Source: Saprospiraceae bacterium
GTDB lineage: Bacteria > Bacteroidota > Bacteroidia > Chitinophagales > Saprospiraceae
Assembly (NCBI GenBank): GCA_020629935.1
Contig: JAHDCJ010000006.1
Coordinates: forward strand, 34,375 to 78,916
Direction of reading: 5' to 3'
DNA: 44,542 nucleotides
The position numbers were made by a program, and so were the translations under genes. The notes under the pieces are model-generated. The model had not been told where the DNA came from. It searched no databases and saw only the letters and a program-made list of their open reading frames with translations. Numbering within the stretch: position 1 is the stretch's first letter; each line of letters opens with the position of its first letter. Of the stretch, positions 1 through 44,542 are shown one piece after another.

Positions 1-818
1 CCACGCATACAATCAGCAATGGTCTTTGGTTGTTCATGAATTTCCTTAAGCATGTAATGATCATACCCTCCTTTTTCCAGCATCTCAATTTCCATTTCCA
101 ATTTTTGGACAAAAGGGGTTTGGATGACATTATCTACATTCTTTAGCACGAGTTCTCCCGAGCGATTTAATACGGCAATTTCATCGTTTTTAAGATAGAC
201 TACGTCTTTGGTATATTCTACTATTGGGGTAGCATCAGAAGCTAGATAAAATTCATTTTCTCCAATACCAATAACTAAAGGGCTCCCTTTTCGTGCAGCA
301 ATAAGTTGATCTGGATTTTTTTTATCCATAACCACAATTGCATAAGCACCAATCACCTTTGAAATAGCAATACGTACAGCCTCTTCTGTTGAAAGATTAT
401 CTTTTGATTGAATGGCTTCAATAAGATGAATGAGCACTTCGGTGTCGGTTTCACTTATAAATTCATGGCCATCTTTTATTAAGGCCTTTTTAAGTGAATC
501 ATAATTTTCAATGATTCCATTATGGATAATAGCGAGTTCCTTGTTTCCAGAGAAGTGTGGATGTGCATTAATATCATCAGGTTTCCCATGAGTTGCCCAA
601 CGAGTATGTCCCATTCCTATAGTTCCAGACAAATTATCACTGTCAATGTTATCTATAAGGTCTTGGACCTTTCCTCTTCGTTTATGAATTTTCAATTCAT
701 TTTGTTGGATAAGTGCGATTCCTGCACTATCATAACCTCGATATTCAAGCCGTTTAAGCCCGTTAATAACGATAGGATAAACCTCTTTATCCCCGATATA
801 ACCCATTATTCCACACAT
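1..818 (-). CDS. glmS: Glutamine--fructose-6-phosphate aminotransferase (isomerising), N-terminal part
   Basis: GlmS makes glucosamine-6-phosphate from fructose-6-phosphate and glutamine, the entry step to UDP-GlcNAc for peptidoglycan and lipopolysaccharide; it is cytosolic. The frame opens with ATG at 818 and reads MCGIMGYIGDKE, so Cys2, the N-terminal nucleophile of the class II glutaminase domain, is present. It continues through LEYRGYDSAGIA, GHTRWATHG and HNGIIENY, all hallmark glutaminase motifs. The frame is still open at base 1, so about 272 of the usual 600 or so residues are seen and both isomerase (SIS) domains lie outside the window. It begins only 3 bp after the stop of the DUF4270 gene, which suggests co-transcription with it and the glycogen-synthase-like gene. 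Family identity is near certain. Confidence 0.97.
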   Translation of the reverse strand, partial: MCGIMGYIGDKEVYPIVINGLKRLEYRGYDSAGIALIQQNELKIHKRRGKVQDLIDNIDSDNLSGTIGMGHTRWATHGKPDDINAHPHFSGNKELAIIHNGIIENYDSLKKALIKDGHEFISETDTEVLIHLIEAIQSKDNLSTEEAVRIAISKVIGAYAIVVMDKKNPDQLIAARKGSPLVIGIGENEFYLASDATPIVEYTKDVVYLKNDEIAVLNRSGELVLKNVDNVIQTPFVQKLEMEIEMLEKGGYDHYMLKEIHEQPKTIADCMR

Positions 819-821
819 AGA

Positions 822-2240
822 CTATATTTTAGTATAGATTAAATTTAATTTCATTTGTTGGGTTGCATTTTGACTGCCCCCTAAAATAACACGTGTAGCG
901 GATTCTTCTCTAGGAAAAATAGAAATGAAAATTTTCTCATTTTCAATACCATCAATAATATCTTGAAAATGGCCACTTAAATTCAACGTGTATTTATAAA
1001 AACTGTTAACTCCATCAGTATCTAATGTTGGTGTTCCTCCAAAAACTTGAAAGTTACCTGATGCGTTTAAAGATACAAGTACATCTCCAATTAAAACGAG
1101 CTCTCCATCACTATCTTTCTTTGTAACAATAAGTTGAGGAGGATAAGGATATAATAAGCTGTCTTCAGGAGCAGCGATAAAAACTTCTAGTTCTGCTTTG
1201 TTGACAATAACATCATCGATTTCTTCTGCATAAGGAAATTCAACTGTTGCATTTAGTCCTTCCATCCCTTGAATAAAAGACAATTCTTGGGGGTTGCTCG
1301 CGGTGCCATCTAAATAACTTTGCACGGTACCTAAGCTTGGATCTTGTTCAAAATGCACTGTTTTTGCTGTTTGTGAATTGATGATCATGTTAAAGAATCG
1401 AGGCGTTTTAACTTCTACTTGGTAAGGTAAAGAAGTCATTGGATCAATTACAAATGTAGTATCCATGGTCACCATATCAATGGTAAAAGAATCTCGAAAA
1501 CTTATGGAAGAATAATATAAGCTTAGACGCGTGTCTGGAGAAGCAAAGTTAAATCGAACCATTGCCGTGTTACTCGGGTCAGGTTGAATATTTAGTCCTT
1601 TGAAGAAATTTAAGAAATCAGAGGTTGTTGTATAAGCGGATGCATTATTTGGATCTAAAAGATCATTTGCAAAAGCAGCATCTAGCGGAATTCGCATTTG
1701 CGGAAATTGTTTCTCTCCATCTACAGTAACACTATCCGTAAAATTCGGAATGTGCCCGACTAAGCTTCCAACAGCCACTGGATCTACGCCAAAAGTTTGA
1801 TCTGAATAATAGGTTGCCGCAGCGTCCAAATCTTCATTTATCCGATAAACATGATAGGTTTGTGGCATAGAAAATTCTCCACTATGTCCATCTACCGCAT
1901 AAGCGAGCGAAAGCATTAATGAATCAAAAACCACATCAGTGAAATCGGGGTTGGTAGTAGATAATCTAAATTGTGTAAAGATCTCCGATTCAGAAGTTCC
2001 AAATGCAGGATCGTCTAATTTTCCACAAAGATAAAGTGCGAGTTGATTATTAAAATCAACATCATAAACTCGAACTACTGTATCTAAAGCGGTTCCAGAG
2101 ATAATGCTTAATGTATCTGTAAATAATACATCTACATTGTCTTGAGGTGGGAGAATATCAGATCCTGTGATATCAGCTTTATTGCATGCATTTAGCAAAA
2201 AGAATACACCTGTCAAGAATAAATAAAATCTTGCCATCAT
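822..2240 (-). CDS. DUF4270 family lipoprotein
   Basis: This 472-residue protein matches the DUF4270 family, which is largely confined to Bacteroidota and has no established biochemical role. A hydrophobic N-terminus ends in a lipobox (LLNAC, Cys19), so it should be a lipoprotein, probably in the outer membrane. The mature part is beta-rich, with recurring short strands and the family's conserved pattern of a predicted domain pair (for example DSLMLSLAY near 135 and KAELEVFI near 355). It lies between a glycogen-synthase-like gene 28 bp upstream and glmS 3 bp downstream, a neighbourhood I recall as recurrent in this phylum. Membership is recognised from the overall sequence pattern; the function is unknown. 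Confidence 0.85.
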   Translation of the reverse strand: MMARFYLFLTGVFFLLNACNKADITGSDILPPQDNVDVLFTDTLSIISGTALDTVVRVYDVDFNNQLALYLCGKLDDPAFGTSESEIFTQFRLSTTNPDFTDVVFDSLMLSLAYAVDGHSGEFSMPQTYHVYRINEDLDAAATYYSDQTFGVDPVAVGSLVGHIPNFTDSVTVDGEKQFPQMRIPLDAAFANDLLDPNNASAYTTTSDFLNFFKGLNIQPDPSNTAMVRFNFASPDTRLSLYYSSISFRDSFTIDMVTMDTTFVIDPMTSLPYQVEVKTPRFFNMIINSQTAKTVHFEQDPSLGTVQSYLDGTASNPQELSFIQGMEGLNATVEFPYAEEIDDVIVNKAELEVFIAAPEDSLLYPYPPQLIVTKKDSDGELVLIGDVLVSLNASGNFQVFGGTPTLDTDGVNSFYKYTLNLSGHFQDIIDGIENEKIFISIFPREESATRVILGGSQNATQQMKLNLIYTKI

Positions 2241-2268
2241 AAAATTAAAGAAATAAATAGTTAAATGA

Positions 2269-3075
2269 TTACCCTTCTAGTATCGTATTGTAGAACTCAA
2301 GATAAGCTGCAAGATCTTCTCCTGCATCAACAAACGATAATACGGGTTTTTCAAGTTTGTCTAATTTTTTGGAAATTCCATTTAGCGCTTCACTACCTAA
2401 AATCACTGCATCACAAAGTTTTGTTGCACCTTCGTGTAGAGTAACTCCAGCTTCAGAAACATAATCATCTAAATCTTTTTCAGTTAGATTATTAATAGAA
2501 GCTTTTTGAGCAAAATTGCCAGACAAAGATTCTTCAAACGTTTCAGAGTATAAAGAATAAATGACTTTAGAATCCTTAAAAATTGGATCGTTATGATATA
2601 CAGTCTTTAAATAAAGGGGAACTAAACTTGTCATCCAGCCATGGCAATGGATAATATCCGGAGCCCAGCCAAATTTTTTCACTGTTTCTAATGCGCCTTT
2701 GCAGAAAAAGACCATTCGGTCTGTATTATCCTCAAAAGGCACACCTTCCGCATCTTTAAATACATGTTTTCTTTTGAAAAAATCTTCATTATCTAAAAAG
2801 TAAACCTGCATTCTTGCTCCTGGTAAAGAAGCTACTTTTATAATTAATGGATAGTCATCATCATCTACGATAATATTCATCCCAGATAATCTTACTACTT
2901 CATGTAGACGATGCCGACGCTCATTAATAATGCCATAACGTGGCATTAAAACTCGGATTTCCATACCACTTTCTTGTATGTATTGTGGAAGTCTGCGAGC
3001 AACATCAGAAATTTCTGATAGTAAAGTATAGGGCTCCATCTCCTGCGTAATAATCAACACTCTCTTTTTATCCAT
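2269..3075 (-). CDS. Short glycogen/starch synthase-like protein (GT5 N-terminal domain only)
   Basis: The 268 residues match the N-terminal Rossmann half of GT5 glycogen synthases: an opening strand (RVLIITQEMEPY), RRLPQYIQESG, and PDIIHCHGWMTSLVPLYL around 145-160. Full-length glycogen synthases are about 480 residues, with a second GT-B domain that carries much of the sugar-nucleotide site; that half is absent. The classical N-terminal KTGGL loop is also not evident: TLLSEISDVA occupies the corresponding position. Catalytic activity as a glycogen synthase is therefore doubtful and a binding or regulatory role is possible (inference). The gene heads the leftward operon with DUF4270 and glmS, and its promoter lies back to back with panC. 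The ATG start is supported by a -7 box 48 bp upstream. Confidence 0.8.
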   Translation of the reverse strand: MDKKRVLIITQEMEPYTLLSEISDVARRLPQYIQESGMEIRVLMPRYGIINERRHRLHEVVRLSGMNIIVDDDDYPLIIKVASLPGARMQVYFLDNEDFFKRKHVFKDAEGVPFEDNTDRMVFFCKGALETVKKFGWAPDIIHCHGWMTSLVPLYLKTVYHNDPIFKDSKVIYSLYSETFEESLSGNFAQKASINNLTEKDLDDYVSEAGVTLHEGATKLCDAVILGSEALNGISKKLDKLEKPVLSFVDAGEDLAAYLEFYNTILEG

Positions 3076-3122
3076 ATAAAGGGTTATTTTTTTTCTTGCG
3101 AATAATCTCGTTTTATAGCTTG

Positions 3123-3130
3123 CAAATTTA
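3123..3130 (-). promoter_or_regulatory. Bacteroidota -7 promoter box for the glycogen-synthase-like operon
   Basis: On the minus strand the bases read TAAATTTG, a perfect match to the TAnnTTTG element of the Bacteroidota primary sigma factor. The expected transcription start is about 7 bp further on (near 3116), leaving a 5' leader of about 40 bases before the ATG. No clear TTG -33 element is seen at the expected distance, so the call rests on the -7 box and its position. Confidence 0.5.
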
Positions 3131-3220
3131 CAAAAAAAATCGGACTTTCCCCCTTTTATTTACAGTAAGCGACCTCCTTTGAGGCTTTTAGTGTTAAGAT
3201 TCTCTTAATTTAATTTATAT

Positions 3221-4069
3221 ATGAAAGTTTTTGAAAAAATAAAAGATCTACAACACCTACTCAACGAAAGTAGAAGTAAAAACGTTGCTATCGGATTTGT
3301 TCCTACGATGGGCGCATTACATCAAGGACATATTTCTTTGATTAAGGCTGCTCGTCAATCTTGCGATCTTGTGGTTTGTAGTATCTTTGTAAATCCTACC
3401 CAGTTTAATGATGTAGGTGATTTGTCAAAATATCCAAGGACAATTGAGAAAGATAAAAGGATGCTGATAGAAGAAGAAACAGATATTTTGTTTTTACCTT
3501 CTGTAGAAGAAATTTATCCTAAAGACATAGACACTACAAATCCTTATGATTTTGGTAAAATGGCTGAGATTATGGAAGGGGCTCATCGTCCTGGTCATTT
3601 TGATGGTATGGCGCAAGTAGTTGCCCGTTTGTTACGTATTGTAGAGCCTCATAAAATTTTTATGGGACAAAAAGATTTTCAACAACAGGCCATCGTGCGG
3701 AAGATGATGGAATTGATGAAAATTGACACGGAATTGATTCGTTGTCCTATTATCCGAGAACCTGATGGTTTAGCTATGAGTTCGAGAAATGTTCATTTAT
3801 CACCAGAAAATCGAAAATTGGCGACGATTATTTCTCAAACACTTTTTGAAGCAAAAGAAAACGCGAAAACCATGACGCTAAAAAAGGTGAAAGCCTTAGC
3901 TTTAGAAAAGTTAAATCACCCTGACTGCTCGGTTGATTATTTTGAAATTGTAGATGCGTACACAATTACACCAATATCTGATTTTGAAGATACGTCTTCT
4001 GCGGTAATTTGTACTACCGTCCAAATTGGAGGGATTCGTCTTTTAGACAATATTATTCTTTTTGAATAA
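3221..4069 (+). CDS. panC: Pantothenate synthetase
   Basis: PanC joins pantoate and beta-alanine with ATP to give pantothenate, the last dedicated step of vitamin B5 synthesis for coenzyme A. The 282-residue length is normal. The nucleotidyltransferase signature is visible as PTMGALHQGH (residues 28-37), followed by SIFVNPTQFN, the GAHRPGHFDGM pantoate/ATP loop, GQKDFQQQ and the MSSRNVHLSPE motif that replaces KMSKS in this family. The ATG start is the only plausible one. panD follows after about 100 bp with its own promoter-like sequence, so the pair places two adjacent pathway steps together. Confidence 0.97.
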   Translation: MKVFEKIKDLQHLLNESRSKNVAIGFVPTMGALHQGHISLIKAARQSCDLVVCSIFVNPTQFNDVGDLSKYPRTIEKDKRMLIEEETDILFLPSVEEIYPKDIDTTNPYDFGKMAEIMEGAHRPGHFDGMAQVVARLLRIVEPHKIFMGQKDFQQQAIVRKMMELMKIDTELIRCPIIREPDGLAMSSRNVHLSPENRKLATIISQTLFEAKENAKTMTLKKVKALALEKLNHPDCSVDYFEIVDAYTITPISDFEDTSSAVICTTVQIGGIRLLDNIILFE

Positions 4070-4138
4070 ACAGAATGCTCTATATAAAGAATTAAGATTG
4101 AATTGGAAAAATGGCATTAATTTTCTTTAATAAATGTA

Positions 4139-4169
4139 TTGGATAAGTTGATTTGTAGATGTAACTTTG
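4139..4169 (+). promoter_or_regulatory. Promoter of panD (TTG-N20-TAACTTTG)
   Basis: TTG at 4139-4141 and TAACTTTG at 4162-4169, spaced by 20 bp, match the -33 and -7 elements of Bacteroidota promoters (TTG and TAnnTTTG). Placing the last G at -7 puts transcription start at base 4176, exactly the A of the preferred panD ATG. This predicts a leaderless panD mRNA, or one with almost no leader. It also excludes the upstream TTG at 4167, which lies inside the -7 box, as a start codon on this transcript. Confidence 0.65.
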
Positions 4170-4175
4170 CGATCT

Positions 4176-4520
4176 ATGATGATACAAGTTTGTAAGTCAA
4201 AAATACATCGAGCGACGGTCACCCAAGCTGATTTAAATTATATTGGTAGTATAACCATTGATGAAGATTTAATGGATGCAGCTAATTTAATTCCTAATGA
4301 ACGTGTTCAAATTGTTAATAATAACAATGGAGAACGATTGGAAACATATGTCATAAAAGGCGAGCGTGGTTCAGGTGTAATTTGTCTAAATGGAGCAGCA
4401 GCAAGAAAAGTGGCTGTGGGTGATATTGTAATTATTATTTCCTATGCTTATATGGATTTTGAAGAAGCAAAAAAATATCAACCTTTACTCGCTTTTCCTA
4501 ATGCAGAAAATAAACTTTAA
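4176..4520 (+). CDS. panD: Aspartate 1-decarboxylase precursor
   Basis: PanD decarboxylates aspartate to beta-alanine, the partner substrate of PanC. The proenzyme cleaves itself between Gly and Ser to make a pyruvoyl group. With the ATG at 4176 the protein is 114 residues and the cleavage pair in NYIGSITID falls at Gly24-Ser25, the canonical position. A TTG at 4167 would shift it by three residues and lies inside the promoter element. Other family features are [10 protein letters not shown] at the N-terminus, [19 protein letters not shown], and [11 protein letters not shown]. The gene sits between panC and a membrane protein gene whose start is 8 bp past the panD stop, indicating co-transcription with the latter. 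Confidence 0.97.
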
Positions 4521-4528
4521 AACAAGCT

Positions 4529-5644
4529 TTGAAAAATCTACTCCCCAATATCATAAAATTCTTGCTGTTCTTTGGACTCGGCTTTGCGATATTATATGTG
4601 GTTTATCAAAGTTTTCAAAAGTCTTATCAAGCGCAATGTGATTTAGATTTCATTACCGAATGTGTAAAAGCAGGAGAAGCAGAATCTATTTGTGCAAGTC
4701 GTACCCCTGTGGGAGATTGTAGTCTATTAGATAAAATTATTCAAGACTTTAAATCGTCCAATTTTTTGTGGTTGTTTGTGGTGATGATTTGTTTCCTTAT
4801 CAGTAATGTTAGTCGTGCATTGCGATGGAATATGTTGATCCGACCATTAGGGCATTCCGTCCGTTTATTCAACACCTTTTTTGCTACAATGGCAGGGTAT
4901 TTTGCCAATTTAGCGTTACCCCGATTTGGAGAGGTTGTTAAACCTGGATTGGTCACCAAATATGAAGGAATACCCATTGAAAAAGTAATGGGAACTATTG
5001 TGGTAGACCGTCTACTTGATGTGGTATGTTTACTAAGCATGATCGGTTTGGCTTTTATCTTGGAGTTTGACATATTGTATAAATATATCACTGAAAATGC
5101 AAGTGGTGGAGAAGGTATGTCTTTGACGAAAAAGATTATTTTTATTGGTATTCCTCTTGCTGGAATTATGACTTTAATTTTATTGTGGGTATTTAGAAAA
5201 CGAGTCATGGAAATGGCTATTTATCAAAAGATAAAAAAGATTGTAATCGGTTTTATGGAAGGCATGAAGACCATTGCAAAATTAGAAAATAAAGGTCTTT
5301 TTATTTTTCATACACTTGTCATTTGGTTGATGTATTTTTTAATGACTTATCTTTGCTTTTTTGCCTTTGCGCCTACCGCACATCTAGGCCCAGTTATTGG
5401 TTTAGTGGTGTTTGTTTTTGGCGGATTAGGTATTGTAATTCCTTCACCAGGTGGCATGGGAAGTTATCATTTTTTAGTTTCCGCAGCGCTTATTATTTAT
5501 GGAGTTTCGGCTCAAGATGCCTTCTCGTTTTCTAATATTTGCTTTTTTACCGTCAATTTTTGTAGTATTTTATTCGGTATCTTAGCGTTCATTTTACTAC
5601 CTATTTATAATAAAAAGAATAAGGTAGATCTTCCTCAAGTATAA
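4529..5644 (+). CDS. UPF0104 / lysylphosphatidylglycerol synthase-type transmembrane protein
   Basis: A 371-residue multi-pass inner membrane protein of the family formed by the flippase half of MprF and by YbhN/AglD (LPG synthase TM domain). Family features are RALRWNMLIRPLG near 95, FFATMAGYFANLALPRFGEVVKPGLV near 120-140, VVDRLLDVVCLL, and the C-terminal GGLGIVIPSPGGMGSYHFLV block. A Cys-containing extracytoplasmic loop of about 45 residues follows the first membrane helix, with four Cys between residues 37 and 64. The family is generally thought to move lipid-linked or phospholipid substrates; the substrate here is unknown. The start is TTG, 8 bp after panD, so translation is probably coupled; no nearer ATG fits the first helix. 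Confidence 0.85.
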   Translation: MKNLLPNIIKFLLFFGLGFAILYVVYQSFQKSYQAQCDLDFITECVKAGEAESICASRTPVGDCSLLDKIIQDFKSSNFLWLFVVMICFLISNVSRALRWNMLIRPLGHSVRLFNTFFATMAGYFANLALPRFGEVVKPGLVTKYEGIPIEKVMGTIVVDRLLDVVCLLSMIGLAFILEFDILYKYITENASGGEGMSLTKKIIFIGIPLAGIMTLILLWVFRKRVMEMAIYQKIKKIVIGFMEGMKTIAKLENKGLFIFHTLVIWLMYFLMTYLCFFAFAPTAHLGPVIGLVVFVFGGLGIVIPSPGGMGSYHFLVSAALIIYGVSAQDAFSFSNICFFTVNFCSILFGILAFILLPIYNKKNKVDLPQV

Positions 5645-5657
5645 ATAACTTCCTTCA

Positions 5658-6143
5658 ATGATTGATCATAAAATTCATACGTTATCCAGTTTGGATAAAC
5701 AAGTAACCCTGTGGAAAAATCAAGGGGCAGAAATTGTTTTTACGAATGGTTGTTTTGACTTAATTCATAAAGGTCATGTCGCCTATTTAATGGAGGCAGC
5801 GGCTTTAGGTGATCGTTTAGTTGTTGCCTTAAATTCGGACTCATCCGTACAGCAATTAAAAGGAAAACACCGACCAATCAAAGATGAAGAAAATCGACTG
5901 ATGATCATGGCTGCATTTAGTTTTGTCGATGCGGTAGTCTTATTTGATAAAGATACGCCTTATGATACGATTGCTACGCTTAAACCTGATGTACTGGTCA
6001 AAGGTGGTGATTGGAAAATCGAGGAAATTGTGGGTAGTGATATTGTGATCGCTCAAGGAGGATTGGTCAAGAGTTTATCTTTTCATAAGGGATATTCTAC
6101 TACAAAATTAGAAGATAAAATTATTCGTGCATCCAAGAAATAA
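5658..6143 (+). CDS. rfaE2: D-glycero-beta-D-manno-heptose 1-phosphate adenylyltransferase
   Basis: This is the stand-alone adenylyltransferase half of HldE, which turns heptose-1-phosphate and ATP into ADP-heptose for lipopolysaccharide core synthesis. The cytidylyltransferase-fold signature FTNGCFDLIHKGH (28-40, with HKGH at 37-40) is followed by ALNSDSSVQQLKG, the KGGDW loop and a C-terminal GYSTTKLEDKI resembling the substrate/ATP loop. At 161 residues it equals the single-domain RfaE2 type rather than the bifunctional HldE. It starts 13 bp after the UPF0104 gene, so it is the last gene of the panCD cluster. Its stop is 7 bp from the stop of the convergent ABC permease gene, and the short inverted repeat AATAAG/CTTATT spans both stops. 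Confidence 0.93.
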   Translation: MIDHKIHTLSSLDKQVTLWKNQGAEIVFTNGCFDLIHKGHVAYLMEAAALGDRLVVALNSDSSVQQLKGKHRPIKDEENRLMIMAAFSFVDAVVLFDKDTPYDTIATLKPDVLVKGGDWKIEEIVGSDIVIAQGGLVKSLSFHKGYSTTKLEDKIIRASKK

Positions 6144-6150
6144 GGAATTC

Positions 6151-7383
6151 TTATTCGTAGCGTAAAGATTCGATAGGATCAAGCTTCGAGGCTTTCATTG
6201 CTGGGTATAATCCAGAAACCATGCCTACGAAAAAGCAAAGAATAAAACCTAAGATAATCCAAGCCCAAGGAATGATAAAACTTCCATCCAATAAGATGGA
6301 AACTAAATTTCCAATCATTATTCCTAGTATAATTCCAACAATACCACCAATTTGACAAATGACTACTGCTTCGGTAAGAAACTGAAGAAGAATGTTTTTT
6401 CGCGTAGCGCCTAAAGCTTTACAAACACCAATTTCGCGTGTACGTTCGGTAACAGAAACGAGCATGATATTCATCAATCCAATCGCGGCGCCAAACAGGG
6501 TAATGATGCCTACAAAAATAGTTGCGATTCGAATAAATTTGGTGTTTTCTTGTAATAAAGCAAAAAGCCCATCACTTTTAGAAATTTCAAAATCATCGGT
6601 TTCTTTTAACTTTAAATTTCGTGCTTTTCGGAAAGTACCTATTGCTTCGTCAATGGCTGCATCCATATCAATGGCTTGGTTGACTTGCACCGAAACATTA
6701 TAGGAATTCGTTTGAGATCCATAGTTCTGCCGTACATTGACTAAAGGCACAAACACTTGACGATCTCCAGAAAAGGTACTACTCGACCCCTTTTCTTCTA
6801 ATACCCCAATTACCCGATATTTATTGTTGCTAACGTTTACAATAGAACCCACCGCTTTTTGTTTTTTGTCAAAAAGATTCTTTGCGATTTCTGTACCAAT
6901 AACCACGACATTCCGACCTGTATTGATTTCATTGTCGGTGAAGTTTCTTCCATATTCTATTTCATAACCCGCGACTTGAAAGTAATTTTCATCCCCTCCA
7001 TAAACCACGACATTAGGATTCGTTTTTTCATTTTTATATTTAACGGTACCAAAAGAAGTGCCCAATGCTGAAACTGAAACTACAGCGGGAAATTCGTAAA
7101 GCGTTTTAAATTTTAATGCTTGATCATACGTAATTTGAGGACCTACTTTTCGACGACCTCTTCGTCCTCCTTTAATACCTGTACCTTTACGAATAATATT
7201 AAAAGTATTGGCACCCATACTTGAAAAATTACTGCTCAAAGAAGAGTTGATACTATCAATTGCAGTTAATATACCCACTAAAGCCATTAGACCAAAAGCG
7301 ATGATCATAAAGGTGAGAAAGGCTCGAAGTAAATTGGCTCTAACCGATCGAAAGGCAATACGTATGTTCTCTGCAAAATTCAT
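6151..7383 (-). CDS. MacB-type ABC transporter permease
   Basis: A 410-residue permease with the MacB/FtsX layout. One N-terminal helix (around 20-42) is followed by a large periplasmic MacB_PCD domain (about 43-275) and then three C-terminal helices. The last of these bears the coupling motif before GLYPAMKASKLDPIESLRYE, which is typical of this family. The segment TERTREIGVCKALGATRKNI is the cytoplasmic coupling helix that contacts the ATPase. The cognate ATP-binding subunit is not adjacent, so the ATPase must be encoded elsewhere. Such systems export lipoproteins, peptides or toxins, or act mechanically from the inner membrane; the substrate here cannot be deduced. ATG start. Confidence 0.92.
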   Translation of the reverse strand: MNFAENIRIAFRSVRANLLRAFLTFMIIAFGLMALVGILTAIDSINSSLSSNFSSMGANTFNIIRKGTGIKGGRRGRRKVGPQITYDQALKFKTLYEFPAVVSVSALGTSFGTVKYKNEKTNPNVVVYGGDENYFQVAGYEIEYGRNFTDNEINTGRNVVVIGTEIAKNLFDKKQKAVGSIVNVSNNKYRVIGVLEEKGSSSTFSGDRQVFVPLVNVRQNYGSQTNSYNVSVQVNQAIDMDAAIDEAIGTFRKARNLKLKETDDFEISKSDGLFALLQENTKFIRIATIFVGIITLFGAAIGLMNIMLVSVTERTREIGVCKALGATRKNILLQFLTEAVVICQIGGIVGIILGIMIGNLVSILLDGSFIIPWAWIILGFILCFFVGMVSGLYPAMKASKLDPIESLRYE

Positions 7384-7495
7384 TGATAGGGCTAAAATAC
7401 GGATAATTATTGAAGGCTGGCGATATTAAGACGCATATTAGAGACAAATCTATTGATACTAGATGAACGCATGATTTTGATAGATGGAATGGTAT

Positions 7496-9406
7496 TTAGT
7501 TTTTCTTTTCTAATCCATCCATGGGTAAGGGGATTTGCCCTTCGTTTTGTTTTAGTTTTTGAATATCCCATTCATAAAGAATTAAATCGTTTTCTTGATT
7601 TATTTTATTTAATTGAAGACGATTCACTACATTTTTGCCTTCTATTAGTACTTCTTTTGCTGGAGATGATTCTACTACAGGTACGTTTCGATCATCCATG
7701 CTTTGAACCACAAGAATGGGTTTGTTGCTGAGTTTTTGGAGTAACAGAGGATCTATTTTTCCTCCTATAAAAATAGAAAAAAGGGCTTGTGCATGCGCTT
7801 TAGGCAAACGAGTACTTCTTGTGGAGAATAATGGAAGGTTACTTACTATGGCTAATTGAAAAGAAAATGTAGTCCAAGGCTCCAAAGGGTCAATACTAAA
7901 TCCAAGCTCTCCAGTATCTGTATAATAAAAAGGAACCACCAATAAGGCTTGGTAATCGGCGGTGTTGATTCCATTAAGCAGTTTTTTTGCGGTCTTTTTT
8001 TCTGCTTCAATGCTTAATACATTGACTTTGCCCGATTGATAAAAGTAACGTATCGAATCTATACTATCGATACTCAACAAAAGGAGAAGACCTAGGCTAA
8101 GGCCATAAAAGCGTTGACGATTATTGTGGCGTCTTAGATAATGATTTAAAAGGTAAAGAATAAGAAAGTTAAATCCCCAGAAAAATACCCAGTTGAATCG
8201 AGCAATACATCTAAATTGAGTGATTCGATCGGAGAGTTTAGATAAATAATAAAAAGGACTAAGAACGTTGTCAAAAGCCAATTTTTGATTGAATAATTTG
8301 GCATAATCGCCCAATGAAATGATTAAGCAAAGTGTAGTGGCTAACACTAGAATAAGCACCACCTTGCCTTCTTTAGTTTGTTTGAAATAACTCGACCAAA
8401 TTTTCCGTTTTTGTTTTTTTATTAAAAAAAGCACTAAAAAAAACAGAAAGCCCCACAAACTAAATAGCCCTAAATAACTCTTCGATTCATAATGAAATCC
8501 AATGGTAGATTTTAGAGGGAAAGGAATTGTGTTGAATGCGTTTGAAGTATAAAGCGCATCTGGATTAAGATTGAATGGAGACCAATTGTATCCGCTTCCT
8601 GTAGTTCTTCGAAGCTCTAAATAAGAATCTGTAGAAGAAATGACTCCTGTAGTAATGGCTACAGAAATTAAGGGAATGGTTAATGCTGACAAAAGGAATG
8701 GCCAGTACGTTTTCCAATTTTTTCTTTCGAAAAGAAACCAAAAAAAATAAAAACCGCCAATCAGAAAACTTAAGATAACGAGATAATAAAGATGAGAGAA
8801 TGCCGCAAATAAAACAAGTACAATAAGAAGGAACTGCTTAAATATAAAATGCTTTTTCTTCGTAGGAAATAAATCTACACTACGAATTAAAAGATACATT
8901 GTGGCTAGAAAAATCCAAGCGAAAGATAAATTCATATGCCCTTCTATTCGATGAATTTGTGGATGAATCCAAGGTAAGGTCAAGGAGGCTATGGTGGTAA
9001 TCCAAAGTGAAATTTTAAAACGATTTAAAATGAGAAAAATAAAAATACTCGAAAATAAAAAGCCTAAAAGAATGAAACCATTAAAAAATGAAATGGCTTG
9101 ATTGGATATATCAAAAACATGAATAGAAAACCAACGCATGGCAATAGCCAATGTAGGTGTGTTGTCTGTGTAATAAATAGATTCGCCAAAAGGATAATTG
9201 ATTTGACTTAACGTGGTATAAGGAATATGATCTGCTTGATGTAAGTAACGATCAAAATGGAAATAGTTTTTTAATCCATCATATTGATTCGCTAAAAGAA
9301 ATTGATCTGCTTGAAAAATAAAATTTTGGAATACAATTATAGTTATGATTAATTGTACAACAATTAATCCCCCAAAAAACCATGATGTGCGAAAAGATCG
9401 TTCCAC
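7496..9406 (-). CDS. Large multi-pass membrane protein, GT-C glycosyltransferase-like, function unknown
   Basis: This 636-residue protein has around ten or more hydrophobic segments in its first two thirds, then a soluble C-terminal region of about 160 residues with two short beta-rich stretches (YQALLVVPFYYTDTG, KPILVVQSMDDRN). The layout resembles GT-C membrane glycosyltransferases: a first helix, an extracytoplasmic loop with YDGLKNYFHF, a second loop with EGHMNLSFAW, and a terminal periplasmic domain. No catalytic motif is certain, so this is only a fold-level suggestion. The start is GTG, with an in-frame stop 11 codons upstream and no better start. It is followed after 112 bp by the MacB-type permease; a functional link is not evident. 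Confidence 0.7.
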   Translation of the reverse strand: MERSFRTSWFFGGLIVVQLIITIIVFQNFIFQADQFLLANQYDGLKNYFHFDRYLHQADHIPYTTLSQINYPFGESIYYTDNTPTLAIAMRWFSIHVFDISNQAISFFNGFILLGFLFSSIFIFLILNRFKISLWITTIASLTLPWIHPQIHRIEGHMNLSFAWIFLATMYLLIRSVDLFPTKKKHFIFKQFLLIVLVLFAAFSHLYYLVILSFLIGGFYFFWFLFERKNWKTYWPFLLSALTIPLISVAITTGVISSTDSYLELRRTTGSGYNWSPFNLNPDALYTSNAFNTIPFPLKSTIGFHYESKSYLGLFSLWGFLFFLVLFLIKKQKRKIWSSYFKQTKEGKVVLILVLATTLCLIISLGDYAKLFNQKLAFDNVLSPFYYLSKLSDRITQFRCIARFNWVFFWGFNFLILYLLNHYLRRHNNRQRFYGLSLGLLLLLSIDSIDSIRYFYQSGKVNVLSIEAEKKTAKKLLNGINTADYQALLVVPFYYTDTGELGFSIDPLEPWTTFSFQLAIVSNLPLFSTRSTRLPKAHAQALFSIFIGGKIDPLLLQKLSNKPILVVQSMDDRNVPVVESSPAKEVLIEGKNVVNRLQLNKINQENDLILYEWDIQKLKQNEGQIPLPMDGLEKKN

Positions 9407-9459
9407 GAAATATGGTTTAAAATATCAAATTAAACAGGAAGTGAATATTGGGAAAATAA

Positions 9460-9487
9460 AAAAGCCGGAAAATTATTTCCGGCTTTT
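9460..9487 (-). terminator. Intrinsic terminator of the tRNA-Gln gene
   Basis: The arms at 9460-9471 and 9476-9487 form a 12-bp stem containing GCCGGAAA/TTTCCGGC with a 4-base loop; in the leftward transcript it ends in a run of U. It starts 4 bp after the tRNA 3' end and separates the tRNA from the downstream membrane protein gene. The flanking A and T runs make it potentially bidirectional. Confidence 0.8.
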
Positions 9488-9490
9488 AAG

Positions 9491-9562
9491 TTGGCCCACA
9501 AGGACTCGAACCTTGAATGGCAGAACCAAAAACTGCTGTGTTACCAATTACACCATGGGCCA
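9491..9562 (-). tRNA. tRNA-Gln (anticodon UUG)
   Basis: Read on the minus strand, the 72 bases fold as a tRNA. The acceptor stem TGGCCCA pairs with TGGGCCA, with A as discriminator. The D arm is GTGT/ACAC with a GG-containing loop. The anticodon stem starts GCAG/CTGC and its loop TTTTGGT gives anticodon TTG (Gln, CAA codons). The T arm is AAGG-TTCGAGT-CCTT with the invariant TTCGA. CCA is not encoded. The closing 31-39 pair of the anticodon stem is T-T rather than Watson-Crick, a small oddity. An intrinsic terminator follows directly. Confidence 0.95.
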
Positions 9563-9699
9563 ATCCATGTATCTTTTTCAAGATGGCCACAAATATAGAA
9601 CGTTTTTATTGTTTTGTAAAGTTCCACAGCAATATTTTTTCTTTTTTTTTATAAAAAAGTATGATTTGTATGTTTAGATTGGTTAATCTGTTGTTAAAC

Positions 9700-9731
9700 T
9701 TGCCGATAATACTGACATTTTGTTATTTTTG
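9700..9731 (+). promoter_or_regulatory. Promoter of the DUF2723/GT117 gene
   Basis: TTG at 9700-9702 and TATTTTTG at 9724-9731 with a 21-bp spacer match the Bacteroidota -33 and TAnnTTTG -7 elements. Transcription should start near 9738, giving a 16-base leader before the ATG at 9754. The promoter therefore lies inside the longer reading frame that begins at 9661 and argues against that upstream ATG. Confidence 0.65.
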
Positions 9732-9753
9732 CAGGATTGGAAAAAAAGTACAT

Positions 9754-12700
9754 ATGAAATCATTTAGCGATTTACGAAATATTACGGGTTGGATTGTTTT
9801 TGCAATAGCAACCACTGTTTATGCTTTGACCGCCGAACCTACAGGAAGTTTGTGGGATTGTGGAGAGTTTATTACGGGTGCATACAAACTAGAAGTGGTC
9901 CACCCTCCAGGGGCGCCTCTCTTTATGCTTATTGGTCGAATGTTTACTTTCGTAGCGGATGCCTTGTTTGAAGATCCTGCCATGATTGCTTATTCGATTA
10001 ATTTACTTTCAGGTATTTGTACGGCATTCCTAGCCATGTTTGTTTGTTGGTCTACGATTCGATTATCTTCATTGGCTATGACAGGAAGAAACGAGGAGTT
10101 GGATCAAGGACAAGGATATGCTGCTCTTGGAAGTGGTTTAGTGGCTGGTTTAGCCACCACCTTTTGTTCTTCGGTTTGGTTTTCAGCGGTAGAAGGAGAG
10201 GTTTATGCCATGTCGAGTTTCTTTACGGGGCTTGTAGTTTGGGCAGTAGTCAAATGGTTTACAATTCCAGATACTAAAGATTCGGACCGTTGGTTGATTT
10301 TTGCTTTATTTATGGTTGCCTTATCTATTGGTGTCCACTTATTGAGTTTGTTGACGATTCCTGCATTTTCTTTATTGTATTATATTAAAAAGACAGAAGA
10401 GCCAACCTTTAAAGGTATTGCACTTTCTCTAATTGCTGGTGTTGCAATCTTTGCTATTGGAATTCAATTTTTATTGATTAAACTTATTCCAAAAATTGCT
10501 CAGGGCTTTGACTATTTCTTTGTAAATTCTTTAGGCATGCCATTTAATAGTGGCTTAGTGGTCTATTTCCTTTTGTTATTTGCAGTGGTAGCTTTTGGTA
10601 TCTATTATGCACATAAGAATCAGCAAGCATTGGCCCAAAAGTTATTGGTCTGTTTTGCGATGCTATTATTTGGATTCTCAACTTATGGAGTAATCATTAT
10701 TCGTGCGAATGCAAATACGCCGATTAACATGAATAATCCAAGTGATGCGTTTAGCTTAATCCCATACCTTAATCGGGAACAATATGGAAGTCGAGATTTA
10801 TTGAAAGGCCCACACTTTGAAGCTAGACCAGAAAGCGTTAAGAAAACGAAAAAATATGGACGTAAGGGAGATCGATATGAAGTGATTGATGAAAAATTAT
10901 CTTACGTGTTCCGATCCGAGGATAAAATGCTATTTCCTCGAATGGGAGATTATAATGACCCACGGCCTGCACAATATAAACGTTGGATGGGACTAAGTGA
11001 TTCTAAACCCCTGCCCCCAGGAAGGCCATCTCAAATGGACAATATTTCCTTCTTTGTAAATTATCAACTTAAATGGATGTATTGGCGTTATTTTATGTGG
11101 AATTTCTCGGGACGCCAAAACGGATCACAAGGTTATTATAGCTCGGATGTGAAAAACGGAAACTGGGTGTCTGGTATCGGTTTTATAGATAATATGCGAC
11201 TTTATAATATGAGCGAAGTCCCAGAGTCTATGGCCGAGCATGAAGCTTGGAACAAATATTATATGCTGCCTTTTATATTTGGATTGATAGGCATGTTCTT
11301 TCATTTTAGGAAAAGAAAATATGATGCACTTGCTGTTTTAGTGTTGTTCTTTATGACGGGGATTGCCATTGTAATATATTCCAATCAACCCCCCAATGAA
11401 CCGAGGGAACGGGACTATGTATTAGCCGCTTCCTTCTTTACCTATTGTATGTGGATTGGTATGGCTGTTCCTGCTTTTTATGAAATATTTAAAAAATATA
11501 TTGCAGGGGCTGCTGCTCCAGTGGCTACGGCATTAGTCCTTATTGCTCCCCTATTAATGGGTACTCAAAACTGGGATGATCATAGTCGAGCGAAACATAC
11601 TGGAGCTAGAGATTATGCCACAAACTTCTTAGAGTCTTGTGCCAAAGATGCGATTGTTTTTACACACGGTGATAATGATACTTATCCGCTTTGGTATGCA
11701 CAAGAGGTGGAAAATATTCGAACCGATGTGCGGGTGGTGAATTTAAGTTTACTTGCCGTAGATTGGTATATTGATCAACTCCAACGAAAAACCAATGAGT
11801 CGCCTGCGATAAAAATGATGATGGATCCTGAAGATTATCGAGGGAATATCAGAAACTCGTTATTACATAATCCAATTGATGGAGATAAGCCTTTAGATAT
11901 TCGCCAAGTAGTGAAATTTATGAGTGAAGATCATCCATTTCAATTACAAGGTGGAGAAACAACGCCGAGTTGTATTCCTACCAAAAACATGGTCATTACC
12001 GTAGACAAGAAAAAAGTCATGTCTAATGGAACCATCACTGAAGTAGATACAGGGCAAGTAGTGGATTACATCGCATTTAATACCGATAATATTCACTGGT
12101 ATGATAATGGACGTATCCGTCAGGAAAATGAAATTCGTCGGAAAAAAGGACAAAAATTGATGCCATTAAAAGAGAAGTCTAGGTTTATTAAAGACGAATT
12201 GGCTATGCTTGATATCATTGCCTCGAATATATGGGATCGTCCAATTTATTATGCAGTAACGTGCCGACCAGAAAAATTATTAGGATTACACAATTACTTA
12301 CAATTAGAAGGATTAGCATTGCGTATTGTACCTAAACGAACATCAGGTGATATGTCTTATGGAGATATGCCAATCGGACAAGGAGCAGTACATACTGACT
12401 TGATGTATGATAATGTGATGAATAAATTTAAATGGGGAGGTTTTGATGAGCATGATATGTTTGTCGATCATAGTTATATGCCAAGTGTAACGAGTGTACG
12501 TTTTGCGATGCTTCGTTTGTCGCAAGCACTCATTGCAGAAGGAGATAAAAAACGAGCAACTGAAGTTATTGAAAAATACTTTAAGTCGTTTCCGCATAAA
12601 AATTTCCCTTATGATTTTAATGCTTGGTACATGATTTCTGAACTAGATGAAATGGGCGCTTATGATAATGCCAAAACGCATATTAAAATCTTAGCTAAAG

Positions 12701-12930
12701 AAACAGTAGATCATTTGCGATTTTATAATACGCTTTCTTTTGAAGATAGAGAAGGAGCATTTAAAAGCGATATGCAGCGATCACAACGAATTATGGTTGA
12801 AGTGTTAGCGGTCATTCAAAAACCAGGGTACTCTGATATTAAAGCGGAGATGGAAGCCATGTTTGCGCCTTATTCTAGTAGTCTTCCTCCAATGCCTACA
12901 GACGAAAATGTAGAACCGATTGATGACTAA
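9754..12930 (+). CDS. DUF2723 / GT117 (TMEM260-like) membrane glycosyltransferase
   Basis: A 1058-residue inner-membrane protein of the DUF2723 family, related to human TMEM260 (CAZy GT117), an O-mannosyltransferase. Bacteroidota encode these widely and glycosylate many exported proteins, so a role in protein or lipid glycosylation is plausible but unproven here. The family signature is clear at the N-terminus: SLWDCGEFITGAYKLEVVHPPGAPLF, with the acidic Asp-Cys-Gly-Glu motif after the first helix. About ten further helices follow up to residue 600, with NEPRERDYVLAASF between the last ones. A soluble C-terminal domain of about 420 residues contains FTHGDNDTYPLWYAQEV and IWDRPIYYAVTC. The start at 9754 is chosen over an in-frame ATG at 9661 because the promoter elements lie between them and the protein then begins just before its first helix. 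Confidence 0.9.
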   Translation: MKSFSDLRNITGWIVFAIATTVYALTAEPTGSLWDCGEFITGAYKLEVVHPPGAPLFMLIGRMFTFVADALFEDPAMIAYSINLLSGICTAFLAMFVCWSTIRLSSLAMTGRNEELDQGQGYAALGSGLVAGLATTFCSSVWFSAVEGEVYAMSSFFTGLVVWAVVKWFTIPDTKDSDRWLIFALFMVALSIGVHLLSLLTIPAFSLLYYIKKTEEPTFKGIALSLIAGVAIFAIGIQFLLIKLIPKIAQGFDYFFVNSLGMPFNSGLVVYFLLLFAVVAFGIYYAHKNQQALAQKLLVCFAMLLFGFSTYGVIIIRANANTPINMNNPSDAFSLIPYLNREQYGSRDLLKGPHFEARPESVKKTKKYGRKGDRYEVIDEKLSYVFRSEDKMLFPRMGDYNDPRPAQYKRWMGLSDSKPLPPGRPSQMDNISFFVNYQLKWMYWRYFMWNFSGRQNGSQGYYSSDVKNGNWVSGIGFIDNMRLYNMSEVPESMAEHEAWNKYYMLPFIFGLIGMFFHFRKRKYDALAVLVLFFMTGIAIVIYSNQPPNEPRERDYVLAASFFTYCMWIGMAVPAFYEIFKKYIAGAAAPVATALVLIAPLLMGTQNWDDHSRAKHTGARDYATNFLESCAKDAIVFTHGDNDTYPLWYAQEVENIRTDVRVVNLSLLAVDWYIDQLQRKTNESPAIKMMMDPEDYRGNIRNSLLHNPIDGDKPLDIRQVVKFMSEDHPFQLQGGETTPSCIPTKNMVITVDKKKVMSNGTITEVDTGQVVDYIAFNTDNIHWYDNGRIRQENEIRRKKGQKLMPLKEKSRFIKDELAMLDIIASNIWDRPIYYAVTCRPEKLLGLHNYLQLEGLALRIVPKRTSGDMSYGDMPIGQGAVHTDLMYDNVMNKFKWGGFDEHDMFVDHSYMPSVTSVRFAMLRLSQALIAEGDKKRATEVIEKYFKSFPHKNFPYDFNAWYMISELDEMGAYDNAKTHIKILAKETVDHLRFYNTLSFEDREGAFKSDMQRSQRIMVEVLAVIQKPGYSDIKAEMEAMFAPYSSSLPPMPTDENVEPIDD

Positions 12931-12962
12931 TCTTAGGATGATTTAAATAAAAAATAAAATTT

Positions 12963-13004
12963 AAGCAGGAACGTTTCATGAGATTCGTTCCTGTTTGTAT
13001 TTTT
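12963..13004 (+). terminator. Intrinsic terminator after the GT117 gene
   Basis: Arms 12963-12973 and 12986-12996 (core CAGGAACG/CGTTCCTG) enclose a 12-base loop and are followed by TTTGTATTTTT. The hairpin sits 32 bp past the GT117 stop and 13 bp before the rpiB start. It overlaps an upstream in-frame ATG at 12978, so that codon is not used for rpiB. Confidence 0.75.
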
Positions 13005-13016
13005 ACAAAAAAAAAT

Positions 13017-13451
13017 ATGAAAATAGCAATTGGTTGTGATCACGCAGGCTTTCCTTATAAACAAGCCATTATTGAACAAATTGAAAAATTAGATGCTAAA
13101 GTCTTAGATCAAGGAACACACTCTCTGGATTCGGTAGATTATCCTGATTTTGTACATCCTGTGGCCGAATTAGTAGAAACAGGAAAAGCAGATTTTGGAG
13201 TTTTGATTTGTGGTAGTGGCAATGGAGTAGCCATGACTGCCAATAAACATGAAGATATTCGAGCGGCCTTATGTTGGACACCAGAATTGTCTGCTTTAGC
13301 TAGACAACACAACAACGCAAATGTCATTGCAATCCCTGCTCGATTTGTAGAAAAAAGTATAGCAAAAAAAATGGTAGAAATCTTCATGGAAACTGAATTT
13401 GAGGGAGGAAGACATGGTAGACGAGTAGACAAAATGAAATGGTCGAAATAG
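13017..13451 (+). CDS. rpiB: Ribose-5-phosphate isomerase B
   Basis: RpiB interconverts ribose-5-phosphate and ribulose-5-phosphate in the pentose phosphate pathway; it is cytosolic. The ATG at 13017 gives 144 residues, the normal length for the family, starting MKIAIGCDHAGFPYKQ, where the Asp-His pair binds the sugar phosphate. The active-site CGSGNGVAMTANK segment contains the conserved catalytic cysteine and anion-binding glycines, and GGRHGRRVDKM closes the protein as in other RpiB. An alternative ATG at 12978 would add 13 residues from inside a terminator hairpin and is rejected. No partner gene is adjacent. Confidence 0.95.
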   Translation: MKIAIGCDHAGFPYKQAIIEQIEKLDAKVLDQGTHSLDSVDYPDFVHPVAELVETGKADFGVLICGSGNGVAMTANKHEDIRAALCWTPELSALARQHNNANVIAIPARFVEKSIAKKMVEIFMETEFEGGRHGRRVDKMKWSK

Positions 13452-13603
13452 AAATTGCGGATTAATTTTTTTAAAATAAGAAGCGGTTTAAAACTATAAT
13501 GTGCCTCTAGACAGGAAGCAGCTTTTAAAATATCATCTATAGATTAAGACCGAAAATTTTCTTATTCTTTATGTTTCTTTACCTAAAAGTATTATTTTCA
13601 AAA

Positions 13604-15448
13604 ATGAAATATTTTATAACCTTACTTCTTATCACTTTCTGCCTTAGCGCCCAAGCTCAACGTACTAAAATTGACACGATAGTAGCAGAGGTAACATATT
13701 ATGATACGATTGTAACTGTTCAAGTTATCAAGCGGACAAAGTACGATACGACCTTTATAAAGAAAATTTATAAAACAGCAGATCCGAAGAAAAAAATTAT
13801 TAAAGACACGACTAAGGATGGGAATTCGGGGAATAAAAAACCACCTATGCCCGTAGCAGAAAATGTAGAGGAAGCCGCTCCTTCTTCTCCTTCACTTCCT
13901 AAAGCAACGGAAGAAAGTTTACCGCCAGATATAGATACTCCTACTAAACATGCCTTAAGTATTTCAGCGAAGGAACTTCGGTTTCATTTAGAAAAATTAG
14001 CCTCTCCTTTTTATGAAGGAAGGGAAACGGGTAAGCCTGGACAGCGGCGAGCGGCAGACTATATTGCTAAAGCATTTGCTTCCTATGGTTTGCCCGGTAT
14101 CGGATTAGAAGGTTCCTATTTACAAAACGTACCCTTAATCTCTGAGACATGGGAAGATATAGGTATTAAGGTCAATGATAAAGAGTTTGAATACTTAGAA
14201 GATTTTTACTGTTTTGTAAAATCAAATCGGACTCGGGCGATGACCGAACGCGATGAGGTAGTCTTTTTAGGTTATGGAATTGATGATGAGGAGTATAGCG
14301 ATTATGAAGGCGTAGATGTACAAGGTAAAGTGGTATTGATTTATCAAGGTGAGCCAATGAATAAGGATAGTGTTTCTTATTTAACAGGAACTAAAGAATA
14401 TTCGGATTGGACTTACAAATGGGAAAAAAAATTAGAAGTAGCGAAGAAAAGAGGAGTTCGAACAGTGTTGTTTATTGAGCGAAACATTCCTTTTTTCGTT
14501 AGTAGATACTCTTATTTTCTTACGCAGCCTTACATCCGTGTTGCTGCTCAAGATCCCGCGAAAGGCTATGTGAATAGTTGTTATATTTCTACCAAAATGG
14601 CGAAAGAAATTATTGGTAATAAATTTAGCAAAGTGGTGGCGATGCGCGATAAAATCAATAGCACAGGAAAACCGCAGGCGCTTAAAATGAAATGTAAAAT
14701 TCAAATTCGCCAAAAGGAAAATAAAGAAAAAGTAGATGGTTCGAATGTATTGGGATATATTGAAGGAACAGATCCCGACTTAAAAAAAGAACATGTGATT
14801 GTTACTGCACATTATGATCATCTTGGGAAAAAAGGAGATGATATTTATTTTGGTGCAGATGATAATGCTTCTGGTACTTCTGCGGTATTAGAAATCGCTC
14901 AAGCTTTTGCCAATGCAAAAAAAGAAGGAGAAGGCCCCAAAAGAAGTATCTTAGTCATGGCCGTTTCTGGTGAAGAAAAAGGCTTGTTGGGATCAGCTTA
15001 CTATGTAGACCAACCAGTATTGCCATTAGAAAATGCAGTAGCTAATTTAAATGTAGATATGATTGGTCGTATTGATAAATTTCATCCCAATGATCCCAAT
15101 TATGTGTATGTTATCGGTGCAGATCGTTTAAGTTCTGAATTGCATGAAATTAATGAATCGATGAATAAAAAATACATGCAGCTTAAATTAGATTATAAGT
15201 ATAATGCAAAAGATGATCCCAATCAATTTTATACCCGATCCGATCATTATAATTTTGCCAAAAAAGGAATTCCTGCTGCTTTTTATTTCAATGGAACGCA
15301 TAAAGACTATCATCAGCCTTCTGATACCCCAGATAAAATTGATTATGAAAAAATGGAGCGTATTACTCGCTTAATCTTTTATACGGCTTGGGATCTTTCT
15401 AATCGAACCGATCGAATTAAAGTAGATCAACCTCAAGAAGGGAAATAG
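13604..15448 (+). CDS. Secreted M28 family metallopeptidase
   Basis: A 614-residue exported zinc peptidase of family M28 (aminopeptidase Y/PSMA type). Starting at ATG 13604 yields a clean signal peptide ending in LSAQAQ; the frame upstream to 13571 would bury it. A low-complexity Pro/Lys/Glu-rich linker (about 50-115) is followed by a domain containing a PA-like insertion (DEEYSDYEGVDVQGKVVLIYQG). The M28 catalytic core comes last: TAHYDHLG (His near 403), GADDNASGT (bridging Asp near 419), SGEEKGLLGS (catalytic Glu pair near 457), NVDMIGR, and the C-terminal HKDYHQPSDTPDKIDY supplying the last His ligand. All ligands are present, so it should be active, probably in peptide scavenging. No T9SS tail is seen, so it is likely periplasmic. 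Confidence 0.92.
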   Translation: MKYFITLLLITFCLSAQAQRTKIDTIVAEVTYYDTIVTVQVIKRTKYDTTFIKKIYKTADPKKKIIKDTTKDGNSGNKKPPMPVAENVEEAAPSSPSLPKATEESLPPDIDTPTKHALSISAKELRFHLEKLASPFYEGRETGKPGQRRAADYIAKAFASYGLPGIGLEGSYLQNVPLISETWEDIGIKVNDKEFEYLEDFYCFVKSNRTRAMTERDEVVFLGYGIDDEEYSDYEGVDVQGKVVLIYQGEPMNKDSVSYLTGTKEYSDWTYKWEKKLEVAKKRGVRTVLFIERNIPFFVSRYSYFLTQPYIRVAAQDPAKGYVNSCYISTKMAKEIIGNKFSKVVAMRDKINSTGKPQALKMKCKIQIRQKENKEKVDGSNVLGYIEGTDPDLKKEHVIVTAHYDHLGKKGDDIYFGADDNASGTSAVLEIAQAFANAKKEGEGPKRSILVMAVSGEEKGLLGSAYYVDQPVLPLENAVANLNVDMIGRIDKFHPNDPNYVYVIGADRLSSELHEINESMNKKYMQLKLDYKYNAKDDPNQFYTRSDHYNFAKKGIPAAFYFNGTHKDYHQPSDTPDKIDYEKMERITRLIFYTAWDLSNRTDRIKVDQPQEGK

Positions 15449-15550
15449 TATTTTCAAAAATCTTGATGTTTTCTTCAACTTCAAAGCTTAAAAAAAACAT
15501 TGGGTTTGATTCTCGTAAAATCATCTTTATTATTCTATATAACCACAATA

Positions 15551-15916
15551 TTAGAAGAAGAAAAGGGCCCATATCTTGGGCAAAAAAATAATTAATCCGA
15601 CAGTAACGGAGCCTAAAGTACAGAGTAACACCGCCCCTGCGGCTAAGTCTTTTGCTTGTCCCGCCAAAGGATGAGGATCTGGAGAAACTAGATCTGTAAG
15701 GCTTTCTATGGCTGTATTCATAGCCTCAGCCCCAAGAACAATGGCAAAGGAAAGGAAAAGCAAACACCATTCGGTAGCACTTAGCGAAAAGAGAAATCCA
15801 CAAATAACAACAATAAGTAAAACGACCAAATGAATTTTGGCATTGGGTTCGGATTTAAACATGGTAATAATACCATCAATCGCATATTTAAAACTACGGA
15901 TTCTATCCTTTAACAT
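15551..15916 (-). CDS. dgkA: Diacylglycerol kinase / undecaprenol kinase family (DgkA)
   Basis: A 121-residue integral membrane kinase of the DgkA family, which phosphorylates diacylglycerol or undecaprenol at the inner membrane and recycles lipids from envelope synthesis. Three hydrophobic helices are visible, along with the family signature GAEAMNTAIESLTDLVSPDP, which carries the catalytic and metal-binding Glu and Asn, followed by AKDLAAGAVLL. Substrate specificity cannot be told from sequence. Its ATG lies inside the 3' end of the upstream EEP-family gene (14-bp overlap), implying translational coupling. It converges on the M28 peptidase gene 102 bp away. Confidence 0.92.
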   Translation of the reverse strand: MLKDRIRSFKYAIDGIITMFKSEPNAKIHLVVLLIVVICGFLFSLSATEWCLLFLSFAIVLGAEAMNTAIESLTDLVSPDPHPLAGQAKDLAAGAVLLCTLGSVTVGLIIFLPKIWALFFF

Positions 15917-16874
15917 GGGGGAATTTAAACTGGAAAGTGGCTAAGATGCCTAAATGATTGGTTGTACTTCCTGCAATATTATCAAACTTTAAACATTGAA
16001 TAGCTTTGGAATAAAAGATATGGTCAAAAGGCGTTTCAAAAATACTAGAAGATTGAGGAGATAATATAGGATCAAAATCCCTCCGAGCACTAAGCAAACC
16101 CGTGGCATTTCTATAAGATTGGATTTCTTCTGACCAAGGTACTAAATTATAATCGCCGAAAGTGACAACGGGTCCTTCTATTCGATTCGTGTACGCGGCC
16201 ACTTTTTCTAGATGCAAACCTGCCTCGGCATAATCCGCAGAACTAAAAGGCGGAGTAATATGGGAGGAGATGAAAGAGAGGGCTCTTCCCGAAGAATCAA
16301 TTCGTATGCTACCCGTTATATTAGGGATTTCATTGAAATGAAACGTGTCAATTTTTTCAAAAGGATATTTTGAGTAAATAGCCAAACCATGAAAATCTAT
16401 ACGAACTACCGATTTACTATAAGGATATTTTTTAGTGATTCCTTGACTTAAAACCATGTCCCAATCTGGAGTGAGTTCTTGAATGGAGACCACATCAGCA
16501 TTCGTTTCAAGGATAGATTCTATGGTTCGCTCATAATCGCCTTCAGAAGAAGACACATTAATGTGAGCTATTTTAAGTTGTTGTTCTTGTGTAGGTTTTG
16601 GATAAAATGAACCAAAAAGATCATGGTCAAAAGAGTCTTGGAGAAAGGCTCCAATCAGCCCACAACAAATAAAACTCACATACATTAACCGAGTGTCTTT
16701 GACAAAAAGAAATAAAAACCCTAAAGCAAAATATATGTACATAATATGCACGGTATATTGAGTTCCTGTCTTAAACCAAATATGGTTGGGGGGAAACAAA
16801 CTCACAATAGTCCCAGCAATAATTACTAGGGAAAATAGGGCTTGAAGGGCTAAATATGTTTTGTTTTTTGACAT
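15903..16874 (-). CDS. Endonuclease/exonuclease/phosphatase (EEP) family membrane protein
   Basis: The C-terminal two thirds match the EEP (DNase I-like) fold: KIAHINVSSSEGD, ADVVSIQELTPDW (metal-binding Glu), a HFNEIPNITG stretch, VTFGDYNLVPWSEE (Asp/Asn pair) and a final GSTTNHLGILATF with the catalytic His. Three hydrophobic helices precede it, an arrangement common in Bacteroidota membrane-tethered EEP proteins of unknown substrate (nucleic acid or phosphoester). I chose ATG 16874 (323 residues) because it starts directly before the first helix and a TATCTTTG -7 box lies 9 bp upstream of it. The frame extends to an earlier ATG at 16958 (351 residues), which cannot be excluded. It overlaps dgkA by 14 bp. 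Confidence 0.82.
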   Translation of the reverse strand: MSKNKTYLALQALFSLVIIAGTIVSLFPPNHIWFKTGTQYTVHIMYIYFALGFLFLFVKDTRLMYVSFICCGLIGAFLQDSFDHDLFGSFYPKPTQEQQLKIAHINVSSSEGDYERTIESILETNADVVSIQELTPDWDMVLSQGITKKYPYSKSVVRIDFHGLAIYSKYPFEKIDTFHFNEIPNITGSIRIDSSGRALSFISSHITPPFSSADYAEAGLHLEKVAAYTNRIEGPVVTFGDYNLVPWSEEIQSYRNATGLLSARRDFDPILSPQSSSIFETPFDHIFYSKAIQCLKFDNIAGSTTNHLGILATFQFKFPHVKG

Positions 16875-17121
16875 GGAGTAATCCAAAGATAATATATTTT
16901 GCCCTTTTTCGACGTCTATTCCTTCTAAAAGTAACCCTTTTGCATTGCTTGAAGCCATTCTTTTGATTGAATTTTTCGAAATTTAAATGTAAAAGAGAAA
17001 ACTTCATTTTTTTTTAGAAAAATTAAACTCCTGTGACCAGTTGAAAACGTTGTTTATTTTTTCATGTCCCTAAATAGAATGGTGATACTAAGAAAAAAGT
17101 GATGTAGGAAAGTTCTAGCGT

Positions 17122-19506
17122 TTATACCGTATGCTGTATTTTTCTTTTTCTCATAAAAATGAACATCAAGATAAGGCTGAAACATAAAACGATTAGCGCA
17201 ATGAATACATTTCGATTTCGAGCCTTTTTCTGTAAGTGTAAAGCATAGTCAGGATTGATTTTTCCAGGACTTCCTTTCCCATTTTTTATCTCCCAATGAT
17301 ATAAATTGGTATTGTCAAGCGTAGGATCAGTAAGGGTAATCGTAAATGGTTCGGATTGTAATTCTAATTGATAAGTCAAGCTATCTATTGGCGCTCCACC
17401 AGACGAATAAAGCTCTAATCGTTCTTCCAATTGATTGAGTCCAAAAGGGAAATTACCTAATATGGATTTTACCTCAGGATAGATTTTTTTAAAAGCCGCA
17501 CTATCTCGACATAAAACGACATAATGATCTGCTTTTAAACGAAAAGGAGGTAAAGCCCATTCATTTTTTTTATCCAAAAAATACCAATCATGAAGGTTGA
17601 TGGATTCGGAAGAAGCATTGTAGATTTCTACCCAATCTCCAGCGCCATCATTGACACATGCAATTTCATTGATTATTATTTTTCCTGCAAGTGGATGATT
17701 TGCTTTTTCAAATACCGCTCTTACCTTTAAGCTATTAGAATAAAAATTAATTTGTACTTCTTGGTTTTCTTGATGATCACCATCTATTTCCCAATGTGAA
17801 AACCGATATCCATGATTAGGAATGGCTTTTAGATAAAAAGGAATATTGTAGAAATAAGAACCTTTAAAATGAGGGCTTATCCATTTCAAATGTTTATTGA
17901 TTAAAATTCGACCTCCAGCATTTTGACTGATTTCTACTTCTACATCTTCTCCTACATCAAATTGCTTTCGGATAAATTCGCGCATATATTCTGGTCGCTT
18001 ACGGATGAACCATTGCATACGCTCAATATGATCTTCTCGTTTAGAATTACGTAAATGCCAACGTTTCAAATGCAATTTGATTTCGGGCTCAAATTCTTCG
18101 ATTTTTTCTTCCAATTTTTCCAACATAAATTCCGGATCGAAAACGGTATTCATATGATTGCATAAACGATTAATAAAATCGTGCTCGAAAGATTTATTTT
18201 CTAATAGGTTCCTCAAAATAAAAGTACTCCATGGAGGATTTGGCCAAATAGGCCCATTCGGATCGGTCATTAATTTTAAGGTATTGCTTCGGTAAGCTCT
18301 TTTATTATGTAAACCCATACCCCAATCTGTATCGTATAAAATCCATCGCCAACGACCCGATTCGGTTTGTGGTCGCCAATATTTGATATTTCCTCCAGCG
18401 TCCTGATTGTCTAGATAAATTTGAGCAATTTGCAAGTCCATAAAACTTTCAACGTCCATTTGATTTTGGATGTGGGTATAATGTCTTTCCAATTTTAGAT
18501 CATACCGTCGCATATAATCTAACATTGATTTATAATGTTTTTTATCGCCTCTCCTTACGTTCATTCGATGTTCGATAAGATCAATTTCATCTTTATCATA
18601 ACCGGTATTGGATTCAAGGAAAAAGCGATTTACCTTTTCACGGATATTGTAAATACCCCAGTATTTGCCATTAATAAAACAATGACTTGGACGATAGGCT
18701 TGATATTCTACATCGAAGTTTTTAAGTAAGTCAGTTACATACACATCTTTTAGATGTGTTTTCCCCCAATCACTTCCCGAATTACGTAAGGCAAGGTATT
18801 TAAATTTCGCTATATTTTTTTGTTCGAAAAAAGGATAACGAAAGCGATTATCTCCATACTTGTCACGAGCAACAATAGCCAAAGACTTCTGTGGAAATAA
18901 CCGACTCATGCCTCCAAAAATCCGCATGCCTGTTTGATCATTAAATACAGGATTTCCATTGACTTCGAAAATTTCTGTGTTAATTTTTATTTCTTTTCTA
19001 GACCAAAAATTTGCTCCAGAATAAGGAAATACGGAATCCGCTTCTGGACCTTTTAAAAACAATCCTTTTTCTGGATCAAAAAGATCTTTTGGTTCAATGG
19101 CTAAAGATATAGTAGGGAAGGTCGTTTTATTTCCAATAATAAAAGAAAAGGTAGATACAGGTCCTTTTTCTTTTCCGTCAATGACACGCGCACGAACAAC
19201 TGTGGTCTTTTTTATTTTTATGGCTGTTCTAAAAATCTTTGATCTTCGATTTGGATAATCGCCGTCTATCGTATAGTGAATGTTACCCGCACTTTCTGAA
19301 GAGAGATCAAGTTCAAATGCATAAGAGTAGTAGCCCGGTTCATGCGAAAAATCCACTGGCGCCAATTCTTGATCTTGTGCCCATAATAGCCCAAAAGACC
19401 AAAAGATGGAAATGGAAAAAAGGAGTACTTTTTTTGGGGAGATGTAGCAATAATTGAACAATGTTTCTGTAGTCGTTTTGTTCTTTGATAATGTATTTGA
19501 ATCCAA
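17122..19506 (-). CDS. Membrane-anchored CotH kinase family protein with chitobiase-like and lamin-tail domains
   Basis: A 794-residue exported protein. An N-terminal signal segment (KKVLLFSISIFWSFGLLWAQ, about 25-45) leads to a chitobiase/hexosaminidase C-terminal-like beta domain (HYTIDGDYPNRRSK, about 50-125). The CotH kinase domain (about 135-500) shows ALRNSGSDWGKTHLKDV, INGKYWGIYNIREKV and the WILYDTDWGMGL Asp motif used for metal/ATP. Then come a repeat-like 'GYRFSHWEIDG' module (about 545-600) and a lamin-tail domain (INEIACVNDGAGDWVEIYN, about 608-720). A single C-terminal helix is followed by a basic RKRK tail. CotH proteins phosphorylate secreted proteins in spore formers; the bacterial surface versions are uncharacterised. 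The start is TTG, as no ATG precedes the signal segment. It diverges from the GHMP kinase gene. Confidence 0.87.
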   Translation of the reverse strand: MDSNTLSKNKTTTETLFNYCYISPKKVLLFSISIFWSFGLLWAQDQELAPVDFSHEPGYYSYAFELDLSSESAGNIHYTIDGDYPNRRSKIFRTAIKIKKTTVVRARVIDGKEKGPVSTFSFIIGNKTTFPTISLAIEPKDLFDPEKGLFLKGPEADSVFPYSGANFWSRKEIKINTEIFEVNGNPVFNDQTGMRIFGGMSRLFPQKSLAIVARDKYGDNRFRYPFFEQKNIAKFKYLALRNSGSDWGKTHLKDVYVTDLLKNFDVEYQAYRPSHCFINGKYWGIYNIREKVNRFFLESNTGYDKDEIDLIEHRMNVRRGDKKHYKSMLDYMRRYDLKLERHYTHIQNQMDVESFMDLQIAQIYLDNQDAGGNIKYWRPQTESGRWRWILYDTDWGMGLHNKRAYRSNTLKLMTDPNGPIWPNPPWSTFILRNLLENKSFEHDFINRLCNHMNTVFDPEFMLEKLEEKIEEFEPEIKLHLKRWHLRNSKREDHIERMQWFIRKRPEYMREFIRKQFDVGEDVEVEISQNAGGRILINKHLKWISPHFKGSYFYNIPFYLKAIPNHGYRFSHWEIDGDHQENQEVQINFYSNSLKVRAVFEKANHPLAGKIIINEIACVNDGAGDWVEIYNASSESINLHDWYFLDKKNEWALPPFRLKADHYVVLCRDSAAFKKIYPEVKSILGNFPFGLNQLEERLELYSSGGAPIDSLTYQLELQSEPFTITLTDPTLDNTNLYHWEIKNGKGSPGKINPDYALHLQKKARNRNVFIALIVLCFSLILMFIFMRKRKIQHTV

Positions 19507-19591
19507 GATAAGATATTTATATAAACTCCAACAGAAATTATTTTTTATATCTATTTAATTCTAATTGAAAATTTAATAATTTCATCGCCTA

Positions 19592-20512
19592 ATGGAAAAT
19601 AAGGAACGAATATATCCAGCAAAAGTATTACTCTTCGGAGAGTATACGGTAATTCATGGCTCAGAAGCTTTGGCGATTCCTTTTCATCAATTTTCTGCTT
19701 CATGGAAAAGAGAGGAGACAAAAGGTGAATTATTCCAAGAGTCGTGGTCTTATCTAAACCCTTTTTTATCCTATTTAAGGAAGAAAGTAGTAAAGCAGAA
19801 TAACTTTTCTCTAATCGAAGAAAAAATCGAAAGGGACATAAATCAAGGTGTTTATTTTTTTGCTAACATCCCCATTGGTTATGGTTTAGGAAGTTCTGGG
19901 GCATTTTGTGCTGCGGTCTATGATCGGTATGTAGTTAAAGATAAAGAACTATCCATTGCTCAGCTCCAAACACTTTTTGGACAAATGGAAAGTCATTTTC
20001 ATGGATCAAGTTCTGGATTAGATCCATTAGTCTCTTTTTTAGATCAACCCTTAATCTCGACTTCTGATCAAAACGTAACACTTCTCGAAAATTTACCAGA
20101 ACGGAGTGAAGAAGGTGGCGTTTTTCTTTTTAATACAGGGATATCAAGAAAAACAGCTCCATTAGTCAACGTATTTCTTGAAAAATGTAAAGATCCAATA
20201 TATCAAGAGCATATCAATGAAGAACTAAGCACCTATAACGAATGGGCAATAACACAGTATATACAAGGTGACCGAAAAGAACTTTTATCTTCAGTTCAAT
20301 CAATTAGTGCTTTTCAAAGAAATTATTTTAAAGAGATGATACCTGACGCTATAGTAGAGGTTTGGGATTTCTTTTTTGACAATGAATTAGCCTACATGAA
20401 ACTCTGTGGAGCAGGAGGCGGAGGGTTCATGTTGTGCTTTGTGCCTAATAAAATGATGTTTTTGGAAAAAAATACATTCCTTGAAAAAATTCACTTAGTA
20501 TCTAATCTGTGA
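19592..20512 (+). CDS. GHMP kinase, probable mevalonate kinase
   Basis: A 306-residue GHMP-superfamily kinase, most like mevalonate kinase, which makes phosphomevalonate for isoprenoid synthesis. The N-terminal YPAKVLLFGEYTVIHG matches the substrate-proximal motif 1. NIPIGYGLGSSGAF (about 93-106) is the ATP-binding motif 2. HGSSSGLDPLVSF holds the Ser/Asp region expected in mevalonate kinases, and CGAGGGGFMLC (about 271-281) is motif 3. Several Bacteroidota use the mevalonate route, so the assignment fits, but no other mevalonate gene is in the window and a different GHMP substrate remains possible. ATG start 85 bp from the divergent CotH gene. Confidence 0.82.
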   Translation: MENKERIYPAKVLLFGEYTVIHGSEALAIPFHQFSASWKREETKGELFQESWSYLNPFLSYLRKKVVKQNNFSLIEEKIERDINQGVYFFANIPIGYGLGSSGAFCAAVYDRYVVKDKELSIAQLQTLFGQMESHFHGSSSGLDPLVSFLDQPLISTSDQNVTLLENLPERSEEGGVFLFNTGISRKTAPLVNVFLEKCKDPIYQEHINEELSTYNEWAITQYIQGDRKELLSSVQSISAFQRNYFKEMIPDAIVEVWDFFFDNELAYMKLCGAGGGGFMLCFVPNKMMFLEKNTFLEKIHLVSNL

Positions 20513-20940
20513 CATTTTTTGGGGAAAAGGTGAATTCAGTAAATCGTTGATTTATCCCATCACTTCTGTGAAAAGAGATACATTATTAAAATAAAATTTC
20601 AATAGCTTGTTGTAACGTTCTCGGGGTTTTAAGGCTTGTTTTGTAGGCCTTAGTACTTGTTTTTAGTCTTCTGTTGCTGTCACAGTTCGTAGAGGTAAAA
20701 ACTTGTTACATTTTTAGAGATTTTTATTTTTATGGAAAAATATTATAATTTTTAAAATGCTTAATATCAAGTCACTAAAAAAACAAAAAACACTTGCTAA
20801 AAGGTTTCACCCCTTGCGTGACGTCTAAAAAATGTACATCTTTGTTTTATCAATAGCGAAAAACACTCTCCCCGCTTCCACATTTCACAAGCTACTCCCT
20901 TTTTGAATTATTTAATGATTTAATTTTAAAGGCTACTAAA
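20513..20940. other. 428-bp intergenic region, mostly without recognised features
   Basis: The stretch between the GHMP kinase and the small secreted protein holds no convincing reading frame. A short inverted repeat (AAGGC/GCCTT, near 20629-20657) lacks a U tract. The last 130 bp carry a promoter-like pair and a predicted 5' leader of about 90 bases, long for this genome. I see no terminator with a U run after the GHMP kinase. Confidence 0.6.
20814..20844 (+). promoter_or_regulatory. Promoter of the small secreted FN3-like protein
   Basis: TTG at 20814-20816 and CATCTTTG at 20837-20844, 20 bp apart, match the Bacteroidota -33/-7 pattern with one mismatch (C for T) in the -7 box. Start of transcription near 20851 would leave a leader of about 90 bases before the ATG at 20941. 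Confidence 0.5.
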
Positions 20941-21375
20941 ATGAAATTATCTGCTATTGTTTTTTTTGTTCTATTTATTACCTCTTTTTCTTTTGCACAA
21001 ACTTCTCAAGTGAATACTTTACAGGCTACTAAAGTATATGCTGATGTAGAATTAAGCTGGGCAGCAAGTAATGCTAGTCAGTTGAACCACTTTGTTGTAG
21101 AGCGCTCTTTTAATGGTGTTGGTTTTGAAAAAATCGGTACAGAAGAGGTGCTTCCTCAAATGGATCACCAATTATTTAGTTTTTATGAATTGGATGCTGC
21201 AACTACTACAAAAGATACTTTTTACCGATTACGAGTTGTAGATCAAGAAGGTAATTTTGTACTTACAGAATCCGTATTATTAGAAGTGGAGAAAAGTGAA
21301 GATGAAATCGTCGCTTCTTTAGGATATGCTCAAATCAAAATGAATGACCAATTAGAATTTGGTGATTTAGACTAA
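20941..21375 (+). CDS. Small secreted FN3-like protein without T9SS tail
   Basis: A 144-residue exported protein. The signal peptide ends at SFSFAQ (about residue 20). The mature part is a single beta-sandwich domain of the fibronectin-III-like type that in Bacteroidota normally sits just before a C-terminal secretion tail: VELSWAASNASQLNHFVVERS, FEKIG, and FYRLRVVDQEGNFV. Here the protein stops about 25 residues after the domain in an acidic tail (QLEFGDLD), with no sorting domain. It is therefore either periplasmic, a stand-alone adhesive module, or the remnant of a larger protein. It has its own promoter-like sequence and terminator, so it is a single-gene unit. No function can be assigned. 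Confidence 0.75.
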   Translation: MKLSAIVFFVLFITSFSFAQTSQVNTLQATKVYADVELSWAASNASQLNHFVVERSFNGVGFEKIGTEEVLPQMDHQLFSFYELDAATTTKDTFYRLRVVDQEGNFVLTESVLLEVEKSEDEIVASLGYAQIKMNDQLEFGDLD

Positions 21376-21377
21376 TA

Positions 21378-21480
21378 ATTCCCAGTATTTACCACTATTG
21401 GACTTAAATAACCGTTTTTCGATTCCCAGTATTTATCTCACATGATAAAGATTTAATAACCTTTTATATTCCCGGTCCCT
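21378..21480 (+). repeat. Degenerate tandem repeat, about 2.3 copies, period 44-46 bp
   Basis: The 14-mer ATTCCCAGTATTTA occurs at 21378 and again at 21422, and a diverged ATTCCCGG starts at 21468. Each of the first two copies ends in a shared AATAACCnTTTT stretch. The array starts 2 bp after the stop of the small secreted protein and ends shortly before its terminator, so it would be part of that gene's 3' untranslated region. Confidence 0.7.
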
Positions 21481-21491
21481 TAACGATATTG

Positions 21492-21530
21492 AAGTTTCTC
21501 CCCATTCTTGGTGGAGGAACTTTTTTATTT
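21492..21530 (+). terminator. Intrinsic terminator of the small secreted protein gene
   Basis: Arms 21492-21501 (AAGTTTCTCC) and 21513-21522 (GGAGGAACTT) form a 10-bp stem with one wobble; an inner CCA/TGG can extend it. TTTTTT follows immediately. It lies about 115 bp after the stop, beyond the tandem repeat. Confidence 0.75.
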
Positions 21531-21572
21531 AAATGGAGTGTTGTCGCGTTTTTAGAAATACGATTTTAAAAA

Positions 21573-21613
21573 CAAAAAAAATGAAAGCCCTAGCCATTGC
21601 TAGAACTTTCATT
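21573..21613 (-). terminator. Intrinsic terminator of hsp20
   Basis: Leftward transcript: AATGAAAG (21606-21613) pairs with CTTTCATT (21580-21587), with an inner CTAGC/GCTAG stem, and is followed by a run of U. It sits 36 bp past the hsp20 stop. Confidence 0.78.
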
Positions 21614-21648
21614 CATTAACCCAAAACACTAACTATGAAATCTTATTT

Positions 21649-22086
21649 TTAGCTTATGCTAATCGTTTTTGGAGGTACCTCCTTCGCTTCTTCTTTTTTC
21701 GGAAGGCTTAGGTAAAGTACTCCGTTTTCGTATTTGCCATCAATACCGTTGGTGTCTACTGTTTTAGGTAAGTTAAACACACGTTTAAACGATTGATAAT
21801 CAAATTCTCTTCGGGAATACTTCGGTTTTTCGTCCTCGTCTTTTTTCGTTTTATCGGCTTTAATGGTCAATAAATTCTTTTCAACAGATATGTCGAAATC
21901 TCCTTTTTCAAGACCTGGAGCCGCAAGTTCTATAACATGTTTGTCGGCTTCTTGTCTTACATTGACCGCTGGATGATTATTCGCAAAGTCGCTTTTTAAT
22001 TCATTGAATGGAATATTGAAAAAATCTTCAAAAAGATGATTCAAGCGATTCGTCTTTACAAATGGACTTAATTTAATGTGATGCAT
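21649..22086 (-). CDS. Small heat-shock protein (Hsp20/alpha-crystallin family)
   Basis: A 145-residue cytosolic holdase chaperone of the Hsp20 family, which keeps unfolding proteins soluble during stress. An N-terminal arm (about 1-40, with LFEDFFNIPF) is followed by the alpha-crystallin domain (about 40-130: PAVNVRQEADKHVIELAAPG, YSRREFDYQSFKRVFNLPK, and the diagnostic YENGVLYLSLPK). A C-terminal tail holds the ISI (I-x-I) motif that links dimers into larger assemblies. It is monocistronic, with its own terminator. A promoter-like sequence lies at 22113-22141. Upstream, a set of short palindromes and 31-bp-spaced repeats may be involved in its stress regulation. Confidence 0.95.
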   Translation of the reverse strand: MHHIKLSPFVKTNRLNHLFEDFFNIPFNELKSDFANNHPAVNVRQEADKHVIELAAPGLEKGDFDISVEKNLLTIKADKTKKDEDEKPKYSRREFDYQSFKRVFNLPKTVDTNGIDGKYENGVLYLSLPKKEEAKEVPPKTISIS

Positions 22087-22112
22087 TTCTATAAAATTTA
22101 AAAGGTTTAAAT

Positions 22113-22141
22113 CAAAATTGTTTACACCCTTATCTTATCAA
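22113..22141 (-). promoter_or_regulatory. Candidate hsp20 promoter with overlapping inverted repeat
   Basis: On the minus strand TTG (22139-22141) and CAATTTTG (22113-22120) are 18 bp apart and resemble the -33/-7 pair with one mismatch; the start would be near 22106, 20 bases before the ATG. Overlapping and just upstream of the -33 box is ATAGC-N9-GCTAT (22141-22159). Its spacing recalls CIRCE operators, but its arms do not match the CIRCE consensus. Confidence 0.4.
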
Positions 22142-22166
22142 TAGCAATGCCATCGCTATTTTTTAT

Positions 22167-22241
22167 GCCAAATCATCGTTTTGAATGAAATTTAAATGCC
22201 AAAATGGCGCTTTGTGTTGTTTTTGTGCGCCAAAATGGCGC
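22167..22241. repeat. Three GCCAAA repeats phased at 31 bp, with palindromes, upstream of hsp20
   Basis: GCCAAA motifs begin at 22167, 22198 and 22229, exactly 31 bp apart. The second and third share the 13-mer GCCAAAATGGCGC; the third is part of the palindrome GCGCCA-AAA-TGGCGC (22227-22241). A fourth related GCCAT lies at 22149. The spacing is close to three turns of the helix, as expected for cooperative protein binding. In the leftward direction the hairpins lack a U tract, so they do not look like ordinary terminators of the trp operon. Confidence 0.55.
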
Positions 22242-22254
22242 TTCTTTCTTTGTT

Positions 22255-23040
22255 TTATCTTAATTCTTGCTTGATACTTTGAGCGAATGCTCTAATTTGA
22301 TTGGGTAAATTCTCGTCAGTAGTAAGGGCGCGAATAAAAGCACTTCCAATAATAGCTCCTTCTGCATGCGCACAAGCGGTAGAAAAGGTAGCTCGATCAG
22401 AAATGCCAAATCCAATAATTTTTGGATTTTTTAAATTCATGGCTTCAATACGTTGGAAGTATTCCTTTTGTTGATCTGATATTCCACTAGACTTTCCGGT
22501 TATGCTATTGGAAGAAACCATATAAATAAAGCCTTCCGATGCTTCATCAATTTGTCGGATGCGTGTAGGAGAGGTTTGAGGAGTAATTAAAAGGATATTA
22601 GAAAGGTGGTATTTCTTGAAAATTTCTGCATAGTCTTCCAAATATAGATCTAATGGCAAATCAGGAAGGATTAATCCATCAATTCCAATTTCTGAAGCCT
22701 TTTTACAGAAAGCTTCTATACCATATTGATAGACTGGATTTAAATACCCCATCAAAATTAATGGAATATCTACATGGACTCGAATGTTTTTTATTTGATC
22801 AAAAAGCACCTCTAAGCTCATTCCATTATCTAGAGCTATTTTGTTACTAGCTTGTATGGTATCTCCATCCGCCACAGGGTCAGAAAAGGGCATTCCAATC
22901 TCGATCATATCAATTCCTTCCTTAGCCAATTGAGTGATCACAGGAACCGTATCTGTGAGATTAGGAAATCCTGCGGTGGTAAACACAGAGAGTATATTTT
23001 TTTTCTTTTTTCGAAATAAATCGATAATCCGATTTTCCAT
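22255..23040 (-). CDS. trpA: Tryptophan synthase alpha chain
   Basis: TrpA cleaves indole-3-glycerol phosphate to indole, which is channelled to TrpB. The 261-residue TIM barrel shows the catalytic region MIEIGMPFSDPVADGDTIQ, with the Glu (near 48) and Asp (near 59) acid-base pair. LLITPQTSPTRIRQI, YMVSSNSITG and the phosphate-binding IGFGIS plus GAIIGSAFIR complete the active site. It is the last gene of the operon, 29 bp after trpB. No clear U-tract terminator follows; the palindromic repeats upstream of hsp20 lie directly behind it. Confidence 0.97.
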   Translation of the reverse strand: MENRIIDLFRKKKKNILSVFTTAGFPNLTDTVPVITQLAKEGIDMIEIGMPFSDPVADGDTIQASNKIALDNGMSLEVLFDQIKNIRVHVDIPLILMGYLNPVYQYGIEAFCKKASEIGIDGLILPDLPLDLYLEDYAEIFKKYHLSNILLITPQTSPTRIRQIDEASEGFIYMVSSNSITGKSSGISDQQKEYFQRIEAMNLKNPKIIGFGISDRATFSTACAHAEGAIIGSAFIRALTTDENLPNQIRAFAQSIKQELR

Positions 23041-23069
23041 AAAAAGTTGATTTTAAATTATTTATATTT

Positions 23070-24251
23070 TTAATCGTCAAAATTGTAGTTCATGTATGTC
23101 CGCATGTCTTTATCGCCTCTACCTGATAAATTGATGACCACTACATCCGAAGATTCGAATTTTCGTTGATCTAAAACTGCTAATGCATGTGCCGATTCTA
23201 CCGCTGGAATAATACCTTCTAATTGACTACATAATCGTCCTGCAATCATCGCTTCTTTATCTGTTATATAATTAAAATCAGCCCTCGCAGTTTCGAACAA
23301 ATGCGCATGAACTGGACCAATGCCAGGATAATCTAAACCCGCAGAAATAGAATAAGGTTCTACTACTTGCCCGTCATTCGTTTGCATTAAAATTGTTTTG
23401 CTTCCATGCAAGATTCCTGGTTTACCTAAATGAGTAGTTGCTGCCGACTCGCCACTTTTCAATCCTAAACCCGCCGCTTCTGCAACAATCAAATTTACTT
23501 GAGGACGATCTAAGTAATGATAAAATGCTCCCATTGCATTACTTCCTCCTCCCACACAAGCAATAATATAATTCGGGTCTTCACTTCCCGTTTTTTCCAA
23601 TAATTGTTGTTTCATTTCTAAACTAATCACCGATTGAAATCGAGCGACCATATCTGGAAAAGGATGTGGTCCAACTACGGATCCAATAATATAATGCGTG
23701 TCTTCAGGATTGTTAATCCAATGACGCATTGCTTCATTGGTCGCATCTTTTAGGGTTTGACTCCCAGACGTCGCAGGTACCACTTCGGCACCTAACAAAC
23801 GCATGCGTTCTACATTGGGTTTTTGTCGATCAATATCTACGGCCCCCATATAAACAATACAAGGCATGCCCATCAAGGCACAGGCAGTCGCCGTGGCTAC
23901 TCCATGTTGTCCTGCACCCGTCTCTGCAATAATTCGTTTTTTACCTAGGCGTTTAGCTAAAATAATTTGACCTAGCGTATTGTTGATTTTATGTGCACCC
24001 GTATGATTTAAGTCTTCTCGCTTTAAATAAATTTGAGTTTGATAATGATGACTCAAACGGCTGGCAAAATACAAAGGTGATGGTCTTCCTACATAGTCTT
24101 TTAACAAAAGATCAAATTCTTGTTTAAAGGATTCGGATTCAATAATTTTTAAATATTGTTGCCGCAATTCTTCTACATTTGGATATAGCATTTCTGGAAT
24201 ATAAGCTCCTCCAAATTGACCGTAAAATCCTTTTTCATCTACTTGATACAT
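23070..24251 (-). CDS. trpB: Tryptophan synthase beta chain
   Basis: TrpB condenses indole with serine to tryptophan using pyridoxal phosphate. At 393 residues it is of normal (TrpB1) length. The PLP lysine is in [11 protein letters not shown] (near 85), the ammonium/substrate loop in [13 protein letters not shown] (near 110), and the phosphate cradle in [14 protein letters not shown] (near 230). The C-terminal segment [13 protein letters not shown] is intact. It starts 10 bp after trpF and precedes trpA by 29 bp, so the two subunits of the synthase complex are made from adjacent genes. Confidence 0.98.
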
Positions 24252-24261
24252 AGTTGTTCTT

Positions 24262-24894
24262 TTACACTAAGTTTAAAAATTCTTTGAGCATGGCTAGTTG
24301 AACAGGATCTTTTCGTCCGGGTTCAATTTCAAATTGGCTATTTACATCTACCGCATAAAGATTCATTCCTTCCAAATCTTTAATAGAATCCATATTGTTT
24401 AGGCTAATACCGCCACTTAAAATAAATGGTATTTCTTGATCGTATTTTTTTAGAACAGACCAATTAAATTGCTTGCCTGTTCCTCCGCGTGCTTTACCTT
24501 TGGTGTCAAATAAAAAATAATCGACGACGGATTTATATGGATTTAAAACGGAAAAATCAAAATGGTCATCGACAGAAAAAACTTTAAAAACTTTTAAACC
24601 ATTGCGCTTTAATTGTTGACAAAGTATGGGCGATTCTTCGCCATGTAATTGTATAGTGTCTAAATTGAAATCACGACTTTGACTTAAAATAAAATCAAAA
24701 GATTCATTAACAAAAACGCCCACTCGTTTCGTCTTTGGGTTAAGCAAAGGGAGGTGTGTGGGTTTTAGTTTTCCAATGACATTTCTTTTCGATTTTTCAA
24801 AAAAAATAAAACCTAAATAATCGGGATTTAATGCAGCAATTTGTTGAATATTTTCAGGATATAACATGCCACAAACTTTAAGCTTTAAGTCCAT
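24262..24894 (-). CDS. trpF: Phosphoribosylanthranilate isomerase
   Basis: TrpF performs the Amadori rearrangement of phosphoribosylanthranilate to CdRP. With the ATG at 24894 the protein is 210 residues and begins [10 protein letters not shown], placing the catalytic Cys of KVCGM at residue 8 as usual. The Asp partner lies in [20 protein letters not shown], and the phosphate-binding SGGISLNN loop is present. An in-frame ATG at 24966 would add 24 residues inside trpC and is rejected. The start is 2 bp after the trpC stop, so translation is probably coupled. trpC and trpF are separate genes here rather than the fused form of enterobacteria. Confidence 0.95.
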
Positions 24895-24896
24895 GT

Positions 24897-25721
24897 TTAA
24901 GCAATTAAATAATTGTCTGATTCTTCGCGCTCTAAACGATTTATTTGTTGAATAAATTTCTCGCATGCGCGTTCTGGTCGACCTTGTTTCATAAATGTTT
25001 CGCCAATCAAAAAGCCTTCAAAGCCTGCTTGTTTTAAATCTAAAATAGAACGTGGATGTGAAATTCCACTCTCTGATATTTTTACAAAATCACTAGGAAT
25101 TGTTGAAGCCAAATCTAGAGAAGTATCAATACTCACTTCAAAGGTAGTTAAGTCTCGATTATTGACTCCAACTAAATCAAGATTTGGATTGAGGTGTCCT
25201 TCAAGTTCTTTTTTATTATGTACTTCCATCAAAACTTCTAAGCCTAAACTTTGTGCAAAACGAGCAAGACTTGCAAGTCGTTTGGGTTCTAATGCGGCAG
25301 CAATTAACAATATGGCATCTGCTCCAATTGACTTCGCTTCAATAATTTGATATTCATCTAAAATAAATTCTTTACGTAAAATCGGACAAAAATTTACCTT
25401 ACGTGCTTCTTTTAAATCTTCATTACTGCCACCAAAAAAATGCTTGTCGGTCAATACAGATAATGCAGATGCCCCAGCCATCATATAACCAATTGAAGTG
25501 CGTTCTACATCTACCTTTGGATTAATTACTCCCTTAGAAGGAGATTGTCGTTTGACCTCTGCAATAATCCCAGATAAATCTTTCCGTTGAACATAACTTT
25601 TTAAGGAAAGTACATCGGTTCCAAAGTAAATACTTTGCTCCAAAAGTTTAACTGGGAAGAGCGATTTTCGTTCTTCGATTTCCTGTTTTTTATGAGCTAT
25701 AATTTTGTCAAGGATATTCAT
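24897..25721 (-). CDS. trpC: Indole-3-glycerol phosphate synthase
   Basis: TrpC closes the indole ring of CdRP to indole-3-glycerol phosphate. The 274-residue barrel shows IIAEVKRQSPSKGVI (catalytic Glu and Lys, near 52-66), VLTDKHFFGGSNEDL, ILRKEFILDEYQI (second catalytic Lys), LLIAAAL, GVNNRDLTTF and SESGI. The C-terminal helix LEREESDNYLIA is slightly longer than usual. It follows trpD by 43 bp and is nearly contiguous with trpF. Confidence 0.97.
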   Translation of the reverse strand: MNILDKIIAHKKQEIEERKSLFPVKLLEQSIYFGTDVLSLKSYVQRKDLSGIIAEVKRQSPSKGVINPKVDVERTSIGYMMAGASALSVLTDKHFFGGSNEDLKEARKVNFCPILRKEFILDEYQIIEAKSIGADAILLIAAALEPKRLASLARFAQSLGLEVLMEVHNKKELEGHLNPNLDLVGVNNRDLTTFEVSIDTSLDLASTIPSDFVKISESGISHPRSILDLKQAGFEGFLIGETFMKQGRPERACEKFIQQINRLEREESDNYLIA

Positions 25722-25764
25722 AATTCTTTATTTAATCGTTTTTTGTAGGAATGCGTTGTTTTTT

Positions 25765-26748
25765 CTATGCTAGAAAATGTTGTAATGTTTGATAAGCTTT
25801 GCCAGAAGATAAAGATTCTTTTGCTTCTCCAAGCGCTGTATCCCAACTACAAGCTTTTGCGGTTTCAATTGCTAAGGCTGCATTAGCCAAAACTACCGAA
25901 TTTTGTGCTGCATTTCCTTCTCCTTTAAGTATTTTTTGAAATAAATCTGCGGCTTCTTTAATCGTTGTTCCTCCGTAAAGGTCGCTTTGTTGTAATCGCA
26001 TAAAGCCAAGTTTTTCTGGTTCCAATAAACTTTCTTCTTCTCTGTTAATTCGTTTAAATGAACTGGTTAAAGAAATTTCATCATAGCCATCAAGTGAATG
26101 GACAATGCTAAATTGTTTATCACTTTGTTGATATAAATAGGCATAAAGTCGTGCCAATTCTAAACTAAATACACCAACCAATTGCTTCTTGACAAATGCT
26201 GGATTGACCATAGGCCCAAGCATATTGAAAAAAGTTTTAACGCCCATCTCTTTCCGAATAGGTGCTACATGTTTCATCGCAGGATGAAATAAAGGAGCAT
26301 GCAAAAAACAAATGCCCGTTTGGTCAATTGATCGTCGAATTTGATCAGGGTCATTGGTAAATTCATGTCCCATATATTGAATTACATTGGATGATCCAGA
26401 AATGGAAGAGACGCCATAGTTTCCATGTTTAGCGACTTTTACTCCAGCTCCTGCTACAATAAAAGAAGCAATTGTAGATACATTAAATGTATTTTTACCA
26501 TCGCCTCCGGTACCACATAAATCGATTGGATCAAACTCCGACAAATCAATATGAATACAAAGATCGAGCATGGCATCTCGAAAACCTTCGAGTTCTTCTA
26601 CGGTTATTCCTCGCATAATAAACACCGTTAAAAACGAAGCAATTTGTGCGGGGTTTACCGTACCACTTGCCATCTGTTTTAAAATACTTTTCGCTTGATC
26701 GCGTTGTAGATTTTTATGTTCGAATAAATGATTTAATATTGCTTTCAT
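25765..26748 (-). CDS. trpD: Anthranilate phosphoribosyltransferase
   Basis: TrpD transfers phosphoribose from PRPP to anthranilate. The 327-residue sequence carries the PRPP loop CGTGGDGKNTFNVST (near 78-92), KHGNYGVSSISGSSNVIQYMG (near 107-127) and the metal-binding DEISLTSS region (near 220). Length and order agree with the family. It starts 5 bp after trpG; TrpD and TrpG are separate rather than fused. Confidence 0.97.
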   Translation of the reverse strand: MKAILNHLFEHKNLQRDQAKSILKQMASGTVNPAQIASFLTVFIMRGITVEELEGFRDAMLDLCIHIDLSEFDPIDLCGTGGDGKNTFNVSTIASFIVAGAGVKVAKHGNYGVSSISGSSNVIQYMGHEFTNDPDQIRRSIDQTGICFLHAPLFHPAMKHVAPIRKEMGVKTFFNMLGPMVNPAFVKKQLVGVFSLELARLYAYLYQQSDKQFSIVHSLDGYDEISLTSSFKRINREEESLLEPEKLGFMRLQQSDLYGGTTIKEAADLFQKILKGEGNAAQNSVVLANAALAIETAKACSWDTALGEAKESLSSGKAYQTLQHFLA

Positions 26749-26753
26749 GGGCT

Positions 26754-27323
26754 TTATTTTAGCCAGTTGATAATTATATTTTTTCCGAAAGGAGTAAGAA
26801 TAGATTCAGGATGAAACTGTACCCCTTGCACATCATAAGTTTCATGTCGGAGCGCCATAATTTCGCCTTCATCATCCACCGCCGTAGCAATTAATTGATT
26901 GGGCAAACTGTTTTTGTCCACTACCCAAGAATGATAACGTGCAGCTTCAAATCGGGTTGGGATTCCTTCAAATAATCCTTTGGTTTCATTAAGCACGGTT
27001 TCCTTGGGAATACCATGTAAAACTTCTGGTAGATTATAAAGTTTTGCTCCGTATACTTCTCCAATGGCTTGATGCCCAAGACAAACGCCTAAGATCGATT
27101 TTGAGGCTCCAAACTGTTGAATGACTTCACAAAGAATTCCTGCTTCTTTAGGAATTCCAGGACCAGGAGAAAGTAATATTTTTTCATACTGATCTACGTC
27201 GGTCAATGTGATTTCGTCATTCCTAAATACCTCGACTTCTTGATCCAGCGCACGTAACATATGCACTAAATTATAGGTAAAGGAATCGTAATTGTCTAAT
27301 ACAAGTATAGCCTGTTTTTTCAT
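26754..27323 (-). CDS. trpG: Anthranilate synthase component II (glutamine amidotransferase)
   Basis: TrpG supplies ammonia from glutamine to TrpE. The class I amidotransferase triad is visible: Cys in ILGVCLGHQAIGE (near 80), and His/Glu in VQFHPESILTPFG (near 170). The oxyanion loop LSPGPGIPKEAG is also present. The length of 189 residues is normal for a stand-alone TrpG. It could also serve PabB, as in some bacteria, but its place between trpE (9 bp upstream) and trpD (5 bp downstream) indicates tryptophan synthesis. Confidence 0.96.
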   Translation of the reverse strand: MKKQAILVLDNYDSFTYNLVHMLRALDQEVEVFRNDEITLTDVDQYEKILLSPGPGIPKEAGILCEVIQQFGASKSILGVCLGHQAIGEVYGAKLYNLPEVLHGIPKETVLNETKGLFEGIPTRFEAARYHSWVVDKNSLPNQLIATAVDDEGEIMALRHETYDVQGVQFHPESILTPFGKNIIINWLK

Positions 27324-27332
27324 AGTTAAAAA

Positions 27333-28745
27333 TTAAAGTTGATTGGCTAATTCAATAGATTTTCGAAGCGCACGAAGTTTATGATGTACTTCTTCTAATT
27401 CTTTTTGCGGAACAGATTTGAAAACGACCCCCGCTCCTGCTTGATAGTATAGTCGATTGCCTTTGCTTAAAAAAGATCGAATCATAATGGCGTGATTAAA
27501 GTTTCCATTGAAGCCTAAAAAACCAATACAACCGCCGTAATATCCTCTATTTTCTTTTTCATAAGTATTGATTAATTCCATTGCTTTATATTTTGGCGCA
27601 CCCGATAAAGTGCCCGCAGGAAAGGTATCTCCAACGAGTTGTAGTGGTTGAGTATCCTGGATCTTTCCGTTTACTTTAGAAACCAAATGAATTAAGTGCG
27701 AAAAGAATTGTATCTCTTTCAGCGTGACCACTTCTACTTCAGATCCATGTCGACTTAAATCATTTCGTGCTAAATCGACAAGCATCATATGTTCTGCATT
27801 TTCTTTAGGATCAGCGGCTAGTTTTCTCGCTTGTTCAGCATCGGCTTCATCATCTCCAGTTCGTTTAAATGTTCCGGCAATGGGATGAATGCTTGCGACA
27901 TCATCTTGAATCACAATTTGTGCTTCTGGTGAAGAACCAAAAACCTTAAAGCTTCCCATGTCGAAATAAAATAGATAAGGAGAAGGATTTATAGAGCGTA
28001 AGGCTCGATATACATTAAATTCATCACCCCGAAAAGATTGAGAAAATCGTCTAGAAAGTACAATCTGAAATACATCACCTCTCGCACAGTGATTTTGTCC
28101 AAGGCGGATGGCTTCTAAATATTCGGCATCCGTAAAATTGGATGTTTCGTCTTCATTCGATTGAAAGTCAAAGATGCCGTTATATTGCCGATTGATAAAA
28201 CTCAAAATACGATCAATCTCACTTTCTTGTTGAGGTAAAAGATGTTCAAAAACATAAAGCTCATTGTGGAAATGATTGATCGCAATGACAAACCGATAGG
28301 CAAAGTATAAGACATCGGGAATGGCACGTTTTTCATTAGGAAAAGTATCAATGGAAATGTTTTCGTAGTAGCGAACCGCATCGTAGGATTGATAGCCAAA
28401 TAAGCCATTAGAAACAAACTTTTTTGAAGGGCCTTCTTCCACTTCAAACGATTGTGAAAAATCATATAAAAGATCGGCTAGTCGGTTGTTGGCATCCAAC
28501 TTAATTTCTTTTCTTTGTCCATCAGGAAATTCCATTTTTGCTTGTCCTTGATTGACTTCAAAACGAGCGATAGGATCACAACAGATGTACGAAAAGTTAT
28601 TTTCATTTCCATGATAATCCGAACTTTCCAATAAGATACTATTAGCGAATTGATCACGTAAGCGGAGGTAAACGCTTACTGGCGTGATGGTGTCTGCCAA
28701 TCGTTTTTTATAAATAGTACGTAAAGTTATTTTCTTCATTTTCAT
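27333..28745 (-). CDS. trpE: Anthranilate synthase component I
   Basis: TrpE with TrpG converts chorismate to anthranilate, the committed step. The 470 residues contain the N-terminal LLESSD segment (near 38-43), corresponding to the LLES tryptophan-feedback site, so end-product inhibition is expected. The chorismate-binding domain follows: GDVFQIVLSRRF, SPEAQIV, HPIAGTFKRTG, ENAEHMMLVDLARNDLSRHG, FPAGTLSGAPKYKAMELI and YYGGCIGFLG. It is the first enzyme gene of the operon and lies 75 bp after the Trp-rich leader peptide, behind an intrinsic terminator. Expression should therefore be attenuated when charged tRNA-Trp is plentiful. Confidence 0.98.
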   Translation of the reverse strand: MKMKKITLRTIYKKRLADTITPVSVYLRLRDQFANSILLESSDYHGNENNFSYICCDPIARFEVNQGQAKMEFPDGQRKEIKLDANNRLADLLYDFSQSFEVEEGPSKKFVSNGLFGYQSYDAVRYYENISIDTFPNEKRAIPDVLYFAYRFVIAINHFHNELYVFEHLLPQQESEIDRILSFINRQYNGIFDFQSNEDETSNFTDAEYLEAIRLGQNHCARGDVFQIVLSRRFSQSFRGDEFNVYRALRSINPSPYLFYFDMGSFKVFGSSPEAQIVIQDDVASIHPIAGTFKRTGDDEADAEQARKLAADPKENAEHMMLVDLARNDLSRHGSEVEVVTLKEIQFFSHLIHLVSKVNGKIQDTQPLQLVGDTFPAGTLSGAPKYKAMELINTYEKENRGYYGGCIGFLGFNGNFNHAIMIRSFLSKGNRLYYQAGAGVVFKSVPQKELEEVHHKLRALRKSIELANQL

Positions 28746-28757
28746 TATTTCAGAAAT

Positions 28758-28789
28758 AAAAAAAGGTCTGCAAACGCAGACCTTTTTTT
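28758..28789 (-). terminator. Attenuator terminator of the trp operon
   Basis: GGTCTGC and GCAGACC (28765-28771 and 28776-28782) form a GC-rich 7-bp core, extended by seven A-T pairs, with a 4-base loop and a run of U in the leftward transcript. It lies between the leader peptide stop and trpE. AAACGC at 28817-28822 of the leader can pair with GCGTTT at 28772-28777, which spans the loop and two stem bases, and would break the terminator. TGGTGGC at the Trp codons (28847-28853) can pair with GCCATTA (28812-28818) and sequester that segment. Confidence 0.9.
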
Positions 28790-28820
28790 ATATGTTTATT
28801 TCTATATAGACTAATGGCGT

Positions 28821-28880
28821 TTACTCGGATCGTAAAATCTTGTAATGCCACCACCAGTTATTGTTCATGTTGTTTTTCAT
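28821..28880 (-). CDS. trpL: trp operon leader peptide with three tandem Trp codons
   Basis: A 19-codon frame reads MKNNMNNNWWWHYKILRSE and stops. Three adjacent Trp codons in a 19-residue peptide, directly upstream of a terminator and then trpE, are the hallmark of ribosome-mediated attenuation. The ATG at 28880 is just downstream of the predicted promoter. Ribosomes short of charged tRNA-Trp would stall at codons 9-11, leaving the AAACGC segment after the stop codon free to act as antiterminator. Ribosomes reaching the stop codon would cover it and let the terminator form. The peptide itself probably has no other function. The regulatory logic is inferred from the sequence and not demonstrated. 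Confidence 0.9.
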   Translation of the reverse strand: MKNNMNNNWWWHYKILRSE

Positions 28881-28891
28881 AATTCTAGAAT

Positions 28892-28922
28892 CAAAGAAAT
28901 AAAAATCTTTGAAGAAAGTCAA
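28892..28922 (-). promoter_or_regulatory. Candidate trp operon promoter
   Basis: On the minus strand TTG (28920-28922) and TTTCTTTG (28892-28899), 20 bp apart, match the -33/-7 elements with one mismatch in the -7 box. The predicted start near 28885 leaves only about 5 bases before the leader peptide ATG. It lies between the PfkB kinase stop and trpL, so the operon need not be read from the kinase gene. Confidence 0.5.
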
Positions 28923-28937
28923 GTCAATTCAAATAAA

Positions 28938-29867
28938 TTACTTGACTAAAGATTCCATATTTACGGTCATCAACTTTTCGAAGGTACGAATTCGATCATT
29001 GATATCATCAATACTTAAACTCTTGATTTTTTCAATTCCAAATTTTTCTACGGTACAAGATGCTAAGGCAGAACCATAAACGACAGCACGTTTCATATTT
29101 TCAAAAGAAAGATCATCTGTACTTGCTAAGTAGCCAATAAAACCACCCGCAAAGGTATCTCCTGCTCCTGTTGGATCAAATACTTGTTCTAGCGGTAAAG
29201 CAGGTGCAAAGAAAATTTCTTCTCCGTGGAAAAGTAAAGCGCCATGTTCTCCTTTTTTAATCACTAAATATTTAGGACCCATTTCACGAATTACCCGTGC
29301 GGCTTTTACCAAAGAGTGTTCTCCTGAAAGTTGTCTTGCTTCTTCGTCATTAATGGTAAGGACATCAATTTTCTTGATTACTGCTTTTAAATCATCTAAA
29401 GCAATATCCATCCAGAAGTTCATGGTGTCGAGTACAATCAATTTGGGTTTTACAGTCAATTGTTCGATCACTTTCATTTGAATAGAAGGGGTTAAATTCC
29501 CTAACATGATGTATTGGCTATCTTTATAAGAATCTGGTAATACAGGATCAAAATCAGCTAAAACATTCAATTCAGTAGCTAGGGTATCTCTACCATTCAT
29601 GTTTTCATGATATTTCCCTGCCCAAAAGAAAGATTTCTCTCCTTCTTTAATTTGCAAGCCATCTAGGTTGATACCTTGTGAACGCATCGCATCCAACTCA
29701 AATTGAGGAAAATCATCTCCTACTACAGCAACTAGACGAATGTCTTTGTGGAAGTATGAAGCGGCCCAAGAAATATAGGTACAAGCACCGCCAACAATAC
29801 GGTCTGCTTTTCCAAAAGGGGTTTCGATAGAATCAAAGGCAACAGTGCCTACAGTTAAAATACTCAT
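28938..29867 (-). CDS. PfkB family carbohydrate kinase
   Basis: A 309-residue cytosolic sugar/nucleoside kinase of the PfkB (ribokinase) family. Family features are the N-terminal strand and GGACTYISWAASYF (substrate lid and Gly-Gly pair near 27), LVAVVGDDFP, DTMNFWMD, LTINDEEARQL, YLVIKKGEHGALLF and the C-terminal signature DPTGAGDTFAGGFIGYL with catalytic Asp near 237. Substrate cannot be fixed from sequence; ribokinase- or adenosine-kinase-like specificity are both possible. It has a CATCTTTG -7-like box 10-20 bp before the ATG. It lies upstream of the trp operon in the same direction, separated by the trp promoter. Confidence 0.9.
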   Translation of the reverse strand: MSILTVGTVAFDSIETPFGKADRIVGGACTYISWAASYFHKDIRLVAVVGDDFPQFELDAMRSQGINLDGLQIKEGEKSFFWAGKYHENMNGRDTLATELNVLADFDPVLPDSYKDSQYIMLGNLTPSIQMKVIEQLTVKPKLIVLDTMNFWMDIALDDLKAVIKKIDVLTINDEEARQLSGEHSLVKAARVIREMGPKYLVIKKGEHGALLFHGEEIFFAPALPLEQVFDPTGAGDTFAGGFIGYLASTDDLSFENMKRAVVYGSALASCTVEKFGIEKIKSLSIDDINDRIRTFEKLMTVNMESLVK

Positions 29868-29883
29868 GTGATTATTTTTTTTG

Positions 29884-29891
29884 CAAAGATG
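29884..29891 (-). promoter_or_regulatory. -7 promoter box of the PfkB kinase gene
   Basis: CATCTTTG on the minus strand has one mismatch to TAnnTTTG; the start would be near 29877, ten bases before the ATG at 29867. The -33 element is not clear. Confidence 0.4.
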
Positions 29892-29931
29892 GCATATTTT
29901 TAATTATCCACGAAAAAAAATCACTTTTTCC

Positions 29932-30315
29932 TTAACAAGCTTTAGGGTCATCGTCGGCTAATTCCCAAAATGTATCGTTCTTATCTTCGTCTATTCGGTC
30001 TTTACAGGGAAAATCTTTTTCTATTAAAAGGTGTAATTTATCCGTTTCTGATACGATTTGCTCAGTTTCTAAACCCACTAAATCACTGTTGATCCATTGA
30101 TGAGCTAAGTGTTCGGGTATTTCTATTATAATGTGGTTGGTTTCTAATTGGGCAAAGATTTCCGATTTATCTTTTGTTTTTTTTACGGAAAAAATAAAAA
30201 TATGATCGGGACCCAAACCAATTGATTCTTGAATGATACCTTCTTTATTCAATTGAATTAAATCTGATTTTTTCACTCGAATACGGATACTATTATGGGT
30301 ACAACGGAGTTTCAT
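29932..30315 (-). CDS. DUF7009 family protein
   Basis: A 127-residue soluble protein that I recognise as DUF7009, a small family of Bacteroidota and related phyla without known function. Features are the start MKLRCTHNSIRIRVKKSDL, a repeated amphipathic beta pattern, a central HIIIEIPEHLAHQWINSDLVG and the C-terminal LLIEKDFPCKDRIDEDKND with a conserved Cys before an acidic stretch. It carries no signal peptide. It starts 2 bp after the stop of the outer-membrane 'transporter' gene, so the two are co-transcribed. A metal-related role might be guessed from the Cys/acid tail, but nothing supports it directly. Confidence 0.7.
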   Translation of the reverse strand: MKLRCTHNSIRIRVKKSDLIQLNKEGIIQESIGLGPDHIFIFSVKKTKDKSEIFAQLETNHIIIEIPEHLAHQWINSDLVGLETEQIVSETDKLHLLIEKDFPCKDRIDEDKNDTFWELADDDPKAC

Positions 30316-30317
30316 GG

Positions 30318-31064
30318 TTATTTATCATTTAGTAACAACCAACTAAAACCAACAGAAATATAATTCATTCGTTGATTGATACCTGTGCCAAAGGAAAAGT
30401 CAAACTGTAAATTATCATTAGCTAAATAAGTAAAACCTGCGTCGGCATTTAAAATGAAATCTTCAAAATTGGCTACCTCTCCATAAGGTTCAATATAAAC
30501 GCCAACTTTTTCATTGACTCCAAAGCCTAAGGCAACGGAGTAAGTTAGATCCCCTTTTTCTCTACCAAAATAATTGTATCCTACATTGTATCCAATACCT
30601 AATTTGTCGTTTAACTCATGAGAAATACTCAGCTTGTTGATTGTTCCAAATCGATCATTTGATAATACTTTTGTGCCTGTAGGAATAATTAAATGAGAAA
30701 GAAATGCTACTTCTATATTTTTATTTTCTTTTTGAAAGATTTGAATTTTGGTGCCGACCTCAATATCACTTATTCCTTGTATAGATATGTTATCATTTTT
30801 TAATGCTTCAAATTGACTGAGTAATCTTAATTCTATTCCTTTAGTAATCCCAAATCGAAATAGACTTGTTGGGGCTAATAATTGTCGCGTTGCGTTTTGT
30901 GAGTCGCCATCAAAACCAAGGAGTATCCCTGTTTCCAATTGAAGATTTCCTTTACCTACTGTCGACGAACTTTCTGTTTGGTCTGGTCGGTCAGTAATGA
31001 TTTGAGCTTTTAATTGACCAAAGATCAAAAAACTAAAAAGTAGAAGTAGTAATGTGTTTTTCAA
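30318..31064 (-). CDS. Outer-membrane 'transporter' of the phenol MetA-pathway family
   Basis: A 248-residue exported beta-barrel protein resembling the family annotated as 'MetA-pathway of phenol degradation, putative' (PF13557-like), whose members occur far beyond phenol degraders and have no proven substrate. A signal peptide (up to GQLKAQ, about residue 20) precedes TDRPDQTESSSTVGKGNLQLETG, the characteristic opening. Alternating strands end in aromatic residues throughout, and the protein closes with NYISVGFSWLLL. The start is TTG, chosen because it directly precedes the signal peptide. It forms an operon with the DUF7009 gene (2-bp gap). Confidence 0.8.
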   Translation of the reverse strand: MKNTLLLLLFSFLIFGQLKAQIITDRPDQTESSSTVGKGNLQLETGILLGFDGDSQNATRQLLAPTSLFRFGITKGIELRLLSQFEALKNDNISIQGISDIEVGTKIQIFQKENKNIEVAFLSHLIIPTGTKVLSNDRFGTINKLSISHELNDKLGIGYNVGYNYFGREKGDLTYSVALGFGVNEKVGVYIEPYGEVANFEDFILNADAGFTYLANDNLQFDFSFGTGINQRMNYISVGFSWLLLNDK

Positions 31065-31123
31065 AATAAATTATTTTATTAATGACAGATCACCTTTTAA
31101 AGATAAGTATAGATCGTATTATG

Positions 31124-32128
31124 CTATTCATTCGGTAATATCTTCAATACCAATTTACCCATTTTTTCTCCAGAGAATAAACGTAAAAAGGTATCATGAA
31201 AGTTTTCAATTCCTTCATAAATATCTTCCTTACTTTTTAATTTTCCTTGCATTATCCACTGCCCCATTTCCATAGCAGCTTTTCTATAATCTTTGGCATA
31301 ATCCATAACCACAAAACCGGTCATACTTGCTCGATTAACTAATAAGGAAAGATAATTTGAAGGCCCTTGAATAGCAGTCTTATTGTTGTATTGAGAAATC
31401 GCGCCACAAATTGCAATTCGTGCATGACGATTGATACGGGTCAATGCAGCGTCTAAAATATCGCCTCCTACATTGTCAAAATAAACATCTATCCCTTCTG
31501 GACACGCGATTTTTAATCCTTTTCGAATATCTTCGTTTTTATAATCAATCGCTGCATCAAATCCTAATGTCTCTGTAAGGTATGCACATTTCTCAGGACC
31601 TCCTGCAATACCTACGACTCGACAACCTTTAATCTTGGCAATTTGTCCAACTACAGAGCCTACCGCACCAGCGGCACCAGAAACTAAAACCGTTTCACCT
31701 TCTTTAATTTTGCCGACTTCCAAGATGCCAAAATAAGCGGTCATTCCTGGCATTCCTAATGTACTTATGTATAAAGGTAAAGGCGCTAAATTAGGATCGA
31801 CTTTAAACCAGCCTTTGGTATTTCCTACGGCATATTGTTGAACACCTCCCCAGCCCGTCACAAAATCACCCACCTTAAAATCGGGATGTTTTGAATCCAC
31901 AATTTCGCCTACAGAACCTGCACGCATCACTTCCCCGATTTGTACAGGAGGAATATAAGATCGTACATCGTTTAGCCAACCACGCATTGCAGGATCTAAA
32001 GAAATATAATGTTGCTTTACTAAAAATTCTTGATCTTGAATGGTTGGTAATGCGGTTTCCGTAAAGCTCCAAGTTTCTTTAGTAGGTAATCCAACAGGGC
32101 GTTGAGCGAGTAAGACTTGTTTGTTCAT
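31124..32128 (-). CDS. NADP-dependent oxidoreductase, MDR family (alkenal/one reductase type)
   Basis: A 334-residue medium-chain reductase like prostaglandin/leukotriene reductase, 2-alkenal reductase and CurA. These use NADPH to reduce activated C=C bonds of toxic aldehydes and ketones. Typical features are the N-terminal QRPVGLPTKETWSF, the LDPAMRGWLND segment near 45, GMPGMTAYFGILEVGKIKEGETVLVSGAAGAVGS with the AxxGxxG nucleotide loop near 150, and DVYFDNVGGDILD. The zinc-binding Cys residues of the alcohol dehydrogenases are absent, as expected for this subgroup. It diverges from a lipoprotein gene; no partner gene is adjacent. Confidence 0.93.
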   Translation of the reverse strand: MNKQVLLAQRPVGLPTKETWSFTETALPTIQDQEFLVKQHYISLDPAMRGWLNDVRSYIPPVQIGEVMRAGSVGEIVDSKHPDFKVGDFVTGWGGVQQYAVGNTKGWFKVDPNLAPLPLYISTLGMPGMTAYFGILEVGKIKEGETVLVSGAAGAVGSVVGQIAKIKGCRVVGIAGGPEKCAYLTETLGFDAAIDYKNEDIRKGLKIACPEGIDVYFDNVGGDILDAALTRINRHARIAICGAISQYNNKTAIQGPSNYLSLLVNRASMTGFVVMDYAKDYRKAAMEMGQWIMQGKLKSKEDIYEGIENFHDTFLRLFSGEKMGKLVLKILPNE

Positions 32129-32287
32129 TTGCTTTTATTTTTATGTAGATTGGCGATTGTATATTAACAAAATGTAAGGTAGGAAAACCATTTGTGAAAA
32201 CAATAGTATATACCACATTTTGGATTATTTCGTTATGTTTTATATATTAAAATAATTTTTAATTTAAAGAACCTCAAAATATTTAAA

Positions 32288-32878
32288 ATGAAAACAAGTA
32301 TTTTTCTATTAGTAAGTAGTCTTTGCCTTGGTGTTTTTTCTTGTGCGTCCTTGGGTGAACTAGGGACTTCGAAAGGAACGATAGGAGAAGGGGCAGAATT
32401 ACATTATACGGTAATTGCTCCCAATGGTACATATCCTTTTAATCTAGTGGTTAATGATTTTTCTTCTTCTGCTCTTTCCTTTGACTGGGAAATGAATTCT
32501 GAAAGTTCAGGTCATGTTTTTATGAAAGAAAAAGAAATCAACACGGCGGTTAGTCTTCATAATTATTTTGCTTCTGGGCATACCATATTAGAAGATAAAA
32601 CTTCGGTATGGATTAGTAAATTATTATTTGCGCAATTAAAAAATAAAGAGAAAGTAAAGATTGATATTGGAAGTAGCGTAGGTGAATTTGAGTATGTAAG
32701 AAAAGAAACGTATTCATTTAAAGATGAAAATGGGAGTACGCAATCGATGCCTGTGTTTGTCGTGTCGGATTCCCAAACGAATTACGAAATTTGGATTCAC
32801 GATCATCCAACCAATCGATTAATTGTAAAGATGAAGATTGATTTTCAAATTAATTTGGATGTGATAAAAGCGATTTAA
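32288..32878 (+). CDS. Hypothetical lipoprotein
   Basis: A 196-residue protein I do not recognise. The N-terminus is a lipoprotein signal with a lipobox ending LGVFSC (Cys19), so it is probably attached to the outer membrane facing the periplasm. The rest is predicted mostly beta: two blocks (LHYTVIAPNGTYPFNLVVNDF and VFVVSDSQTNYEIWIHDHP) flank a middle region with LHNYFASGHTILEDKTSVWIS. The pattern is reminiscent of DUF3108-like shells, but I would not claim it. It is a single-gene unit divergent from the oxidoreductase, and is followed by a GC-rich palindromic intergenic region. Confidence 0.7.
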   Translation: MKTSIFLLVSSLCLGVFSCASLGELGTSKGTIGEGAELHYTVIAPNGTYPFNLVVNDFSSSALSFDWEMNSESSGHVFMKEKEINTAVSLHNYFASGHTILEDKTSVWISKLLFAQLKNKEKVKIDIGSSVGEFEYVRKETYSFKDENGSTQSMPVFVVSDSQTNYEIWIHDHPTNRLIVKMKIDFQINLDVIKAI

Positions 32879-32920
32879 AATTCGCGGTTGGAAGGTTAGG
32901 CTTAGGCATTTTTTGGTCAT

Positions 32921-33010
32921 CTAGATTCTAGAATCTAGGGTGGGCCCGCCCATATGTTTCCGCCACCGCCGACCAGACTTCCACTTTCGTGTGAGGGCAA
33001 AGCTTCGCCC
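32921..33010. repeat. Candidate interspersed repeat: GC-rich cluster of palindromes
   Basis: The cluster contains a perfect 18-bp palindrome CTAGATTCTAGAATCTAG (32921-32938), the inverted pair TGGGC-CC-GCCCA (32941-32952), and GGGCAAAGCTTCGCCC (32997-33012), palindromic except for one pair. GC content is clearly above that of the neighbouring DNA. This looks like a REP/BIME-type or small non-autonomous repeat, but only one copy is in the window, so the repeat nature is inferred. Confidence 0.4.
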
Positions 33011-33190
33011 ATTTTACCTAAGGCCGCATTTCTCAAGTAAGTTAAATTTTAATAAAACTGAAAATTGTACACGTTTCGTTTGAGGTAAAGTTGAGGATAA
33101 TAAAGAGGATAAAAAAACGAAATGTATGAATAAGATATTATCCTAAATGAATCGGGTCTTTTATTTATTAAACGTTAAACACAGTGATAG

Positions 33191-33225
33191 AAACACAAGG
33201 CTAAAATTATTTTAGTCTTGTGTTT
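33191..33225 (-). terminator. Terminator-like hairpin downstream of the hydrolase gene
   Basis: AAACACAAGGCTAAAA (33191-33206) pairs over 16 bp with TTTTAGTCTTGTGTTT (33210-33225) around a 3-base loop, with one wobble. It lies 32 bp past the hydrolase stop. The U run is short, so efficiency is uncertain; it could work in both directions. Confidence 0.55.
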
Positions 33226-33256
33226 TGGATAATGAATATCAAGTTGGATTAATTTT

Positions 33257-34483
33257 TTACATAAACATTTTAGCAATAGCTACTAACCATCGTTTAAAGA
33301 AAGGTCCTTTGCGTCCTTTTTTACTTCCTTTTCTAAAACTGTCAAAAAAGAATTTGGTGTAAACCACGGAAAAATTCGCACAGTCATGATGTCTATATTT
33401 TTTCCCTACATGTTTTAGCCGTACATGTTTTGATCCATTTTCTTTCATCGTCTTATGGGCTAGAATCGCATTTTCGTAGAGGACTTCTTCATCACCTTTG
33501 CAAAAACAAATTTGCATAGGAGCTTCAGGCTTCCAGTCGTAAAGACTATTTTCCTCTAAACGTTTTTTGAGTTCAAAATTAGGGTTGTTTTCAAACTGAT
33601 CAATAAGATCTGCCCGAATCATATCTTTAGGTATTTTAGGTAAAGCATCATTGATTTGTCCTACGTTATGAGCACCTTCAAATAGCTTTGGAATTTCTTT
33701 GTCATAAGGTGGTTGAAACGCATTATAGAAATCTTCTTCAGGAAAAATCTGATACAATTCATTATACGCAATTAAAAGATAAGGAAGATAATGGGGTTGT
33801 GTGTATTCACGAAACATCACCGCATTTTGTGTATTCGCTAAATCATAGGCTCCAGACATTGGAGAAGAAGCAGTTACTTTAAAGTTTTCATCTTGAAGAC
33901 TTTCTAGTGTTTTGTGCAAAGCCATGGTTGCATGTCCTCCCTGCGAATATCCTGTAATGAAAAGTTGATCATTGGCTTGAAGGTTTAAGGTTTGATTCAT
34001 TGCTCTTGCAATGACCAATAAATCTTTTCCAACACTAGCTTCACTTTCTACATGATGATATAGATGAGTGCCTTCTCCATAACCTAAACCGGTATAATCT
34101 GGAAAAACAACTCCATATCCATCGGTGGCGAAAAGCATACAAATCATGCTTTCTCCATTATAGTCAATATGTCGTTTGGGAATGACTACCGTCCCATGAT
34201 TATAAACCATCATGGGGATTTCTTTTTTGATGTTAGTCGGAGCAAAATACATCCCAGATACTTTTACTTTTTTCCCTTTTTTCCAAGAAGTATAATAAAT
34301 AATATTATATACATCGATACCATAGGTAATTGGAGCAATCATTTGAGGTACGGACTTTTCTTTCCAAACACGGTTGAGATCTTCTACCGTAAAAGAGTCA
34401 ATTTTTTCATAGCTAATGAGCTCGGCAAAAGCACTTTTTGATAAGAGACAAAAAGAGAGTAAAACAAGAATGAAATGTTTCAA
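33257..34483 (-). CDS. Secreted alpha/beta hydrolase, lipase/esterase-like
   Basis: An exported serine hydrolase of the alpha/beta fold, similar in layout to secretory lipases. MVYNHGTVVIPK holds the oxyanion region, VVFPDYTGLGYGEG follows, and the nucleophile elbow TGYSQGGHAT places the catalytic Ser near 180. The acid is probably the Asp in ICFCKGDEEV, and the His is in RHHDCANF near the C-terminus. A lysine/arginine-rich tail ends the protein. I prefer the TTG at 34483 (408 residues), which starts a clean signal peptide ending KSAFA. The longer frame to TTG 34561 overlaps the receptor gene and would bury it. It follows the TonB receptor gene by 67 bp in the same direction, so its products may be what the receptor takes up (inference). 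Confidence 0.82.
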   Translation of the reverse strand: MKHFILVLLSFCLLSKSAFAELISYEKIDSFTVEDLNRVWKEKSVPQMIAPITYGIDVYNIIYYTSWKKGKKVKVSGMYFAPTNIKKEIPMMVYNHGTVVIPKRHIDYNGESMICMLFATDGYGVVFPDYTGLGYGEGTHLYHHVESEASVGKDLLVIARAMNQTLNLQANDQLFITGYSQGGHATMALHKTLESLQDENFKVTASSPMSGAYDLANTQNAVMFREYTQPHYLPYLLIAYNELYQIFPEEDFYNAFQPPYDKEIPKLFEGAHNVGQINDALPKIPKDMIRADLIDQFENNPNFELKKRLEENSLYDWKPEAPMQICFCKGDEEVLYENAILAHKTMKENGSKHVRLKHVGKKYRHHDCANFSVVYTKFFFDSFRKGSKKGRKGPFFKRWLVAIAKMFM

Positions 34484-34550
34484 GGCATTAATTTTTAACG
34501 AATAAATAAGCAGGGGTGAAAGACCAAGGTACGAAAAAAAACTGGTTTTA

Positions 34551-37211
34551 TTATTTGCCAAATGTTAAGTTATACCGAAACGTAGGCAAGATAGGAAGTA
34601 AGTTTTTCGATTTTATTCCTTCATCTTCTGGAAAAATTTGATCGGTTTGGTAATAGACATACGAACTGTTTTTTCGATTATACGCATTTTGTAAACCGAT
34701 CACGAGATCATGTTTAAACCATTTTTTTTTGAAATGTAAAAGCACACCAAAATCTAATCGATGGTAGTTAGGGATTCGATAGCCGTTTAGGCTACTCAAT
34801 GTTTCTGAAGGAGGTGGGTAGAAACTATCTAAAGGTTTGTATGGACCATCCGAAATATACAATGTTTGAGGTAAGCCAGAAGCAAATTTCCAATTAAGAT
34901 ATAAAGAAAAAGTAGAGGAGATTTCTTGAAAAAGATGAGCAGAAAAGACATGAGGTTGATCAAATTCGAAAGGAAATTTTTCTCCTTGATTAAGTGCACT
35001 AAATTGCCGTTGACTGGTAGATAAAGTATAAGCGAATGTCCCTTTAGTTTTTTTATGTTGAAAAAATATTTCGTGTTCCATTCCCAATGACCATCCTTGT
35101 CCTTGACTCACTTCGTTTTCCCAAAATCGACTAAAATTTCCATTTAGAGAAGGCAAGGTGTTTCCTGTGGAATAGCGTAAAAGTCGATCCATCTTTTTGT
35201 AATAATTATTCCATGTCCATTTAAAGTTTTTGTTCTTTGCAACTTGCAATCCGAAATTGATTTGATGACTTCTTTTGGGTTGGACAAGCTTTGTGGAAGG
35301 AACCCAAAGATCATTGGGTAATCCGTTTTCTGAAGTAGACAAAAGATGTAATGGTTGTTGCATCCGATCATAACTTATACTCAATGCGATCGTTTGTATT
35401 GGCTGAAAAATCAAACTTGAATTGGCTTGAAAAAGATGGTAATTAATCGTTTGTCCATCTAAACGATCTAAAGAATTGAATAAGGTATAACGTATACCAA
35501 AATCAAATTTAAGCATTGGATGAATTTGCCATTGATCATGAAGGAAACCCGAAATTTCAAAACTATTATAAGCGTTTTCTAAAAAGGAATCAATGGCATC
35601 TGTGTAGGCGTCTTCGTCAAAGGATGTATTGTTTTCAATCTCTTCTGAAGAATAAATAGCACCAGGCTTATAAGTCGTCCAATGAAAATGACTACCCATA
35701 GAAATATGATGATTGCTGTGGGGGAAATAATCAAAATCATAATGGAAGCCGACTTCTGAAATATGAGAAATGAAACTAGAAATTTCATTTTGTGATTGCA
35801 ATTCATTGCCTAATTCATCGGCTAAAAATTGATATGCATAATTGGTGTTTAAATAATTGAATCGACTAAAACTTAAGGTCGCATTGGAAAATAATTGATC
35901 ACTAAATAAATGATTCCAACGTAGCGCAGTAACCAAATTGCCCCAATCTAAATCGTTGTATAATATGTCATTGGCTTGTATTGTTCCAATATCATAAATT
36001 AAATCGGTATCGTCTCGGTAAGAATCCGCCCCCATATAAAAACTTAAATACAATCGATCTTTTATGCCAAATCGATGATGGACTTTTCCGTTAATATCAT
36101 AAAAGTAATGATTGGAAAAACCAATCGTGGTATTCGTCTGTTTGCGATTGGTAGTGATTTTTTTCAAAATAGGATCAAGGTGACTTCTTCTAAAGGAAAG
36201 TAAGATTCCTGTCTTATCTTTGACCAAAGGGCCTTCTATACTAACTTGACTGGCTACGGTACTTAAACCAATTTCTGTATTCCATTTTTTTAAATTTCCA
36301 TCTTTAAGACGAAGGTCTAAAACAGAAGAAAGTCGATTGCCATTTTTAGGGTGAAAACGAAAAGTTGAAAAATGAGCATGCTTCAATAAGTGGCTGTTGA
36401 AAATGGAAAATAATCCAAAAGCATGAGTAGGGTTGAAAATTTTTACCCCATCAAAAAGAATAAGATTTTGATCGGTATTTCCTCCGCGAACATGTAGGCC
36501 GCCGAGACCATCAGCCCCACTTTGAATTCCTGGTTTTGAATATAAAAATTGAAAAACATCAGGCTCCCCACCCGTAGCAAATACAGATTGTAAATCACTT
36601 TTGAGTAAGTCCTCACTTGATTTTTGTAAATCAAAAACGGTTTGATCTTCGCTATGTACAAAGACTAATTGTGTAGCTAAACTATCTGGGCTTAATTCAA
36701 TTTGTAAAGCTTCATTGTTTTCGAGGATGGTCGTTCGTTGAGTTTTATAACCCAGATAATCAACCATTAAAAAAGTGCTTTCGTCGGGAATTTCTAAAGT
36801 GAAAAATCCATAAGCATTGGTGTAGTTTCCTCGATCAGATTGAGGGTCGTAAATGGTTGCGCCAATAAGTTTTTCCCCACTTTTTTTGTCAGAGATATAG
36901 CCAAATACCCTTCTCCATTTAGATAAGATGATTTCGTTTTCGGCCACTTTGAAATCAATGTTAAATGGTTTTAGTAAATTCGTTAAGACCTTTTTTAAGG
37001 GTTCATTATTTGCTTGATAAGAGACTGTTTCTTCCTTAAAATAAGAACCATTAAAAATGAGATCCAATTGGTTTTGGCTGGCAATGTCTAATAATACTTG
37101 TCGGATATTTTTATCTTTTACGTCTATAGATATTAATGGATTTTGTCCAAAAGAACATAAACTAAAAAAGATAAAGAACCATGTAAAATATATTTTATTG
37201 ACAGTTCCCAT
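34551..37211 (-). CDS. FecA-like TonB-dependent receptor with STN domain
   Basis: An outer-membrane TonB-dependent receptor of about 886 residues. After a signal peptide (ending SLCSFGQ) comes an STN signalling domain (about 22-90: ISIDVKDKNIRQVLLDIASQ), which contacts the FecR anti-sigma factor. A carboxypeptidase-regulatory-like repeat follows (about 98-180: GYISDKKSGEKLIGATIYD). Next are the plug (QSGADGLGGLHVRGGNTDQNLILFDGVKIF, about 220-260) and the barrel, which ends in the aromatic-terminated strand FRYNLTFGK. It lacks an adjacent SusD partner, so it is not a classical PUL pair. The ATG at 37211 is preferred over 37235; both lie inside fecR, so translation is coupled. The substrate is unknown. 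Confidence 0.9.
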   Translation of the reverse strand: MGTVNKIYFTWFFIFFSLCSFGQNPLISIDVKDKNIRQVLLDIASQNQLDLIFNGSYFKEETVSYQANNEPLKKVLTNLLKPFNIDFKVAENEIILSKWRRVFGYISDKKSGEKLIGATIYDPQSDRGNYTNAYGFFTLEIPDESTFLMVDYLGYKTQRTTILENNEALQIELSPDSLATQLVFVHSEDQTVFDLQKSSEDLLKSDLQSVFATGGEPDVFQFLYSKPGIQSGADGLGGLHVRGGNTDQNLILFDGVKIFNPTHAFGLFSIFNSHLLKHAHFSTFRFHPKNGNRLSSVLDLRLKDGNLKKWNTEIGLSTVASQVSIEGPLVKDKTGILLSFRRSHLDPILKKITTNRKQTNTTIGFSNHYFYDINGKVHHRFGIKDRLYLSFYMGADSYRDDTDLIYDIGTIQANDILYNDLDWGNLVTALRWNHLFSDQLFSNATLSFSRFNYLNTNYAYQFLADELGNELQSQNEISSFISHISEVGFHYDFDYFPHSNHHISMGSHFHWTTYKPGAIYSSEEIENNTSFDEDAYTDAIDSFLENAYNSFEISGFLHDQWQIHPMLKFDFGIRYTLFNSLDRLDGQTINYHLFQANSSLIFQPIQTIALSISYDRMQQPLHLLSTSENGLPNDLWVPSTKLVQPKRSHQINFGLQVAKNKNFKWTWNNYYKKMDRLLRYSTGNTLPSLNGNFSRFWENEVSQGQGWSLGMEHEIFFQHKKTKGTFAYTLSTSQRQFSALNQGEKFPFEFDQPHVFSAHLFQEISSTFSLYLNWKFASGLPQTLYISDGPYKPLDSFYPPPSETLSSLNGYRIPNYHRLDFGVLLHFKKKWFKHDLVIGLQNAYNRKNSSYVYYQTDQIFPEDEGIKSKNLLPILPTFRYNLTFGK

Positions 37212-38205
37212 TTTTGAAAATAAAATTCTTAGCATCTTTTTTCTCCAAATTAATTGCTACCGACTTTGCAATTTTTTCTAATACTTCTTCTTGTTCTAAG
37301 CTATTAATTACCGCCGAAATTTTGCAAGTAGACAAGGCTTGATTTTCTAATTTAATTTGGATGTTGAAATAAGTTTCTATAGTATGTATAACGTCTAAAA
37401 GTTCTTGGTCATTAAAAACAAATTGCTTTGTCTTCCAACGAAGCGCATTGTCGATTGGCTGATCTGGCGAACTAAATTTCTTGCTTTTGCTGTCGTAAGT
37501 GGATTGGTCGTTGGCCAATAAATTTACTTTGTTATTTTGATCATAAAATTCGACATGTCCAGTTTTAACAGCCACCGAAATTTGCTGATTTTTTATATCC
37601 TCTTTTACATTAAAAGAAGTCCCCAATACACGAACATTAGTTTCTTGTATTGCAATAGTGAAAGGCAAGTCTTTGTTTTTTTCTACCTCAAAAAATGCTT
37701 CTCCTTGCAATTGAACCGCTCGGTTTTTTTGATTGAAATTGGAAGGATATGATAAGGTGCTCTCTTTGTTTAATACCACAATACTTCCATCAGGAAGTCT
37801 AATTTCTTTAGTCAATTTGCCAGAAGAAAATTGTTGGATATTTCCATTTCCTGTAGCGTTGGTGAGCCAAGTTATCGCGAAGAATCCTATAGCAAGCATC
37901 GCGGCTATAGCTGCAACTTTTTGCCAAAGAGGAATGATTTTTCGCTTGACCTCATTGCTTTGTTTTTCAACAGGATTGAATTGATCTAGTTTTTGATTTA
38001 CCGATTTGAGATCGGCTTCGACATCTACTTCAAAAGGAAGTTCTTCTTTTACTTGACTTAGTTTCCAAGTAATTTCGAGTTCTTTTTGCAGCTGCTTATT
38101 CTCTTCGCTTTGTTGCAAAAAGTCGTCTAGCTGTTTTTGTTCATCGGGGTTAATTTCCCCTTTGAGATTTTTATAAATGAGCGCTATGTAGTAATCGTTT
38201 TTCAT
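37195..38205 (-). CDS. FecR family anti-sigma factor
   Basis: A 336-residue inner-membrane regulator that holds the neighbouring ECF sigma factor and receives a signal from the TonB receptor. The cytoplasmic N-terminal part (about 1-90) contains the helical LITG-like anti-sigma region. One membrane helix follows (near 94-114, KVAAIAAMLAIGFFAITWL). The periplasmic FecR domain shows TKEIRLPDGSIVVLNKESTLSYP, LQGEAFFEVEKNKDLPFTI and VRVLGTSFNV, all typical. The C-terminal DUF4974/STN-like domain shows FNDQELLDVIHTIETYFNIQI. It starts 30 bp after the sigma gene, and its end overlaps the receptor start by 17 bp. Confidence 0.95.
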   Translation of the reverse strand: MKNDYYIALIYKNLKGEINPDEQKQLDDFLQQSEENKQLQKELEITWKLSQVKEELPFEVDVEADLKSVNQKLDQFNPVEKQSNEVKRKIIPLWQKVAAIAAMLAIGFFAITWLTNATGNGNIQQFSSGKLTKEIRLPDGSIVVLNKESTLSYPSNFNQKNRAVQLQGEAFFEVEKNKDLPFTIAIQETNVRVLGTSFNVKEDIKNQQISVAVKTGHVEFYDQNNKVNLLANDQSTYDSKSKKFSSPDQPIDNALRWKTKQFVFNDQELLDVIHTIETYFNIQIKLENQALSTCKISAVINSLEQEEVLEKIAKSVAINLEKKDAKNFIFKNGNCQ

Positions 38206-38235
38206 AAGATATATTTTATTTGCTACATAGTATCT

Positions 38236-38854
38236 TTAGTTTAATGTATCCCCTATTAAAAAGATAAAAAATAAAATTCGCAACCATCCCATTTTACTAA
38301 ACTCTGACTTTAATACTTTCATTGCTTTCGTAATTTGGTTCTCAATAGTCTTTGTAGAAATGTTTAAATGTGCCGCAATTTCCTTATGGCTCAATCCTTC
38401 AAATCGACTAAGTTGGAAAATTTCACGACAACGTTCAGGAAGCTTTTGTAACATTAGTGGTATCATTTTATGGAGGTCTTGATCTTCTTCAAATACTTCT
38501 TCTTGATCGCTTATCATTAGGTGATCTTGAAACTCATCATTTAATGAAACCCGCTTATTTTTTCTAATGTAGGCAAGACAATTATTAATGACTGCTCTCC
38601 GCAAAAAATATTTAATAGATTGTTTAATTTCAATTTCTTCTCTTCGTTTCCAAAGATCGAGAAAGACTTCTTGTGTCAAATCTTTTGCAGTATGTTCATC
38701 ATTGACATATTGATACGCAATAACAATAAGGTATTTATAGTATTGTCGAAATAACTGATCAAAGGCTTTTCTATTACCTTCTTTGACTTGCTTAAATAAT
38801 ATGTCGGCTTCTTGGTTTGTGATAGTTCTTGTTTTAAAAAAGCAAGATACTCAT
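38236..38854 (-). CDS. ECF RNA polymerase sigma factor, read through a +1 frameshift near its start
   Basis: Region 2 (KAFDQLFRQYYKYLIVIA... AKDLTQEVFLDLW) and region 4 (LPERCREIFQLSRFEGLSHKEIAAHLNISTKT) identify an ECF sigma factor of about 205 residues; a hydrophobic tail ends it. The conserved frame has no ATG, GTG or TTG before residue Leu of KDLTQ. Upstream it runs to a stop with codons such as GTA and ATC only. The only fitting ATG, at 38854, is one frame off: it reads MSILLF and then TAA. Skipping one T in the run CTTTTTTAA (38836-38841) joins MSILLF to KTRTITNQEADILF and gives a complete protein. Causes could be an assembly error in the six-T run, a true mutation, phase variation, or programmed +1 frameshifting (UUU followed by UAA). 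It precedes fecR by 30 bp. Confidence 0.8.
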
Positions 38855-39138
38855 TTCTTCAATGAATGATTAATCTGAGGATAAGGAAAGTGATTTTGGT
38901 ATCTAGAATATTCCTGTTCTTATTTTTTACGTAGAAAAAATAAAAAATTGATTATTGATTATCAGTGAGTTAAGTTTTTTTTCGAAAAAAATAAAAAAAA
39001 CATGGGGGATTCATTGATCTCAAAATACTGGTAGTTGTAAGTCGAGAAAATGCCTTGACTTTGCAATTGCAAGCATTAAAGAAATGATTTAATCACACAG
39101 TTTATTTGAAAATGAATAAACACCAAAATTGAAAAACC
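38855..39138. promoter_or_regulatory. Divergent intergenic region with perfect palindromes
   Basis: The 284 bp between the sigma gene and the M43 protease gene are AT-rich and without coding potential. It includes the palindrome TTGCAATTGCAA (39061-39072), a possible operator for the rightward gene, and TTTTTTTCGAAAAAAA (about 38981-38996). No clean TAnnTTTG element was found for either gene, so promoter positions are not assigned. Confidence 0.4.
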
Positions 39139-40824
39139 ATGAAAAATCTAATGTTGTTATTAGTCATATGCTGTTCTATTTTATTTTTTACTTCTTGTGA
39201 AAAAGATGATTTAACTCCTGGCTTAGAAGAAGAAACCGTTGTTCAAGAAACCCCCACCCATTTAAAAAGAACTTGTGGACATACCCAACACATGGAAAGG
39301 TTATTAACGGATCCGAATTATAAGAATGATCATGAAATGAAATTCAAACGATTGGAAAAAATCGCAAGTCGGCCCAATCAAAGACTGGCTTGTACTAGCC
39401 CAACGATTATTCCTGTAGCTGTGCATTACCAAGGAGTCAGTAGCCCCAATGCTTCTTGTTTAGTTGACTTGGCTGAGCGTCAAATTCAAATTTTAAATGA
39501 AGATTTTGCGGGTACGAATTCAGATATAAATAAATGGGGAAATGCCGCATCAAATTTCCCTGGTGTAAGTAATGGAGAGGCTTGTGTTAAATTTTGTATA
39601 GCTACAAAAAATCATCCAAATGGTTTTGGATTAAGCAATGGAGCACCTGCAGTAACCATCAATAAGACCAATGGAGATTCGAACAGTCAATGGAGTGGAT
39701 ACCTTAATATCTACGTCCAATTTGGAACAGGAGTTTTAGGATATGCCCCTTTAGGTGGTTCTGGAAATGGAGATGGAGTGGTGATTGAAGCAAGTGCATT
39801 CGGAGCAGATTTGTCTTGTGGATCAGTAGCGCCTAACGCGCCATATAATTTGGGAAGAACGACCACACATGAGGTAGGACACTACTTTTTATTAGATCAT
39901 ATTTGGGGAAATGGAGGATGTAATAGTGATGACGGCGTACAAGATACCCCGAATTCAAAAAATGAACATTATGGTTGTCCAAATATTGGAGTTTCTTCTT
40001 GTAGTAGTAAAGATTTACACATGAACTATATGGATTATACCAATGATGAATGTATGTATATGTTTACGGCAGGACAAGCAACTCGCATGGAAAATTATAT
40101 AGCTTCTTCTTTGTCTTCTTTAGTAAATAACGCAGCAAATGTTTGTGAAGAATCAGATGGAGGAACACCTCCTTCCGATCAAGATAATGATGGCGTAGCA
40201 GATACAGAAGATAATTGTCCAACAACTTCAAACCCCAATCAAGCAGATAGTGATGGTGATGGTATTGGTGATGCTTGTGATACAGTAACACCTCCTTCGG
40301 ATCAAGATAATGATGGGATAGCAGATGCAGAAGATAATTGTCCAACGACTCCAAACCCCAATCAAGCGGATAGTGATGGTGATGGTATTGGGAATGCTTG
40401 TGATACGCCTGACGGAGGATCTGGATGTAATGGCCAAGAAATTTTTCTAGAACTTACTTTAGATGATTATGGATCAGAGACTATTATTCTTATCGAAGAT
40501 GAATGGGGAGATGTAATCGCAGAATTTGGTCCCTACCAAGATAATCGTGCAGGAGAAGTAATTACAGAGACGGCTTGTTTAGATGAAGAATGTTATTGGA
40601 TTGTAATTGAAGATGAATATGGTGATGGTATTTGTTGTGAATATGGAGAAGGTGAATTGATTGTTTCCGATGCCGCAGGAAATGAAATTGCTTACTCTGA
40701 TGGCTACTTTGGCTACTACGATGAGATGATTGTTTGTGCAGATCCTTATGGCCTTCGATTAAAAGAAAATAAAAAAGACACTAAGAATTTAGATGCCTTG
40801 AAATTGAAGTCGAAAAACGAATAA
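39139..40824 (+). CDS. M43 (pappalysin-like) zinc metalloprotease lipoprotein with TSP3 repeats
   Basis: A 561-residue exported lipoprotein: the signal ends with the lipobox FFTSC (Cys20). A pro-region follows, then the M43 catalytic domain (about 95-325) with [16 protein letters not shown]: His244, Glu245, His248 and His254 match the HExGHxxxxxH zinc motif. [19 protein letters not shown] carries the Met-turn. Residues about 342-424 are two thrombospondin type 3 calcium-binding repeats ([15 protein letters not shown]..., period 41 residues, 123 bp). The C-terminal Cys-rich beta domain ([29 protein letters not shown]) looks like a domain I have seen at the ends of secreted proteins in this phylum, without a name I can vouch for. 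No T9SS tail is evident. Its role is probably extracellular proteolysis. Confidence 0.9.
40165..40410 (+). repeat. Two near-identical 123-bp direct repeats in the M43 protease gene (TSP3 repeats)
   Basis: Units beginning ACACCTCCTTC at 40165 and 40288 are highly similar along 123 bp (41 codons). They encode Asp/Asn-rich calcium-binding loops. Such recent duplication makes the copy number prone to change by slippage or recombination. Confidence 0.85.
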
Positions 40825-40848
40825 AAGAAATAGATTGTTTTAATATGG

Positions 40849-40884
40849 AAAGTGGCTCAGCAAAAGTGTTGAGCCACTTTTTTT
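40849..40884 (+). terminator. Intrinsic terminator of the M43 protease gene
   Basis: AAAGTGGCTCA (40849-40859) and TGAGCCACTTT (40870-40880) form an 11-bp stem with a 10-base loop, followed by TTTT, 25 bp after the stop codon. Confidence 0.88.
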
Positions 40885-40893
40885 GTTCCAAAT

Positions 40894-40930
40894 AAAAAAA
40901 GCAGATAGTCATGAACTACCTGCTTTTTTT
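40894..40930 (-). terminator. Intrinsic terminator of the SprB-repeat gene
   Basis: In the leftward transcript AAAAAAAGCAG (complement of 40920-40930) pairs with CTGCTTTTTTT (complement of 40894-40904); inner TAGT/ACTA extends the stem after one mismatch. It lies 18 bp past the stop of the SprB-like gene, back to back with the rightward terminator. Confidence 0.85.
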
Positions 40931-40947
40931 GAAATGATTAATTTGTA

Positions 40948-43900
40948 TTATTTAATTAATGTGATATCTCCTTTGTATTGAATAACTACACCATCTACAA
41001 ATTCTACTTCGGCATAATAAACAAAGACAGCAGGATTCATTTCTTTACCTTTTAATGTTCCATCCCAACCAAAAGCAGGATCATCCGTTTGGAAATCAAA
41101 AGCTTCAAACATTTGCTCTCCCCAACGATCAAAGATTTTGAAAGCCTGTACTCTCGCTACTCCAATATCTCCAAAGATCATAATGACATCATTGTTTCCA
41201 TCTCCGTTTGGTGTAAATGCATTAGGAATAAATACATTTCGATCTTTACCAACAAAGACGGTGATTTCATCCATAGTCATACATCCCGTTTCGTTAATGA
41301 TAGTCACAGAATAAGTGGTCGTCTCTAAAGGAGCTGCTGTTGGGTTTGGACAATCCTCACAACTTAACCCTTCTACTGGAGTCCATATATAACTTAAAGA
41401 ATCTGAACTGTTGGTTTCTGCAAATAATTCTACAGATTCACCAAGGCTAATTTCTACATTCACCCCTAAATCAACCATTAATTCAAATGGCTCTTCGATG
41501 TTAACGGACTGTGTCCATTCACAACCTAATACATCTTGAACAGTTAACTCGTAAGCTCCGCCTGCTAAACCATTAAATACATTACTTGCGGTAAAGTTTT
41601 CGCCATCTACAGAATATACATAAGGTGGCGTTCCTCCAAATGTACTATCAATGACAATACTTCCATTAATATCTCCAAAACAAGTAACTCCATTTGTTGT
41701 CCAGAAAGGAAGAATTGGGTCAGGTTGACCAAGTACGATGGTTTCTACATGTACACATCCGTTTTGATCCGTAATACTTACACTATGAATTCCTGCAACT
41801 AAATTAAATGCATCTGGACCATTATCTCCATTACTCCATTCGTAACTATAATCTGGAATTCCTCCGTCTGCCACCGCAGAAGCTGTTCCATCTGATCCAC
41901 CAAAACAAGAAACATCTGTTCCTGATAAAATGGCAGTTATTGCCGTAGGCTCTGTAAAGTTAAAGTTACCAGAAATGGCAGTACAACCATTGGCATCGGT
42001 TACCGTAGCATTATAAGAACCCGCAGTTAATCCAGTAGCCACATCGGTATTATTACCATTTGACCAAGCATAGGTATAGGGAGGCGTTCCTCCAATCACA
42101 GCTACTGCCGCACTTCCTCCATTACCACCATTACATAAGATCGATCCACTCAATGGCGAATCACCGAATTGTAGTTGACTAGGTTCATTAACCGTAATAG
42201 ATTCCATAGCAATACAACCATTGTTATCGGTAACGGTTACAGCGTGAATTCCAGCATCAAAATTTAAGGCTACATCAGTAATCGAACCATTATCCCATAA
42301 ATAACTATAAGGAGGTGTTCCGCCTACAGGAACTACAGTAATTGTTCCGTCATTTCCTCCAAAACAACTTACATTAGTTGGACTTAAACTTAAACTGATA
42401 TTAGTAGGTTGTCCAACGGTTGCATTTCCTAAAATAGTACAACCATTGGCATCGGTTACGGTAACGTCATAAGTTCCAATGCCCAAATTATTTTGACTTG
42501 CAGTTGTTTCTCCATTGTCCCATAAGAAGGTATAACCTGGTGTTCCTCCAGAAGGATTAGCGGTTACAGTTCCCATTGCCGAACCATTACAGTCGGTGTC
42601 GGTTGCGGTAACAGAAAGGCCAAGTGCTGAAGGTTCTGTAAGTGTAATTGAATTGGTAATTGAACAACCATTGGTATCTGTAATGGTTACTTCATGTGTT
42701 CCTACAGGCAAGTTCAATGCTGTGGGTGCTAAATCTCCATTGCTCCATAAGTATGTATAAGAAGGTGTTCCTCCAACAGCAACTACGGTAGCCGTTCCAT
42801 CACTTCCTCCATTACAACTTACATCCGTTCCACTTATGGTTGAACTTACTGGAGCTGTTGGTCCACCAACAGTTAATGTAGCAGCAGGATTTAACGTACA
42901 ACCATTGGCATCAATGATGGCTACATCATAAGTTCCAGCGGTAAGTCCAGTTGCTGTAACTGCCGTTTGGCCATTTGACCAAACAAAAACATAAGGAGCT
43001 GTTCCTCCTGTGGCATTAGCGGTTGCCGTACCATCGCTTCCTCCAAAACAACTAGTAGGAGTAGTTGATAATCCAGTAGGCAGTAAAATATTAGGAGTTC
43101 CAATATTGACAGATCCTGTAATCGTACAACCATTGGCATCAGTTACAGTCAAGTCATGATTACCTGCGGTTAAAAATTGAGCAGGATTCGATAATTCGCT
43201 ATTATCCCAAAGAAAAGAATAAGGAGCTGTACCTCCTGTTACCGTAGCAGTGGCTGTCCCGTTTGCATCTCCAAAACAGTTTACGTCTGTACCTACAATA
43301 CTTAATCCCATGCTTAATGGCTCATTAATCGTAATATTATCTACAATTTGACAACCATTATTATCTGTTACCGTTAAGATATAATTTCCAGCAGCTAAAG
43401 AAGCTATGTCTTCTGTAGTTTCGGTATTACTCCAAGCATAGGTATAAGGAGCAGTTCCATTAGTTATAGTAGCATCAATACTACCATCTGAGGCAGCATT
43501 ACAAGAAAGATCAGAACCGACAAGCACCAGTGTTAATGCATTGGGCTCTGTGATTGTTGTAGTTCCCGCAGTAATACATCCATCGATGTCAGATACAGTA
43601 ACATTATAACTTCCAACACAAAGGCCTGTTGCGGTTACAGTCGTTTGAGAACCCGCTGCAGCATCCCATTGGTATGTATAAGGAGCCTGTCCGCCACTAA
43701 TTGTTAACGTAGCAACTCCATCACAAACACCTTGGCAACTTGCTTGGGCATCGATATTAATATTATCAATAGAAAGTGTACTTATATTTCCAATCAAAAC
43801 AGTAGCGGTATTACTACATCCATTATTGTCTGTTACGGTAACGACATTATTTCCAGCACAAAGATCAATTGGATCTTCGTCCGTACTACCATTTGTCCAA

Positions 43901-44542
43901 AGGAAAGTATAAGGCGCAGTTCCGCCTGCGGCAGTAATTGTAGCGCCTCCATCACAACTACTACAATTTGAATCACTATTACTATCTATTGAAATAGTAA
44001 TTCCAGTAGGTTCATTGATGTTGATTGATGAGGTTGTTGTACAGCTATTGTTGTCTGTAATGGTTATGGTATGTGTTCCTGCATCTAAGTTTGTTGCAGT
44101 TGTTGTATTTTCTGTGTTATCCCAAACAATTGAATAAGGTGCAGTACCTCCATTGATCGTAACAGTAGCAGAACCATCGCTACCTCCATTACAACTTACG
44201 TCATTATCAAGAGCAGTAATTGCGGTTAATAAAGCGGGTTCATTAATCACTGTGCTACCTCCTACAATACAACCGTCTGCATCAGTTACCGTCAAGTCAA
44301 TATTTCCACCACTTAGTCCTGTTGCTATAGCATCAGTTTGACCATTTGACCAAATAAAAGCATAAGGAGCTTGTCCTCCACTTACAGAAGCGGAAGCTTG
44401 TCCGTCCGCATCGCCATTACAAGTAACATCATTGTCGGTGGTGATATTATCCAAAACTAAAGAGGAAGTATTTCCAACATTAGCAATTAATGTATTGGTA
44501 CAACCATTAGCATCCGTAACCGTTACTGTATTATTTCCAGAA
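40948..44542 (-). CDS. SprB-repeat surface protein with type B T9SS sorting domain, partial
   Basis: The visible C-terminal 1197 residues are a row of 13 SprB repeats plus part of another, each about 75-80 residues with the pattern vsCfGgsDGtatv...GGtaPYty.WsnG...aGtytvtvtDanGCt. SprB repeats build the long adhesin filaments of gliding Bacteroidota and other secreted surface proteins. After the repeats come a beta domain (LSYIWTPVEGLSCEDCPNPTA) and the gliding-motility-associated C-terminal sorting domain (VFIPNAFTPNGDGNND, FKIFDRWGEQMFE, VFVYYAEVEF, YKGDITLIK), so it should leave through the type IX secretion system. The frame is open at the right window edge; the apparent start inside it is a TTG for Leu, not a true start. 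Its terminator is shared in position with the convergent M43 gene. Confidence 0.93.
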   Translation of the reverse strand, partial: SGNNTVTVTDANGCTNTLIANVGNTSSLVLDNITTDNDVTCNGDADGQASASVSGGQAPYAFIWSNGQTDAIATGLSGGNIDLTVTDADGCIVGGSTVINEPALLTAITALDNDVSCNGGSDGSATVTINGGTAPYSIVWDNTENTTTATNLDAGTHTITITDNNSCTTTSSININEPTGITISIDSNSDSNCSSCDGGATITAAGGTAPYTFLWTNGSTDEDPIDLCAGNNVVTVTDNNGCSNTATVLIGNISTLSIDNINIDAQASCQGVCDGVATLTISGGQAPYTYQWDAAAGSQTTVTATGLCVGSYNVTVSDIDGCITAGTTTITEPNALTLVLVGSDLSCNAASDGSIDATITNGTAPYTYAWSNTETTEDIASLAAGNYILTVTDNNGCQIVDNITINEPLSMGLSIVGTDVNCFGDANGTATATVTGGTAPYSFLWDNSELSNPAQFLTAGNHDLTVTDANGCTITGSVNIGTPNILLPTGLSTTPTSCFGGSDGTATANATGGTAPYVFVWSNGQTAVTATGLTAGTYDVAIIDANGCTLNPAATLTVGGPTAPVSSTISGTDVSCNGGSDGTATVVAVGGTPSYTYLWSNGDLAPTALNLPVGTHEVTITDTNGCSITNSITLTEPSALGLSVTATDTDCNGSAMGTVTANPSGGTPGYTFLWDNGETTASQNNLGIGTYDVTVTDANGCTILGNATVGQPTNISLSLSPTNVSCFGGNDGTITVVPVGGTPPYSYLWDNGSITDVALNFDAGIHAVTVTDNNGCIAMESITVNEPSQLQFGDSPLSGSILCNGGNGGSAAVAVIGGTPPYTYAWSNGNNTDVATGLTAGSYNATVTDANGCTAISGNFNFTEPTAITAILSGTDVSCFGGSDGTASAVADGGIPDYSYEWSNGDNGPDAFNLVAGIHSVSITDQNGCVHVETIVLGQPDPILPFWTTNGVTCFGDINGSIVIDSTFGGTPPYVYSVDGENFTASNVFNGLAGGAYELTVQDVLGCEWTQSVNIEEPFELMVDLGVNVEISLGESVELFAETNSSDSLSYIWTPVEGLSCEDCPNPTAAPLETTTYSVTIINETGCMTMDEITVFVGKDRNVFIPNAFTPNGDGNNDVIMIFGDIGVARVQAFKIFDRWGEQMFEAFDFQTDDPAFGWDGTLKGKEMNPAVFVYYAEVEFVDGVVIQYKGDITLIK

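Follow-up and report, generated by a model that had tools for sequence, protein, structure and literature searches.

The arm geometry of the Escherichia coli trp leader is well established, and Lopatovskaya is said to have given, in 2010, a possibly earlier list of attenuators in Bacteroidetes. A trp switch of this phylum is already known as the Rfam family RF01692 (Bacteroid-trp), the 'Bacteroidete tryptophan peptide leader RNA', which was listed in 2010 (Weinberg et al., 2010; PMC2864571). In 2019, the Bacteroid-Trp RNA was named as conserved upstream of the F. psychrophilum trp operon (PMC6414381), and a 2021 transcriptome of F. psychrophilum gave 'strong clues' for leader peptide attenuation of amino-acid operons (PMC9723704). 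The main-text passages found in these two papers, which deal with another family of the phylum, describe no antiterminator arm and no covariation test.

The window analyzed here is a stretch of 44,542 nucleotides from a Saprospiraceae bacterium, and it carries a trp operon on its minus strand (Table 1). The nearest relatives of its TrpE were Saprospiraceae, with 66–67% identity. A first-pass annotation, made from the letters of the window, had placed a 19-codon leader with three consecutive Trp codons and a terminator in front of the operon and an LLES motif in TrpE. All of these were recovered by direct reading: the leader ORF, which begins 57 bases past the stop codon of a PfkB-family kinase gene, the terminator hairpin GGTCTGC-gttt-GCAGACC (28765–28782, with A and T tracts at its flanks), and the motif, which appears as SILLESSDY. 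Elsewhere in the window, the minus strand at 40948–44454 encodes a protein of 1168 amino acids in which 12 SprB repeats are combined with a type IX secretion signal domain. We read the element before trpE, with a probability of about 0.92, as a divergent Bacteroid-trp leader that controls the trp operon by ribosome-mediated transcription attenuation. The first-pass annotation had favored the same ribosome-mediated reading, which gained support from conservation, from pairing with the own terminator and from folding with ribosome footprints.

Table 1. Features of the trp leader region in the window, with the evidence for each.
Feature	Position	Strand	Evidence or remark
PfkB-family kinase gene	end at 28938	minus	upstream of the leader ORF
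Probable −7 promoter box TTTCTTTG (consensus TAnnTTTG, one mismatch)	28892–28899	minus	sequence and consensus
Leader peptide ORF MKNNMNNNWWWHYKILRSE plus TAA, 19 codons	28821–28880	minus	sequence; tandem-Trp short ORF kept before trpE in relatives
Arm 1 ACUGGUGGUG, partner of arm 1′	28849–28858	minus	RNAfold
Three tandem Trp codons, proposed stalling site	28848–28856	minus	sequence; three Trp codons in 106/118 leaders
Arm 2 GUAAACGC, antiterminator strand, leader stop codon inside	28817–28824	minus	pairing and folding
Arm 1′ CGCCAUUAGU, 3-nt overlap with the 3′ end of arm 2	28810–28819	minus	RNAfold, sequence
Intrinsic terminator AAAAAAAGGTCTGC-gttt-GCAGACCTTTTTTT, A and T tracts included	28758–28789	minus	sequence, fold
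Arm 3 GCGUUUGC, apical terminator part, partner of arm 2	28770–28777	minus	self versus non-self test, folding
trpE, anthranilate synthase component I, LLES motif	27333–28745	minus	direct reading, gene annotation
trpG, trpD, trpC, trpF, trpB, trpA	22255–27323	minus	downstream of trpE

In a permissive scan, RF01692 matched the window over its full length (1–131) with 42.4 bits and an E-value of 0.0003–0.0006 for the short stretch searched, and it was the best of 4227 Rfam families by 16 bits. A scan at the gathering thresholds gave no match at the leader, where the score of 42.4 bits lies below the curated score of 49 for RF01692, and therefore ordinary annotation misses this leader. The 1:1′ hairpin that the family consensus places on the Trp codons was found in the window by alignment to the model and by an independent fold. 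The context also agreed with that of the family, namely a Trp-rich leader ORF that precedes trp biosynthesis genes of Bacteroidota, and tandem Trp codons within the leader ORF are shared with the ribosome-mediated trp attenuators of the E. coli type. The proteobacterial Rfam family Trp_leader gave no match to the window up to an E-value of 10, and no sequence relation to E. coli trpL was detected. When 38 related loci were tested, the RF01692 gathering score was passed by 10 of 13 loci from Flavobacteriaceae, by one of 16 from Saprospiraceae and by no locus among the 9 others; the curated model misses nearly all members tested outside Flavobacteriaceae.

The fold of the 136-nt leader reached −38 kcal/mol vs. 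−18.8 kcal/mol in shuffled sequences (z −6.6), and none of 200 shuffles was as good. The pairing of TGGTGGC (28847–28853) with GCCATTA (28812–28818), proposed in the first-pass annotation, was confirmed in position and pairing on the minus strand; in the RNAfold minimum-energy fold it amounted to 10 bp, ACUGGUGGUG:CGCCAUUAGU, closed over UUAC:GUAA. An A-rich spacer lies between GCCATTA and the terminator. The proposed antiterminator AAACGC/GCGTTT proved real, but its length had been put too low at 6–7 bp: two extra pairs bring GUAAACGC:GCGUUUGC to 8 bp, one G-U among them. Arm 3 covers the 4-nt loop of the terminator together with 2 nt on each side, from the 5′ and the 3′ arm, and arm 2 straddles the loop symmetrically (GC-GUUU-GC). 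The likeness to the 1:2, 2:3, 3:4 logic of E. coli, which had also been claimed, held for the exclusive pairings but not for the target of arm 2, which is the terminator loop with its flanks, correctly noted in the first-pass annotation, rather than the 5′ arm.

The states of the ribosome were mimicked by removing the RNA in its footprint, and in the stalled state also the RNA before the ribosome; the folds were made without pseudoknots. In free RNA, the probability was about 0.88–0.89 for the 1:2 pairing and 0.97 for the terminator, and with a ribosome at the leader stop codon the terminator again reached 0.97. With a ribosome stalled on the Trp codons and 4 nt of the terminator 3′ arm free, the 2:3 pairing had a probability of 0.98 and the terminator one of 0.02. 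A Flavobacteriaceae leader (L013) folded in the same way as the window in all three states. Another leader (L110) agreed with the model in the stalled and stop-codon states, and its free RNA preferred the antiterminator. In silico, the 1:2, 2:3 and 3:4 pairings were mutually exclusive and were chosen by the position of the ribosome. At equilibrium the terminator won when 6–8 nt of its 3′ arm were free (window and L013), which indicated that the switch must be kinetic.

We infer ribosome stalling, a response to tryptophan and kinetic competition at the trp leader. If charged tRNA-Trp is sufficient, the ribosome would reach the leader stop codon and cover arm 2; alternatively, it would depart and arm 1 would pair with arm 1′. 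The terminator would then form, and transcription would stop before trpE. If charged tRNA-Trp is short, the ribosome would stall on the Trp codons, covering arm 1 and leaving arm 2 free ~20 nt downstream. The free arm 2 would pair with the apex of the terminator while the latter is still emerging and its 3′ arm is incomplete, and with this antiterminator formed, RNA polymerase would continue into trpE.

The pairing of arm 2 with arm 3 co-varies. For each leader, the stretch 6–36 nt past the last Trp codon was scored by its best helix with the apical part of its own terminator and with that of every other species. This self versus non-self permutation test was used in place of a per-column covariation count because spacer lengths vary. 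Own pairs averaged −14.7 kcal/mol vs. −11.1 for foreign pairs in Saprospiraceae (n = 24) and −14.4 vs. −10.4 kcal/mol in all non-Flavobacteriaceae (n = 46), and in neither set did any of 20,000 permutations do as well. Independence of the loci is assumed in this test although they are related; close kin improve the foreign pairs, so the bias opposes the result. In Flavobacteriaceae, arm 2 and its target were nearly invariant (UCGUGAA:UUCACGA and close forms), and there was no covariation signal within the group. Pairing was poor between Flavobacteriaceae arms and Saprospiraceae terminators (−8.3) and in the opposite combination (−9.1). The arm 1:1′ pairing was clearly better than in shuffled sequences in Saprospiraceae (22/24) and weakly so elsewhere.

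The median distance from the last Trp codon to the start of arm 2 was 18 nt in Flavobacteriaceae (sd 0.8) and 19 nt in Saprospiraceae (sd 2.6). Overall, this interval came to 17–19 nt irrespective of the reading frame. The leader stop codon, by comparison, wandered by at least 20 nt relative to arm 2, from well before to well after it and in any frame. Since arm 2 stays at a fixed distance from the Trp codons while the stop codon shifts, the element is kept as RNA and not as coding sequence. The length of the ribosome footprint is well established, and a fixed spacing between codons and arm is what a footprint on the Trp codons would require in order to leave arm 2 free.

The target of arm 2 differed between families. 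It was the loop plus the first bases of the 3′ arm in 18 of 24 Saprospiraceae and 67 of 72 Flavobacteriaceae, and the 5′ arm, as in E. coli, in the four analyzed loci of a sister family of the same order and in 10 of 18 other loci. The loop target leaves a lower stem of 6–8 bp able to pair in those 85 of 96 Saprospiraceae and Flavobacteriaceae leaders, and this would allow the leader to work via a pseudoknot, with arm 2 bound to the terminator loop on an intact lower stem and termination altered without replacement of the hairpin. However, the target in the window spans both sides of the loop and leaves a stem of only 5 G+C-rich bp plus A-U pairs, and a common antiterminator role is simpler when arm 2 of other families often takes the 5′ arm. 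We therefore consider a pseudoknot mechanism very unlikely, and keep to replacement of the hairpin by an antiterminator.

The DNA upstream of trpE was collected from 80 named genome contigs and 30 same-family loci, which gave 107 non-redundant loci from Saprospiraceae and Flavobacteriaceae and one from Cytophagales among them. In 106 of the 107, trpE was preceded by a short ORF whose Trp codons are clustered and almost always tandem, usually in the motif N-T-W-W-W or H-T-W-W-W. Relatives that keep the trp genes and lack the Trp codons or the terminator were sought, and this search left the attenuation reading standing. The first search pass found the leader ORF in all but seven loci. Absence in six of them (L024, L049, L057, L073, L098, and L100) was rejected, as the leader sits farther upstream. 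In the seventh (L085), a terminator was present before trpE and no Trp-rich ORF was found upstream of it; this genome is incomplete (64%), and loss and sequence error are indistinguishable there. In a wider sample inspected by eye, a leader with two or three clustered Trp codons was seen in all 20 loci of the same order and class, and among 20 loci representing other classes of the phylum about half had such a leader.

A small GIY-YIG nuclease-like ORF lay between leader and trpE in four of the six loci with distant leaders (L024, L049, L057, and L073, all Flavobacteriaceae), and the copy in L049 matched PF01541 in Pfam (E 1e-16). The ORF looks like a mobile insertion, and from its place between attenuator and trpE it would fall under tryptophan control.

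The genome-wide promoter consensus reported for F. psychrophilum is TAnnTTTG, with the box at −12 to −5 (PMC9723704). In 94 of 118 leaders an exact match stood no more than 45 nt before the leader ATG, compared with 19 of 609 control windows. In the window, a TTG lies about 19 nt upstream of the box TTTCTTTG, and transcription is predicted to start near 28887, 7 nt before the leader ATG; the 5′ untranslated region expected is about 7 nt, from a box with one mismatch. In 43 of the 94 leaders the box ends 4–10 nt before the ATG (e.g., L037, L028, and L010), and an untranslated region of 0–6 nt is expected. Judging from the motifs and the nearest ATG, translation of the trp leader peptide is predicted to be near-leaderless. 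The mRNAs of this phylum lack Shine-Dalgarno sequences, as stated for Flavobacterium, and genome-wide leaderless mRNAs made up only 5.5% in F. psychrophilum (PMC9723704).

These data also bear on the idea that the terminator merely closes the PfkB-family kinase gene at its 3′ end and that the Trp-rich ORF is a coincidence. That gene does end just upstream on the same strand, and the terminator could also stop its transcript. Yet the tandem-Trp leader recurs before trpE across families, complementarity is greater in own pairs than in non-self pairs, and the promoter motif stands directly before the leader in most relatives. The idea is highly improbable, being already contradicted by conservation.

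Similar leaders stand before other operons as well. Upstream of hisG (contig C71) in the same genome lies a His leader (MSQTIKHHHHNFLYFPKR) with a terminator, and upstream of ilvD (contig C27:4100–5000) an Ile/Val-rich leader (MRQHSLNIISIIIIIVINTQ) with a terminator. The first part of the ilvD leader occurs twice, on either side of a run of N, and the duplication is probably a scaffolding artefact. A His-run leader with a terminator preceded hisG in 22 of 30 Saprospiraceae loci, this genome included. The his leaders often carry an arm complementary to the terminator loop, of the type GGCAAAUGGU:ACCAUUUGCC, and across a set of 21 of these loci the leader arm preferred its own terminator (−14.8 vs. 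−11.5; none of 20,000 permutations as good). No leader was seen before thrA and pheA of the same genome in the stretches read, of which the one upstream of pheA extends only about 70 nt to the contig end. A genome-wide pattern scan for TGGTGGTGG gave matches too frequent to be informative. That control lies mainly with a tryptophan-binding protein or a riboswitch, the leader being a relic, is hardly credible, given that the window had no other regulatory RNA match at curated thresholds, that 106 of 118 leaders retain the three tandem Trp codons, unexpected of a relic, and that His-run and Ile/Val-run leaders stand before hisG and ilvD in the same genome.

The trp leader is a genuine attenuator and a divergent, so far unannotated member of a known family, and much of Bacteroidota uses the classical coupling between translation and the termination of transcription. 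Arm 2 is nearly fixed relative to the regulatory codons and not to the stop codon, while its target in the terminator varies between families. The fixed spacing and the family-specific target can be used for computational attenuator finding, and they make the role of ribosome spacing testable. We tentatively suggest, at slightly less than even odds, that the amino-acid attenuators of Saprospiraceae and Flavobacteriaceae have a distinct geometry, in which a short arm at a fixed distance from the regulatory codons, often over the leader stop codon, invades the apical loop of the terminator and blocks nucleation of the hairpin instead of sequestering its 5′ arm. This geometry would recur in the his leaders, would apparently give way to the E. 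coli type in other families, and would often go with a peptide made from a near-leaderless transcript.

Compared with the Rfam model, the antiterminator arm, the invasion of the terminator loop, the conservation outside Flavobacteriaceae, the similar his leaders and the predicted near-leaderless translation are additions. Neither that model nor the passages of main text that were searched contained a loop-invading antiterminator, a fixed codon-to-arm spacing or a probable near-leaderless translation. Like the window, RF01692 has a Trp-codon leader before Bacteroidota trp genes, the 1:1′ hairpin, a downstream A-rich stretch and the terminator 5′ arm. Unlike the window, the model holds only the 1:1′ hairpin and ends inside the 5′ arm, with neither terminator pairs nor an arm 2:arm 3 pairing. 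With the E. coli trp leader, the window shares a short ORF with Trp codons, three exclusive pairings, a terminator before trpE and the logic of stalling. The two differ in that the window has three Trp codons and E. coli trpL two, arm 2 of the window contains the leader stop codon, which in E. coli comes before arm 2, and arm 2 invades the terminator loop in the window, whereas in E. coli it pairs with the terminator 5′ arm.
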